Shown here piece after piece: positions 1 through 56,502 of a stretch of 56,502 nt of DNA; position 1 is the first letter of the stretch; each line of letters begins with the position of its first letter. The position numbers and the translations under genes were made by a program. The stretch spans positions 1 to 56,502 of the forward strand of contig CAMNJS010000003.1 of NCBI GenBank assembly GCA_946541645.1. Reading direction: 5' to 3'. The DNA comes from an uncultured Bacillota bacterium. GTDB lineage: Bacteria > Bacillota_I > Bacilli_A > RF39 > UBA660. The notes under the pieces are model-generated. The model made no database searches. It was given only the letters and a program-made list of their open reading frames with translations, and was not told the DNA's origin.

Positions 1-49
1 CGCCCTTCTAAGGCGTGGGTCGCGAGTTCGAATCTCTCCGGGGACGCCA
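1..49 (+). tRNA. tRNA-Arg(UCU), 3' part only (truncated by window start)
   Basis: cgcc-cttctaa-ggcg anticodon arm (anticodon TCT), TTCGAAT T-loop, encoded CCA end; one T-stem pair looks mismatched. Confidence 0.8.
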
Positions 50-61
50 TTTTAGATATTT

Positions 62-85
62 AAACTCTCTAACGAGAGTTTTTAA
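62..85 (+). terminator. intrinsic terminator after tRNA-Arg
   Basis: AAACTCTC-taac-GAGAGTTTTT hairpin with T-run. Confidence 0.6.
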
Positions 86-99
86 TTTAAAAAAAATGT

Positions 100-2427
100 C
101 TATAATAAAGACACTTTTTTTATACCTTTAAAGCTCCAATCGCGAATTTCTTTCATATCTATCCCATTTTCTCGAATAAATTCACTATGTTTTTTAAGTT
201 TATCCTTCATTTCTAATATTATTTTAATACCTTCATCGCCTAAATTTAAATGTTTAACAGCATCTATAACTAAATGATACCTATCAATTTCATTTAAAAC
301 TCGCATATCAAAAGGTGTTGTTATTGTCCCCTCTTCTTGATAACCATGAACAGACATATTAAGATTTTTTCTATCATGCGTAAGTGAATATATAAGTGAA
401 GGATAACCATGAAAAGCAAATATAACAGGTTTATTAGTAGTAAAAATTTCATTATAAATATCATCAGAAAGTCCGTGTGGATGATCCTTCTTTAACTTCA
501 TTAAATCTATAACATTAACATACCTAATTTTTAAATAAGGCAACTTCTCATTTAATATTTGGGTAGCCGCAAGAGATTCAACTAAAGGCGTATCTCCAGC
601 CGACACCATAACTATATCAGGCTCATCCGTAGTGCACGTACTAGCCCAGCTCCATATACTAACACCATTATTAAAATGCTTAATAGCCTCATTCATGCTA
701 AGCCATTCGTAACTAGGATGCTTGGAAGCAACTGCCACATTAATTCTGTTTTTTGTCTTAAGCATATGATCTACAGTAACAATTAAACTATTAGAATCAA
801 ACGGTAAATATATTCTAGAAATACTTGGTTTTTTATCAGCAATATGATTTAAAAATCCAGGTTCTTGATGAGTATAACCATTATGATCCTGCTGCCAAAT
901 ATGCGAAGTTAAAATGTAATTTAAAGACGCTATATCATCTCTCCACCCTATTTCCTCACACATTTTTAACCATTTAGCATGTTGAGAAGTCATTGAATCA
1001 ACAACCCTAATAAAAGCCTCGTAACTTACAAAAAGGCCATGTCTACCGGTAAGCAAATACCCCTCAAGCATACCTTCACACATGTGTTCAGATAAATAAG
1101 AATCCATTATTTTACCATTTTTATCCAAATATTCATCATCGCTTGTCACAAGACCTTGCCAATCACGTTTTTGAACATCAAATATTCTATAAAGTCTATT
1201 TGACATAGCTTCGTCAGGACTAAACAACCTAAAATTATCATTTTTCTTATATACATCTCTTAAATACTTACTAAGTTCAAGCATATCCTCAGTTTGAAAA
1301 TTGCCACGCTTATCATAATTAGATGCATACTCATAAATATCTGGAAGTGATAATTCTTTTAAAAGCTTACCTCCATTTGAATTAGGATTTGCTCCCATTC
1401 TTCTATTACCCTTAGGTAAAAAATCCCTAATTTCTTTGTTTAATGAACCATTTTCATCAAACAATTCATCAGGCTTATAACTTTTAAGCCATTTTTCTAA
1501 CTCTAATAAATCTTCACTACTACCTATTTGTAAAGGAACTTGATGTGCCCTAAACGTACCTTCAATCTTTTTCCCTCTAAAACTCTTTGGACCAGTCCAG
1601 CCCTTAAGCGTTTTAAGAATAATCATAGGCCATAAAATATCTTTAGACCCAGATTTTATTTTCCTAATATCATCAATAACTTGGTCTAAAGTTAAATACA
1701 TTTTCTTATGCAATTCAAATGTATCATCACCCTCAACCAAATATGGATGATAACCAAGTCCATAAAATAAACTTCCAAGCTCTTTTTTACTCATCTTAGA
1801 TAAAACTGTTGGATTACTTATTTTATATCCATTCAAATTAAGTATTGGCAGTACAACCCCATCCTTCTTAGGATTTAAAAATTTTATCCCGTTCCACGAA
1901 GTCGCAAGTGGACCAGTTTCAGCTTCACCATCACCAATCACCGTTGCCACAATCAAACTAGGATTATCAAATGCCGCTCCAAAAGCATGCGCTAAAGAAT
2001 ATCCAAGTTCACCACCTTCATGAATTGAACCAGGAGTCTCTGGAGCTGCATGACTAGGAATGCCGCCAGGAAACGAAAATCTTTTAAATAATTTTCTTAA
2101 ACCATTTTCATCATATGTTATATCTTTATATATTTCACTATACGTTCCCTCTAAATATGTATTAGCTACTAAACTGTTGCCCCCGTGGCCAGGCCCAGAT
2201 ATATAAATCATGTTTAAATCATAGTCACTAATTATTCTATTTAAATGCGCATAAATAAAATTTTGAGCCGGAACCGTGCCCCAATGTCCAACTATTTTAT
2301 GCTTAATATCCTTTTCCGTAAGATGCCTTTTTAATAAGGGGTTATCAAGCAAATAAAGCTGGCAAGCAGAAAGATAATTTGCTGCATTAAAATACTTATC
2401 AATCAAACAAAGCTTATTTTCATCCAT
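100..2427 (-). CDS. xfp: xylulose-5-phosphate/fructose-6-phosphate phosphoketolase
   Basis: 775 aa ORF; phosphoketolase motifs (HWGTVPAQNFIYAHLNR, GPGHGG, GDGEAETGPLATSWN, QDHNGYTHQEPG). Confidence 0.96.
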   Translation of the reverse strand: MDENKLCLIDKYFNAANYLSACQLYLLDNPLLKRHLTEKDIKHKIVGHWGTVPAQNFIYAHLNRIISDYDLNMIYISGPGHGGNSLVANTYLEGTYSEIYKDITYDENGLRKLFKRFSFPGGIPSHAAPETPGSIHEGGELGYSLAHAFGAAFDNPSLIVATVIGDGEAETGPLATSWNGIKFLNPKKDGVVLPILNLNGYKISNPTVLSKMSKKELGSLFYGLGYHPYLVEGDDTFELHKKMYLTLDQVIDDIRKIKSGSKDILWPMIILKTLKGWTGPKSFRGKKIEGTFRAHQVPLQIGSSEDLLELEKWLKSYKPDELFDENGSLNKEIRDFLPKGNRRMGANPNSNGGKLLKELSLPDIYEYASNYDKRGNFQTEDMLELSKYLRDVYKKNDNFRLFSPDEAMSNRLYRIFDVQKRDWQGLVTSDDEYLDKNGKIMDSYLSEHMCEGMLEGYLLTGRHGLFVSYEAFIRVVDSMTSQHAKWLKMCEEIGWRDDIASLNYILTSHIWQQDHNGYTHQEPGFLNHIADKKPSISRIYLPFDSNSLIVTVDHMLKTKNRINVAVASKHPSYEWLSMNEAIKHFNNGVSIWSWASTCTTDEPDIVMVSAGDTPLVESLAATQILNEKLPYLKIRYVNVIDLMKLKKDHPHGLSDDIYNEIFTTNKPVIFAFHGYPSLIYSLTHDRKNLNMSVHGYQEEGTITTPFDMRVLNEIDRYHLVIDAVKHLNLGDEGIKIILEMKDKLKKHSEFIRENGIDMKEIRDWSFKGIKKVSLL

Positions 2428-2505
2428 ATAATCCCCTCTATTCTTTTATAATTATATAATGTTTTAAAAAAAACAGCAAGTAATTTAAAAAAAATACTTA
2501 TTAAT

Positions 2506-3432
2506 TTAAGTATTTTTACATTGTCTTTGTACAGTATTTAAAAACACTTCAGTTATATCATAATTATCACACACAGAAAGAGAAATAATTTTATCTAAAG
2601 CTAAAGATATCTCGTTATTTAAATTATAATTATCACTAAATTCTAATCGCATTACATTTTGATTAAGTTCCTTAGAAACAAGTTTAATATCATTATCCAT
2701 AAAACTCATAAGATGCCTATTAGGATTAAAACTTAGCGTAAGCTCATCGACAATTATATCAATTTTATCTCTACTATCATTTAAATATTTAGTAACCGGA
2801 ACATAATAATAATTTTCATTTATTTGATTTATATAATATATTGTAACATCGACAATATCTTTAGTGTTAGTAAGGTTAAATTCCTTATTTATTCCAAAAG
2901 ATCTGTCTAAAGTACTAGGTAAATTAATTTTCGTCTTCGGAAGCTTAGTTAATATATCCCCCTCAACATAAATTATTATTTTATCAACTTTATCAATTGA
3001 AGTTAAAGTGTAAACAATAGCCTCAATCATTTTCTCCTCTAAATCTTTTTCAATATCAAGTAAATCCTTAGAAAAATCAACTTTAAGTACATTTCTATCA
3101 TAGCTTAAACTCAAAACCTCAGTATCCGGAGGAATAATCGCACTAAAACCACTAGGAACCTTACTTTCCATACCACCAACGGTAAGTATTTTAATAAGTT
3201 CCCGTGCTCTACTTTCTATACTACTATTAGAAACAGGAGCTTCAGTTAAAGCTACATAACTATTTTGGTCCATCAAAAATATAGGTAAACTAACTAAAGA
3301 AGAATCAACATATTCCAATTCCTCTTTAACATTTAATTTTGGAACATTTGCAGGAATCAAATATATTAAAAATAAAGCAAACAACGCTGCAAAAGACAAA
3401 CACATTTTCCTTATCGATATTCTTTTAAGCAT
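2506..3432 (-). CDS. gerM: GerMN-domain sporulation/germination protein (GerM-like)
   Basis: N-terminal TM segment followed by two GerMN-like domains (IPPDTEVLSLSYDRNVLKVDFSKDLL...); adjacent to gerE. Confidence 0.75.
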   Translation of the reverse strand: MLKRISIRKMCLSFAALFALFLIYLIPANVPKLNVKEELEYVDSSLVSLPIFLMDQNSYVALTEAPVSNSSIESRARELIKILTVGGMESKVPSGFSAIIPPDTEVLSLSYDRNVLKVDFSKDLLDIEKDLEEKMIEAIVYTLTSIDKVDKIIIYVEGDILTKLPKTKINLPSTLDRSFGINKEFNLTNTKDIVDVTIYYINQINENYYYVPVTKYLNDSRDKIDIIVDELTLSFNPNRHLMSFMDNDIKLVSKELNQNVMRLEFSDNYNLNNEISLALDKIISLSVCDNYDITEVFLNTVQRQCKNT

Positions 3433-3479
3433 AATACCACCTACTTAATGATATGAAAAAAAAGGCCATTTATAACCTT

Positions 3480-3686
3480 TTATAATGATAATTCGCCAAG
3501 TCTTAGTAATTCAATCACAGCACCAGCACGACCTTTTACGCCGAGTTTTTGCATAGCATTTGAAATATGATTTCTCACAGTTTTATCACTTATTTTTAGT
3601 ATTGAAGCAATTTCACTAGTACTATTATTTTTCATAAGTAATTCAAACACTTCACGCTCTCTTTTAGTTAAAATACTATTTGTCAT
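3480..3686 (-). CDS. gerE: LuxR-type HTH spore transcriptional regulator GerE
   Basis: 68 aa; LTKREREVFELLMKNNSTSEIASILKISDKTVRNHISNAMQKLGVKGRAGAVIELLRLGEL closely resembles B. subtilis GerE. Confidence 0.9.
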   Translation of the reverse strand: MTNSILTKREREVFELLMKNNSTSEIASILKISDKTVRNHISNAMQKLGVKGRAGAVIELLRLGELSL

Positions 3687-3775
3687 ATTTCCCTCACTTT
3701 CTTAAGTCGGGTGGCTTATACTTACTCATAAATACTATATGCCAAAGACTTTCTTAAGTGAAAATAAAAGCCCAA

Positions 3776-3803
3776 AAAACTTTCCATAAAAGAAAGTTTA
3801 TTT
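3776..3803 (-). terminator. intrinsic terminator at end of spoIIIAH
   Basis: GAAAGTTT/AAACTTTC hairpin followed by T-run on minus strand. Confidence 0.45.
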
Positions 3804-4298
3804 TTGAAATTTAACTGATATAGACATTGGCAAATCAAAATTAGATTGAACAAGTCTCATAATTTTATTTGCCACACCAGCATCATGCTTTTTACTATCA
3901 ACTGTAACTGTAGCATTACTATTTTCAATACTAATAAAAGATTTATAACCTAATTCTTTTTCTATTTTACTCTCTATTTGCTCCTCTAAAGATCTATTTT
4001 TATTAAGCTTTTGAAGTTCTTCAAAAGCCTTATTTTTTTCTTCAGTAGTAGCCTTAGAATTAGTAAGAATCTTCTTAAGCTCTGTTATCTTATCAAGCAT
4101 TTTTTCTTCAGATTCAACCCTCAAAGCTACAAGCTCCGCACTTTCTAAAGGCTCTTCAGTAACCGTCACCTCTTCAGTTTTCTTACTACCATTATTAGTT
4201 GCCATTAAAAGTTCACTAGGCATAGTTATATAATATACACTAAGCACTAATATCAAACTAAACAAAGTTAAAAACCACAAACTCCTTTTGTTAATCAT
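3798..4298 (-). CDS. spoIIIAH: stage III sporulation protein AH
   Basis: MINKRSLWFLTLFSLILVLSVYYITMPSE N-terminus plus C-terminal YscJ-like domain; matches SpoIIIAH architecture. Confidence 0.9.
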   Translation of the reverse strand: MINKRSLWFLTLFSLILVLSVYYITMPSELLMATNNGSKKTEEVTVTEEPLESAELVALRVESEEKMLDKITELKKILTNSKATTEEKNKAFEELQKLNKNRSLEEQIESKIEKELGYKSFISIENSNATVTVDSKKHDAGVANKIMRLVQSNFDLPMSISVKFQK

Positions 4299-4367
4299 TA
4301 TTATCCCTCCTAGTCCCTCTTTAATAAATAATACGTAGTATTATTTACTTTATGACAACAAATTAAT

Positions 4368-5345
4368 TTATTTTCTTAATTTACCACTCTTAAGCAAATT
4401 TAATAATTTCAAATTTTGTGAAGACGTTCCTTTATAATTAACAATACCATTGTTTGCCGCAATAATTTTTCGGTTATTAAAAGAAGAATCAACACCTATC
4501 CCCTTCAAAGCATCAACAAACGAAAGACCTTTATAATTAGACGAATAATAACTACTATCACCTCTTAAAGCATTTAATAAATTCATATTTTGCGATGAAC
4601 TTCCTTTATAAGTATCACTAAAGCCTAACTTTTTATAAAGCTCTTTTCTTGCGGCAAGTGAACTATCAAAACCAGAGCCTTTTAAAGCATCAACAATAGA
4701 AGTTCCTGTATAGCCACTTAAATCAGGCAAATCACTTACACCATCACTACCACCAGTGCTTACAAAAATATTTCTATATAAATAATCCATATCTACATTA
4801 CCACTAATTCCACTGACTCTTCCCGAAGAAGTATACTGCCACATATCATACTTTCCTTTATATGTATTAGTATTATTATATTGAGCAACCCATATAGTAT
4901 ATTTTTTCTCGAGTTTTTTATAATCTAAATAAGTTGTAAAAAAATACTTATTAGCGTATATACCAGCCCAATAACCAGCCTTTTCTATTTTTTCACAAAA
5001 AGCCTCACACATACTAGTCAAAGTATTTTTACCTAAATTAATTTGTGATTTATCCTCGATATCAAAATATACCGGTAAATTTAACCCCCTTCCATTAAGC
5101 CACTTAATAACAACATCTGCCTCTTTCTTAGCATCACTTACACTTTTTGCATAAGAATAATGATAAATGCCTATTGGAACATTTTCATTTTTAAAGCCTT
5201 CATAATTTTCCTCAAACTTAGGGTCTTTTTGACTTTCATACCTGCCATACCCAATCCTTATAATTACAAAATCTATATAATTCTTAACTTTAGCAAAATT
5301 AATATTTCCTTGATATTTAGAAACATCTATTCCTTTATATTTCAT
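4368..5345 (-). CDS. GH25 lysozyme with two C-terminal ~50-aa wall-binding-like repeats
   Basis: GIDVSKYQGNINF ... FVIIRIGYG ... VYFDIED ... MWQYTSSG; repeated (S)xVDALKGxGxDSSxxxRK...YKGxSSQNxxLLNxL. Confidence 0.9.
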   Translation of the reverse strand: MKYKGIDVSKYQGNINFAKVKNYIDFVIIRIGYGRYESQKDPKFEENYEGFKNENVPIGIYHYSYAKSVSDAKKEADVVIKWLNGRGLNLPVYFDIEDKSQINLGKNTLTSMCEAFCEKIEKAGYWAGIYANKYFFTTYLDYKKLEKKYTIWVAQYNNTNTYKGKYDMWQYTSSGRVSGISGNVDMDYLYRNIFVSTGGSDGVSDLPDLSGYTGTSIVDALKGSGFDSSLAARKELYKKLGFSDTYKGSSSQNMNLLNALRGDSSYYSSNYKGLSFVDALKGIGVDSSFNNRKIIAANNGIVNYKGTSSQNLKLLNLLKSGKLRK

Positions 5346-5405
5346 AATTTACCTCCTACAATTATATATGAAAAATAAAAAAAATAGAAACAATTTATAA
5401 CTATT

Positions 5406-5432
5406 AAAAAACCGCCTAAGCGGTTTATTTTT
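5406..5432 (-). terminator. intrinsic terminator downstream of tRNA-Ser
   Basis: AAACCGCTTAGGCGGTTTTTT hairpin (minus strand). Confidence 0.6.
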
Positions 5433-5435
5433 AAA

Positions 5436-5526
5436 TGGCGGAGCAGGAGGGATTTGAACCCTCGCGCCGGTTACCCGACCTACACCCTTAGCAGGGGCGC
5501 CTCTTCAGCCTCTTGAGTACTACTCC
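5436..5526 (-). tRNA. tRNA-Ser(GCU)
   Basis: GGAGTAG/CTGCTCC acceptor, anticodon GCT in CTGCTAA loop, long variable arm, encoded CCA. Confidence 0.95.
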
Positions 5527-5607
5527 ATCAAGACTACGACTATAATTTTACCTTAATTATTAATTACTGTCAAGATTATAAATAAAAAAAGAAGTTTTAA
5601 ACTCCTT

Positions 5608-6288
5608 TTATGAAAATATTTTTGTAATTATAAATATAACAACATAAAAAATTACATTAGTAGTTAAATATATATAACCATATTTATTTTCATCTTTATC
5701 ACCCAAAAATTTAATTCCATGATAGCTATAAACCGCACTTAGCATAAAACCTAACATAGTAACAATAAATGCGAATGTAACATTTAAAAACATAAGTACA
5801 GAACTAACAAGTAAAACTACTGAATTAATGATAGAAGTAACCCCATATAAAGCATATACTTCTTTAAAATCTGCAGCTCTTTTAAATATTTTAGAATTAA
5901 CTAAATACAAAATACCTACATAAATAAATGATAAAGCAAATAAAGTAACAAGAACTATAAAAAACGTCTTAGCATAAGGTAAATTTGCAGATATACCATA
6001 TGAATAATAACCAGATCCCATACTTGCAGTAACCATTGAATAAGCGTTTTTCATCATTGACATAGTAAATAGTCCAGTTACCACAGCCAAAATACCAACT
6101 AAAACCATAGCTAAGTTAAAATTACTCTTCTTAGCAAAATCCTTCATTGTATCAATAGGTTTTATAAACATTCCCTTACATATATCCAATAATTTTTGAA
6201 CATCTAAATTATACATAGCAGATGGTGTACAGTCACATTTTTCTCCATCATTTAATTTTCTTCCACAATTTGTACAAAATTTAGCCAT
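5608..6288 (-). CDS. zinc-ribbon multi-pass membrane protein (Yip1-like)
   Basis: N-terminal CTNCGRKL...CDC zinc ribbon plus several TM helices. Confidence 0.7.
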   Translation of the reverse strand: MAKFCTNCGRKLNDGEKCDCTPSAMYNLDVQKLLDICKGMFIKPIDTMKDFAKKSNFNLAMVLVGILAVVTGLFTMSMMKNAYSMVTASMGSGYYSYGISANLPYAKTFFIVLVTLFALSFIYVGILYLVNSKIFKRAADFKEVYALYGVTSIINSVVLLVSSVLMFLNVTFAFIVTMLGFMLSAVYSYHGIKFLGDKDENKYGYIYLTTNVIFYVVIFIITKIFS

Positions 6289-6306
6289 TTTTTAAACACA
6301 CTCCTT

Positions 6307-7485
6307 CTAAAATAAACTAAAATATTTTGGAAAACTTGAAATACTAACAAGCTTATATTTTCCATTTACATAATCAAAATCCAAATAAATTGTATCATTT
6401 ACTTTCTTCGTATTTTTTCTCTCTTCACCTAGCCAAGTCTTAGTAACAGTATACTCATAATTAAATTTAGCTGTGACAGAAACATATGAACCATTAAGTT
6501 TCGTGCTGGTAATGTTAACATTTTTAACATCTAGTTTTGTAAGACCACAAGCATTTACCCCAGAAACAATATACCCATATTCTCGCTCTAAGCCATCAAG
6601 ATTAGCGCCATCATAGTCATACTCTTTTTTAATATCCGAAAACGCCTTTTTTTCGGTAGCGCTTTGATATAAAGAATTAATCATATCTGGAAGTAATTTT
6701 TCAATTTTAGTCTGCTCATCTTTTGATACATTCAAATTAGTTAAATCAACATTAATATTATTAATATTAATATTACTATTTAATGAAAGCCCATTTTTTA
6801 GTGTAACAACGACATCATAATTGCCTTTAAGTAAAGCTGGAATAACATACTTATTATAAGTATCATTAGAATCTTTAGCTAAATACTTTTTAGTTAATTT
6901 TATATTCTGAATACTAACAGTCGCATCTTTAGGAGCCGTAATCATTACATTACTTAATAATAAAAAATTATCATTACTAATTTCCCAGTTATCAAAAAAT
7001 AAAAACTTATTTTTCTTATTTTTATTAAGACTAATAACAAAACTACTTTCGGTTTTATCACCCTTTTTAATATAATTGATAACAACCCGAGATGTAAGCG
7101 CATTAGAATCCACTTTACTTATAGAATAATTGATAATATCTTGCCCTGATAAATCTGCAACCTTTTTAAACATTTTTTTACTAGTAAACCCAGAATTATC
7201 AACATTCAAATAACCATAAAGCTTATCAGCATTACCACTTGAGACAGCTAAAAAATAATCCTTAGCAATGCTTTCAGGTTTAAACTTATTAGATAAAAAA
7301 GCAAAACAACAAGCTGAAACAATGACAATAGCTAAAACAAAGCCAAATATCATCTTTGTTTTTTTATCAAAGGGTTTTCTTACTTTATCCTTATTATTTG
7401 AAACCAGTTTAACACCGCAATCCTCGCAAAACTTAGCACCCTTAACATTCTTTTTGCCACATTCCTGACAAAACATAAAGCCCAT
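6307..7485 (-). CDS. zinc-ribbon membrane-anchored protein, TcaA/YvbJ-like
   Basis: CQECGKKNVKGAKFCEDCG zinc ribbon, one TM helix, extracellular TcaA-like region. Confidence 0.7.
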   Translation of the reverse strand: MGFMFCQECGKKNVKGAKFCEDCGVKLVSNNKDKVRKPFDKKTKMIFGFVLAIVIVSACCFAFLSNKFKPESIAKDYFLAVSSGNADKLYGYLNVDNSGFTSKKMFKKVADLSGQDIINYSISKVDSNALTSRVVINYIKKGDKTESSFVISLNKNKKNKFLFFDNWEISNDNFLLLSNVMITAPKDATVSIQNIKLTKKYLAKDSNDTYNKYVIPALLKGNYDVVVTLKNGLSLNSNININNINVDLTNLNVSKDEQTKIEKLLPDMINSLYQSATEKKAFSDIKKEYDYDGANLDGLEREYGYIVSGVNACGLTKLDVKNVNITSTKLNGSYVSVTAKFNYEYTVTKTWLGEERKNTKKVNDTIYLDFDYVNGKYKLVSISSFPKYFSLF

Positions 7486-7582
7486 TTCCTTTCTAAAAGA
7501 ATAAAATTCTTTACCATATTATAGCATATTTTATAACTTTTAGAACAAATTTAAAAAAGATTTCAAATTAATGAAAATCTTT

Positions 7583-8965
7583 TTAATATAAACAGTTACC
7601 CGGTGTTCTTGGAAATGCACTAACATCTCTTATATTATCCATACCAGTCATATACATCAATAATCTTTCAAAGCCCATTCCAAAACCTGAATGAACCGTC
7701 GTTCCATATTTTCTAAGATTCATATACCAAATATATTCATCTTTGTTCATTCCAAGTTCTTCAATACGTTTACCTAATTTATCAAAATCATCTTCCCTTT
7801 GGCTCATACCATAAGTTTCACCAATTCCTGGCATTTCCAAATCTGCATTAGCTACAGTTCCATCATCCATCTGCTTCATATAAAAACACTTCTTAACTTT
7901 AGCTGGCCAGTATGTTATAAAAACAGGACAGTTATAGTATTCAGTAATATATCTTTCATGTTCTTTTGCTAAATCTTCACCATACTCAGGTTTAAACTGA
8001 AAATCGACATCAGCTTTTTTAAGTATTTCAATACATTCCTTGTAAGTAGCTCTAACAAATTTACTATTAACAACTGTATTTAACTTATCTAAAAGACCAT
8101 TTTCAACATTCTTATCTAAAAAAGCAAATTCATCTGGGCATTTTTCTAAAGTATAACTAATAACATACTTCATCAAGTCTTCAGAAATATCCATAATCCC
8201 TTCTAAATCGCAAAATGCAACTTCAGGCTCAATCTGCCAAAATTCAGCTATATGTAAAGGAGTATGAGACGGATCCGCTCTAAAAGTAGGACCAAATGTA
8301 TAAATCTTACTAAAAGCTTGAGCAAAAGCTTCCCCTTCAAACTGTCCAGAAACAGTAAGTCCTACAGGTGTTCCAAAATATTCATTATCATTATTTGTCT
8401 TTCCAGTTTTAGCTATTTCTTCAAGATTTTGAGTTGTTACCTGAAACATCTCACCAGCACCCTCACAATCACTTGACGTAAAAATAGGAGTGTTTGCATA
8501 AATATAACCTCTATCCTGGAAAAACTTATGAATAGCCATAGAAGCAACACTTCTTATTCTAAATACAGCTTGAAAAGTATTAGTTCTAAATCTTAAATAA
8601 GACTGTTCCCTTAAAAATTCCATAGAATGTTTTTTCTGCTGTATAGGATAGTCCTCAGGACAGTCACCATGAAGCACTATATCAGTAACTTTTACTTCAT
8701 AATCTTGGCCCTTTCCCATAGATTCAATTAATTCACCTTCAACCTCTATCGCACTACTAATACGAAACTTTTGAATATCTTCAAAATTTGAAAGGGTATT
8801 ATCATAAACAAGTTGAAGTTGTCTAAAGGCCGTTCCATCAGAAAAATATATAAAACCAAAATTCTTCTGTTTACGGTGGTTTCTTATCCAACCTTTTAAT
8901 TTAATTTTTTTTCCTAAATATTTTTTTTCATCCTTATATAACTCATCCAAATATATATAATCCAT
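7583..8965 (-). CDS. asnS: asparaginyl-tRNA synthetase
   Basis: class II aaRS motifs (FRTNTFQAVFRIRS, FRADPSHTPLHIAEFWQIEPE, HSGFGMGFERLLMYMTG). Confidence 0.97.
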   Translation of the reverse strand: MDYIYLDELYKDEKKYLGKKIKLKGWIRNHRKQKNFGFIYFSDGTAFRQLQLVYDNTLSNFEDIQKFRISSAIEVEGELIESMGKGQDYEVKVTDIVLHGDCPEDYPIQQKKHSMEFLREQSYLRFRTNTFQAVFRIRSVASMAIHKFFQDRGYIYANTPIFTSSDCEGAGEMFQVTTQNLEEIAKTGKTNNDNEYFGTPVGLTVSGQFEGEAFAQAFSKIYTFGPTFRADPSHTPLHIAEFWQIEPEVAFCDLEGIMDISEDLMKYVISYTLEKCPDEFAFLDKNVENGLLDKLNTVVNSKFVRATYKECIEILKKADVDFQFKPEYGEDLAKEHERYITEYYNCPVFITYWPAKVKKCFYMKQMDDGTVANADLEMPGIGETYGMSQREDDFDKLGKRIEELGMNKDEYIWYMNLRKYGTTVHSGFGMGFERLLMYMTGMDNIRDVSAFPRTPGNCLY

Positions 8966-8976
8966 ATTATCACTCC

Positions 8977-10434
8977 TTATCTTTTTTCAATTTCTTTTAT
9001 CATAGTACTTCTTGCAATAGTTGGATTAGCTTGTCCCCTAGTTTTTTTCATAATCTGACCAGTAAGCCAGTCGATAACATTATTTCTACCATTTTTATAT
9101 TTTAAAATCACATCAGGGTTTTCATCAAGTACTTCATTAGCAATCTTAATAATTTCCCCTTCATCACTCATTTGTTTCATACCTTTTTCTTTAACAACTT
9201 CTTGTGGAGTTTTACCACTAGTTAAAATATCTTCAAATACTTCTTTAGCTTGTTTAGAAGAAATTTCCTTAGAATTTACTAAATCAATTAAATCCTTAAG
9301 CATTTTAGGAGTAAGTGTTATTTCATCAAATTCAAGCTCAAGCTTATTTAAATTACCAAGTAAATTAGTAGTAACCCAGTTAGAAGCAAGTTTAGGATCA
9401 GCATGTAAATTAATGCATTCATCATAAAAATCTGAAACCTTTTTATCTTTAATTATAATAGTTGCATCATAATCAGTAATTCCATACTCGTTAATATATT
9501 TTTCTTTTCTTTCATAAGGAAGAGTTGGAATAGACTTTTTAATTTCTAAAAGCCACTCTTTTGGAATTTTAAATTTCGGAATATTAGGCTCTACAAAATA
9601 TTTATAATCAATTGCGTCTACTTTTTCACGCATACTTATTGTAGATGAAGACTCCTCATCCCATCTTCTAGTTTCCTGAACTATTTCATCACCCTTACCA
9701 GCATCTAAAAGTTCAGTTTGCCTTTTTATTTCATAATTAATTGCATCTCTAACGCCTCCAAATGAGTTTACATTTTTCATCTCAACCTTAGTTCCCCAAT
9801 TTTTAGGATCACTATCATCTAAAGATGCATCCATTAAAGATACATTAACATCACATCTAACCTGTCCTTTTTTACTATCAGCCTCACTAATACCAGTATA
9901 TTGATAAATACTTCTTATAGCTTCTAAAAAAGCAACAGCCTCATCCGCACTTCTAAAATCAGGCTCAGTAACAAGTTCAAGTAAAGGAACGCCAGCTCTA
10001 TTATAATTAATCCTCGTTCCAGATGGATAATGATCAGAACTAGCAGCATCTTCTTCTAAATGTAAATTATTAATTCTAATCTTTTTCTTTTCACCATTAA
10101 GCTCATAAGTAAACTCTCCAAAACTACCAATAGGAGCTGGTTTAGTTTCCTGCGTAATTTGAAATCCTTTAGGAAGATCTGGATAATAATAATTCTTTCT
10201 TTCAAAATATAAATATTCTGGCTGTGTGCATCCTAAAATCATACTCATCATAAGCCCCATACGAACAGCTTCTTTATTAACTGTAGGAAGAGTACCAGGA
10301 AAAGCCATATCAACTGGCCTTATACTAGCATTAGGATATTCACTATAATCATTTTTAGCAGATGAAAAGGCTTTAGTTTTAGTTTCACTAATCTCACAGT
10401 GCATCTCAAGGCCAATCATAACTTTATATTTCAT
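8977..10434 (-). CDS. gatB: Asp-tRNA(Asn)/Glu-tRNA(Gln) amidotransferase subunit B
   Basis: GLEMHCEISETKTKAFS... signature and YqeY-like tail. Confidence 0.98.
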   Translation of the reverse strand: MKYKVMIGLEMHCEISETKTKAFSSAKNDYSEYPNASIRPVDMAFPGTLPTVNKEAVRMGLMMSMILGCTQPEYLYFERKNYYYPDLPKGFQITQETKPAPIGSFGEFTYELNGEKKKIRINNLHLEEDAASSDHYPSGTRINYNRAGVPLLELVTEPDFRSADEAVAFLEAIRSIYQYTGISEADSKKGQVRCDVNVSLMDASLDDSDPKNWGTKVEMKNVNSFGGVRDAINYEIKRQTELLDAGKGDEIVQETRRWDEESSSTISMREKVDAIDYKYFVEPNIPKFKIPKEWLLEIKKSIPTLPYERKEKYINEYGITDYDATIIIKDKKVSDFYDECINLHADPKLASNWVTTNLLGNLNKLELEFDEITLTPKMLKDLIDLVNSKEISSKQAKEVFEDILTSGKTPQEVVKEKGMKQMSDEGEIIKIANEVLDENPDVILKYKNGRNNVIDWLTGQIMKKTRGQANPTIARSTMIKEIEKR

Positions 10435-11891
10435 TATTTAGCCCCCTTTGCTACTTGTCCTTTATAGTTCATAACACTTTCAAGCGCATAAGCAATATTA
10501 AGAACATTTACATCGTCATAACATTTGCCAGTAATATTAACCCCAACTGGTAAATCATTTATAAATCCATTAGGAATGGTAATTGAAGGAAAACCTCCAA
10601 AATTACCAATCTGTAAATGTTCTTCTAAAATAGCCGTATTTTGATCAAGAATATCCTTAGAACCTTCAAGTTTTTTAGCAGGCCCAGTTCCAACAGGAAG
10701 AATAACTGCATCATATTTTTCATATAATTTGTTCCACGTATCAACAAGTAGTCTTCTAACTCTTTGAGCATTATGGAAATACCTATCTTTGTTTTGAGCT
10801 TGTAATACATATGAACCAATTACAAACCTTCTTTTAATTAAAGGTGAAAAACCTTTAGTCCTATAATTTTTAAGTGATTCATCCCACTTTTCGCCTTCAG
10901 CTCTAGGTCCAAAAATAAATCCAGTTAAATTAGACATATTACTTGTCGCTTCCGCACAAGAAATGACAACATATACTGATGGAAGAGCATTTAAAAGTTT
11001 TTGACTAACACTCTCTTCGGTAACCTCCATGCCAAGCTTCCTGCACTTTTCTATAGTATCCATAAAATTAGCTAAATGCATTTTTAACTCTTCATCAGCA
11101 TTAGGATAATTATTAATATCACATATTTCTTTTATATAACATAGTTTCTTTCCGCCTACATTACCATCAATAGACGAATATAAATTAATATCAGATGAAT
11201 CCCAGCTCGTCATATCATATTTATCTATGCCCTTCATACCATCGACAACTATAGCTGCATCTTTAACACTTCTAGTAAGCGCACCGCAGTGATCAAGCGA
11301 TGACGCAAAAGGAAATAAACCATATCTAGAAATCATTCCATAAGTAGGCTTATAACCTACAATACCACAGTAAGCTGCCGGCTTTCTAATAGAGTCACCT
11401 GTATCAGACCCAGTCGCATAAGGATAAACACCAGAAGCAACTGCCGCTGCAGAACCAGCAGAAGAACCAGCACACATTCTAGTATGATCCCAAGGATTAG
11501 TTACTATCCCAGTATGACAAGTTGTCCCAGTTCCACCCATACCAAACTCATCTAAAGCCGTTTTATTAACAGCGACAGCTCCTTTTTTAGTTAAATTTTC
11601 AATAGCTGTTGCTGTAAAAAATGGAACATAATCTTTTAAAGTATTAGATGATCCCGTAGATAAAATGCCTTTAGTACTATAATTATCTTTAATACCATAA
11701 GGTATGCCAGATAAAAATTCATCAGTAACTGGTGTCTCTTTAGCATCATCTATAATAGTTACAAAGGCATTACACTTATCCTGCACTTCATGTGATTTTT
11801 CTAAAGCTTCTTTTATAAGCTCACTACTTGTAACTTTTCCTTTAACTAAAGCTTCGTGAATTTCCTCAATACTCTTATCCATGTATGCCAT
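10434..11891 (-). CDS. gatA: Asp-tRNA(Asn)/Glu-tRNA(Gln) amidotransferase subunit A
   Basis: amidase signature GSSAGSAAAVASGVYPYATGSDTGDSIRKPA; start chosen at ATG directly after gatC stop (MAYMDKSIEE). Confidence 0.97.
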   Translation of the reverse strand: MAYMDKSIEEIHEALVKGKVTSSELIKEALEKSHEVQDKCNAFVTIIDDAKETPVTDEFLSGIPYGIKDNYSTKGILSTGSSNTLKDYVPFFTATAIENLTKKGAVAVNKTALDEFGMGGTGTTCHTGIVTNPWDHTRMCAGSSAGSAAAVASGVYPYATGSDTGDSIRKPAAYCGIVGYKPTYGMISRYGLFPFASSLDHCGALTRSVKDAAIVVDGMKGIDKYDMTSWDSSDINLYSSIDGNVGGKKLCYIKEICDINNYPNADEELKMHLANFMDTIEKCRKLGMEVTEESVSQKLLNALPSVYVVISCAEATSNMSNLTGFIFGPRAEGEKWDESLKNYRTKGFSPLIKRRFVIGSYVLQAQNKDRYFHNAQRVRRLLVDTWNKLYEKYDAVILPVGTGPAKKLEGSKDILDQNTAILEEHLQIGNFGGFPSITIPNGFINDLPVGVNITGKCYDDVNVLNIAYALESVMNYKGQVAKGAK

Positions 11892-11892
11892 T

Positions 11893-12189
11893 TTAGCCCA
11901 CCACCCTTGGTACTTCAATTTCATCGCCAGCTACTCTATCACAATTAGCTAAAAGTTCCTCAACTTTAATAGATTCTTCTGGCTCATCTTCTCTAAGCTC
12001 ATACTCAAAATCATCTAAAGTATGAGTCATTGGAATAACTTTTTCAATATCAGGAATTTCATTGATAATATCTATATTTCTATCAATTATTTCAAATTCA
12101 TCCAAAACCATTTGATTTTCTTCATCAGTTAAACCAATTAATAATTTATCAGCGTAATCATCAACCATTTCTTTAGTAAATTTTTCCAT
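11893..12189 (-). CDS. gatC: Asp-tRNA(Asn)/Glu-tRNA(Gln) amidotransferase subunit C
   Basis: 98 aa, position upstream of gatA, GatC-like LREDEPEESI region. Confidence 0.93.
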   Translation of the reverse strand: MEKFTKEMVDDYADKLLIGLTDEENQMVLDEFEIIDRNIDIINEIPDIEKVIPMTHTLDDFEYELREDEPEESIKVEELLANCDRVAGDEIEVPRVVG

Positions 12190-12223
12190 TATATTACCTC
12201 CATTTTTATATATAAAAAAAAGA

Positions 12224-12299
12224 TGGCGCCCAATGTAGGACTCGAACCTACGACCTAACGGTTAACAGCCGTGCGCTCTACCGACTGAGCTAATTGGGC
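12224..12299 (-). tRNA. tRNA-Asn(GUU), acceptor variant A
   Basis: GCCCAAT...CTGTTAA loop...ATTGGGCGCCA, 76 nt. Confidence 0.96.
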
Positions 12300-12307
12300 A
12301 AAATAAG

Positions 12308-12383
12308 TGGCGCCTGATGTAGGGCTCGAACCTACGACCTAACGGTTAACAGCCGTGCGCTCTACCGACTGAGCTAATCAGGC
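12308..12383 (-). tRNA. tRNA-Asn(GUU), acceptor variant B
   Basis: GCCTGAT...CTGTTAA loop...ATCAGGCGCCA. Confidence 0.96.
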
Positions 12384-12393
12384 AAAAATAAAG

Positions 12394-12469
12394 TGGCGCC
12401 CAATGTAGGACTCGAACCTACGACCTAACGGTTAACAGCCGTGCGCTCTACCGACTGAGCTAATTGGGC
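12394..12469 (-). tRNA. tRNA-Asn(GUU), variant A (second copy)
   Basis: identical to 12224..12299. Confidence 0.96.
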
Positions 12470-12477
12470 AAAATAAG

Positions 12478-12553
12478 TGGCGCCTGATGTAGGGCTCGAA
12501 CCTACGACCTAACGGTTAACAGCCGTGCGCTCTACCGACTGAGCTAATCAGGC
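12478..12553 (-). tRNA. tRNA-Asn(GUU), variant B (second copy)
   Basis: identical to 12308..12383. Confidence 0.96.
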
Positions 12554-12563
12554 ATTTAAACAA

Positions 12564-12832
12564 AAAACAGTTACCATCCCTAAGGACGAATAACTGTAAT
12601 TCGCGGTACCACCTTATTTATCACATCAAGTGATCACTCTATAGTTCCATCTTTAAAGAAACTTATAATATGGTAACGGATTACAGCCGACTTACTTTAC
12701 TAAATTTCAAATAAGTAACTCCGTGGTGTTATTCATATAACTCTTACTACTAGTTCCCACCATCCTAGCTCTCTATAAGTAGTATTTTATATTACTTCTC
12801 CACTTCATAGTCTATATAAGATAATAATTAAC
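12564..12832 (-). promoter_or_regulatory. T-box leader (likely tRNA-Asn responsive) with terminator
   Basis: minus strand: AGAGAGC GA-motif, stem I base AAGTAA/TTACTT, GAATAACACC specifier region containing AAC (Asn), T-box GGTGGTACCGCG, terminator ACAGTTA...TAACTGTTTTTTG. Confidence 0.92.
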
Positions 12833-12837
12833 AAAAT

Positions 12838-12913
12838 TGGTGACCTGTACGGGATTTGAACCCATGAATGCGTGCGTGAAAGGCACGTGTGTTAACCGCT
12901 TCACCAACAGGCC
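12838..12913 (-). tRNA. tRNA-Glu(UUC)
   Basis: GGCCTGT...CTTTCAC loop...ACAGGTCACCA. Confidence 0.95.
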
Positions 12914-12922
12914 AAAAACAAA

Positions 12923-12999
<77 letters not shown>

Positions 13000-13171
13000 A
13001 AATGACATTTGACTTTTTAAGTATACCCTATTTTATGAATTTTGACAAGCATTTTTTACAAAAAAAATAAATTTAACATTCTTTTTATATATTATAGTCA
13101 CTTTTTATAATAAATATTTGCAATTTACTATTCCTTTTTTTCCATTTTCGTGATATACTTTATAAGTAGTT

Positions 13172-13247
13172 GACTCCTTAGCTCAGTTGGTAGAGCAACT
13201 GACTCTTAATCAGTGGGTCTAGGGTTCGAATCCCTAAGGGGTCACCA
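13172..13247 (+). tRNA. tRNA-Lys(CUU)
   Basis: GACTCCT...CTCTTAA loop...AGGGGTCACCA. Confidence 0.95.
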
Positions 13248-13258
13248 GTATACAAATA

Positions 13259-13283
13259 ACGACTTGTAAAATAGTCGTTTTTA
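13259..13283 (+). terminator. intrinsic terminator after tRNA-Lys
   Basis: AACGACT-tgtaaaat-AGTCGTTTTTA. Confidence 0.65.
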
Positions 13284-13287
13284 TATT

Positions 13288-13480
13288 ATTCATATATAAA
13301 CGAAAGAAACTTCGTAAAATATTAAAGAAACACTTAATATGCGATGTGGAGTGTTACCCATTTTTGGTATACCTAATTCATTGCTGAGTTAGGTGCTTCT
13401 TTTATTTTAGTATTACAAAAAGTAATACTATAAGTAAAAGAAAAAAACTTATTACGAAATCATAATAAGCTTTTCTTTTT
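13288..13480. other. unexplained multi-hairpin intergenic block
   Basis: successive hairpins ACGAA-agaaac-TTCGT, ATATTAA-agaaacac-TTAATAT, CCTAATTCA-ttgc-TGAGTTAGG, AGTATTAC-aaaaa-GTAATACT, and an ACTTATTA/TAATAAG hairpin with flanking T-run. Confidence 0.5.
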
Positions 13481-13614
13481 ACATAAGTTCAAATTCTATA
13501 CCAATAAATTCATAATCCTTAACATTATCTTTTCCAAATATATCATTAAATTTTATTACCGCTTTTCATAGCTTCATAAACATCATCATATATTATATAC
13601 TTAAAATTTTTCAT
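13479..13614 (-). pseudogene. small ORF interrupted by a frameshift
   Basis: MKNFKYIIYDDVYEAMK then, after a one-base shift at an AAAA run, VIKFNDIFGKDNVKDYEFIGIEFELM*. Confidence 0.4.
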
Positions 13615-13648
13615 ACATACTCCAAATAAAAAGCTAACAAAAGTTAGC

Positions 13649-13921
13649 TTACCTAGTTACACTAATTCCACTTTGGTTAGTCTTCACTATTTTTTGATAA
13701 AAATCACGTTCTAAAGCTTTAAATTTTTCAGTATCATAACTAACATTATATTCTTCCAAATCAGGAAGTAATTTTTCGCCAAATATATAATTATATTCCT
13801 CGACACTAGGATACATTTGACTAACCATATACTGCATCTCCGGTAGTAAAGAGCTATGCCCTTCAGCACCTTGTTTCTTAACGTAATTTTCGTTTGCTTT
13901 ATCTAAGAGTTCCATCGCCAT
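13649..13921 (-). CDS. hypothetical protein
   Basis: ORF; start chosen at ATG next to the upstream gene's stop (TAGTATGG), implying translational coupling. Confidence 0.6.
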   Translation of the reverse strand: MAMELLDKANENYVKKQGAEGHSSLLPEMQYMVSQMYPSVEEYNYIFGEKLLPDLEEYNVSYDTEKFKALERDFYQKIVKTNQSGISVTR

Positions 13922-13922
13922 A

Positions 13923-14468
13923 CTACTTTGCCTCCGCTTCAATCATCGCTTTTAATACTTTTTCAGAATCATTTCCAAAATAAGCCTCATACAAAACATC
14001 TTCTCCAATTGCCTTACTAATTAAATTAACTATAACCATTTCATCAGTAAAGAAATTGTTTTCCACATCACCTACTAAATTATTAGTAAGTATTTCTGTA
14101 TAACCTTCATTCAAAGCAACTAGCGTCCCCTCTGAATTATTAAAACCATAATAATTATCTTTAGCAGTAATTATCCCAAGAAGTGCATGCATAAGCCAAT
14201 GCTTAGCATCACATTCTTCAAATCTAGGAGCATTAATAACAATCTCATTATTAAATGGTTTGTATTCACATGGAAGCTTAGCCAAATACATACTTTCCCT
14301 TTTTATTTTTAAGGTTTTAAGTCTATCCTTCAAAGTCTCTAAACTAACGTCCTTAAACGTACCATTAAAAATCATTATTAATTCCAAAAGGTTTTCTTTA
14401 ACACCATCCGTAATACTTTGATTACCGTCAAGTATGACTTTGATTTCTTCAAGCATAATCTTAATCAC
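13923..14468 (-). CDS. hypothetical zincin-like protein with degenerate HExxH (HWLMH)
   Basis: 181 aa; INAPRFEECDAKHWLMHALLGI...ALNEGYTEILTNN resembles a zinc-protease fold with the catalytic Glu replaced. Confidence 0.55.
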   Translation of the reverse strand: MIKIMLEEIKVILDGNQSITDGVKENLLELIMIFNGTFKDVSLETLKDRLKTLKIKRESMYLAKLPCEYKPFNNEIVINAPRFEECDAKHWLMHALLGIITAKDNYYGFNNSEGTLVALNEGYTEILTNNLVGDVENNFFTDEMVIVNLISKAIGEDVLYEAYFGNDSEKVLKAMIEAEAK

Positions 14469-14733
14469 CTAAAAAGATTATAGCACAACAACTACCTTTT
14501 GTATACGATTTTATCGATTTTTTTTGACATTTATTAGACACTTTCGTTTACTATATATTTACTTTACCCTTAAAAATCAAAGCTTTTTCCACAACACAAA
14601 TGTGGAAAAATAATTTCGTTTTTTAAAGAATAATTTTTTGAAAACATTCATACCAATAACTTTTTTAAACAATAAATTCCTTATTTAATTTACTTATAAC
14701 CATATATTTGATAAAATATTATTGGTGATTTAA

Positions 14734-15951
14734 ATGAAAAAATTTTTGCCAGTAATACTAGGCACCGATGCCAACGCATATGGACTTGCAAGATCATTCC
14801 ACGAAAAATACGGTATTAAATCATTAGCAGTCGGCAAAGCCCAACTAATTGAAACCAAAAATAGTAAAATTATTGACGTCATTATTTGCAAAAATCTCTC
14901 AGAAGAAAATACTTTTAAAGAAGTAATGACTAATATTGGAAAAGAATATAAAAACAAATACAAAAAATTAATACTATTATCGTGTGCCGAATGGTACACA
15001 AATCTAATTGTCAATAATAAAGATTTACTAGAAAAATATTTTATTGTACCTTTTTCAAACAAAGAACTTAAAGATAAATTAGAAAACAAAGAATCTTTCT
15101 ATCAAATTTGTGAAAAATATAATTTAGATTATCCCAAAACATACATAGTGACATACAAAAATTATAAAAATATAAATTTACCATTTTCCTTCCCCGTAGC
15201 CGTAAAGCCAGCAAGCAGTACTGAGTATTCTAAAGTAGACTTTAAAGGAAAAGAAAAAAGCTATAAAGCTAAAAATCAAGAAGAGCTAGAAAAAATAATA
15301 ACTAACATATATAGTTCTAATTATCGTTCAAACATTATTGTTCAAGACTTTATTCCAGGAAATGATGATACCATGTGGGTTATGAACTGTTACTCGAATA
15401 AAAACGGAAAAGTTAAAATGATGTGTTTAGGCCACTGCATATTAGAAGAACACACACCTTATGGTATAGGAAATTATAAAGCTCTAATATCAGACGGAAA
15501 CGAAAAACTATACAAACAAATTAAAAAATTTTTAGAAGATATAAAATATGTCGGATATTCAAACTTTGATTTTAAATATGACTATAGAGATAATAAATTT
15601 AAATTATTTGAAATAAACATACGCCAAGGAAGAAGCAGTTTTTTTACAACTGCCGCCGGATGTAATCTTGCAAAATACGTTGTTGAAGACTATATCTTAA
15701 ATGAAGAAAAAGAAACTGTATATAACTATAACAAATATTTATGGTTATATACTCCTAAAAATCTATTAAAAAAATATGTATATAACAAAGATGCATTAAA
15801 TGAAGCATTAAAATTAATTAAAGAAAAAAAATATACGTATACCCTAAAATATTCTAAAGATTTTAGCCTATACAGATGGTTTTGGGCGAACAGAATATAT
15901 ATGAAAGATTATAAACTATTTAAATTATACCCACCAAAGGACAGTGATTAA
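14734..15951 (+). CDS. ATP-grasp ligase, probable D-aspartate ligase (peptidoglycan cross-bridge)
   Basis: ATP-grasp features (FPVAVKPASS, IIVQDFIPGNDDTMWVMNCY, LFEINIRQGRSSF) and adjacency to aspartate racemase. Confidence 0.75.
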   Translation: MKKFLPVILGTDANAYGLARSFHEKYGIKSLAVGKAQLIETKNSKIIDVIICKNLSEENTFKEVMTNIGKEYKNKYKKLILLSCAEWYTNLIVNNKDLLEKYFIVPFSNKELKDKLENKESFYQICEKYNLDYPKTYIVTYKNYKNINLPFSFPVAVKPASSTEYSKVDFKGKEKSYKAKNQEELEKIITNIYSSNYRSNIIVQDFIPGNDDTMWVMNCYSNKNGKVKMMCLGHCILEEHTPYGIGNYKALISDGNEKLYKQIKKFLEDIKYVGYSNFDFKYDYRDNKFKLFEINIRQGRSSFFTTAAGCNLAKYVVEDYILNEEKETVYNYNKYLWLYTPKNLLKKYVYNKDALNEALKLIKEKKYTYTLKYSKDFSLYRWFWANRIYMKDYKLFKLYPPKDSD

Positions 15952-16623
15952 ATGAAATACGATTTAGGAATTGTAGGAGGCTTGGGCCCTCTAGCTAGTA
16001 GTTATTTATATGAAATGATCACAAAAAAAACAAAAGCAAGTAAAGATCAAGATCATTTAAATATTGCTCTTTTAAGTTATGCAAAAACGCCGGACAGAAC
16101 AGCATACATTTTAGATAAAACTAACGAAAGCCCATACCCCTACTTACTCGAAAACTGTAAAATTCTAGAAAAATTAGGCGTTAAAATAATCTCAATACCA
16201 TGTAATACATCATGCTACTTTCATGATAAATTGCAAAAAGAAATAAATGTACCAATAAATAACATTATTAAAAATACCGTTAAACATCTTAAAAATAAAG
16301 GCTATAAAAAAGTGGCTATCTTAGCTACTACCGGAACAATTAAATCTAATCTTTATCAAACTGAACTTATAAAAGAAAATATTGAATATTGTCTTCCTGA
16401 CCAAGACAAAGTAATGAAATTAATTTATGAATATGTTAAAAGTGGTAAAGAAGTAGAACCTAATATGATTGAAAATATTGTCAAAGATACGAGTGCCGAT
16501 GCCTACATTTTAGGATGCACTGAACTTTCTGTATTAAAAGGAAAACTAAAATTAGCTGATAATTTCATAGACCCATTAGAAATTGAAACAGAAAATATCT
16601 TAAGATTTTTAAATAAACTATAG
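15952..16623 (+). CDS. racD: aspartate/glutamate racemase family protein
   Basis: GIVGGLGPLASSYLYEMI, IPCNTSCYF, LGCTELSVL catalytic Cys motifs. Confidence 0.88.
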   Translation: MKYDLGIVGGLGPLASSYLYEMITKKTKASKDQDHLNIALLSYAKTPDRTAYILDKTNESPYPYLLENCKILEKLGVKIISIPCNTSCYFHDKLQKEINVPINNIIKNTVKHLKNKGYKKVAILATTGTIKSNLYQTELIKENIEYCLPDQDKVMKLIYEYVKSGKEVEPNMIENIVKDTSADAYILGCTELSVLKGKLKLADNFIDPLEIETENILRFLNKL

Positions 16624-16681
16624 AAAGGAATCAATTAACAAGAAATTAAATATTTCTATAAAATTGATTATATGTGATACT

Positions 16682-18520
16682 ATGTGTGGATTTTGTGGAT
16701 ACATAAACAAAAAAGATAAAGATGAAATAAAAAAAATGAATGACGCTATCATTCATAGAGGACCCGATGACGAATCATATTACAAAGACGAAAATATAGC
16801 TATGGGTTTTAGAAGACTTTCAATTATTGACCTAGAAGGCGGAAGGCAACCTATGACTAACGAAGATGACTCTATGATAATCACCTATAACGGAGAAATA
16901 TATAATTTTAAAGAATTAAAGGAAGACCTAATAAAAAAAGGGCATACTTTTAAAACCAATACTGACACTGAAGTAATATTACACGGTTATGAACAATACC
17001 AAGAAAAAATATTAGATAAATTAAGAGGCATGTTTGCCTTTGTAATTTGGGATAAAAAAAATGAAATACTATTTGGAGCCCGTGACCACTTCGGTCAAAA
17101 ACCTTTCTACTATGCAAACATGAAAGGAACATTTATGTACGCTTCAGAAATAAAAAGTCTTTTATATCATAGTGATTTTTCAAAAAAAGTAAATGAAAAA
17201 GCCTTAAAACCATACTTAACTTTTCAAACATCAGTACTGGATGAAACATTTTTTAAAGGCGTTTATAAATTAAGACCTGGTCACTATTTTAAATATGATC
17301 ATAAAATAAATAAAATGCAAATAGAAAAATACTATGATACTAATTTTAAACCAATGGTCCAAGACTTCGATAAATTAGTTGATCAAATAGATGAAACCAT
17401 TACAAAATCAATCGACTATCACATTATAAGCGATGTCCCAGTTGGAGCCTACCTTTCAGGTGGTATAGATTCATCATATGTTGTTAGTTATCTAAAACCA
17501 GACAAAACATTTTCAGTGGGTTTTGACTATAAAGACTTTAATGAAGTCCCAATGGCCAAAGATTTATCAGATATACTTGGAATACAAAATAAAAATGAAT
17601 TAATAAATGCTGATGACTTTTTTGAAAGTATTGATAAAGTCCAGTATTATGCCGATGAACCAACAGCTAACTTATCAGCCGTTCCTTTATACTTTTTATC
17701 AAAATTAGCCGCAAAAGATGTTAAAGTTGTTCTATCAGGTGAAGGTGCTGATGAACTATTTGGCGGATATACTTCATATGATGAAGATAAAACTTTAAAA
17801 AAATACCGCAAATTACCTTTCTTTATAAGAAAATTTATAAAAAACATTGTATCCCCTCTTCCAAGCTTTCACGGCAAAAATTTTTTAACAAAAGGCGGAT
17901 CAAAAATCGAAGACTATTATGTTGGAAATGCATTCATTTTTGATAATAAAGAAGCTAATAATATATTATCACCAACTTATCAAAATGATATAACATACCA
18001 AGATATAACAAAACCATACTTTGATAAAGTAAAAGGAAGAGACGACGTTACTAAAATGCAATATTTAGATATGTATTTTTGGCTTCCTAATGATATACTT
18101 TTAAAAGCTGATAAAATGAGCATGGCAAACTCTTTAGAGCTTAGGGTGCCAATATTAGATAAAGAAGTATTTAAACTAGCTAAAACAATTCCTACAGAAT
18201 ATAAAATATCACATAATACGACAAAATACGCTTTAAGAAAAGCCGCTTCAAGAAGAATTCCAGAAGCATGGTATAAAAGAAGAAAAAAAGGATTCCCTGT
18301 ACCAATTATAAAATGGTTTAGAGAAGAAAAATATTATAATATTGTAAAAGAAATATTTGAAGAAGATTTTACTAAAGAATTTTTTGATCAAAAAAAACTT
18401 TTAAAAATGTTAGATGAACACTACAAATCTAAAAAGAATAATTGTAGAAAATTATGGACAGTATTTGTATTTCTCATCTGGTATAAAAAATTCTTTATAG
18501 ATATTAAACCTGAAGCTTAA
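16682..18520 (+). CDS. asnB: asparagine synthase (glutamine-hydrolysing), AsnB/AsnH type
   Basis: MCGFCGYIN N-terminal nucleophile Cys, RGPDDESYY, YLSGGIDSSYV; start set at the MCGF Met rather than the ORF start. Confidence 0.93.
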   Translation: MCGFCGYINKKDKDEIKKMNDAIIHRGPDDESYYKDENIAMGFRRLSIIDLEGGRQPMTNEDDSMIITYNGEIYNFKELKEDLIKKGHTFKTNTDTEVILHGYEQYQEKILDKLRGMFAFVIWDKKNEILFGARDHFGQKPFYYANMKGTFMYASEIKSLLYHSDFSKKVNEKALKPYLTFQTSVLDETFFKGVYKLRPGHYFKYDHKINKMQIEKYYDTNFKPMVQDFDKLVDQIDETITKSIDYHIISDVPVGAYLSGGIDSSYVVSYLKPDKTFSVGFDYKDFNEVPMAKDLSDILGIQNKNELINADDFFESIDKVQYYADEPTANLSAVPLYFLSKLAAKDVKVVLSGEGADELFGGYTSYDEDKTLKKYRKLPFFIRKFIKNIVSPLPSFHGKNFLTKGGSKIEDYYVGNAFIFDNKEANNILSPTYQNDITYQDITKPYFDKVKGRDDVTKMQYLDMYFWLPNDILLKADKMSMANSLELRVPILDKEVFKLAKTIPTEYKISHNTTKYALRKAASRRIPEAWYKRRKKGFPVPIIKWFREEKYYNIVKEIFEEDFTKEFFDQKKLLKMLDEHYKSKKNNCRKLWTVFVFLIWYKKFFIDIKPEA

Positions 18521-18535
18521 AAACTTCAGGTTTTT
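18506..18535 (+). terminator. intrinsic terminator of the racemase/asnB operon
   Basis: AAACCTGAAG-cttaaaaa-CTTCAGGTTTTT. Confidence 0.8.
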
Positions 18536-18543
18536 ATTAAAAA

Positions 18544-20829
18544 TCATATAGACTGCATTAAGCCATTAATATAAATTTCTTCTTTTTCATCAATAATTCC
18601 ATCGATAATTTGAACTTCTATCTTATCTTTTATAATTTTATCAATCTTTCTTGCACCATATATTTTATAATTTGAAAGTTTTACAATATCATCAGCAATA
18701 TCTTTATCTATTCTTATCTTAATTTTACTATCATACTTATTTTTTAAATCATTAAATCTTAAATCGATTATTTTTTTAATATCTTTCTCACTAAGATAAT
18801 TAAACTCTGTAATATTATCGACCCTATTGATAAAAGGAATAGAAAAATTTTCATTTAATTTAGACGTCTCATCTATCTTATTATTAAAGCCCAAACTATT
18901 ACCCAAATAACCAACATTAGACGTCATCACTATAACAACATTATCAAACCTAATTTCATTACCCCTACTGTTTTTAATTTTACCGTAATCTAAAACCTGT
19001 AAAAACAAATTAATAACATTACTATGCGCTTTTTCTATCTCATCCAAAATTAAAACTGAATTAGGCTTATTTCTAATTTGATCTAAAATACCACCATCAT
19101 CATATCCTACATAACCAGGTGGTGATCCAATAAGTTTACTTATACTATGACCCTCTTTATATTCACTCATATCAAGTTTAATAACATTATTCCCCGCCAA
19201 GGCTTTACCAAATAAAACCGCAAGCTCTGTTTTACCAACACCTGATGGACCACAAAATAAAATAGAATAACACTTATCACTAAATCCTAATTTTATTTTT
19301 TTAGCAATATTAGTAACTTCTCTCACCGCTTTATCCTGACCGATAATACTTTCTTTAAATATTTTTTCAGTCTTTAAGATTATATTTTTTTTCTCATTTA
19401 AAACCTCATACACCGGAACTGCAGATTTTAAACTTACAACTTCTGCAACATCCTTTTTAGTAACCTTTTTCCTTCTTCGTTTATATAAATTAAGTTCTAA
19501 ATTGTTTATTGTATCCATAATCTCATATTCATAATTTTTTAACTTACTAGCTTCTTCAAAATTATTATTTAAGATTGCTTTTCTTTTATTAGTTATAATT
19601 TGTTTTAATTCCTTATTTTTATTTCTATACTTTTTCGCATCATCACTTTCCTTCAAACTGACCATAGCCGAAACTTCATCTAATATATCAATAGAACGGT
19701 CAGGTTCATTTCTATCATATATGTATTTTGAAGAAAGTTTTATAATTAGTTCAACTATATCAGATGTAATAATAACATTATGAAAGCTTTCATAAATTCC
19801 CTTTAAATTCATTAAAATATCTTTAACAGTCTGCTCTGAAGGCTCTTCTATTAAAATTTTTTGAAATCGCCTTTCTAAAGCACTATCTTTTTCAATATAC
19901 TTTTTATATTCTAAAATAGTAGTAGCTCCAATACACCTAATTTTACCTCTAGCCAAAGCCGGTTTAAATATATTAGAAGCATCTATTGCCCCCTCTGCCC
20001 CACCAGCGCCAACTAAAGTATGAACCTCATCAATAAATAAAATAATGTCATCATTTTCTTCAAGCTCTTTTAATATTTTATTCATCCGTTCCTCAAATTC
20101 GCCCCTATATTTAGTGCCAGAAACTGCTGAAGCCATATCTAAACTAATTATTCGCTTATTTTTAAGAGTCATAGGAACCTCTCCATTTACAATCATACTG
20201 GCTATTGACTCAACGATAGCCGTTTTACCAACACCAGCTTCCCCAATTAAAATAGGATTATTCTTTGTCCTTCTTGAAAGAATTTCTAAAACTCTCTTTA
20301 CTTCTTTTTCCCTGCCAGTTATTGGATCAATCTGCCCATTAATTGCCTTCTGATTAAGATCAGTTCCCAACTCTTCAATAAGTAATTTTTTACTACTTTT
20401 CTTACTAACTAATTTATAAGAAAAATCATTATATAGTTCATCAATATCTATATTCATCCCCATTAAAATTCTAATAGCGACGCCTTCGCCCTCCTCAAGC
20501 AAGCTTAAAAATAAATGATTTATAGTAACCACACCGTCATTATTATCCTTCGCATCAATAACCGCATTTTCTAATATTCGCTTTAAAAGAGGTGTATACA
20601 AAAACCATTGACTAGGTTTACTTCCCTTTCCAAGCACTTTAATAATCTCTTTTCTAAATACATGATAATCCAAATTATATTTTTTAAGTCTATCTGTAAT
20701 ATCATTATTACCTTTTAAAATAGAAAGTAATAAATGTTCTGATGAAACATAAGGATGACAAAGATCATACATTTCTTTTTTCGCATTTACTAAAACTTTT
20801 CTAGCTTCTTCCTCAAAATTGCCAAACAT
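18544..20829 (-). CDS. clpC: ClpC-type AAA+ ATPase (Hsp100)
   Basis: Clp N domain, two Walker A sites (GEAGVGKTA, GPSGVGKTE), GSPPGYVGYDDGG. Confidence 0.92.
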   Translation of the reverse strand: MFGNFEEEARKVLVNAKKEMYDLCHPYVSSEHLLLSILKGNNDITDRLKKYNLDYHVFRKEIIKVLGKGSKPSQWFLYTPLLKRILENAVIDAKDNNDGVVTINHLFLSLLEEGEGVAIRILMGMNIDIDELYNDFSYKLVSKKSSKKLLIEELGTDLNQKAINGQIDPITGREKEVKRVLEILSRRTKNNPILIGEAGVGKTAIVESIASMIVNGEVPMTLKNKRIISLDMASAVSGTKYRGEFEERMNKILKELEENDDIILFIDEVHTLVGAGGAEGAIDASNIFKPALARGKIRCIGATTILEYKKYIEKDSALERRFQKILIEEPSEQTVKDILMNLKGIYESFHNVIITSDIVELIIKLSSKYIYDRNEPDRSIDILDEVSAMVSLKESDDAKKYRNKNKELKQIITNKRKAILNNNFEEASKLKNYEYEIMDTINNLELNLYKRRRKKVTKKDVAEVVSLKSAVPVYEVLNEKKNIILKTEKIFKESIIGQDKAVREVTNIAKKIKLGFSDKCYSILFCGPSGVGKTELAVLFGKALAGNNVIKLDMSEYKEGHSISKLIGSPPGYVGYDDGGILDQIRNKPNSVLILDEIEKAHSNVINLFLQVLDYGKIKNSRGNEIRFDNVVIVMTSNVGYLGNSLGFNNKIDETSKLNENFSIPFINRVDNITEFNYLSEKDIKKIIDLRFNDLKNKYDSKIKIRIDKDIADDIVKLSNYKIYGARKIDKIIKDKIEVQIIDGIIDEKEEIYINGLMQSI

Positions 20830-20936
20830 AATATTCTCCCTTCATTACATTCTATGAATATAATGTGACTGTTTGAAGAAAAATAATCAGGCAAATTAAG
20901 ACAAAAAAACTTTAGAAAAAATCTAAAGCTTTAATA

Positions 20937-22415
20937 CTATTTATACAATTTATAACATTCAACTACCTTTAAAAGCAAATCAAAATCAGAAATCTTCAAA
21001 TTATCAATGGTAAGAACATTGTCAAATCCTTTTAACCTAGCTTTATCAAGCTTATACTTAGAAAAACTATCAATACATGACTGAACATTAACAATATTTA
21101 CATTTTTAACCATCTGATTTTCAATAATCATTACTTTTTTACTCAAAAATTTCTTATTAAAACTCATTGGACGCATTAAATCAGGTTTAATATCAATTAA
21201 ATATGATTTGTTTAAATCTAATTTGACATTACTAACTCCACTTTTATTTTTAGCATTCCCGCTAGATTTAACATATCTTATTTTACTAAAATCAATATTA
21301 GAAGGTTTAAACTTTCTAGTTTTTATAGCCTCATTTAAATAACTAAAAACCTTATTTGAAATAGGTACTTTCTTGTATAACTTTTTATTATCATTTAAAA
21401 CAAGTTTAATATTTTGGGCCTTATTATAATCTAAATTAACTAATTTATAATTTTTAAACTTAACATTCTCATTTAAATAACTAAAATTCGCACTATTTAA
21501 AAATACTTTACTAAATAATTTTTCTTTTTCTAATTTATGATCTAAGTTAATATTCTTAAGCTTATCAGAATCCAAGTTAACAAGCCTATACTTTTTAGAC
21601 TTAGTTATTTCATTTAAATAACTATACAAATTATCTTTAAGAGTAATAATATTATATAACTTTGGCTTACTAACAATATTTAAACTAATAGACTCAAGTT
21701 TATTAATATCAAATTTAAATGGTTTCAATTTAGGCTTATATTCACTTTTGCCTTGAGTAACATTTATAAAACCTACTTTTTCATTATTAAGCTTAAAAGA
21801 TTTAAATAATTTAGTTTTATTTGGTTCTTCATCTTTAGAAAAATTATCACGTCTATTATCAAGTTTTTCAGCTATTCTATTAATGACACTAATTATAAAA
21901 ATAGAAATCATTTGTAAAACAAAAGTGCCAACAAGAAGCTGCATTAAACTAAGAACATCACTATTTGTATACAAAGCATTACTTTTATATACATTTATTT
22001 TATTAACCCTAATTGTTATTAAAATAAGTACAAACAACATTTGAATAATTCCAAAAGACATATAATTTATAATTTTATTTATTTTATACATTCTAGAACT
22101 AAAAATTGTTATTAAAGCAAAAGCAGAAGCAAGTAAAACAATTCCAAATAGAGTTATAAAATTTGGAAAATATAAAACCATAAAAAATCCATCCATCAAA
22201 TTATCAAATAACTTAAAAATCACATCACCAAATACAATTAAAATAGAAAAAATAATTAAAAAATAAACTATTATAAACACTTTTCTCCCGTGCTTTTTCT
22301 GTAAAAAATAAATAACCAAAGGCACAAAAAATAGTAACGTAAAAAGAGGATGAGCTAAAATATTATCAAACAAAATTTTAATCTTATCCAAAAAAGATAA
22401 TTCTTGCATAATCAC
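20937..22415 (-). CDS. hypothetical multi-pass membrane protein with ~46-aa C-terminal repeats
   Basis: N-terminal TM helices; repeats of (F/Y)SYLNE...K(Y/F)(R/K)LVNLD...K spaced ~46-47 aa. Confidence 0.7.
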   Translation of the reverse strand: MIMQELSFLDKIKILFDNILAHPLFTLLFFVPLVIYFLQKKHGRKVFIIVYFLIIFSILIVFGDVIFKLFDNLMDGFFMVLYFPNFITLFGIVLLASAFALITIFSSRMYKINKIINYMSFGIIQMLFVLILITIRVNKINVYKSNALYTNSDVLSLMQLLVGTFVLQMISIFIISVINRIAEKLDNRRDNFSKDEEPNKTKLFKSFKLNNEKVGFINVTQGKSEYKPKLKPFKFDINKLESISLNIVSKPKLYNIITLKDNLYSYLNEITKSKKYRLVNLDSDKLKNINLDHKLEKEKLFSKVFLNSANFSYLNENVKFKNYKLVNLDYNKAQNIKLVLNDNKKLYKKVPISNKVFSYLNEAIKTRKFKPSNIDFSKIRYVKSSGNAKNKSGVSNVKLDLNKSYLIDIKPDLMRPMSFNKKFLSKKVMIIENQMVKNVNIVNVQSCIDSFSKYKLDKARLKGFDNVLTIDNLKISDFDLLLKVVECYKLYK

Positions 22416-22463
22416 ACCTCTTTTCGCCTTAGTATTTTATCATATTACAAAATATAGTCAAAT

Positions 22464-24104
22464 TTATCTACGAATAAATTTCCTAAACTTTATTATTATT
22501 TTATTAACAAAATCCTTTCCAACAATCTCCGTAATAGTATTAGATTTATATGCCATAAATAAGTAAATTATAATCCCAACTATCCCATACAAAATAATAT
22601 ATAAAATAGAAATAAATCTACTTTCAGAAAAACTAGGCACAAGTAAATTAAGCGTAGATAAACCTAAAACCATAATTACTGTACATAATATAACTTTAAT
22701 AAATGTTCTAAAAGCCTTCTCAAAGCTTATACCAGTCTTCTTCTTAACTTCATTCATCAAATACACTGATTCAAAGACATCAATTATAATATTTAAAGTG
22801 ATTGTCGCAAAATAAGCTTCAAAACCCAATTTACTAAATAAAACCATTATTGGTACATTAAAAGCAATTTTTAAAATAAGTGAGCCTAAAAGTGCTGTAA
22901 CAGTTGCTTTTGTATTTGTCATAGCTTGATTTGTATTTACTAAAACAGAACATATCGCAAGTGGTATTTGTGAAAATATAAGTAAACTGAATATAGAACT
23001 ATTAAGTTCATTATAGCCATAAAAAACAGTCCAAACAGCTTTTGACATAAAACTCATACCAACAGCCAAAGGAACAATTACTAGACATAATATTTGTAAT
23101 GCCTGATTAATTTTACCATTAACTTCTTTTATATTTTTAACCGCATAACTAGAAGCAATCGTCGGAATTAAACTCGTAATAATTCCTGTAGAAACCGCCA
23201 TCACTATCATATTGAGCTTAGATCCCCATGTAGATATTACACTAATAACATTTTCCGCAATTTTAGTAGTATAACCTAAATTAACCAGACTCTTTACAAC
23301 TGTAAATACATCAACATTTACAAATAATGTTTCTAAAAGTGAAATAACAACAAAAGGCATTGCATAGAAAATGACCTTGTGAACTAATTTTTTATTCGTT
23401 ATTTTAGATTCTTCCGGAAGCCTTTTTGCCTCTCTATTTAAATTTCTAGCTTTTTTAATCTTATCATGTACATAAAAGTAAGCTGCTAAAGCTCCAACAG
23501 TAGCTGCAAATACAGCAACCCCAACAGCTGTATTTAAAGGCAAATGGAAAACCTTTAAACTTAAAAAACTGCCAACTAAAATAACTAAAACTCTAACTAC
23601 CTGCTCTAAAACATCAGCAATTGAAGAAACCTGCATTATTTTATGACCCTGCAAATAACCTTTAGAAACACTTAAATGAGGAACAACGAGAACAGCCGTT
23701 GAAATAACCCTAATAACCATAGTTACGTCTTCTATAGTATTTCCTCCCTTAACATCGCCTATAATCAAATAAGCAATTTGCGGAGCAAAAATAAATAAAA
23801 CTAAAAAAGAAATAATACAAAGAACAGAAATTATTTTAAGACCTATCTTAAACGTTCTTTCTTTAGTATTATAATAACCCATTTCATTAAATTCGCTAAC
23901 AACTTTACTCATAGCTACAGGAATGCCAGAAGTTGCCAAATTTAAAAATATGTTATAAATCGCATAGGCATAACTATACAAAGCTCCGCCCTGCGTTCCT
24001 ATTATTGCATAAAACGGAATAACATAAACAAGTCCAATAACCTTACACAAAACAATACCAATAGTTGATATTGCTGCCCCAGCTAAAAACCCAGTTTTTT
24101 TCAT
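22464..24104 (-). CDS. spoVB: SpoVB/MATE-like polysaccharide flippase family protein
   Basis: MKKTGFLAGAAISTIGIVLCKVIGLVYVIPFYAIIGTQGGALYSYAYAIY; polytopic, SpoVB/MurJ superfamily. Confidence 0.85.
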   Translation of the reverse strand: MKKTGFLAGAAISTIGIVLCKVIGLVYVIPFYAIIGTQGGALYSYAYAIYNIFLNLATSGIPVAMSKVVSEFNEMGYYNTKERTFKIGLKIISVLCIISFLVLFIFAPQIAYLIIGDVKGGNTIEDVTMVIRVISTAVLVVPHLSVSKGYLQGHKIMQVSSIADVLEQVVRVLVILVGSFLSLKVFHLPLNTAVGVAVFAATVGALAAYFYVHDKIKKARNLNREAKRLPEESKITNKKLVHKVIFYAMPFVVISLLETLFVNVDVFTVVKSLVNLGYTTKIAENVISVISTWGSKLNMIVMAVSTGIITSLIPTIASSYAVKNIKEVNGKINQALQILCLVIVPLAVGMSFMSKAVWTVFYGYNELNSSIFSLLIFSQIPLAICSVLVNTNQAMTNTKATVTALLGSLILKIAFNVPIMVLFSKLGFEAYFATITLNIIIDVFESVYLMNEVKKKTGISFEKAFRTFIKVILCTVIMVLGLSTLNLLVPSFSESRFISILYIILYGIVGIIIYLFMAYKSNTITEIVGKDFVNKIIIKFRKFIRR

Positions 24105-24112
24105 CTAACCAC

Positions 24113-24283
24113 CTACTTATATAAAATTAATGCCGAAAAAAGATAAATCTGCTCATCAGAAAAAATCCCAATAGAAGATGAAAATTTAATATCAAATATT
24201 TCAGGCTCGGCCTCTTCTATAAAATTATTGATAGCTTCCTCTAAATCTTTTTCGTGTCCCTCATCAAAAACTTTCACTTTCAT
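24113..24283 (-). CDS. cse60: sporulation protein Cse60 family
   Basis: MKVKVFDEGHEKDLEEAINNFIEEAEPEIFDIKFSSS...FSALILYK resembles Cse60; start set at internal Met. Confidence 0.75.
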   Translation of the reverse strand: MKVKVFDEGHEKDLEEAINNFIEEAEPEIFDIKFSSSIGIFSDEQIYLFSALILYK

Positions 24284-24334
24284 TATATCACCAATCAAAA
24301 TATAACAAAAATTATACCATAAAAATGTCAAATA

Positions 24335-24358
24335 AAGAGGAAACAATTCCTCTTTAAA
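24335..24358 (-). terminator. intrinsic terminator of the M23 peptidase gene
   Basis: AAAGAGG-aattgttt-CCTCTTT. Confidence 0.5.
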
Positions 24359-25597
24359 TTATCTTATAAATCTGACCCCTTTAGAAGGAATTTGTGGCAT
24401 GATCGTTCTTGGATTTATTCTACCTTGATTTGCTGTATATGAAGTAGCCCCACTCCAAGTATTTCCATCAAATAAATTAAGATGTAAATGTCTTGCTCCA
24501 GCACAGGCATCATTATCCCCGCCAACTTGTCCTAAAACAGTATTAGGTGTAACATTCTGCCACTGACTAACCGAAACAGAAGCCATATGCCAATAAGAAG
24601 TAACATAAGGATGATTATTTATTCTATGAAGAACATATACAATATAACTACCGCAGTTCTTACCATTGACTTTATATGTGCCCCAAGGCTGAATAAGAAC
24701 TACTTGTCCTAAAGCAACTGGATAAATTGGCCCAGTACAACCTCTACAGTATGAAAAATCAATTCCTTTATGATAACTATTATCATAACTTCTCCATCCA
24801 AAATCACTTGTTACATAGCCGTGGGCAATAGGCATATATGTCCCATTCGCACTAGCTATTTGTATTCCCTTAACAGACCCTACGCTGCTCGAATTAGCAA
24901 CACTCCTACTAAGCCTATTCATACACTGACTCATCGTTTCAGAAAGTTTACATCTGTTCATACTATTAATCATATCGATAGTAGCCTTATATTCACTTTC
25001 CTTATCAACCATTGTCTTATTTAAATCAACAATTTCTGAAGAAAGTTTAGCCTGAAGTAAACTAAGTTCATCCTTCTTCTTATTAAGTTCCTCATCTTTT
25101 TTATTAAGTTCATTTTTCTTTGCTTCAAGCTTCTTTATATCATTACCATATTCCTCAATTAACTTTTCATTATAGTCACCAAGCTGTTCAGCCACTGAAA
25201 CCCTATAAATAAAATCCGTAAAATCAGTAGCCCCGAAAATATACTCTAAATAATTAGCCTCACCATTAGTAACCTGAACATAGCTCATTATATCTTTCAT
25301 CTGTGCATCTTTTCGCTCAATCTCTTCCTGAAGTTTTTCAACCTGTGAAGCTATATCTTTTAATTCATTATTAATTCTTTCAATTTCCTTCTTAACCGCT
25401 GCCATATCATTAATAGCCTTTTCTCTTTCTTCGGCCTTTAATGCTTTCTCAGCCTTCGCCTCATTATATGCTTTTCTATTTGCTTCAGCCTCAGCCTTTA
25501 ATTCACCTAGCGTCTTTTCTTTAGCATAAATAGGCGTCGCAAAAATACTAAATAACATTAAAGAAATAATACTAATTACAATAAACTTCTTTTTCAT
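24359..25597 (-). CDS. secreted coiled-coil M23 (LytM-type) peptidase, EnvC-like
   Basis: signal peptide, long coiled coil, HKGIDFSYC and HLHLNLF LytM motifs. Confidence 0.92.
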   Translation of the reverse strand: MKKKFIVISIISLMLFSIFATPIYAKEKTLGELKAEAEANRKAYNEAKAEKALKAEEREKAINDMAAVKKEIERINNELKDIASQVEKLQEEIERKDAQMKDIMSYVQVTNGEANYLEYIFGATDFTDFIYRVSVAEQLGDYNEKLIEEYGNDIKKLEAKKNELNKKDEELNKKKDELSLLQAKLSSEIVDLNKTMVDKESEYKATIDMINSMNRCKLSETMSQCMNRLSRSVANSSSVGSVKGIQIASANGTYMPIAHGYVTSDFGWRSYDNSYHKGIDFSYCRGCTGPIYPVALGQVVLIQPWGTYKVNGKNCGSYIVYVLHRINNHPYVTSYWHMASVSVSQWQNVTPNTVLGQVGGDNDACAGARHLHLNLFDGNTWSGATSYTANQGRINPRTIMPQIPSKGVRFIR

Positions 25598-25606
25598 CTA
25601 ACCACC

Positions 25607-26245
25607 TTAACCTTTTAAAACTTTTACAGCTGCCTTATAAGAAGGCATATACTTTGACACTGTTTTCCAAAATTCTCTAGAATGATCAAAATGAACAAAA
25701 TGACTAAGCTCATGAATAATAACATAATCAATTTCCCTTAAACTATATTTAATCAAATTAGAATTTAAAGTTACTGAATTATCTCTTTTATTACAAACTC
25801 CCCATCTAGTTTTCATTTTTCTTATCTTAAGCTTAGGAAAAGGAATTACCTCCTCAAATAAATCATAATTATATTTAAGTCTTTCCGTAAAAATATTAAG
25901 CATTTGCGATTTTAACCACATTTCCACCTTTTTATAATCACTGGCATAAATCTTATTATCATCAATCCTCATATTTTCTAACGGTACTAACATTATATCA
26001 TACTTTTGCCCTAAATAATAGAATCCACTATTTATTTCTGACTGTCTCTTTACTTTATTTAACGATTTTCTTAAAAAATCTTTCTCGTTATCTAAAATAT
26101 CTTTAATATAAAAACGAGTTGCCAAATAATTTGTCGTCACATATATTGTCAAATCATCTTTTATTTTAATATAAGTGTTTTTATTCTTTTTTTTAACAAC
26201 AATTACTGTATAAATTTCACCATCTAATTTATATTTAAATGTCAT
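25607..26245 (-). CDS. YgjP-like (DUF45) metallopeptidase
   Basis: MKTRWGVCNKRDNSVTLNSNLIKY...YVIIHELSHFVHFDHSREFW. Confidence 0.9.
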   Translation of the reverse strand: MTFKYKLDGEIYTVIVVKKKNKNTYIKIKDDLTIYVTTNYLATRFYIKDILDNEKDFLRKSLNKVKRQSEINSGFYYLGQKYDIMLVPLENMRIDDNKIYASDYKKVEMWLKSQMLNIFTERLKYNYDLFEEVIPFPKLKIRKMKTRWGVCNKRDNSVTLNSNLIKYSLREIDYVIIHELSHFVHFDHSREFWKTVSKYMPSYKAAVKVLKG

Positions 26246-26288
26246 TATATCACCACAATAATTTTATCACAATTTAAAAAATAAAAAA

Positions 26289-26312
26289 AGAAACACTTTA
26301 GCGTTTCTATAA
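26289..26312 (-). terminator. intrinsic terminator
   Basis: AGAAACG-ctaaa-GTGTTTCTTTTTTT on minus strand. Confidence 0.65.
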
Positions 26313-27866
26313 TAATGTTAGTATTCCGCAAATTAGTAGTACTAATAAGAATGCAATTAAAGCAAATCTCCATATATACTTAATCCACTTGCCATAAGAT
26401 ACATCAAAGCTGCTTAACCCAGCAATTAATACGATGCTTGTTGGGAAAATCATCATTGCAACACCATAAACTGACTGAACAAGAAGGCCAGCAATTGATA
26501 AGCTTGATGAATCAAAACCAGTCACAAAACTAGAAATATCAGCAAGTAAATAATATAAATCATTGAAGAAGAATCCGCTTAATAATGCACTAACGCCAGT
26601 AATAATTGGATTAAAACCATCACTTAACTCAAACAACTTTCCGTTAATAGAATCAACTAAAGTTCCACTACCATATTGTAATGATTGATATAAAACAGAA
26701 AGAATAACACTTGCAAGTGATGCATAAATAGCTGTTGGTAACCATTTCTTAGTGCCAGCAATAAAGCTTTCAACATAATCATTAATATTTAATTTATAAG
26801 CTTTTGCAATTAACATAGAAGTTATAATCATTAATCCTATAAATTCAACATTTCCCCAATATCCAAGTTGGCTAATACCACTAAATAAATGTTCAAAAAT
26901 TGGAAAATCTTTAATTTTAACTCCCATAATAGCATCATGCATATTATTAAATACATTAATACCAAAACTATAATACCAGTTGTACATACCAACAAACGCT
27001 AACACAAGCATTAATGATACAATTAATACTAATGGCCAAGTTTTAACAAAACCACCAGACACTTTCTTAACCGGTACTATTGCTGCTAAAGCTTTTGTGT
27101 TTGACTTTTTCGCTGGTTTCTTAGCTGGTTTTTTTGCCGTTTTCTTAGTAGATGCTTTAACTGTTTTCTTAACTTCCTCCTTAGCTGCTACTTCTTTTTT
27201 AGTTTTTACTTCTTTTTTTACATCCAAAGCTTCTTCTTTGACTGTAGCGTTTTTCTTATCATTCTTTTTACCAGAAGATAATACTGTAAATACTAATAGA
27301 ACGGTAAGTAAAACAAGTAAAACTATTTTAGCAACTATTTGATTATTCATATCTAAAGATAAAATATTTTTTGTATATCCTGTGATATTAAAACCATAAG
27401 TTGAAGCAACACTACCTACAAGTAAACTTCCAACCGTTGCAGCAAGTGCAGTTACTTTATCATAATTCATTTTAAATAAAACAGCTGCAAAAAGTGGCAC
27501 TAAAACAAATAAAGGAATTATAAGACCAGTAAGTGAAGAAAGAATTACAAAGAAAATTACAGTAATAACTAAAAACTTATTTTCACGTCCTTTAAAACGA
27601 GCTACCCACTTATCTGTTAAAGCATCAAGGGCACCAGTTTTTTCCATAACACCATAAAGTCCACCCATAACTGCAAATATAGCACCATATAAAACAAATG
27701 TTATAAATGCATTAACAGGAGTATTTACTAAATCCACAAGTCCAATAGGACTAATCCCACTAGTTGTTAGTTTTCCTCCAGAATAAGTACCAACAGGAAT
27801 AATCCAACTTAAAAATGCAAAAATTAAGAAAGATATTCCAATAACTTTAAGTATATTTCTTTTCAT
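26307..27866 (-). CDS. YfcC/AbgT-like ion or C4-dicarboxylate/amino-acid transporter with a Lys/Ala-rich cytoplasmic insert
   Basis: polytopic protein; internal KKEVKTKKEVAAKEEVKKTVKASTKKTAKKPAKKPAKKSNTK between TM halves. Confidence 0.75.
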   Translation of the reverse strand: MKRNILKVIGISFLIFAFLSWIIPVGTYSGGKLTTSGISPIGLVDLVNTPVNAFITFVLYGAIFAVMGGLYGVMEKTGALDALTDKWVARFKGRENKFLVITVIFFVILSSLTGLIIPLFVLVPLFAAVLFKMNYDKVTALAATVGSLLVGSVASTYGFNITGYTKNILSLDMNNQIVAKIVLLVLLTVLLVFTVLSSGKKNDKKNATVKEEALDVKKEVKTKKEVAAKEEVKKTVKASTKKTAKKPAKKPAKKSNTKALAAIVPVKKVSGGFVKTWPLVLIVSLMLVLAFVGMYNWYYSFGINVFNNMHDAIMGVKIKDFPIFEHLFSGISQLGYWGNVEFIGLMIITSMLIAKAYKLNINDYVESFIAGTKKWLPTAIYASLASVILSVLYQSLQYGSGTLVDSINGKLFELSDGFNPIITGVSALLSGFFFNDLYYLLADISSFVTGFDSSSLSIAGLLVQSVYGVAMMIFPTSIVLIAGLSSFDVSYGKWIKYIWRFALIAFLLVLLICGILTLL

Positions 27867-27984
27867 TTCTATTTACCTCCCATAAACATTATATCAAAAA
27901 AACCTTATAATATAAAGTTTTTTTCATTTTTTTACCATTTTTTCATAAAAAGATAAATATGGTATAATTAAAAAGGTGACCTTT

Positions 27985-28923
27985 ATGAACACATTTTCTT
28001 ATTCAAACACTAATAAAAGATATCATACCTTAGATTACTTCTATAAACAAAAATTTAAATCTAAAGTATGTAAAATAAGCTTAAATGCCGGTTTTACTTG
28101 TCCTAATATCGATGGAACCAAAGGATATAATGGATGCATATACTGCTCTAAAATAGGATCAGGTGAATACGGCGGTAACCCTGAAGAAAATTTAATAACC
28201 CAGTTTAATAATATTAAAAAAGTTATGGATAGAAAATGGCCAAATAGTAAATATATTGGGTACTTTCAAGCAAGAACTAACACCTATGCTCCAGTAAAAA
28301 TATTGAAAGAAAAATATGAAACAATACTAAATTTGCCAAATGTTGTAGGTCTATCGATTGCAACAAGGCCTGATGCCATTACAGATGAATGCTTAGAATA
28401 TTTAAAAGAACTTAATAAAAAAACATTTTTAACAGTAGAACTAGGACTTCAAACAATTCACGATAAAACATCTAAACTAATAAACAGATGCCATGATTTA
28501 AAATGCTTTGAAGAAATATTAAAAAAACTAAAACAAAATAAAATTTTTACTGTAGTTCATATTATTAATGGCCTCCCTTATGAAACAAAAGAAATGATGA
28601 TAGAAACTGTAAAATATTTAAATAATCTTAATATTGACGGCATTAAAATACACATGCTTTCTATATTAAAAAATACTCCACTAGAAACATATTACAAAAA
28701 AAATAAATTTCACGTGCTTTCAAAAGAAGAATATATAGATATAACAGTAGAACAGTTAAGACATCTAAACTCCAAAATAGTTATTCAAAGACTGACTGGA
28801 GACCCCACAAAAGAAGATTTAATAGAGCCAAAATGGACAATAAAAAAAATCGATGTTTTAAACGGAATTGACAAAAAAATGAATAAAGAAAATATTTATC
28901 AAGGTGATAAAATAACTAACTAA
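27985..28923 (+). CDS. TIGR01212-family (YtqA/YhcC-like) radical SAM protein
   Basis: CKISLNAGFTCPNIDGTKGYNGCIYCS; ELGLQTIHDKTSKLINR; start after AAGGTGA RBS. Confidence 0.9.
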   Translation: MNTFSYSNTNKRYHTLDYFYKQKFKSKVCKISLNAGFTCPNIDGTKGYNGCIYCSKIGSGEYGGNPEENLITQFNNIKKVMDRKWPNSKYIGYFQARTNTYAPVKILKEKYETILNLPNVVGLSIATRPDAITDECLEYLKELNKKTFLTVELGLQTIHDKTSKLINRCHDLKCFEEILKKLKQNKIFTVVHIINGLPYETKEMMIETVKYLNNLNIDGIKIHMLSILKNTPLETYYKKNKFHVLSKEEYIDITVEQLRHLNSKIVIQRLTGDPTKEDLIEPKWTIKKIDVLNGIDKKMNKENIYQGDKITN

Positions 28924-28952
28924 AAAAAGAATAATTTTTTATTCTTTTTTTC
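28922..28952. terminator. bidirectional terminator between convergent genes
   Basis: AAAAAAAGAATAATTTTTTATTCTTTTTTT. Confidence 0.7.
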
Positions 28953-29799
28953 CTTTTAAAATAATCATATATACACAAATTCCAACCACAACAGAAACAG
29001 CAAATAAACCCATAATAATAAATCTAGCATTAGCTCCAGTGGCTGGAACTTTTACCACTTTATTCGAACTACTAGATAATACTTGCGGTTTAGCATCTTG
29101 AGTATTCTCATCATCACGAGAAGTACCAGCCGCACTTGATGAATCATCAAGCATATAAACATAAACTATCTGGTAAATATCATTATTATCAGCATCCTTA
29201 GCTTTAATCCAAAGCCAGTAATAACCCGCATCTGCAGGAACATTATATAAAAGATTATTTCCTTCACTATCTAAACTTTTTTCTTGCCAGTTATTATCAT
29301 CGTATAAGGGAACATCTTCATATAGCTCCTTTAAAGAATTATTATGATTAGCAATACAAACATTAGCTGCAGAAATATACTGATTATATACACTCGTATA
29401 ATTATTATTTGCAGCTATATACTCATCATTTGAAGTATAATCATCGCCAGCTTCAATCAACCTAGCTTTAATTGCCTGCATGTTTTTCTCTAACGGTTCA
29501 TAATCATACGTCCTTTTTGCCGTCTCATCACATGAATTATATGTTTCTTTTATCTCATTAATTTCCCTTTTATGACCATTAATAACAGCACTTGTAGTTT
29601 CAATAAATTGATAATATATAACATCATTATTATTTTTTAAATCACTCTTTAACTGAATTTTAACCATATTAGCTTCTATATTATTAAGTATTCCAATTTC
29701 TTCAGAGATATTAACATCATCATAATTAAAAGCAAGTACACTATCTGCGCTTATAAATAATAAAATAAAAGACAAAAATACCTTAACAAATTTTCTCAC
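28939..29799 (-). CDS. secreted coiled-coil protein with sortase-like C-terminal signal (VPATG)
   Basis: signal peptide MRKFVKVFLSFILLFISADSVLA; C-terminal VPATGANARFIIMGLFAVSVVVGICVYMIILKGKKE. Confidence 0.7.
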   Translation of the reverse strand: MRKFVKVFLSFILLFISADSVLAFNYDDVNISEEIGILNNIEANMVKIQLKSDLKNNNDVIYYQFIETTSAVINGHKREINEIKETYNSCDETAKRTYDYEPLEKNMQAIKARLIEAGDDYTSNDEYIAANNNYTSVYNQYISAANVCIANHNNSLKELYEDVPLYDDNNWQEKSLDSEGNNLLYNVPADAGYYWLWIKAKDADNNDIYQIVYVYMLDDSSSAAGTSRDDENTQDAKPQVLSSSSNKVVKVPATGANARFIIMGLFAVSVVVGICVYMIILKGKKE

Positions 29800-29924
29800 T
29801 TTACCACCTCATTAACAATACTATACTTTTCTATTATCTGCCAAAATTGTAGCACATCATAAAAATATTATCAATATATAACAAAAAAATGCTTAAAAGT
29901 TTACACTAATAAACACTTTATATA

Positions 29925-31952
29925 TTAAAATAATGCACTAAATAAATTAACAATAAAACATACGATAATTCCAATCACGAAAGGAATTATAAAAGATAAA
30001 AATGCCCACTTATTACTACCTGTCTCCTTTTTAATAGTTAAAATAGTTGTCATACAAGGAAAATGTAAAATAGAAAATAACATTACACACACTGCAGTTA
30101 AAGTAGTCCATCCATTATTTATAAATAAAGTTTTAAGCTCTGCTAAATTACTAATATCTGTAATATAGCCTAATGACATATAACCCATAATCATAATTGG
30201 AATAACTATTTCATTAGCTGGAAAGCCTAATAAAAATGCCATTATTATAACTCCATCCATGCCAATTAAATGACCAAAAGGATTTAAAAAATTAATGCAT
30301 ATTTTTAAAATAGACAAATTACCTATATGAATGTTTGCCATAAGCCAAATAACAAATCCTGCAGGAGCCGAAACAGCGATTGCTCTTTTTAGAACAAACA
30401 AACTTCGATCAAATATAGATCTAATTATAACCTTTATTATTTGAGGTCTTCTATAAGGTGGAAGTTCTAAAGTAAAAGATGAAGCCTCCCCTTTTAAAAT
30501 TGTTTTAGATAAAATTTTAGAAACTAAAAATGTAACTAAAATTCCAAAAATAATAAATAAAGTTAATATAAATGATCCAAATAAAGTATTCGCAATTAAA
30601 AACATTGAAATTAATGATATTAGTAGAGGAAATCTTCCATTGCAAGGAACAAAAGCATTTGTCAAAATAGCAATCAATCTCTCACGAGGAGAATCTATTA
30701 TTCTAGCTCCGGTTACCCCAACTGCATTACACCCAAATCCTTCAACCATTGTAAGTGCTTGCTTACCACAAGAATCACATTTTTTAAAAACACCATCCAT
30801 ATTAAAAGCAATACGTGGTAAATATCCTAAATCTTCAAGTAAAGTAAAAAGAGGGAAAAAAATCATCATAGGTGGAAGCATAACCGCAATTACCCAAGCT
30901 AAAACTCTATATATGCCATAAACCAAAGCATTAATGACAATACTAGGTAAATGAACAAACGTCAAAAATTTTAGTAATATATCTTCAAATTTAAAAAATA
31001 AATCATACAAAATAGAAGAAGGATAATTTGCCCCAACAATCGTAATCCATAAAACAAAAAACAAAAGTAAAATCATAATAATAGTTCCTGTAAATTTATT
31101 AGTCAAATACTTATCTATTATCCTATCTTTTTTATCATAATTTTCCTTGTTATAAGTTATAACTTCACTAACTATTTTTTCACATTCTAAAGAAACACAT
31201 TCCATAGTTAAAGTTTCAATATCATCTTTAGTAAAACCTTTCATATAAAGTTCATTATTAACTTCTCGGACTTTATTCCTTATATCTAGATTATAAACTA
31301 AATCAGTATGAAAATTAAAATCAAAAGAATTTAGAAACGGAATATCATAAGTTAATAGATGAAGAGCAACAATATCTTTATCAACATGCGTATTTGGAAT
31401 CAAATCATAAAGTTTTTTTGTCTCTTTTTCTAAAAAATCATAACTTATCTTAATTGGTTTATTTTTTATATGACAAACCTCATCAAGTTTTAAAAGTACC
31501 TCATTAATACCCTTTTTACTTCTCGCAATTGTTGGCACCACCGGTACACCCAAAAGCTCACTTAATTTATTAAAATCTATATCAATTTTTTTCTTTTTAG
31601 CTTCATCCACTAAATTAACAGATATTACAACCTTACTAGTTATTTCTAAAACCTGCATAACCAAATTTAAATTACGCTCCAAAGCCGTGGCATCACAAAC
31701 AACTACCAAAGCATCATAATCAGAAAAATATATAAAATCACGAGTTACCTCTTCTTCTTTAGAATGAGAAGCTAAAGAATATGTGCCAGGTAAATCCTCA
31801 AACTCATAGCGAGTTCCATTATATATTTTAAACCCTGTTGCTTTTTCTACTGTTTTTCCTGGCCAGTTACCAGTGTGCTGGTGCATACCAGTTAAAGCAT
31901 TAAAAATCGTACTTTTCCCCACATTAGGATTTCCAACTAATCCAACTTTCAT
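29925..31952 (-). CDS. feoB: ferrous iron transport protein B
   Basis: GNPNVGKSTIFNALTG G1, DLPGTYSL, NLVDEAKK, Gate TM domains. Confidence 0.97.
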   Translation of the reverse strand: MKVGLVGNPNVGKSTIFNALTGMHQHTGNWPGKTVEKATGFKIYNGTRYEFEDLPGTYSLASHSKEEEVTRDFIYFSDYDALVVVCDATALERNLNLVMQVLEITSKVVISVNLVDEAKKKKIDIDFNKLSELLGVPVVPTIARSKKGINEVLLKLDEVCHIKNKPIKISYDFLEKETKKLYDLIPNTHVDKDIVALHLLTYDIPFLNSFDFNFHTDLVYNLDIRNKVREVNNELYMKGFTKDDIETLTMECVSLECEKIVSEVITYNKENYDKKDRIIDKYLTNKFTGTIIMILLLFFVLWITIVGANYPSSILYDLFFKFEDILLKFLTFVHLPSIVINALVYGIYRVLAWVIAVMLPPMMIFFPLFTLLEDLGYLPRIAFNMDGVFKKCDSCGKQALTMVEGFGCNAVGVTGARIIDSPRERLIAILTNAFVPCNGRFPLLISLISMFLIANTLFGSFILTLFIIFGILVTFLVSKILSKTILKGEASSFTLELPPYRRPQIIKVIIRSIFDRSLFVLKRAIAVSAPAGFVIWLMANIHIGNLSILKICINFLNPFGHLIGMDGVIIMAFLLGFPANEIVIPIMIMGYMSLGYITDISNLAELKTLFINNGWTTLTAVCVMLFSILHFPCMTTILTIKKETGSNKWAFLSFIIPFVIGIIVCFIVNLFSALF

Positions 31953-32164
31953 ACTTCTACCTCAATATCTAAAGTATCATCTTTTCGAATTCCAATAACT
32001 GTACCTTTTATCTTATAAACGGTCATACTTCTATTCATTAATATTGGTTTTACCCTAACCCCTTTAATAAAGCCAATATCCATAAGTCTTTTTTTAATAT
32101 TTTTTTTAGTAATAACCTTCTTAATTAAACCTTCCTCGCCTATTTTCAAATCATTTAATTTCAT
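31949..32164 (-). CDS. feoA: ferrous iron transport protein A
   Basis: 71 aa FeoA SH3-like domain overlapping feoB. Confidence 0.92.
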   Translation of the reverse strand: MKLNDLKIGEEGLIKKVITKKNIKKRLMDIGFIKGVRVKPILMNRSMTVYKIKGTVIGIRKDDTLDIEVEV

Positions 32165-32305
32165 AACATCAACTTACTTTCTATAGTTATTATATGAAAT
32201 TAAAACAAATATGTTATAAAGTTTAAAACGCTTAAATTGTAGTAAATACTCTATTATCAAAACATCACCCTAAAACATATTTATTTTCTATTCTAAAAAC
32301 AAAAA

Positions 32306-32330
32306 AATCTGAAACAAATCAGATTTTATT
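32306..32330 (-). terminator. intrinsic terminator
   Basis: AAAATCTGATTTGTTTCAGATTTTTTTG on minus strand. Confidence 0.65.
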
Positions 32331-34107
32331 TTCTATCGATAAACCAATTACTAATAATATCACAGCTACTGCTAGAAGGTGCAGGTGACGGTCTATCTAA
32401 TTTAGTTAAAACTGGAACCTTAAACGCCGAACCAAATGCAATACAGTTTCCTGGTTGCAAAATCCTAAGTCTTTTTACAATTTCATTAGTTATATTTGGA
32501 ACCATATCCCTAATATAATCCACATCCCTTGGATGAAGCATTTTAAAAATCAAAAAATTATTACACTGTGAAATAGAAGTTTCTGATAAATCAGAAGGTC
32601 TTTGAGAAATAAGTCCAAGTAAAACCCCATATTTTCTTCCCTCTTTAGTAATTCTATCAAATATATTATATCCAATCAAATTGACATCATTATCATTTTG
32701 AACATATCTATGTGCTTCCTCTAATATAATATGAAAAGGTAGCGTTGCTCTTCTATCTAAATTTTTAGCGTAATCAAATAATAACTTGGAATATATTTTA
32801 GTAATTATTTTAGCAAACCTATCATCAACATAATTAATATTAAAATTTATTATCTGAGCTTTTCGGCCATTTGGACCAGTTAACAATTCTTTAATATAAT
32901 CATCCCTACTTACATAATTATCGCATTCAAAATATTTAGCATAATCACCATTAAGTAAAGTATGAAGTCTTACCTTAAGAACATTATTTTGATCAAACAC
33001 CTTGTCACTATTTAAAGCTCCCTCAGAAATTAAAGCAAAATCCAAGGCATCAGCTAAATCCTTTAAACCATACTTAAATGAACCATCAGGTAGTGTAAGA
33101 TCTACCGTTTCACTCAAAAATGATTGCATAAAATTAGTAAGAAGTTCCATTTCCCTTATTTTACCAGTCTCATCAATAATTAAACACTGCTTTAAACTAC
33201 GAGTATACCCAGGTTGATAAATCTCTGTTTCCAAATTAAGATCTTCCGTATGATAAGTAGATAAAATTGAAAAAATTTGATCTCTTATTTGTGAGGAACT
33301 TCTACCACTTGATAAAATATCCAAAATAGCTCTTGCGATTATATCGTTTTTAGCAGTTTTTACTTCCTCACCTTCTCTAACAAAAAGTCCAACAAACTTT
33401 AAAGCTTTTTCAATTATTGGAATCTGATTAGAACTTTCAGCATTTAAAAGTAAAACAATATCATCAACAGATAAAAGCCATAAAGGAATTTTTAAAATTT
33501 CTGTTTCACTAAATTTAGTATTAGTAGTATACGCCTTAAAACTAACCTCTGGAACTTTATCTCCAATATTTTTAAACGCACTATGATATTCGCCATAAGC
33601 ATCAAAAATAAATATTGAAGCCCTATAAGCTACTGTACTTTGCTTTTCAAAAATACTTTGAATAAGCTTAGCTACTCCCCAAGATTTACCACTACCAGTA
33701 GATCCAAAAATTGCAAAATGGCTAGCGAAAAAATCATTAATATTAAATCCAATCTTTACCCCTGGATAAATTGGACTTTCACCAATATATACATCCTGCT
33801 TTTCTTCATATTCTAAAACGCTGATAATCATCGGTATTTTTTCTTTAGAAATTAGTTTTACAGAAGCCCCAAAAGAAGGCTTTTTAATAACGCCAAAAAC
33901 AAATTCGTTATTTTGAATTTCACCAACTAAATTAACATATGCAATACCATCTTTAATATCAGCTATTTCCCCAACTAACATTTTTGTATTATCTTCCATT
34001 ACAACATGCATATTAATTAAACTCTGAAACTCATTTAAATTAATTGATAATTTAATTAAAACCGTATCTTCTTCAATACCTATTATTGTCCCTAACATAT
34101 TCTTCAC
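32326..34107 (-). CDS. HerA-like (DUF87/HAS-barrel) ATPase
   Basis: IFGSTGSGKSWGVAKLIQ Walker A, EEAHRYVQ Walker B, LISQRPSDL. Confidence 0.88.
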   Translation of the reverse strand: MKNMLGTIIGIEEDTVLIKLSINLNEFQSLINMHVVMEDNTKMLVGEIADIKDGIAYVNLVGEIQNNEFVFGVIKKPSFGASVKLISKEKIPMIISVLEYEEKQDVYIGESPIYPGVKIGFNINDFFASHFAIFGSTGSGKSWGVAKLIQSIFEKQSTVAYRASIFIFDAYGEYHSAFKNIGDKVPEVSFKAYTTNTKFSETEILKIPLWLLSVDDIVLLLNAESSNQIPIIEKALKFVGLFVREGEEVKTAKNDIIARAILDILSSGRSSSQIRDQIFSILSTYHTEDLNLETEIYQPGYTRSLKQCLIIDETGKIREMELLTNFMQSFLSETVDLTLPDGSFKYGLKDLADALDFALISEGALNSDKVFDQNNVLKVRLHTLLNGDYAKYFECDNYVSRDDYIKELLTGPNGRKAQIINFNINYVDDRFAKIITKIYSKLLFDYAKNLDRRATLPFHIILEEAHRYVQNDNDVNLIGYNIFDRITKEGRKYGVLLGLISQRPSDLSETSISQCNNFLIFKMLHPRDVDYIRDMVPNITNEIVKRLRILQPGNCIAFGSAFKVPVLTKLDRPSPAPSSSSCDIISNWFIDRK

Positions 34108-34157
34108 CTATCATAATTATAACACGTCAAAACAAAAAGAATCAATTGTTTTGATTC

Positions 34158-34700
34158 TTAAGTTAACTTTTTTTGTCTTCCCATATTATGAATAACACTT
34201 TCCACAGCAGCTTTTTTAAATAAATCTTTAGGATTATTCCCATTTGAAAACCTAACAACATCATAAAAACTTAAATATAAAACCAAATCTTCATCCTCAA
34301 AAATATCTGATTGACATTCAGTATCATATGATAAGCTAAGCCATATACTATCTTTCAGGCACTTGTCCAAAGTTTGAACAATATCATAACCTAAAGGAAA
34401 ATCCATATAGTAATCAAACTTACAAGCATCATTAATAGAATATATATAAAACTTAAGATTACCATCAAATTTAAACTTAATTTTTATATCATCCTTACAA
34501 ACTCCACTAAATAAAGCCAAATTATTAATAAAGCAATTAAGATCTACATAAATAAAATTATGGGAAATCTTCGAACTAGCATATTCAACTTTCTCAATTA
34601 CCTCATCAATCCTTTTTAACTTATTATTTAAACAAGCTCTTGCTTCAAGTAACTCTTCCCTTTGCTTAATTAAATATTCATAATCTTCTATATTATTCAT
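34158..34700 (-). CDS. hypothetical protein
   Basis: 180 aa ORF directly upstream of yqeH in the strand order; no recognised domain. Confidence 0.6.
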   Translation of the reverse strand: MNNIEDYEYLIKQREELLEARACLNNKLKRIDEVIEKVEYASSKISHNFIYVDLNCFINNLALFSGVCKDDIKIKFKFDGNLKFYIYSINDACKFDYYMDFPLGYDIVQTLDKCLKDSIWLSLSYDTECQSDIFEDEDLVLYLSFYDVVRFSNGNNPKDLFKKAAVESVIHNMGRQKKLT

Positions 34701-34710
34701 AAATTCACTC

Positions 34711-35688
34711 CTAAACTATAGAATCTCTTATAAAATATTTAACCCCTTTTTTCAAATAAAGTTTAAAATTACATCCTTTTTTAAATTTAATAAACCCAAG
34801 TCCCTTAATAACCAAATCCTGATTATCACCAATACTTATATCATATAACTCAAAATCAATTAATTTATCACTATCTTTATATACCCTACTTATTTTAATT
34901 TCATTAGATATATATACAATAATATTATTAAATTTACAAACATCTAACCTTAAAAAGTCTTCAAAGAAGATAGATTGATCAGTTTTTATTTGATAAATTA
35001 TTGGATTTATTTCCTTCTTCGGTATTATTTTTTTTAATTCATCATCTGTCGCTTTAAGCATTACACTTCCATCATCAAGAAGTCCAGGTGTATCAATCAA
35101 AGTAAGTTCATCATTAATATTTTTTTCTAGAAAGTCTAAAGTAGTAGAAGGCAAATTACTTGTAGTTATATCGCCTTCATTTTTAGAATAATTTTTAAGG
35201 ATTTTATTTATTAAAGTAGACTTTCCTGAATTCGTAAGACCCACTACATACACATTATTACTAACTTTATATTTCATAATCTTACTCATAAGTAAATCTA
35301 AATTATAATTATTTTTACTAGAGATAAAAAGACTATCTTTAATATTTAATTTTCCTTTAATTTTACTTAAAAATCTATTCTCATTAACCGTCCTTGGAAT
35401 TAAATCTTTTTTAGTAATCAAAAGAATAATTGGATTATTAATTTTTAAACTATTAAAATCAAACACATTCAAAAAATCTAAAGTAAGTAATACCAAATCA
35501 TTAGAATCATTAATTTTAGCTATTTTTTCTAAATACTCATCATTACCTTTATTGCTAAAAATATATTCATTATAATGTGTTATTTTAAAACAACGCTCAC
35601 AATATTTTTTATTTAAATCTTTAACATATCCTTCTTCTAAAGGTTTTTCACTTTGTAATATAGCCCCACATCCAAAACATTTAGTCAT
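34711..35688 (-). CDS. yqeH: YqeH-type circularly permuted GTPase (ribosome biogenesis)
   Basis: N-terminal CFGCGA...CERCFK zinc finger, VGLTNSGKSTLINKIL. Confidence 0.92.
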   Translation of the reverse strand: MTKCFGCGAILQSEKPLEEGYVKDLNKKYCERCFKITHYNEYIFSNKGNDEYLEKIAKINDSNDLVLLTLDFLNVFDFNSLKINNPIILLITKKDLIPRTVNENRFLSKIKGKLNIKDSLFISSKNNYNLDLLMSKIMKYKVSNNVYVVGLTNSGKSTLINKILKNYSKNEGDITTSNLPSTTLDFLEKNINDELTLIDTPGLLDDGSVMLKATDDELKKIIPKKEINPIIYQIKTDQSIFFEDFLRLDVCKFNNIIVYISNEIKISRVYKDSDKLIDFELYDISIGDNQDLVIKGLGFIKFKKGCNFKLYLKKGVKYFIRDSIV

Positions 35689-36202
35689 AATATTTATCCC
35701 TATGAAATAAATTATTATTTTGAAGTTCTTTTATTTTTCGGTTTTCCAAAAATCTATTAAATTTAGTAAAAATCATTTCTTTAGGAGAAATGGGATTAAC
35801 CAAAATAGTCGTAATACCTACCTTATTTCCAACTTTCACATCCGTCATTAATTGATCACCAATAATAACCACTTCTGAAGGTTTATAATTATATCTATTA
35901 AGCAGTTTTCTAAGCTTCCTAGTAAAAGGCTTACAAGCACTTGCTACACCATCAACTCCTAAAAAAGAAGTAAAAGTTTTTAATCTAAAACCTGGACTAT
36001 TAGTGAAAATAATAATCTTAAACCCTTTTTGTTTTAAACCAATAAATAAATCTTTAGCTTTTTCTGAAGGCAGACTAGACTTTGAAGAAACTATAGTATT
36101 ATCTAAATCATATAAAATACATTTTATACCCCTATTAAGTAACTTAGAATAGTCTATAGTATAAATACTTTTTTGATATATATCAGGCAAATAATCTTTC
36201 AT
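35681..36202 (-). CDS. yqeG: YqeG-family HAD phosphatase
   Basis: YDLDNTIV, FTNSPGFRL, VVIIGDQLMTDV; overlaps yqeH. Confidence 0.92.
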   Translation of the reverse strand: MKDYLPDIYQKSIYTIDYSKLLNRGIKCILYDLDNTIVSSKSSLPSEKAKDLFIGLKQKGFKIIIFTNSPGFRLKTFTSFLGVDGVASACKPFTRKLRKLLNRYNYKPSEVVIIGDQLMTDVKVGNKVGITTILVNPISPKEMIFTKFNRFLENRKIKELQNNNLFHRDKYYD

Positions 36203-36279
36203 TTTTACACCTCCAGCACACTAATATCATAACATATTTAAAAGTATTCATCAACAATTATAATATTAAGAAAAAAATA

Positions 36280-37437
36280 TTAACTTATATTAATATTTCC
36301 CGTTATCATATCCTTAATGTTTCTTAAAAATAATTGAATAAAATTAATTTTTAAAATATCCTTGTTAACAGTTAATGGAACATTCCTAATTAACTTACCA
36401 TTATCTTTTATTTTCAAAGTTCCAATTACATCACCTTTTTTAAGTGGCGCTTTTAAATTATTAATATGAGCATCATATGAAATATTAAATAAATCCCCTT
36501 TTTTCTTTAATATTGTAGCATCTTCAGCTGGAATAACCTCAGCATATTCATATACACCACTATCAACTAAATATTTACCAAGACTTTTTCCCTTAAGCAC
36601 GTCTTCTGTTTCATACTGAGCAAAAGAATAATCAAGCATCTCACTAATTTCCTTATTACGAACTTTACTTGTCGGCTCCCCCATAACTACAGCTATTATC
36701 CTCATACCGTTTTTTTTAGCAGTTGCTGTTATACAATACCCAGCTCCATCCGTAAATCCCGTTTTTAGTCCATCAACGCCGTCGTAAAATCTAACTAATT
36801 TATTTGTGTTAACAAGCCAAATTTTTCTATCGGTATTTTGTCTTAAATAATCCTCATAAACCGAAGTGAAATCAAAAACTATTTCATGCTTAGCAAGTTC
36901 TTTAGCAATTAAAGACATATCTCTAGCACTAGAATAATGATCAGCCGTATCAAGCCCATGAGGATTTTTAAAATTAGTATTTTTAAGACCAAGCTCTTTA
37001 GCTCTTTTATTCATATGACTTACAAAAACATTCTCACTACCATAGCTTGCTTCAGCAAGAGCCACTATCGCATCATTGCCGGAAGCAATAGCTACACCCT
37101 TAAACAAATCTTTTACCGTCATTTTTTCCCCAGTTTCCAGTAATATCTGACTTCCCCCCATCGAAGAAGCGTTTTCGGAAACAGTAATAACTTGATTCCA
37201 TTTTAAAACACCATTTTCTAAAGCCTCTAATACCAAAAGCATACTCATCATTTTTGTCATACTTGCTGGTACTAATTTTTCATCAGCATTTTTTTCATAT
37301 AAAACTTTACCTGTACTAGCCTCTATCAAAATAGCCGATTTGGCATTAGGTGCAAGTTTTAAATCTTCAGCTTTTACTAAGGGTCCAAATATACTAAATA
37401 ATATAAGGAAAAACATAAGCTTTTTCATCAAAATCAC
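36280..37437 (-). CDS. dacF: D-alanyl-D-alanine carboxypeptidase (DacF/DacA family)
   Basis: SMTKMMSM SxxK, SGNDA SxN, KTGFTDGAGYC KTG motifs. Confidence 0.93.
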   Translation of the reverse strand: MILMKKLMFFLILFSIFGPLVKAEDLKLAPNAKSAILIEASTGKVLYEKNADEKLVPASMTKMMSMLLVLEALENGVLKWNQVITVSENASSMGGSQILLETGEKMTVKDLFKGVAIASGNDAIVALAEASYGSENVFVSHMNKRAKELGLKNTNFKNPHGLDTADHYSSARDMSLIAKELAKHEIVFDFTSVYEDYLRQNTDRKIWLVNTNKLVRFYDGVDGLKTGFTDGAGYCITATAKKNGMRIIAVVMGEPTSKVRNKEISEMLDYSFAQYETEDVLKGKSLGKYLVDSGVYEYAEVIPAEDATILKKKGDLFNISYDAHINNLKAPLKKGDVIGTLKIKDNGKLIRNVPLTVNKDILKINFIQLFLRNIKDMITGNINIS

Positions 37438-37472
37438 CTAATAAAAAATATGTCACAATTAATCTAAATATA

Positions 37473-37497
37473 ACAAAAAAGTGATTTAAATCAATCA
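37473..37497 (-). terminator. intrinsic terminator
   Basis: GTGATT-gattt-AAATCACTTTTTTG on minus strand. Confidence 0.6.
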
Positions 37498-37859
37498 CAA
37501 TTATTAATATCATCACTAAATTCATAAACAAACTGATTATTTTGATACGTTATACAAACACCAGCATTTCCATGATTTGCTTTTCGTAAACTGTTAAAAT
37601 CTTTATTCTCTAAAAAATGATTATCTTTCAAAGTTTTAATAGAAACTTTAGAAGAAGAAACATTAGAACCTTCCACAAAAAGATTTTTTAATCCCCAAGC
37701 TCTAGCAGCATTTTCAACAGCAAGCTTCTGCTCCTCACTAATATTTTTCTGCGACTTATTCAATATTCCCATAACATTAGGAACCGTAATTGTTAAAACA
37801 ATCCCCAATATAGCAATGACTGCAATTAATTCAACCAGTGTAAAACCCTTTTTCATCAT
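37491..37859 (-). CDS. solitary type II/IV pseudopilin-like protein
   Basis: MMKKGFTLVELIAVIAILGIVLTITVPNVMGI prepilin signature. Confidence 0.88.
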   Translation of the reverse strand: MMKKGFTLVELIAVIAILGIVLTITVPNVMGILNKSQKNISEEQKLAVENAARAWGLKNLFVEGSNVSSSKVSIKTLKDNHFLENKDFNSLRKANHGNAGVCITYQNNQFVYEFSDDINNCD

Positions 37860-37914
37860 ATCACCACTTTAAATATAGCATATTTACATTTTTAAGTAAA
37901 GAAAAACATAAATT

Positions 37915-38157
37915 CTAAAAAGAATCTATGTTAATTTTCACATGAGAATCGTTATTTAAACGACTGCTAGCCTGAACTATAGTCCTAATTGCACTAGCAA
38001 TCATCCCGCGTTTGCCAATAACTTTACCCATATCATCAGAACTAACTAATACTTCAATTGTTACTTGTTCTTCATCATCAAATTGTTTAACTGATACCAT
38101 ATCAGGATTACTAACTAAATTTTTAACTAAAAACTCTGTTAAACTACTTAAACTCAT
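37915..38157 (-). CDS. khpA: KH-domain RNA-binding protein KhpA
   Basis: VSSDDMGKVIGKRGMIASAIRTIV; adjacent to rpsP. Confidence 0.94.
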   Translation of the reverse strand: MSLSSLTEFLVKNLVSNPDMVSVKQFDDEEQVTIEVLVSSDDMGKVIGKRGMIASAIRTIVQASSRLNNDSHVKINIDSF

Positions 38158-38159
38158 AA

Positions 38160-38444
38160 TTATTTACTTTCTTTTTTAGTAGTTTTAGATAAATGAAATT
38201 TTTCGTTAATTCCTTGACTTCTAAATAAGCTTTTAACTGTATCAGTTGGAACTGCTCCATTATTTAACCATTTTAAAGCAACTTCCTCTTTAATATTGAT
38301 TTCGGCTGGACTTGCAATTGGATTATAAGTACCAATAAGTTCAATATATTTTCCATCCCTTTTTGTATGAGAATCAGCTGCGACTATTCTATAATAAGGT
38401 CTTTTTTTCGCACCCATTCTAAGTAATCTTAATTTAACTGCCAT
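38160..38444 (-). CDS. rpsP: 30S ribosomal protein S16
   Basis: [42 protein letters not shown]. Confidence 0.98.
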
Positions 38445-38526
38445 AATATCCCTCCATTTCGTATATAACTATATCATAAAATTATATGCATGTCAACCGT
38501 TTTTAGTTAACACAAAAAACATTCAT

Positions 38527-39072
38527 TTAAGAATGTTTTTCTAAATAATTTTCATCCACTGTATCATCAATTTCTTTTAAAGACTCATCAACCTCATTAT
38601 CACTAGTAAGTTCATCCCATGGTTCCTCTTCTTCATAAGTTTCAATCTTCATCTTAGCCTCACCAACTATTTCAACCCCAAGCTCTTTTTCTATATCAAA
38701 AGAAATTGTTTTGCCATCAAATTTAACATCTAAACATGTAGGCTGCTTTAAAGATCTAACAATTATATCAGTATCTCCAGACAAATCAGCATCATCACGA
38801 ACTTTAACATTAAATAAATCATTATAATTAATTGTCTTATTTACAACTGCCGTCTTACTATCACCATCATACGAATACCATATATTTATATCAAAAGAAC
38901 CATCAACGCCAACTTTATCATCTACTTTATATCCTTTAAACTTATGATTTATTACCCAGCACCCCAATACTGTTGTTGGTTCATTATCCGCATCTACAGA
39001 ATAACTATTTTTAAAATACTTCTTTCCTTTTCCGACAACTGCCTTTGCCACTATTTCTTTATAAAAGGCCAT
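38527..39072 (-). CDS. cotE: outer spore coat morphogenetic protein CotE
   Basis: MAFYKEIVAKAVVGKGKKYFKNSYSVDADNEPTTVLGCWVINHKFKGYKVDDKVGVDGSFDINIWYSYDGDSKT closely resembles B. subtilis CotE; acidic C-terminus; start set at internal Met. Confidence 0.9.
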   Translation of the reverse strand: MAFYKEIVAKAVVGKGKKYFKNSYSVDADNEPTTVLGCWVINHKFKGYKVDDKVGVDGSFDINIWYSYDGDSKTAVVNKTINYNDLFNVKVRDDADLSGDTDIIVRSLKQPTCLDVKFDGKTISFDIEKELGVEIVGEAKMKIETYEEEEPWDELTSDNEVDESLKEIDDTVDENYLEKHS

Positions 39073-39114
39073 TTTATCACCCCTCATTTTAAAATATGCA
39101 GCTGAAGGAAAAAA

Positions 39115-39142
39115 GTACACAAAAAAGTAGTTAAACTACTTT
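39115..39142 (-). terminator. intrinsic terminator
   Basis: AAAGTAGT-tta-ACTACTTTTTTG on minus strand. Confidence 0.6.
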
Positions 39143-40431
39143 ATAAATTTTAAAAACTTATTTAATTTTTCATTAGAAAACATTTTACCATATATACTAA
39201 ATTTTTCTAAATCCGTTAAATCATTAACAGAAACCGCCTCACTAGTATCTATCCTTTTAAAAGTAGTAGCTTTTTTATTAGTAAATAAAAGTTTCGCATC
39301 AAAAGAATCCTCTAAATTATCTCCAAAATAATGTTTAAAATTAAAACTAGCCTTCTTACCACTTGCATCAATACCTATATTTCCAGTAAGCTTTTCATCA
39401 TTTTTATTTTTTATTAAAGTAAAAATATATTGACTATCACTTTTCATAAGTTCGAAAGACCCCAACTTTCCATCAATAGTTCCTTTTATAAAATCTTTTG
39501 ACTTTCTGTCATTATATAAATTAATTTTTAAAGTTTCATTGCGTTTGAAAAAATCCTTAATATTTAAAGTAAACTTATCTAATTTTTTTTGAATATTTTT
39601 ATTAGAATCATTAGTTATCACACTAAGCGAAGAAATAAACTCTGTGTTAGATTTTAAAGTATTTACAAACACCTCAGAAACTCTTTTATAATTTTCTTCA
39701 TTTATAATTAATGTACTTTCATAAACACTAATAGATTTACTTCCTAAATCAAAGCTTGTTTTTCTACCGCTAATTTTTTCCGAAGTAGCTACTTTATCAA
39801 ACGCCTGATTTAATCCCGTAAGTATAATTTTAATATCTTTAGGATTTATAAATTTAAAACTACTATCATTTTTAAATTTTAAATATTTTTCATAAACATC
39901 AGCCGAATAAATATATAAACTATTTTTATCACTATATAAATCAAAATCTATAAGATCTTCACTATCATATTTAGTAGATACTTTTAAATTAAGCAAGTCA
40001 TTGGCATTATCTAAAGTATAATTTATATCAAAATAAACCTTACTAAGTTCAGATAAAAATTCACGGTCTTCTTTACTATCAATTATAGCTTGAAATCCTA
40101 TTTTACCCTTAGAAACATCATAATTATTATCACTGATATTTTCGGTTAAAGACAAAAAGAATCTATCAATTGTATTAGTAAAAATTGTACTAGGATTTTC
40201 ATTTAAAAATCTAAAGACTAAAAACATTGAAATAAGTAAAATTAAAAAAAGACATACAAGCCAAGGAATTTTAGACATCCTAGCTTCCGCACTATTTTTA
40301 ACAATATCTTCATAGTTAAACTCTCTAAGTTCATCTTTTGTCACTTCAGAATCTAAAAGAGTATCTTCTAAAATATAATTACTCTTACCGGCGATTTTTT
40401 TTTCAAAATCAGTCTTTTCTTTTTTATTCAT
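39136..40431 (-). CDS. hypothetical single-TM protein between miaB and cotE
   Basis: cytoplasmic N-terminus, TM helix IPWLVCLFLILLISMFLVF, long extracytoplasmic region. Confidence 0.65.
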   Translation of the reverse strand: MNKKEKTDFEKKIAGKSNYILEDTLLDSEVTKDELREFNYEDIVKNSAEARMSKIPWLVCLFLILLISMFLVFRFLNENPSTIFTNTIDRFFLSLTENISDNNYDVSKGKIGFQAIIDSKEDREFLSELSKVYFDINYTLDNANDLLNLKVSTKYDSEDLIDFDLYSDKNSLYIYSADVYEKYLKFKNDSSFKFINPKDIKIILTGLNQAFDKVATSEKISGRKTSFDLGSKSISVYESTLIINEENYKRVSEVFVNTLKSNTEFISSLSVITNDSNKNIQKKLDKFTLNIKDFFKRNETLKINLYNDRKSKDFIKGTIDGKLGSFELMKSDSQYIFTLIKNKNDEKLTGNIGIDASGKKASFNFKHYFGDNLEDSFDAKLLFTNKKATTFKRIDTSEAVSVNDLTDLEKFSIYGKMFSNEKLNKFLKFIK

Positions 40432-40475
40432 AATTTATCCTACTTCCCAAAATAACTATATCAAATTATTTAAAC

Positions 40476-41909
40476 TTATTCAACCATTTCTCCATCCATA
40501 CTAAAAGATTGAACATTAGTTATTTTTACATCTACTATTTCTCCAAGCTTACTAATAGGTGCCTTAACATTTACAAGCTTCATCGTATCAGTATAGCCCA
40601 TAAGTGTAGATCCATCTTTAGAACTATAATCTTCTAATAAAACTTTAACAACTTTATTTAAATATTTTTCATTAGCTTCTTTTGCATACATATTTACAAT
40701 CTTATTTAATTTGTAAAGCCTTTTTTCCTTTTCTTCTAAAGAAATATCATCATCCATTTTTGAAGCAGGTGTCCCTTCCCTTGGCGAAAATATAAAAGTA
40801 AATGCCGAATCATACTTGCACTCATTAACGACATCTAAAGTATCATTAAAATCAGCCTCCGTTTCAGAAGGAAAACCGACAATTATATCCGTTGTAATAG
40901 AAACATTCTTCACTTTTTCCTTTATTTTTCTAAATAATTCTAAGTAAGATTCCTTAGTGTACCTTCTACCCATAAGTTTTAAAATTCTATTAGAGCCTGA
41001 TTGTAAAGGCAAATGAATATAAGGCATAATATTTTCATATTTACTAATTATATCAATCATTTCATCAGTAAAATCCCAAGGATGAGAAGTTACAAAACGA
41101 ATCCTTTCAATACCAGTTTGAGCAGTATCACTAAGTAAATTACTCATATCATAATTAATATCTAAATCTTTACCATAAGCATTAACATTTTGTCCAAGTA
41201 AAGTAACTTCTTTATACCCATCTTTCTTTAATTTTTCAACTTCTTTTATAATATCTTTTGGATTTCTACTTCGCTGCTTTCCCCTAGTATAAGGAACTAT
41301 ACAATATGTACAAAACTTATCACACCCATACATTATATTTACCCAAGCTTTATACTTACTATCACGTTTAACTGGGATATTTTCAATAATATCACCTTCA
41401 CAGCTGTACACTTCTACTTCTAATTTTTTACTACTCATAGCCTTCTTTAAAATCTTAGGAAGTTCATAAATATTGTGCGTACCAAAAACAATGTCAAGCC
41501 ACTTATATTTATCAAGTATTTCCTTAACTACGCCTTCTTCCTGCGCCATACATCCGCAAATGCCCGCAATAATATTGGGATTATCTTCCTTCATATGTTT
41601 AATTCTGCCAATCATTCCAAACACCTTATTATGAGCATTTTCCCTGATTGCACAAGTATTTAATAATATTAAATCGGCATTTTCCATACAAGATGCTTCT
41701 TCAAATCCCATCTGCTCTAAAATTGCCTTAATATTTTCAGAATCATGAACATTCATCTGACAGCCATAAGTCTTAACAAAATAAGTTTTACCTAAGCCAA
41801 GACTTCTATATTCATCATTAATACTATATTCTCTAGTAATAACTCTATCCTTAGTTCTAATTCTAGCTTTTTCTCTTTCTGGAACTAACATAAAATCACT
41901 TCTTTTCAC
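40476..41909 (-). CDS. miaB: tRNA (2-methylthio-N6-isopentenyladenosine) methylthiotransferase MiaB
   Basis: TYGCQMNVHDSE, MYGCDKFCTYCIVPYTRG radical SAM, TRAM tail. Confidence 0.96.
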   Translation of the reverse strand: MKRSDFMLVPEREKARIRTKDRVITREYSINDEYRSLGLGKTYFVKTYGCQMNVHDSENIKAILEQMGFEEASCMENADLILLNTCAIRENAHNKVFGMIGRIKHMKEDNPNIIAGICGCMAQEEGVVKEILDKYKWLDIVFGTHNIYELPKILKKAMSSKKLEVEVYSCEGDIIENIPVKRDSKYKAWVNIMYGCDKFCTYCIVPYTRGKQRSRNPKDIIKEVEKLKKDGYKEVTLLGQNVNAYGKDLDINYDMSNLLSDTAQTGIERIRFVTSHPWDFTDEMIDIISKYENIMPYIHLPLQSGSNRILKLMGRRYTKESYLELFRKIKEKVKNVSITTDIIVGFPSETEADFNDTLDVVNECKYDSAFTFIFSPREGTPASKMDDDISLEEKEKRLYKLNKIVNMYAKEANEKYLNKVVKVLLEDYSSKDGSTLMGYTDTMKLVNVKAPISKLGEIVDVKITNVQSFSMDGEMVE

Positions 41910-41943
41910 TTAAAAATAATAACACAATTACATATATAATTCA

Positions 41944-41972
41944 AGAAAAAAGAGGTCATTAGACCTCTAGTG
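41944..41972 (-). terminator. intrinsic terminator of rnj
   Basis: AGAGGTC-taat-GACCTCTTTTTTC on minus strand. Confidence 0.65.
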
Positions 41973-43626
41973 TTGAAATTAATATCATCGGTTTACATTC
42001 CGTTTGCTCATAAAAATATTTTCCAACTTTATCCCTAATACCAAGTTTTACTTTAGCAAAATCGATATAATTTCCTTTAGTGTTTTCTTTAATAACTTCT
42101 AAAGAAATTCGCTGAGCTTCTTTAATTAGAAAAGCATTTTCTTTAACATAAATAAATCCCCTAGTTAAAACCTCAGGACCAGCTAGAACTTCTTTCGTTT
42201 CTTTGTCTAAAGTAGTTGTTATAATAACAATACCATTCGTACTAAGCATCTCTCGGTCTTTCAAAACAAGTTCCCCAACATCACCAGCCGCAAGACCATC
42301 AACCAAAATATCATCAACCGGAACCTTTAATCCATTATCAACTAGCTTCCCATTTTCAAAATAAGCTACCTCACCATTTAACCTAAGTAAAATGTTTTCA
42401 TCACTCATTCCAACTTTTTTGGCAACCTCTTTATTAGCAAGCATATGACGGTATTCACCATTTACAGGCATATAATATTTAGGATTCATTAAATTAAGCA
42501 TAAGCATCAAGTCCTCAGAAGAAGCATGATATGATAAATACTTTCTTTTAGATAGTTCAATAATATTAGCACCTATCTTAGCTAAAACATCACATATTTT
42601 AGTCGCTGTTCTTTCCATTCCATCATCAGCCGGACTAGCAAAAACAACCGTATCATCTTTAGTAATAGTAATAAACTTATCATAACCTCTTACGATTCTT
42701 TTTAAATTAGAAAAAGGTTGTTCCCTTTCATCTGATACAATAACTACAATTTTATCATCATTAACATGAGAAATAGTCTTAATACGTTTTTTATCAAAAT
42801 CAACATAATTCATGTCAATAGCTTTTAAAATTACACTTTCAAGACTCTTTCCTAAAATGACAACACTACGATCAGTATTTTTTAGTTCATTAAATAACTC
42901 TTGAATCCTATAAAGTTGAGTTTGATAAATATTATATAAAATACGTCCTTCATTTCTATTTAAAATCTCGCGAACAACATCACCAGTTCTATGATTAGGT
43001 GAAGTATATCCTTTTCTATCAGCATACAAAGATTCTGAAAGAAGGCATAACACACCCTGCTTACCAACGTACGCTAACTTACCAATATCAGTTTTATAAT
43101 TTCCAAGCATTGTCGAATCAAATATAAAATTACCCGTATAAAATATAGCACCATCTTCAGTATATAAAACATATCCTACTGCATCAGGCACAGTATGCGT
43201 AAGTGAAATCGGAAAAATACTATTTTTACCAAAGCCCACCTTCCTATGAGGTTTTAACTCTACTAAATTATCAGTGCCTAACCCTTCCGAAATAAACATA
43301 TCTTTTATAACTTCCAAAGTAAATTTTGTTCCATAAATTTTAATATTAGGAATTTCCTTCACGATATCCGTTAATGCACCCATGTTATTATCATGGGCAT
43401 GAGTTATAAAAATACCCTTAACATTTTTTAAATTATTTTTTATATAATCATAATTTGGAATAATATAATTTACTCCAAGCATTTTATCATCGGCATACTT
43501 AAGTCCAGCATCAAAAACAAATATATCAGAATCGACATCTACAACATACATATTTTTAGCAGCCTCATTAAGTCCGCCTAACCCAAAAATTTTAATTTTG
43601 CTCATTTTTTCTCCTTTCTTTCTCAT
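41959..43626 (-). CDS. rnj: ribonuclease J
   Basis: metallo-beta-lactamase HAHDNNMGAL, beta-CASP domain, PVNGEYRHMLANKEVA. Confidence 0.92.
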   Translation of the reverse strand: MRKKGEKMSKIKIFGLGGLNEAAKNMYVVDVDSDIFVFDAGLKYADDKMLGVNYIIPNYDYIKNNLKNVKGIFITHAHDNNMGALTDIVKEIPNIKIYGTKFTLEVIKDMFISEGLGTDNLVELKPHRKVGFGKNSIFPISLTHTVPDAVGYVLYTEDGAIFYTGNFIFDSTMLGNYKTDIGKLAYVGKQGVLCLLSESLYADRKGYTSPNHRTGDVVREILNRNEGRILYNIYQTQLYRIQELFNELKNTDRSVVILGKSLESVILKAIDMNYVDFDKKRIKTISHVNDDKIVVIVSDEREQPFSNLKRIVRGYDKFITITKDDTVVFASPADDGMERTATKICDVLAKIGANIIELSKRKYLSYHASSEDLMLMLNLMNPKYYMPVNGEYRHMLANKEVAKKVGMSDENILLRLNGEVAYFENGKLVDNGLKVPVDDILVDGLAAGDVGELVLKDREMLSTNGIVIITTTLDKETKEVLAGPEVLTRGFIYVKENAFLIKEAQRISLEVIKENTKGNYIDFAKVKLGIRDKVGKYFYEQTECKPMILISTLEV

Positions 43627-43759
43627 TTAAAAGCCGATGTAATTATATCAAAAAAACATATAAAAAGCAAACTAAAAGAAGCACTCATGTGCTTCACAAA
43701 ATGACCAAACAAATAGTTTTAATTAAAATAATATACCCAAATAATATTTATTAAGCAAA

Positions 43760-44701
43760 TCAATTATCCTTATTTACAAATATTTTATCTATTTCCTTAG
43801 TAGGAAGTAACATTTTTAAATTCTTAAGTATTTTAATTTCATATTCCAAAGAATCATCATCTAACTCTTCACCATCTATACACCAATTTTTATCAGGCTT
43901 TTTCTTAAATTTTATCTTTAAATTATCAGTTTTATGAAAATAAAAACCCGGAACCTTTGTAATATCACTAGTTTTAATCATAAGTAAACTCTTAATAATA
44001 TCTTTCTTCGAAGAAATATTAGATAAAAGCACTTCGAATTTACTATCATCCATTTTAACATCTTGAAATACATCTATTCCGCCCATCCTTGAAGCATTAC
44101 AAATAAGCATAAATGAATAAAGACCTCTATATTCTTCTCCATCTATTGTATATGAAACCTCAAATAGTTTTGTTTTACTATTAAATGACTTAATCGCATT
44201 AATTAAATAAGCAAAATAACCAAGCCTTTTTTTCATATCCCGAGGCGTATCATAAGCCACATTTACAAACTTACCAATACCAGCAACATAAACAAACGGA
44301 TTACCATTAATTGTGCATATATCTACTTGCTTAATAACCCCAGCTAAAATCATTTTAAGATTTTCTACTGGATCTTTTCCCATTCCAAACATTGCTCCCA
44401 AATCATTAGTAGTTCCAAGAGGTATATGAGAAACCACAAGAATATCATCTCTTTTTAAATTACCAGCAACAATTTCGTTAAAAGTTCCATCCCCCCCAAG
44501 TGAAATAACTAAATCTTTATGTTCAAGCTCAGCTATTATTTTTTTAGCATGTCCAGCATATTTAGTAAAAATAATTTCTGTATTATAACCATTATTTAAA
44601 AGTATATTTTCAAATTCTTTTACTAAACTTTTCTTATCATTTTTTCCACTATTAGGATTACATATTAGCGCACACTTTTTCATATTAAGCACCTCAATCA
44701 C
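43760..44701 (-). CDS. dagK: diacylglycerol kinase family lipid kinase
   Basis: CNPNSGKNDKK, SLGGDGTFNEIVAG, PLGTTNDLG. Confidence 0.92.
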   Translation of the reverse strand: MIEVLNMKKCALICNPNSGKNDKKSLVKEFENILLNNGYNTEIIFTKYAGHAKKIIAELEHKDLVISLGGDGTFNEIVAGNLKRDDILVVSHIPLGTTNDLGAMFGMGKDPVENLKMILAGVIKQVDICTINGNPFVYVAGIGKFVNVAYDTPRDMKKRLGYFAYLINAIKSFNSKTKLFEVSYTIDGEEYRGLYSFMLICNASRMGGIDVFQDVKMDDSKFEVLLSNISSKKDIIKSLLMIKTSDITKVPGFYFHKTDNLKIKFKKKPDKNWCIDGEELDDDSLEYEIKILKNLKMLLPTKEIDKIFVNKDN

Positions 44702-44777
44702 ATTATATATTAATTTAATTCTTTAATCAAATAAAAATTATTATTAATAAAAAGTTATATCAAAAAAAGAAATTAAA

Positions 44778-45995
44778 CTAAATAATTTCTTCTTTAATAT
44801 TAGGATTTTTTAAAACCTCAATCAACCTATCTACCTCATCTTCAGAATTATAAAAATATAAACTAATTCTTAAAGTATTTTTAATATTAATTTCATCCTT
44901 AAGTATTTTTGCACAGTGATTACCTGCCCTTACACAAATATTATATTTATCCAAATAAATAGCTAAATCCTGCGGGAAAATACCATCATAATTAAAAGTT
45001 ATAATGCCACTTTGACTATTTTCATTATATATTTTTATTTGAGGTATTTCCTTTAATCTCTTAAGCGCATATTTTTTAAGCCTTAATTCATAACTATGAA
45101 TATTATCAAGGCCAATATTCATCAAATACTTAATAACATAGCCAAAGCCAATAACCCCAGCTATATTAGGTGTCCCAGCTTCTAACCTATCAGGCATAGT
45201 TTTATAAATTTTAGTTCCATCAGTACTAAAATCCGCATTCATACCCCCACCAAATATAATAGGATTTATATCATTTAAAATATCTTCTTTTACATAAATT
45301 ACCCCAACTCCTGTTGGACCACACATCTTATGAGCCGAAAACGCTAAAAAATCAATATCCAAATCACAAACATCAATTTTCAAATGTGCGGCACTTTGGG
45401 CCCCATCAACCAAAACAAAAATATTGTTTTTATGAGCATACTCTGTAATTTCTTTTATAGGTCTAATATCTCCAACAACATTAGAAATCTGAGCAATTGA
45501 AATAACTTTTGTTTTAGGTGAAATAGCCTTAACAACATTGTCTAACGTAACTTCATGATTATCATCAAGTTCTATATATTTTATTCTTAAATTAAGTGCA
45601 TCAGCAAGTTCAAACCAAGGTAGTAAATTAGAAGCATGTTCGCTTTTTGTAAGTAGAACTTCATCACCAGATTTTAACACATTTTTAAAATATCCAAATA
45701 CAATCTTATTAATTGAATCAGTAGTACCGCTAGTAAAAACAATTTGCTTAGGATTTTTTGCGCCAATAAAATCACATACTATTTTTCTAGACTCTTCATA
45801 CATAAAGCTTGCCTTAATACTCATTTGATAATCTCCTCTATGAGCATTAGAACTATAATTATTATAATAATCACTAACCCCTTCAGATAAAATACGTGGT
45901 TTTAACGTTGTAGCCCCATTATCAAAATAAATAACACCTGTTCCTAAAACATTAAAATCATCTCTGTTCACAGTATCACCTCCAATACTTATCAA
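44778..45995 (-). CDS. sufS: cysteine desulfurase SufS
   Basis: VYFDNGATTLKP-type start, DGAQSAAHLKID, SAHKMCGPTGVG, RAGNHCA. Confidence 0.93.
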   Translation of the reverse strand: MISIGGDTVNRDDFNVLGTGVIYFDNGATTLKPRILSEGVSDYYNNYSSNAHRGDYQMSIKASFMYEESRKIVCDFIGAKNPKQIVFTSGTTDSINKIVFGYFKNVLKSGDEVLLTKSEHASNLLPWFELADALNLRIKYIELDDNHEVTLDNVVKAISPKTKVISIAQISNVVGDIRPIKEITEYAHKNNIFVLVDGAQSAAHLKIDVCDLDIDFLAFSAHKMCGPTGVGVIYVKEDILNDINPIIFGGGMNADFSTDGTKIYKTMPDRLEAGTPNIAGVIGFGYVIKYLMNIGLDNIHSYELRLKKYALKRLKEIPQIKIYNENSQSGIITFNYDGIFPQDLAIYLDKYNICVRAGNHCAKILKDEINIKNTLRISLYFYNSEDEVDRLIEVLKNPNIKEEII

Positions 45996-46770
45996 TAATT
46001 TCTTTTAAATCATCTTTGTGATAACTAATTCCTTTCATCAAAAATCCTTTAGTAAGTAACCTATCAGATTCTTTTTTACTAATACCTCTACTCATTAAAT
46101 AAAAAATTTCAAAAGAAGAAAACGTCCCAATAAGCGCACTATGACTAGCTATAACATCTTCCTCATCGATAAACAAATTAGGCTTAATAATGCACAAATT
46201 ATCAGTCATATTTATAATGCGAGATTCTTGATTAACATAACATTTTTTAATATCATTAGGGACAAAAGATGAAACATTAAATTCAAGCTCACCTTCTAAA
46301 ATATTAACTCCATTATTTATTATGTTACTCGATGTTTTTCTTGCATTATGATAAACCAAATAATTATACTTTTCAAAAGACTTGCAAACAGTTTTTAAAT
46401 TATAATCTACCTTTGCATTATCTCCGTTTAAATTAATAATTGTCATATCATTTATACTAGTAGAAGAAATAACTCTCTGAACATTTAAATAGCTATCCTT
46501 TTCTAAATAATATTTATACTGAGATTTATAAACTGCATCTTTCTTAAGCTCATAAATATTTGCTTTTACACCTTCTAAAACATTAATATATATATCAAAC
46601 TTAATATCCCCATTACCAGTACACTCAATTATTAAATCAGTATCACTACTAATTTTGACATTTAGATTTTGAACATTTAAAAATTTACTACTCTCATCAG
46701 TTTTAAAAGATAAATTACCATCAGAAGTCACTAAAAGAGATTTCTCATTATCTATAATAATTTTATTCAT
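45976..46770 (-). CDS. sufD: Fe-S cluster assembly protein SufD (SufB/D family)
   Basis: SHSALIGTFSSFEIFYLMSRGISKKESDRLLTKGFL C-terminal core; between sufC and sufS. Confidence 0.88.
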   Translation of the reverse strand: MNKIIIDNEKSLLVTSDGNLSFKTDESSKFLNVQNLNVKISSDTDLIIECTGNGDIKFDIYINVLEGVKANIYELKKDAVYKSQYKYYLEKDSYLNVQRVISSTSINDMTIINLNGDNAKVDYNLKTVCKSFEKYNYLVYHNARKTSSNIINNGVNILEGELEFNVSSFVPNDIKKCYVNQESRIINMTDNLCIIKPNLFIDEEDVIASHSALIGTFSSFEIFYLMSRGISKKESDRLLTKGFLMKGISYHKDDLKEIIDKYWR

Positions 46771-47515
46771 CTTTAGCCTCTTTAATTACTTTATCATAGC
46801 CTTTCTTTTCTACTTCTAAAGCAAGACTACTATCACCACTTTTAACAATCTTTCCACCATTCATTATATGAATAAAATCAGGCTTAATATAATCAAGTAA
46901 TCGCTGATAATGTGTTACTAATAAAACAGCCGGAGCTTTATCTTTGTAATAATTCATAACACTTTCACCGACAATTTTTAAACTGTCAACATCAAGCCCA
47001 GAATCAATTTCATCTAAAAGAACAACACTAGGTTCTAATAAATACATTTGAAGTATTTCATTTTTCTTACGCTCCCCACCGGAAAAGCCATCATTAACCC
47101 CTCTATTTAACATATCTGAATTCATATGTAGCATTTTCGTTAGCTCATCAACTTTTTTAACAAAAGGAAGAAGCTTAAATTTATCCCCATTCTTAGCTCT
47201 CATCGCACTTCTTAAAAAATCAGCATTTGTTACCCCTTCAATCGCAAGAGGCATCTGCATACCTAAAAATATACCAAGATTAGCACGTTCATTAACTGGC
47301 ATATTATTAATTAAAATATCATTAAAATATATTTCCCCATCACTAATCTTATAGTTAGGATCGCCCATGATAACTTTAGTTAAAGTAGACTTCCCAGTCC
47401 CATTAGGACCCATAATCGCATGTATTTCTCCAGATTTAATCTCCAGATTAAAATCTTTTAAAATTATTTTTCCTTCAACTTCTACAGTTAAATTTTGAAT
47501 TTTTAAAGTGTTCAT
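46763..47515 (-). CDS. sufC: Fe-S cluster assembly ATPase SufC
   Basis: ABC ATPase MGPNGTGKSTLTKVIMG, FSGGERKKNEILQM; start chosen at MNTLKIQNL. Confidence 0.95.
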   Translation of the reverse strand: MNTLKIQNLTVEVEGKIILKDFNLEIKSGEIHAIMGPNGTGKSTLTKVIMGDPNYKISDGEIYFNDILINNMPVNERANLGIFLGMQMPLAIEGVTNADFLRSAMRAKNGDKFKLLPFVKKVDELTKMLHMNSDMLNRGVNDGFSGGERKKNEILQMYLLEPSVVLLDEIDSGLDVDSLKIVGESVMNYYKDKAPAVLLVTHYQRLLDYIKPDFIHIMNGGKIVKSGDSSLALEVEKKGYDKVIKEAKDE

Positions 47516-47621
47516 TCGCATCACCTCTAATATTTTAACACGTTTTAACATATTTTTGAATAAATTATACAAATTTAGATAATAATATAATAGAATATTC
47601 GCAGATATTCACATAAAAATA

Positions 47622-47643
47622 GAGTAACAATTTACTCTTTTTT
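47622..47643 (+). terminator. AT-rich hairpin between divergent sufC and HIT genes
   Basis: AGAGTAA-caat-TTACTCTTTTTTT. Confidence 0.4.
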
Positions 47644-47670
47644 TAATTAATGCTATACTAACTATAGGAG

Positions 47671-48042
47671 ATGAATATAATGGATATATTTTGTAAAATT
47701 GTAAATGGTGAAATTCCTTCATATAAATTATATGAAGATGAAACCGTATTAGTCTTTTTAGACGTAAATCCCGACACAAATGGACACACTTTAATTATAC
47801 CTAAAAAACACTATTTAGATTTATATGAAATTGAAAACAACACATTACTTCATATAATGGAAATTGCAAGAAAAATTGGAAAGTTATTAGAAGAAAAACT
47901 ACATTGTAATGGAATTACCCTAATTCAAAATAATGGAAGTGTTCAAGAAGTAAAACACTACCATCTACATTTAAAACCATACTATGAAAATAAACAAGAA
48001 TTACTCCCTGTAGAAGAAGTTTATAATACAATTACTAAATAA
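47671..48042 (+). CDS. HIT family protein
   Basis: IFCKIVNGEIPSYKLYEDE ... HYHLHLKPYY histidine triad. Confidence 0.95.
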   Translation: MNIMDIFCKIVNGEIPSYKLYEDETVLVFLDVNPDTNGHTLIIPKKHYLDLYEIENNTLLHIMEIARKIGKLLEEKLHCNGITLIQNNGSVQEVKHYHLHLKPYYENKQELLPVEEVYNTITK

Positions 48043-48136
48043 TCTACTAAAAGTAGATTTTTTAATTTAATTAAACTTTTGACATATTCAAAAAAACTAC
48101 TAAAACATATCATAAACTAGATAAGGGGGAAGTAAA

Positions 48137-48394
48137 ATGTTCAAAAAAAATTTTGGTATGTATCCAGTAAATAACTGCTGCTGCAATGACCCAATTATTG
48201 AACCAGCTATTAATAAATGCATTGAAAAAGAATTTTGTCATGAGGTAAATCATATTTGTCCAGTTCATACTCACGTTATAAATAAGCACATATACAATCA
48301 TACATATACTCCTAGATATACATGTTCAGAAGAAAATCAAATTATAAATAATGATCCTGGATGTTGCGCAAAATTTATGAATAATGGCTTTTAA
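48137..48394 (+). CDS. Cys/His-rich small protein, CotD-like spore coat protein
   Basis: 85 aa; VNHICPVHTHVINKHIYNHTYTPRYTCSEEN resembles CotD family; RBS aggggg upstream. Confidence 0.65.
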   Translation: MFKKNFGMYPVNNCCCNDPIIEPAINKCIEKEFCHEVNHICPVHTHVINKHIYNHTYTPRYTCSEENQIINNDPGCCAKFMNNGF

Positions 48395-48410
48395 AGTCAT
48401 TATTTTTTAA

Positions 48411-48438
48411 AACCTTGAACTTAATAGTTCAAGGTTTT
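48411..48438. terminator. bidirectional terminator
   Basis: AAACCTTGAAC-ttaata-GTTCAAGGTTTTT. Confidence 0.75.
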
Positions 48439-48443
48439 TAACA

Positions 48444-49751
48444 TCAAAAAGGCATTTTAAAATTACCTTTTTTCATTTGTTTCATCATAACTTTCATCTG
48501 ATCAAACTGTTTAAGAAGTTTATTTACCTCCTCTACAGGCCTGCCACAACCCGCAGCAATTCTTCTTTTTCTACTAGATTTTAAAACATCAGGATTTTTT
48601 CTTTCATAAGGAGTCATCGATAAAATAATCGCCTCAATATGTGCCATCTGTTTGGGATCTATAGTCACATTATTAAGTCCCATCTTTTTAGCTCCAGGTA
48701 TTAATTTAATCAAATTTTCAAGTGGTCCTAACTTCTTTACCTGGTTAAGCTGACTTAAAAAGTCCTCCAAATCAAATTTACCTTTTTGAAGTCTTTGCGC
48801 CGTCTTTAAAGCTTCATCCTCATCAATAACACTTTCAGCTTTTTCAAGCATGCCCATTAAATCACCCATATCAAGTATCCGATTAGCCATTCTCTCTGGA
48901 TAAAAAGGCTCTAACCCATCCATTTTTTCACTAACACCTATGAACTTGATTGGAATATTTGTTAAATGTCTAATAGATAAAGCCGCTCCACCTTTTGTAT
49001 CACCATCAAGCTTAGTTAAAACAGAACCAGTTATTGGTAAAACCTCATCAAAACCAGTAATAACATTAACCGCATCTTGACCCATCATACTATCTAAAAC
49101 AAGTAAAATTTCATTAGGATCCACTTCCTTATTAATATCTTGAAGTTCACCCATAAGTTCTTCATCTATATGAAGTCTTCCAGCAGTATCTATAAGTACA
49201 TAATTATATCCATTTTCTTTAGCATATTCTACCGCATTTTTAGCAATTTCTACAGGATTTTTACTATCCTCAGAATAAACCGCAATATTAAGTTCTTTGC
49301 CAATCTGTTTTAATTGATCAATAGCTGCGGGCCTATAAACATCACAAGCTACCATTAATGGATTTAATCCATATTTTTTTCTAAGTAAAAGAGCAAGCTT
49401 ACCAGTAGTCGTAGTTTTACCACTACCCTGAAGACCAACCATCATTAAAACCGTCATCGGTTTAACTACAGTTAAAGGCTCTGCTTCATTACCAAGTAAA
49501 GACACAAGTTCATCTTTAACAATTTTAACAAAAACTTCACCCGGTTTTAAGCTTTTATTAACTTCCTCACCTAAAGCCTTATCCTTAACATTATTAATAA
49601 ATTCCTTTACAACCTTATAATTAACGTCAGCTTCAAGAAGAGCAAGTCTAATTTCCCTAGTTACTTCGCCAATATTATCCTCAGAAATCCTGCCATAACC
49701 CTTAATTTTATTTAAAGCATTTTGAAGTCTATCGCCTAAATTTTCAAACAT
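48444..49751 (-). CDS. ffh: signal recognition particle protein Ffh
   Basis: MFENLGDRLQNALNKIKGYGRISE, GLQGSGKTTTTGKLA, DTAGR, M-domain. Confidence 0.98.
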   Translation of the reverse strand: MFENLGDRLQNALNKIKGYGRISEDNIGEVTREIRLALLEADVNYKVVKEFINNVKDKALGEEVNKSLKPGEVFVKIVKDELVSLLGNEAEPLTVVKPMTVLMMVGLQGSGKTTTTGKLALLLRKKYGLNPLMVACDVYRPAAIDQLKQIGKELNIAVYSEDSKNPVEIAKNAVEYAKENGYNYVLIDTAGRLHIDEELMGELQDINKEVDPNEILLVLDSMMGQDAVNVITGFDEVLPITGSVLTKLDGDTKGGAALSIRHLTNIPIKFIGVSEKMDGLEPFYPERMANRILDMGDLMGMLEKAESVIDEDEALKTAQRLQKGKFDLEDFLSQLNQVKKLGPLENLIKLIPGAKKMGLNNVTIDPKQMAHIEAIILSMTPYERKNPDVLKSSRKRRIAAGCGRPVEEVNKLLKQFDQMKVMMKQMKKGNFKMPF

Positions 49752-49809
49752 TTATATCACCCAAATCATTATCATGTAATTAAAATATTACCAACTATTT
49801 AACCCAATG

Positions 49810-50916
49810 TCAACCACAAAGCGTCTTATAACTTTTATCAAAAGCCTTTAAAAAATTATCAATATCTTTTTTAGTTGTTTTTCTAGAGATACTTACTCGC
49901 AAGCTAGAACTAGCCCTAGAAATATCCCCAGTTAACGCTAAAACAGCTTTTGAATAATTTCCAGTCGCACATGCACTTTGCGTTGATATATATACATTTT
50001 CTTCTTCCAAACTATGCATAAAAGTCTCAGGTTTAACACCTAAAACACTAAAATTTAAAATATGATCTATAGAATTATCATTACTATTAATACAAACTTT
50101 TTCATAATTAGATAAAGAATTTTTCAAATACAAATTTAACTCTTTTATTAAATTCAAATCATTATCTATATTTTCATAAGAAAGTCTTAAAGCTTTAGCC
50201 ATACTTACAATTAATGCTGTAGCAGGCGTACCACTACGATAAATGGTTGTACTCTTGCCCCCATGAATAAGCGGTTCTATTTCTATATTTTCTTTCTTAT
50301 AAAGTGCCCCTACACCTTTAAAACCAAAAAATTTATGAGCCGAAAAACTAGCAAAATCAACATCAGATAAATCGAATCTTATTTTTCCAATAGCTTGCGT
50401 TATATCAGAATGAAATAAAATCTTAGGATATTTTTTTAAAACTCTTCCTATTTCCTCTATAGGTTGTCTCATACCAATTTCACTATTAACCATTGAAATA
50501 GTAACCAAACACACATTATCAAGCATCATCTCTAATTTATCAATATCAACAGTCCCATTTTTTAAAGGAACATAATCAACAATAAAACCTTTTTTCTTAA
50601 GATACTCTAAAGGCTCATTTATAGACGAATGCTCAAGTTCTGTAGTAATAATATGATTACCTCTATTTTTATAATTTTCCATCGCCTTAATTACTGTATT
50701 ATTAGCTTCACTAGCTCCAGACGTATATATTATCTCACTAGATTTTACACCAAGTATATTAGAAATTTGTTTTGTAGAAGCATCAATTAAATGCTTAGCC
50801 TCCAAACCCAATTTATGAAGTGAGTTAGGATTCGCAAAATAATCATTTGCTTTAATAAAACTATTCACAACCTCTTCATCAACAGGACTAGTTGCACTAT
50901 AATCTAAATATGTCAT
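49810..50916 (-). CDS. cysteine desulfurase (NifS/IscS type)
   Basis: YLDYSATSPVDEEVV, SAHKFFGFKGVGALY, STQSAC. Confidence 0.93.
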   Translation of the reverse strand: MTYLDYSATSPVDEEVVNSFIKANDYFANPNSLHKLGLEAKHLIDASTKQISNILGVKSSEIIYTSGASEANNTVIKAMENYKNRGNHIITTELEHSSINEPLEYLKKKGFIVDYVPLKNGTVDIDKLEMMLDNVCLVTISMVNSEIGMRQPIEEIGRVLKKYPKILFHSDITQAIGKIRFDLSDVDFASFSAHKFFGFKGVGALYKKENIEIEPLIHGGKSTTIYRSGTPATALIVSMAKALRLSYENIDNDLNLIKELNLYLKNSLSNYEKVCINSNDNSIDHILNFSVLGVKPETFMHSLEEENVYISTQSACATGNYSKAVLALTGDISRASSSLRVSISRKTTKKDIDNFLKAFDKSYKTLCG

Positions 50917-50925
50917 AAATACCTC

Positions 50926-52698
50926 CTACTTTTTAGTATCAAATCCACTTCGTTTAAACAGTTTTTCCAAATCATAATTAGAATAAAAAATTGTTGTCGG
51001 TCTACCGTGAGGACAGTTAAATGGATTCTTGCAGCATCTTAAATCTTCAACCAAATCACGCATATCTTCAATAGTTAAATGAGTATTAGCTCTAACCGCA
51101 TGTTTACAACTCATCATTGTCGCCACTTTCTCATTAAATTTTTCTATACTAAATTCCCTTTCTTTAATAATAACATCTATGATGGTTCTAATTGAATCCT
51201 CTAAATTATTAGTGGGAAGCCACGTAGGATGTTCCTTAACAATTATCGAATTTATTCCAAATTCCTCAACTTTAAATTTTAAATCAGTAAATAAATTTAA
51301 ATGCTCTTTCAAAATAATATATTCGTCATTTGAAAGTTCAATTGTAACTGGAAAAAGCAAAGCAGTACTTGCTATATTAGGTTTACCCATCTCCTTTTTA
51401 AACCTTTCATAATTGCATCTTTCTTTAGCCGCATGAAGATCCATTAAATACATACCATTTTCATTTTCAAGAATTATATATGTCCCATGTACAAGCCCAA
51501 CAGGATACATTTCAGGCATAAGTTTATCAGAAACCACATAATCTGCATTATCACTTACTATATCTTCATTTATAATTAATTCATCTAAAGGAAAGGAAAC
51601 CTCCTCAATTACCGATTCCTTCGAATCAAGTTTTATAAATTGTTCAGCATACTTAGGCCTTTCCTTAACCTCCTCTTTTTCAAGGCTAGCCGAAGGGATA
51701 AGTTCTCTATTACTAATCTTACTAACAATCATATCGTTAATAAGTTCAAGCAAAGTGTCCATTTTGCTAAACTTTATATCCATTTTAGTAGGATGAATAT
51801 TTACATCAATAACACTAGGATCAACAGTTATATTAAGTACCGTAACCGGATATCTGTTATCTGGCTTATATGAATGATATGCATCGTTTATAGTTCTATT
51901 AATTTCCAAATTTTTGACAACTCTTCCATTTACGATTGTAACCATATTATTTCTGCTAGATCTATGAACTTCAGGAAGAGAAATATAACCACTTATTTCA
52001 TAATCAGCATTTTCCCCACTTACAGAAATCATCTTTCTAGCAACACTATTTCCATAAATACTTTGAATTACTTTTAAAAGATTAGAAGAACCATCAGTTC
52101 TCAAAATAACACTATCATTATTTTGCAAAAGGAATCTAATGCCCGGATGTGAAAGAGCAAGCTTATTCATATAATCAGTTATATTAGCAAGTTCAGTATA
52201 AAGACTTTTCATATGCTTAAGTCTAGCTGGTGTATTATAAAAAAGCTCACTAACAGTAATTACTGTCCCCTTTCTAGCATCACCCTTTGAAACCTCTAAA
52301 ATTTTGCCGCCATCTATTATAACATGCGTCCCAACATCTTTAACACACGTTTTTAAATCAACCCTACTAACAGCCGCAATAGAAGCAAGTGCCTCTCCTC
52401 TAAAACCTAAAGTATTTAAATTATATAAATCATCTTCAGAGCTAATTTTACTAGTCGCATGCCTTGAAAAAGATAATACAGCATCATCTTTATCCATTCC
52501 CTTACCATTATCAACTACTTTTATCTCACGCGTTCCAGCATCAACAAGCAAAACTTTAATCTCAGAAGCACCGGCATCGATACTATTTTCAACAAGTTCC
52601 TTAACAACTGAAGCACACTTTTCAACAACTTCTCCAGCAGCTATTTTATTTGCTAAAATCTCATCCATAACCTTAATAATAGCCATATCATCACCCAA
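50926..52698 (-). CDS. mutL: DNA mismatch repair protein MutL
   Basis: AGEVVEKCASVVKELVENSIDAGA, GFRGEAL, CKNPFNCPHGRPT. Confidence 0.97.
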   Translation of the reverse strand: MGDDMAIIKVMDEILANKIAAGEVVEKCASVVKELVENSIDAGASEIKVLLVDAGTREIKVVDNGKGMDKDDAVLSFSRHATSKISSEDDLYNLNTLGFRGEALASIAAVSRVDLKTCVKDVGTHVIIDGGKILEVSKGDARKGTVITVSELFYNTPARLKHMKSLYTELANITDYMNKLALSHPGIRFLLQNNDSVILRTDGSSNLLKVIQSIYGNSVARKMISVSGENADYEISGYISLPEVHRSSRNNMVTIVNGRVVKNLEINRTINDAYHSYKPDNRYPVTVLNITVDPSVIDVNIHPTKMDIKFSKMDTLLELINDMIVSKISNRELIPSASLEKEEVKERPKYAEQFIKLDSKESVIEEVSFPLDELIINEDIVSDNADYVVSDKLMPEMYPVGLVHGTYIILENENGMYLMDLHAAKERCNYERFKKEMGKPNIASTALLFPVTIELSNDEYIILKEHLNLFTDLKFKVEEFGINSIIVKEHPTWLPTNNLEDSIRTIIDVIIKEREFSIEKFNEKVATMMSCKHAVRANTHLTIEDMRDLVEDLRCCKNPFNCPHGRPTTIFYSNYDLEKLFKRSGFDTKK

Positions 52699-52803
52699 TA
52701 AAATTATACACTATAATGAAAAAGAAAACAAAGCTATATTTATCTCATCTATTTAAAAATAAAATATAGTCAAATTTATAAAAATAGTGTATAATTTAAA
52801 TAT

Positions 52804-52879
52804 GCTGGATTAGCTCAGTTGGTAGAGCAGCTGTCTCGTAATCAGCAGGTCGCAGGTTCGAGTCCTGTTTCCAGCACCA
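52804..52879 (+). tRNA. tRNA-Thr(CGU)
   Basis: GCTGGAT...CTCGTAA loop...TTCCAGCACCA. Confidence 0.92.
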
Positions 52880-53032
52880 GTAAGAAATCTGTTCAAACTT
52901 TATGTTTGAAATTAAAAATAAATAAAAATATCAATTTCTAAAATGAAGTTGATATTTTTATTTATTACAAATTCCGCATCTTAACGATATAATAGCAGAA
53001 GTAAAAGAATATGCAATTCTAATTTTTTTAAA

Positions 53033-53068
53033 CAAAAAATATGTTGCCTGTCAAACAACATATTTTTG
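53033..53068. terminator. strong inverted repeat, terminator-like
   Basis: CAAAAAATATGTTG-cctgtcaaa-CAACATATTTTTG; T-run on the minus-strand side. Confidence 0.6.
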
Positions 53069-53086
53069 TGTGGTAATACTTCTAAA

Positions 53087-53129
53087 ATTATTTACTAAAG
53101 TGACAGCTAAGTAAATAATTTTTTATCAA
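53087..53129. terminator. 13-bp inverted repeat, terminator-like
   Basis: AAAATTATTTACT-aaagtgacagcta-AGTAAATAATTTTTT. Confidence 0.55.
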
Positions 53130-53362
53130 GAGCCCACTTACGTACGTATACTTAATAGCTTGATATGATAAGAAGAAAAATCATTAAATTAACTATATAA
53201 AATAGTGAATTTAATTTTAAATTTAGCTATATGAAATAGGTAAATTTAAATTTATAAATACGTCTATTTTAAATTACCCAGCTTAAGAATATTATATTCT
53301 TACAGTTTGTAAAATTAAAATAGTTAATGTATTTATTTCTTCCTATCCTATTAAGTAATTTA

Positions 53363-53391
53363 ACTATATCATACATTTTGACAAAATGCAA
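53363..53391 (-). promoter_or_regulatory. putative promoter for the minus-strand ncRNA
   Basis: TTGCAT (53386-53391), 17-bp spacer, TGaTATAGT -10 (53363-53368). Confidence 0.5.
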
Positions 53392-53482
53392 CATTTTTTT
53401 AAAAAAAATAATTTTTTTTAAACTTTACATATTTGCTTTACGTAAAATCAAAAAACTAGAAATATTTTTTTATTTTGCATTA

Positions 53483-53511
53483 TTGACAAAATAAAAATAT
53501 AAAATTATAAT
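53483..53511 (+). promoter_or_regulatory. consensus vegetative promoter for metK leader
   Basis: TTGACA (53483-53488), 17-bp spacer, TATAAT (53506-53511). Confidence 0.85.
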
Positions 53512-53524
53512 CTAATTAATATAT

Positions 53525-53624
53525 GTTATCAAGAGCGGACGAGAGAATCGGCTTTATGACTCCGCAGCAACCTATTTAAGTTAGGTGCTAAAACCGACAA
53601 AGTCGTAGAACTTTGACTGATAAT
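53525..53624 (+). promoter_or_regulatory. SAM-I (S-box)-like riboswitch upstream of metK
   Basis: TTATCAAGAG...GCAGCAACCTATTTAAGTTAGGTGCTAAAACCGAC...CTGATAA; P1 TTATC/GATAA, P3 CCTA/TAGG, L2 TCGG / J3-4 CCGA pseudoknot, metK downstream. Confidence 0.88.
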
Positions 53625-53647
53625 TATAATTAAATATATTAATTATT

Positions 53648-53677
53648 AAAGTCTTTGTCTATGCAAAGACTTTTTTT
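53648..53677 (+). terminator. riboswitch expression-platform terminator
   Basis: AAAGTCTTTG-tctatg-CAAAGACTTTTTTT just upstream of metK. Confidence 0.85.
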
Positions 53678-53711
53678 CTTGAAACATATATAAAGGAAAG
53701 GATTTGATAGA

Positions 53712-54821
53712 ATGAAAAAACTATTCACTTCAGAAAGCGTAACTGAAGGGCATCCAGATAAACTATGTGACTATATATCAGATAGTATTTTGGATGCATA
53801 TCTAGATTTAGATGAAAACTCTAGAGTAGCTTGCGAATGTGCCGCCGGAAAAAACGCAATATTTATAACAGGAGAAATAACATCTAAAGTTAAAATTAAC
53901 ATTGAAAAAATAGCCAGAAAAGCTATAAAAGAAATAGGATACTTGGGGAAAAATGATATTAATTACAAAACATGCAAAATAATAGTAAACATATCAAAAC
54001 AATCGGAAGATATTGCTTTAGCAGCAAATGATAATATAGGAGGAGCCGGCGATCAAGGCATAATGTTTGGATATGCATCAGACGAAACAAAAGAGCTTAT
54101 GCCACTAGGAATAGTATTAGCCCATAATCTTACAAGAAGACTCTCCGAAGTAAGAAAAAATAAAATAATTAAAGGATTAGGACCAGATGGCAAATCTCAA
54201 GTTACAGTTGAATACATAAAAGGATATCCAAAAAGAATAGACACTATCCTAATCTCTACCCAGCACACTCAAAACAAAAAAATAGAAATTTTAAAAAAAG
54301 AAATAACAAAGGAAGTTATTTATAAAGTAATCCCTAAAGACTTAATAGATAAAAACACCAAAGTATTAATTAACCCAACAGGAAGATTTGTAATAGCAGG
54401 CCCTCTAGGAGATAGCGGTCTTACAGGAAGAAAAATAATAGTTGATACATATGGTGGATATGCTAGACATGGAGGTGGCGCTTTTTCTGGAAAAGACGCT
54501 ACTAAAGTAGATAGATCTGGAGCTTATATGGCAAGACACATCGCCAAAAATATTGTTGCAAATAAATATGCCAAAAAATGTGAAATCCAGCTTTCATACG
54601 CCATAGGTATTAAAAATCCAATTTCTATAAATATAAACACCTTCAGCACAAATACTATTGATGAAGAAGAAATTATAAATAAAATAGTTAAAACATTTGA
54701 TTTAACACCTCAAGGCATAATTAAATATTTAGATTTAAAAAAACCAATATATACCAAAACTACTAACTATGGTCACTTTGGAAAGGAAAACCTTCCTTGG
54801 GAAAAAATTATAAAACTATAA
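53712..54821 (+). CDS. metK: S-adenosylmethionine synthetase
   Basis: FTSESVTEGHPDKLCDYISDSILDA, GAGDQGIMFGYA, GGGAFSGKDATKVDRS. Confidence 0.98.
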   Translation: MKKLFTSESVTEGHPDKLCDYISDSILDAYLDLDENSRVACECAAGKNAIFITGEITSKVKINIEKIARKAIKEIGYLGKNDINYKTCKIIVNISKQSEDIALAANDNIGGAGDQGIMFGYASDETKELMPLGIVLAHNLTRRLSEVRKNKIIKGLGPDGKSQVTVEYIKGYPKRIDTILISTQHTQNKKIEILKKEITKEVIYKVIPKDLIDKNTKVLINPTGRFVIAGPLGDSGLTGRKIIVDTYGGYARHGGGAFSGKDATKVDRSGAYMARHIAKNIVANKYAKKCEIQLSYAIGIKNPISININTFSTNTIDEEEIINKIVKTFDLTPQGIIKYLDLKKPIYTKTTNYGHFGKENLPWEKIIKL

Positions 54822-54840
54822 AAGGATTAAGAAAAAAAAC

Positions 54841-56250
54841 TTAATCCTTTTTAAAAGAAATATCTTTATTGGAAGGTCCACTTATGCACTTACCATTTTT
54901 ATCAAACCTAGAGCCATGACAAGGACAATCAAAAGTCTTTTCTACCTCATTAAAAATCAAACCACACCCCAGATGAGGGCATTTATGAAAAACCTTATAC
55001 CCATCATAATTCATTATTTTACTGCCATCCTCGTCTTTATAAATCACATCATCATTTTTAACACTAAAACCTTTAACATAACCTTTTATATTCTCATATA
55101 TATCACTAATCATACCTAAACACTTACTAAAATTAATTCTTTTTGGATTAAACAAATTAATATATTCGCTATCCTTACCGCATATCATATCGCTAATTAT
55201 TTTACCTGCTAAAACACCATTTGTAAGACCCCACGTATTATAACCTGTCCCGATAAACAAATTATCTTTAATCTTTCCAATATAAGGAAGCCCATCATTA
55301 GTGATGATATCAATATTACTCCATAAATAATCAGGGTGCAAATTCAAATCATTTAATTTCTTTATAAGTTCTTCAAAATTATTTTTATCGCAAGTATTAT
55401 TACTTAAAGAATCTGAATTACTCAAATATACTAAATAATTTTTATAATTTCGAGCTGATATAAAAGGATTACTATAACTAATTAAAGATACAGGATTATC
55501 CTTATAAACACTCGCACTTAAATAAGATTTTTCTAACCTTCCTTTAATAGGAAATAAAAAAGGCAAATTAAAATAAGGATAATGAGATGCAATAACTACA
55601 TATTTTGCTTTTATTTTATTATTATCAGTATAACACATATAAAAATTGCCATTTTTTTCTATTTTTTTAATACTTGTATTCTCATAAACAGGAAATTTAT
55701 TTTTCAAAAGTAATTCATAAATAAATTTAACAGGATGAAATATATAAGTATCATCTACATAAATCATATATTTACCCTTAATCAAATCCATATTTTTCTT
55801 ATATGTTTTTATTTTATTTCTATGTAAAAAATCTTCTAACTTTTTTATTTTTTTAATTTCACTTTCTTTATTAGTGTAAAGGTAAGCCTTAACTTTTTCT
55901 AAATCACATTCTATCTTTTCTTTTTCAATAATATCTACCACCAGCTTAATTGCATCAATTTGTGATTTCAAATATAAAGATGCTTTTTCATCATTAAAAT
56001 TATTTCTTATCTTATCTATCAAATCATTTTGCAAAAAATTTAATTTTCCTGTAGAATTTCCCGTAACAGCTTGCCCCATCTTATTTTGTTCTACTAACAT
56101 AACCTTTAAATTACTATCTTTCAAATGATATAAAGAGCTTATTCCTGTAATACCACCACCAATAATTAAAACATCACAGTTCATATCTTCCGAAAGTTTA
56201 GGATATTCTTTCTCTTTAATTAAATCTTTCCAAATACTTATATTTTTCAA
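54841..56250 (-). CDS. FAD-dependent oxidoreductase with C-terminal Rieske domain
   Basis: CDVLIIGGGITGISSLYHL FAD motif; CPHLGCGLIF...CPCHGSRF Rieske ligands; probable TTG start at LKNISIWKDL because the ORF extension overlaps the upstream SDR gene. Confidence 0.88.
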   Translation of the reverse strand: MKNISIWKDLIKEKEYPKLSEDMNCDVLIIGGGITGISSLYHLKDSNLKVMLVEQNKMGQAVTGNSTGKLNFLQNDLIDKIRNNFNDEKASLYLKSQIDAIKLVVDIIEKEKIECDLEKVKAYLYTNKESEIKKIKKLEDFLHRNKIKTYKKNMDLIKGKYMIYVDDTYIFHPVKFIYELLLKNKFPVYENTSIKKIEKNGNFYMCYTDNNKIKAKYVVIASHYPYFNLPFLFPIKGRLEKSYLSASVYKDNPVSLISYSNPFISARNYKNYLVYLSNSDSLSNNTCDKNNFEELIKKLNDLNLHPDYLWSNIDIITNDGLPYIGKIKDNLFIGTGYNTWGLTNGVLAGKIISDMICGKDSEYINLFNPKRINFSKCLGMISDIYENIKGYVKGFSVKNDDVIYKDEDGSKIMNYDGYKVFHKCPHLGCGLIFNEVEKTFDCPCHGSRFDKNGKCISGPSNKDISFKKD

Positions 56251-56314
56251 ATTATCACCACTATTATTATTCGCAAAATAAAAAAAAATAATCAAAAAAG
56301 AAGATATAAATCTT

Positions 56315-56502
56315 CTATCCCATAACCTGCCCACCATTTACATGAAGAACCTGTCCAGTAACATAGCTTGAATCATCAGAAGCTAAATATACAAACGTTG
56401 GAGCAAGCTCATATGGATTAGCTCCTCTTGCCATAGCTGCATCAGAACCTAATGATGGAATCTTTTCAGCCACCCAGCAAGCCGGTTGAAGTGGCGTCCA
56501 AA
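56315..56502 (-). CDS. short-chain dehydrogenase/reductase, C-terminal part (truncated by window end)
   Basis: minus-strand translation ...LAPTFVYLASDDSSYVTGQVLHVNGGQVMG* typical of SDR C-termini. Confidence 0.88.
   Translation of the reverse strand, partial: WTPLQPACWVAEKIPSLGSDAAMARGANPYELAPTFVYLASDDSSYVTGQVLHVNGGQVMG

Follow-up and report, generated by a model that had tools for sequence, protein, structure and literature searches.

T-boxes sense the charging of tRNAs and control protein genes. Two described systems come closest to the locus reported here. In Clostridium acetobutylicum, an Asn T-box is placed over an aspS-gatCAB transamidation operon (Saad et al. 2012, J Biol Chem 287:20382, as cited in PMC4206432), and a two-codon T-box known from the same species, binding both tRNA-Asn and tRNA-Glu, regulates a transamidation operon (Saad et al. 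2013, PNAS 110:12756, as described in PMC4052509). The window, by which we mean the whole stretch of 56,502 nucleotides that was analysed, contains on its minus strand a locus that resembles both, with tRNA genes added: a promoter, tRNA-Ile, tRNA-Glu, a T-box, a terminator, four tRNA-Asn genes and gatC-gatA-gatB-asnS, in that order.

The T-box leader and its neighbours in the window

The predicted promoter (TTGTCA-17-TATACT, 13020..13048, minus strand as for all features of the operon) matches the consensus at 10 of 12 positions and is located 20 nt upstream of tRNA-Ile (GAT, 12923..12999), which precedes tRNA-Glu (TTC, 12838..12913). Both tRNA genes were called by ARAGORN and Rfam, and both are kept in the relatives of the Ile-Glu type, almost all of which have the same or a similar promoter 18 to 22 nt before tRNA-Ile. 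It was the only good promoter of the window operon in a consensus scan. With tRNA-Ile and tRNA-Glu immediately before it in the same orientation, only about 20 nt from its start, the T-box is embedded in a tRNA operon. Judging from the promoter position, we infer that the two tRNAs and the T-box belong to the same predicted transcript, in which case the tRNA operon is divided at the T-box, with attenuation only of the part beyond it.

The T-box leader itself (12579..12817) is an ordinary member of the RF00230 family. The cmscan match to Rfam covers the complete model (1-219), with a score of 142.5 bits for a gathering score of 93 (E = 7.6e-32). At the specifier position of the Rfam alignment stands AAC (Asn, 12728..12730), within the sequence GAA-U-AAC-ACC, and this codon pairs with the anticodon GUU. 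The AGAGAGC motif was also found. In the T-box core GGTGGTACCGCG (12602..12613), the bulge UGGU (12611-12608) is opposite the tRNA 3' end GCCA, as expected for the UGGN bulge of a T-box; all four tRNA-Asn end in GCCA, and the variable base of the bulge meets the discriminator as a U-G wobble. An intrinsic terminator, ACAGTTA...TAACTGTTTTTT (12562..12597), was recognised by folding and by a terminator scan, and its stem and U-tract are kept in the group of loci called class A below. The terminator region has a folding energy of -21.3 kcal/mol (z = -3.86 relative to shuffled sequences) and a U6 tract. As the segment UUCGUCC is used by both the terminator and the antiterminator, the two structures are mutually exclusive.

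The T-run stops 8 nt short of the first of four tRNA-Asn (GTT) genes called by ARAGORN. Copy 1 (12478..12553) has acceptor variant A, copy 2 (12394..12469) variant B, copy 3 (12308..12383) is identical to copy 1, and copy 4 (12224..12299), also found with Rfam, has variant B like copy 2, so that the acceptor variants alternate A-B-A-B. No hairpin was found after this array, only a T8 run, and the start codon of gatC is 34 nt downstream of the last tRNA-Asn. Scores for gatC (11893..12189; TIGR00135, 44.6 bits, curated cut-off 47.1) and gatA (10434..11891; best match TIGR00132, 420.8 bits, cut-off 481.1) are below the cut-offs, and the operon positions of both are conserved; gatB (8977..10434; TIGR00133, 510.5 bits) and the asparaginyl-tRNA synthetase gene asnS (7583..8965; TIGR00457, 520.6 bits) score above theirs. 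The combination of gatCAB with a synthetase serving Asn-tRNA formation, which is characteristic of an Asn T-box over a transamidation operon, is present in the window.

These results agree with the sequence-only reading of this DNA, which had described a minus-strand T-box with its core, AGAGAGC and terminator, followed by four tRNA-Asn as the first downstream genes, without any protein gene in between, and then by gatCAB-asnS. Its distances were about 10 bp from the terminator to the first tRNA-Asn and 35 bp from the last tRNA to gatC (8 and 34 nt here), and the Asn specifier it named was confirmed by the Rfam alignment; a non-Asn codon would have refuted the reading. Two other types of T-box were rejected for the window. 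A dual Asn/Glu specifier is ruled out, UAAC giving an overlapping UAA and no Glu codon; a translational T-box does not fit either, as a tRNA gene follows the hairpin, and a GGAGG of its own precedes gatC, downstream of the tRNAs.

Elsewhere in the window, the region 14734-18520 on the plus strand, near the operon but opposite to it, holds an asparagine synthase (TIGR01536, 546 bits) preceded by two genes resembling, by eye, an ATP-grasp enzyme and an aspartate/glutamate racemase. A SAM-I riboswitch (72 bits) is present at 53523-53626, plus strand.

Recurrence of the pair and its two layouts

The genomes of 84,980 bacterial and archaeal species, one per species, were scanned for a T-box core followed after 48-78 nt by a tRNA D-arm, which gave 64 matching stretches. 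An Rfam T-box at or above the gathering score adjoined a tRNA in 54 of the 64; the tRNA was a complete tRNA-Asn (GTT) in 49 cases, an end-cut tRNA resembling tRNA-Asn in 4, and tRNA-Phe in one. Besides the window, 53 further T-box/tRNA-Asn pairs were obtained, all from uncultured Bacilli-type MAGs, and all with tRNA-Asn wherever the tRNA was readable. Locus L048 has the same layout with a T-box below threshold. Nine of the 64 matches came from other phyla, with mixed tRNAs and no Rfam T-box, and therefore provide a gauge of the chance background. Chance adjacency of a T-box and a tRNA-Asn is rejected by the recurrence at 53 other loci and by the lack of T-boxes in these other-phyla matches. 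We conclude that the T-box/tRNA-Asn arrangement is a conserved system of uncultured gut Bacilli. Its specifier is AAC in every relative in which it could be read, and the preceding base, in the 52 loci read, is U in 40, A in 6 and G in 6. In the window's own family, the pair was present in 20 of 291 genomes and 10 of 150 genera; this count rests on a UGGN pattern, as a UGGU-only pattern cannot detect the class B described below. When 392 genomes from the phylum were surveyed for a T-box in front of a tRNA of whatever type, only the window was returned, with few genomes of this family sampled and a limited gap range.

The tRNA-Phe case, from a Paenibacillus MAG (JARBUQ010000118.1, 6496-6137, minus strand), has a Phe T-box (109.5 bits; specifier TTC) and its terminator in front of a lone tRNA-Phe, and no pheST. 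It is a single, apparently independent T-box/tRNA pair.

Where enough sequence is available, the order after tRNA-Asn in the relatives is nearly always gatC, gatA, gatB, then asnS or aspS. The tRNAs are followed immediately by asnS in loci L045 and L063, and no gat gene was seen in L043 within the available stretch. The alternative fourth gene is approximately 22-26% identical to asnS, and all five copies tested correspond to bacterial AspRS in NCBIfam (584-646 bits to TIGR00459). In some species whose operon carries aspS, no AsnRS match exceeds the cut-off; the operon there would therefore supply tRNA-Asn, AspRS and GatCAB, the complete set needed for indirect formation of Asn-tRNA. In the window species, AsnRS occupies the place held by AspRS in such relatives. 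In L110 (G551:C12:3776-5366), an Asp T-box (specifier GAC) precedes a 437-aa gene with 213 bits to the asnS model, below cut-off; from its length and score, this gene may encode an archaeal-type aspartate--tRNA(Asn) ligase, in addition to the AspRS of the tRNA-Asn operon.

The loci are organised in two layouts. In class A, to which the window belongs, the bulge is UGGU and the terminator stands ahead of the tRNAs, whereas in class B the bulge is UGGC and the terminator comes after them. The hairpin preceding the tRNAs has a median energy of -17.4 kcal/mol in class A, with a median of 7 U in 8, versus a weak -7.6 kcal/mol in class B, with a median of 5 U in 8 (range 2-7). The extended stem and the U-tract of the terminator are conserved in class A, and every class B locus with enough sequence has an intrinsic terminator between the last tRNA-Asn and the first protein gene. 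L034 is intermediate: it combines UGGU and a short U5 tract ahead of the tRNA with a distal terminator. The 24 control T-boxes, taken from the relatives' genomes and from that of the window, show without exception 6-8 U in 8 and a U as the variable base of the bulge, a uniformity which makes the class difference specific to the tRNA-Asn T-box. Complete tRNA-Asn genes end in GCCA, and the bulge meets the discriminator as U-G in class A and as C-G in class B; this Watson-Crick match of the class B bulge argues for selection on 3'-end sensing. Most class B loci have a perfect TTGACA-17-TATAAT immediately in front of the T-box. Where arrays are complete, those of class A often contain 3-4 tRNA-Asn copies, compared to 1-2 in class B. 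Given the terminator positions, the class A T-box should control its own ligand, and in class B the T-box should act on gatCAB and the synthetase, leaving the tRNA uncontrolled. In a GatA tree, with several open forks, class A is placed among class B1 and T-box-less members. This is consistent with class A being derived from the class B layout, by a move of the terminator from behind the tRNAs to the front, and it looks so from this tree.

In some class A loci (L024, L041, L042, L049, L059, L065 and L078), a terminator-like hairpin follows the tRNA array. It resembles the tRNA-Asn T-arm (GTCGTAGG...CCTAC), as if it came from a broken tRNA copy.

How a class B T-box could act on a terminator placed beyond the tRNA genes is suggested by the 3' strand of its weak hairpin, just before tRNA 1. 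This strand pairs with UUCGUCC of the T-box, and has a second complementary partner in the distal terminator, in the 5' arm and loop of the latter (as in UAAGGAC/GUCCUUA, UUAGGGC/GUCCUAA and AGCGGAC/GUCCGUU). Over 26 distinct loci, cognate strands pair at -8.73 kcal/mol versus -6.26 for non-cognate ones (permutation p = 2e-5). The permutation test ignores relatedness, so that this p-value is optimistic; by subgroup, p = 2e-5 for B1, and B2 alone, whose sequences hardly vary, is not significant (p = 0.19). In five class B loci that were detected only once we had the idea, the distal terminator and the pairing are both present without exception (z -2.6 to -3.8), and among class A controls such a pairing was seen in 1 of 11 (L041). 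We propose from these comparisons that, in class B, antitermination is probably relayed across the tRNA genes to the distal terminator. Uncharged tRNA would stabilise the antiterminator and so free the strand before the tRNAs, which would then pair across the tRNA genes and block the distal terminator, allowing transcription of gatCAB and the synthetase. Expression of tRNA-Asn would be constitutive, and only gatCAB and the synthetase would be controlled.

Flanking stems serve in rRNA processing, as is generally known, and the class B strands could likewise form an RNase III-type processing stem, or be the relic of a duplicated T-box terminator, without any relay. The distal hairpin does resemble T-box terminators, and common descent could give the complementarity. 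We consider this possible but unlikely: the pairing takes bases of the terminator 5' arm and loop and therefore excludes the terminator, cognate pairs beat non-cognate ones, and the five later loci all fit. A further reading, of the class B T-boxes as vestigial or as acting on tRNA processing, was dropped after the distal terminator had been found with its covarying partner strand.

Proposed control of tRNA-Asn in the window

Our main reading, to which we give a probability of roughly 0.74, is that a transcription-terminating Asn T-box, set amid a tRNA operon, governs both its own ligand tRNA and the charging enzymes. We observe the components, the order in which they stand and how they are conserved, and detected no further tRNA-Asn genes or promoters. 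Polymerase would start before tRNA-Ile and make tRNA-Ile and tRNA-Glu, then the T-box. With tRNA-Asn mostly charged, the terminator would form, and transcription would stop before the tRNA-Asn genes. Uncharged tRNA-Asn would bind by its anticodon to the AAC specifier and by its 3' GCCA to the UGGU bulge, which would favour the antiterminator and let polymerase continue into the four tRNA-Asn genes, gatCAB and asnS. In the absence of transcript or expression data, the switching, its dependence on tRNA, the read-through ratio, the magnitude, the physiological sense and the net effect on tRNA-Asn are inferred only.

The closed feedback loop put forward by the sequence-only reading is thus supported for the class A window, from sequence only, and not for class B, where the terminator lies after the tRNAs. 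The four operon copies are the only tRNA-Asn found in the window's genome, which is 63.7% complete. The T-box adjoins the tRNA-Asn array in 17 of 23 other species of the genus, the remainder having none or contig-end fragments only, and a tRNA-Asn in another context was found in none of the 23; nor was any found outside the T-box operon in ten class B genomes. Extra candidate genes turned out to be tRNA-Met, Thr or Gln. With no tRNA-Asn outside the operon in the genus, the loop looks complete. Missed copies are not excluded, given the 63.7% completeness and the many MAG contigs that break inside arrays. In other genera of the family that lack the arrangement, tRNA-Asn stands by itself, within an Ile-Asn-Glu-Ser tRNA cluster, or downstream of gatB, with no T-box before it.

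In this genus, contig breaks frequently fall within the tRNA-Asn array (L086, L093, L095, L097, L098 and other contig ends), so that annotation of such MAGs tends to miss tRNA-Asn or the operon.

Speaking against a closed loop, the class A bulge meets the discriminator by wobble only. Moreover, the sole source of an essential tRNA being behind a terminator, substantial basal read-through is needed, for which there is no measurement; class A arrays of up to four copies fit this need but do not prove it. More tRNA-Asn under Asn shortage would, alone, worsen undercharging, and the benefit should therefore come via AsnRS and GatCAB, or via tRNA abundance.

It may also be that the T-box matters in practice only for gatCAB-asnS, the terminator being so leaky that promoter strength and copy number determine tRNA output, with the tRNAs mere passengers. 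An essential tRNA-Asn does imply appreciable basal read-through, the higher copy number in class A looks as if it offset attenuation, and class B tRNAs, which precede the terminator, are not attenuated by it. We nevertheless find this doubtful, as the class A hairpin and U-tract before the tRNAs are so much stronger than those of class B, and the lack of a terminator hairpin after the tRNAs in the window points to control of the tRNAs themselves. That tRNA-Asn is made from an undetected promoter of its own, on which the T-box has no effect, is very improbable: unusual promoters do escape consensus scans, and the region is AT-rich, but the T-run and tRNA 1 are a mere 8 nt apart, a simple sigma-70 consensus scan of the terminator-tRNA gap, where a separate promoter without read-through would have refuted the sequence-only reading, found no site with 4/6 matches in each hexamer, and promoters are found elsewhere, the conserved one upstream of tRNA-Ile here and the perfect one before the T-box in most class B loci.

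Our main reading can be joined with the class B relay in a single scheme, with the class B tRNA-Asn genes inside the expression platform and, in class A, the terminator moved in front of them, closing the ligand loop. For this joint scheme we see the odds as even. If the main reading is right, a bacterium can tune how much of one tRNA it makes to the charging of that tRNA, independently of the others, and the loop includes a positive feedback from which testable predictions follow. The class B relay, if true, is a new way for a riboswitch to act on a remote site, the switch itself enclosing folded tRNAs. As one family has both layouts, it offers a natural experiment on how the terminator position decides whether the ligand gene is regulated.

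Comparison with described T-box systems

No tRNA genes as first T-box targets were found in the parts available to us of Wels 2008 (PMC2494555), TBDB (PMC7778990), a 2013 regulon survey (PMC3766115) and a 2020 review (PMC7583486); this coverage of the literature is incomplete, and earlier reports are not excluded. Within this limit, the new element relative to the known Asn T-box over aspS-gatCAB is the tRNA genes. As in the C. acetobutylicum system, the window has an Asn-specific T-box over gatCAB and a synthetase, and many relatives have aspS as the fourth gene; unlike in that system, tRNA-Asn genes are placed between the T-box and gatCAB. The Clostridium operon is not known to contain tRNA genes, and no Clostridium-titled record was among the matches of the pattern scan in 84,980 species genomes. 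The two-codon T-box also senses tRNA-Asn, and six relatives have GAAC, in which GAA overlaps AAC by one base, but the window and most relatives have UAAC, the overlapping frame being UAA.

Translational T-boxes of Actinobacteria have a competitor hairpin without a strong U-tract. Class B shares such a hairpin, but a tRNA gene, not a ribosome-binding site, follows it. Compared to canonical RF00230 leaders, the window has the same stem I-to-antiterminator architecture, specifier, UGGN bulge and competing terminator. Class B departs from them in lacking a good terminator beside the antiterminator, and seems to use one beyond the tRNAs. The window departs from them in its targets, as the first genes placed under the T-box would be the tRNA genes of its own ligand.
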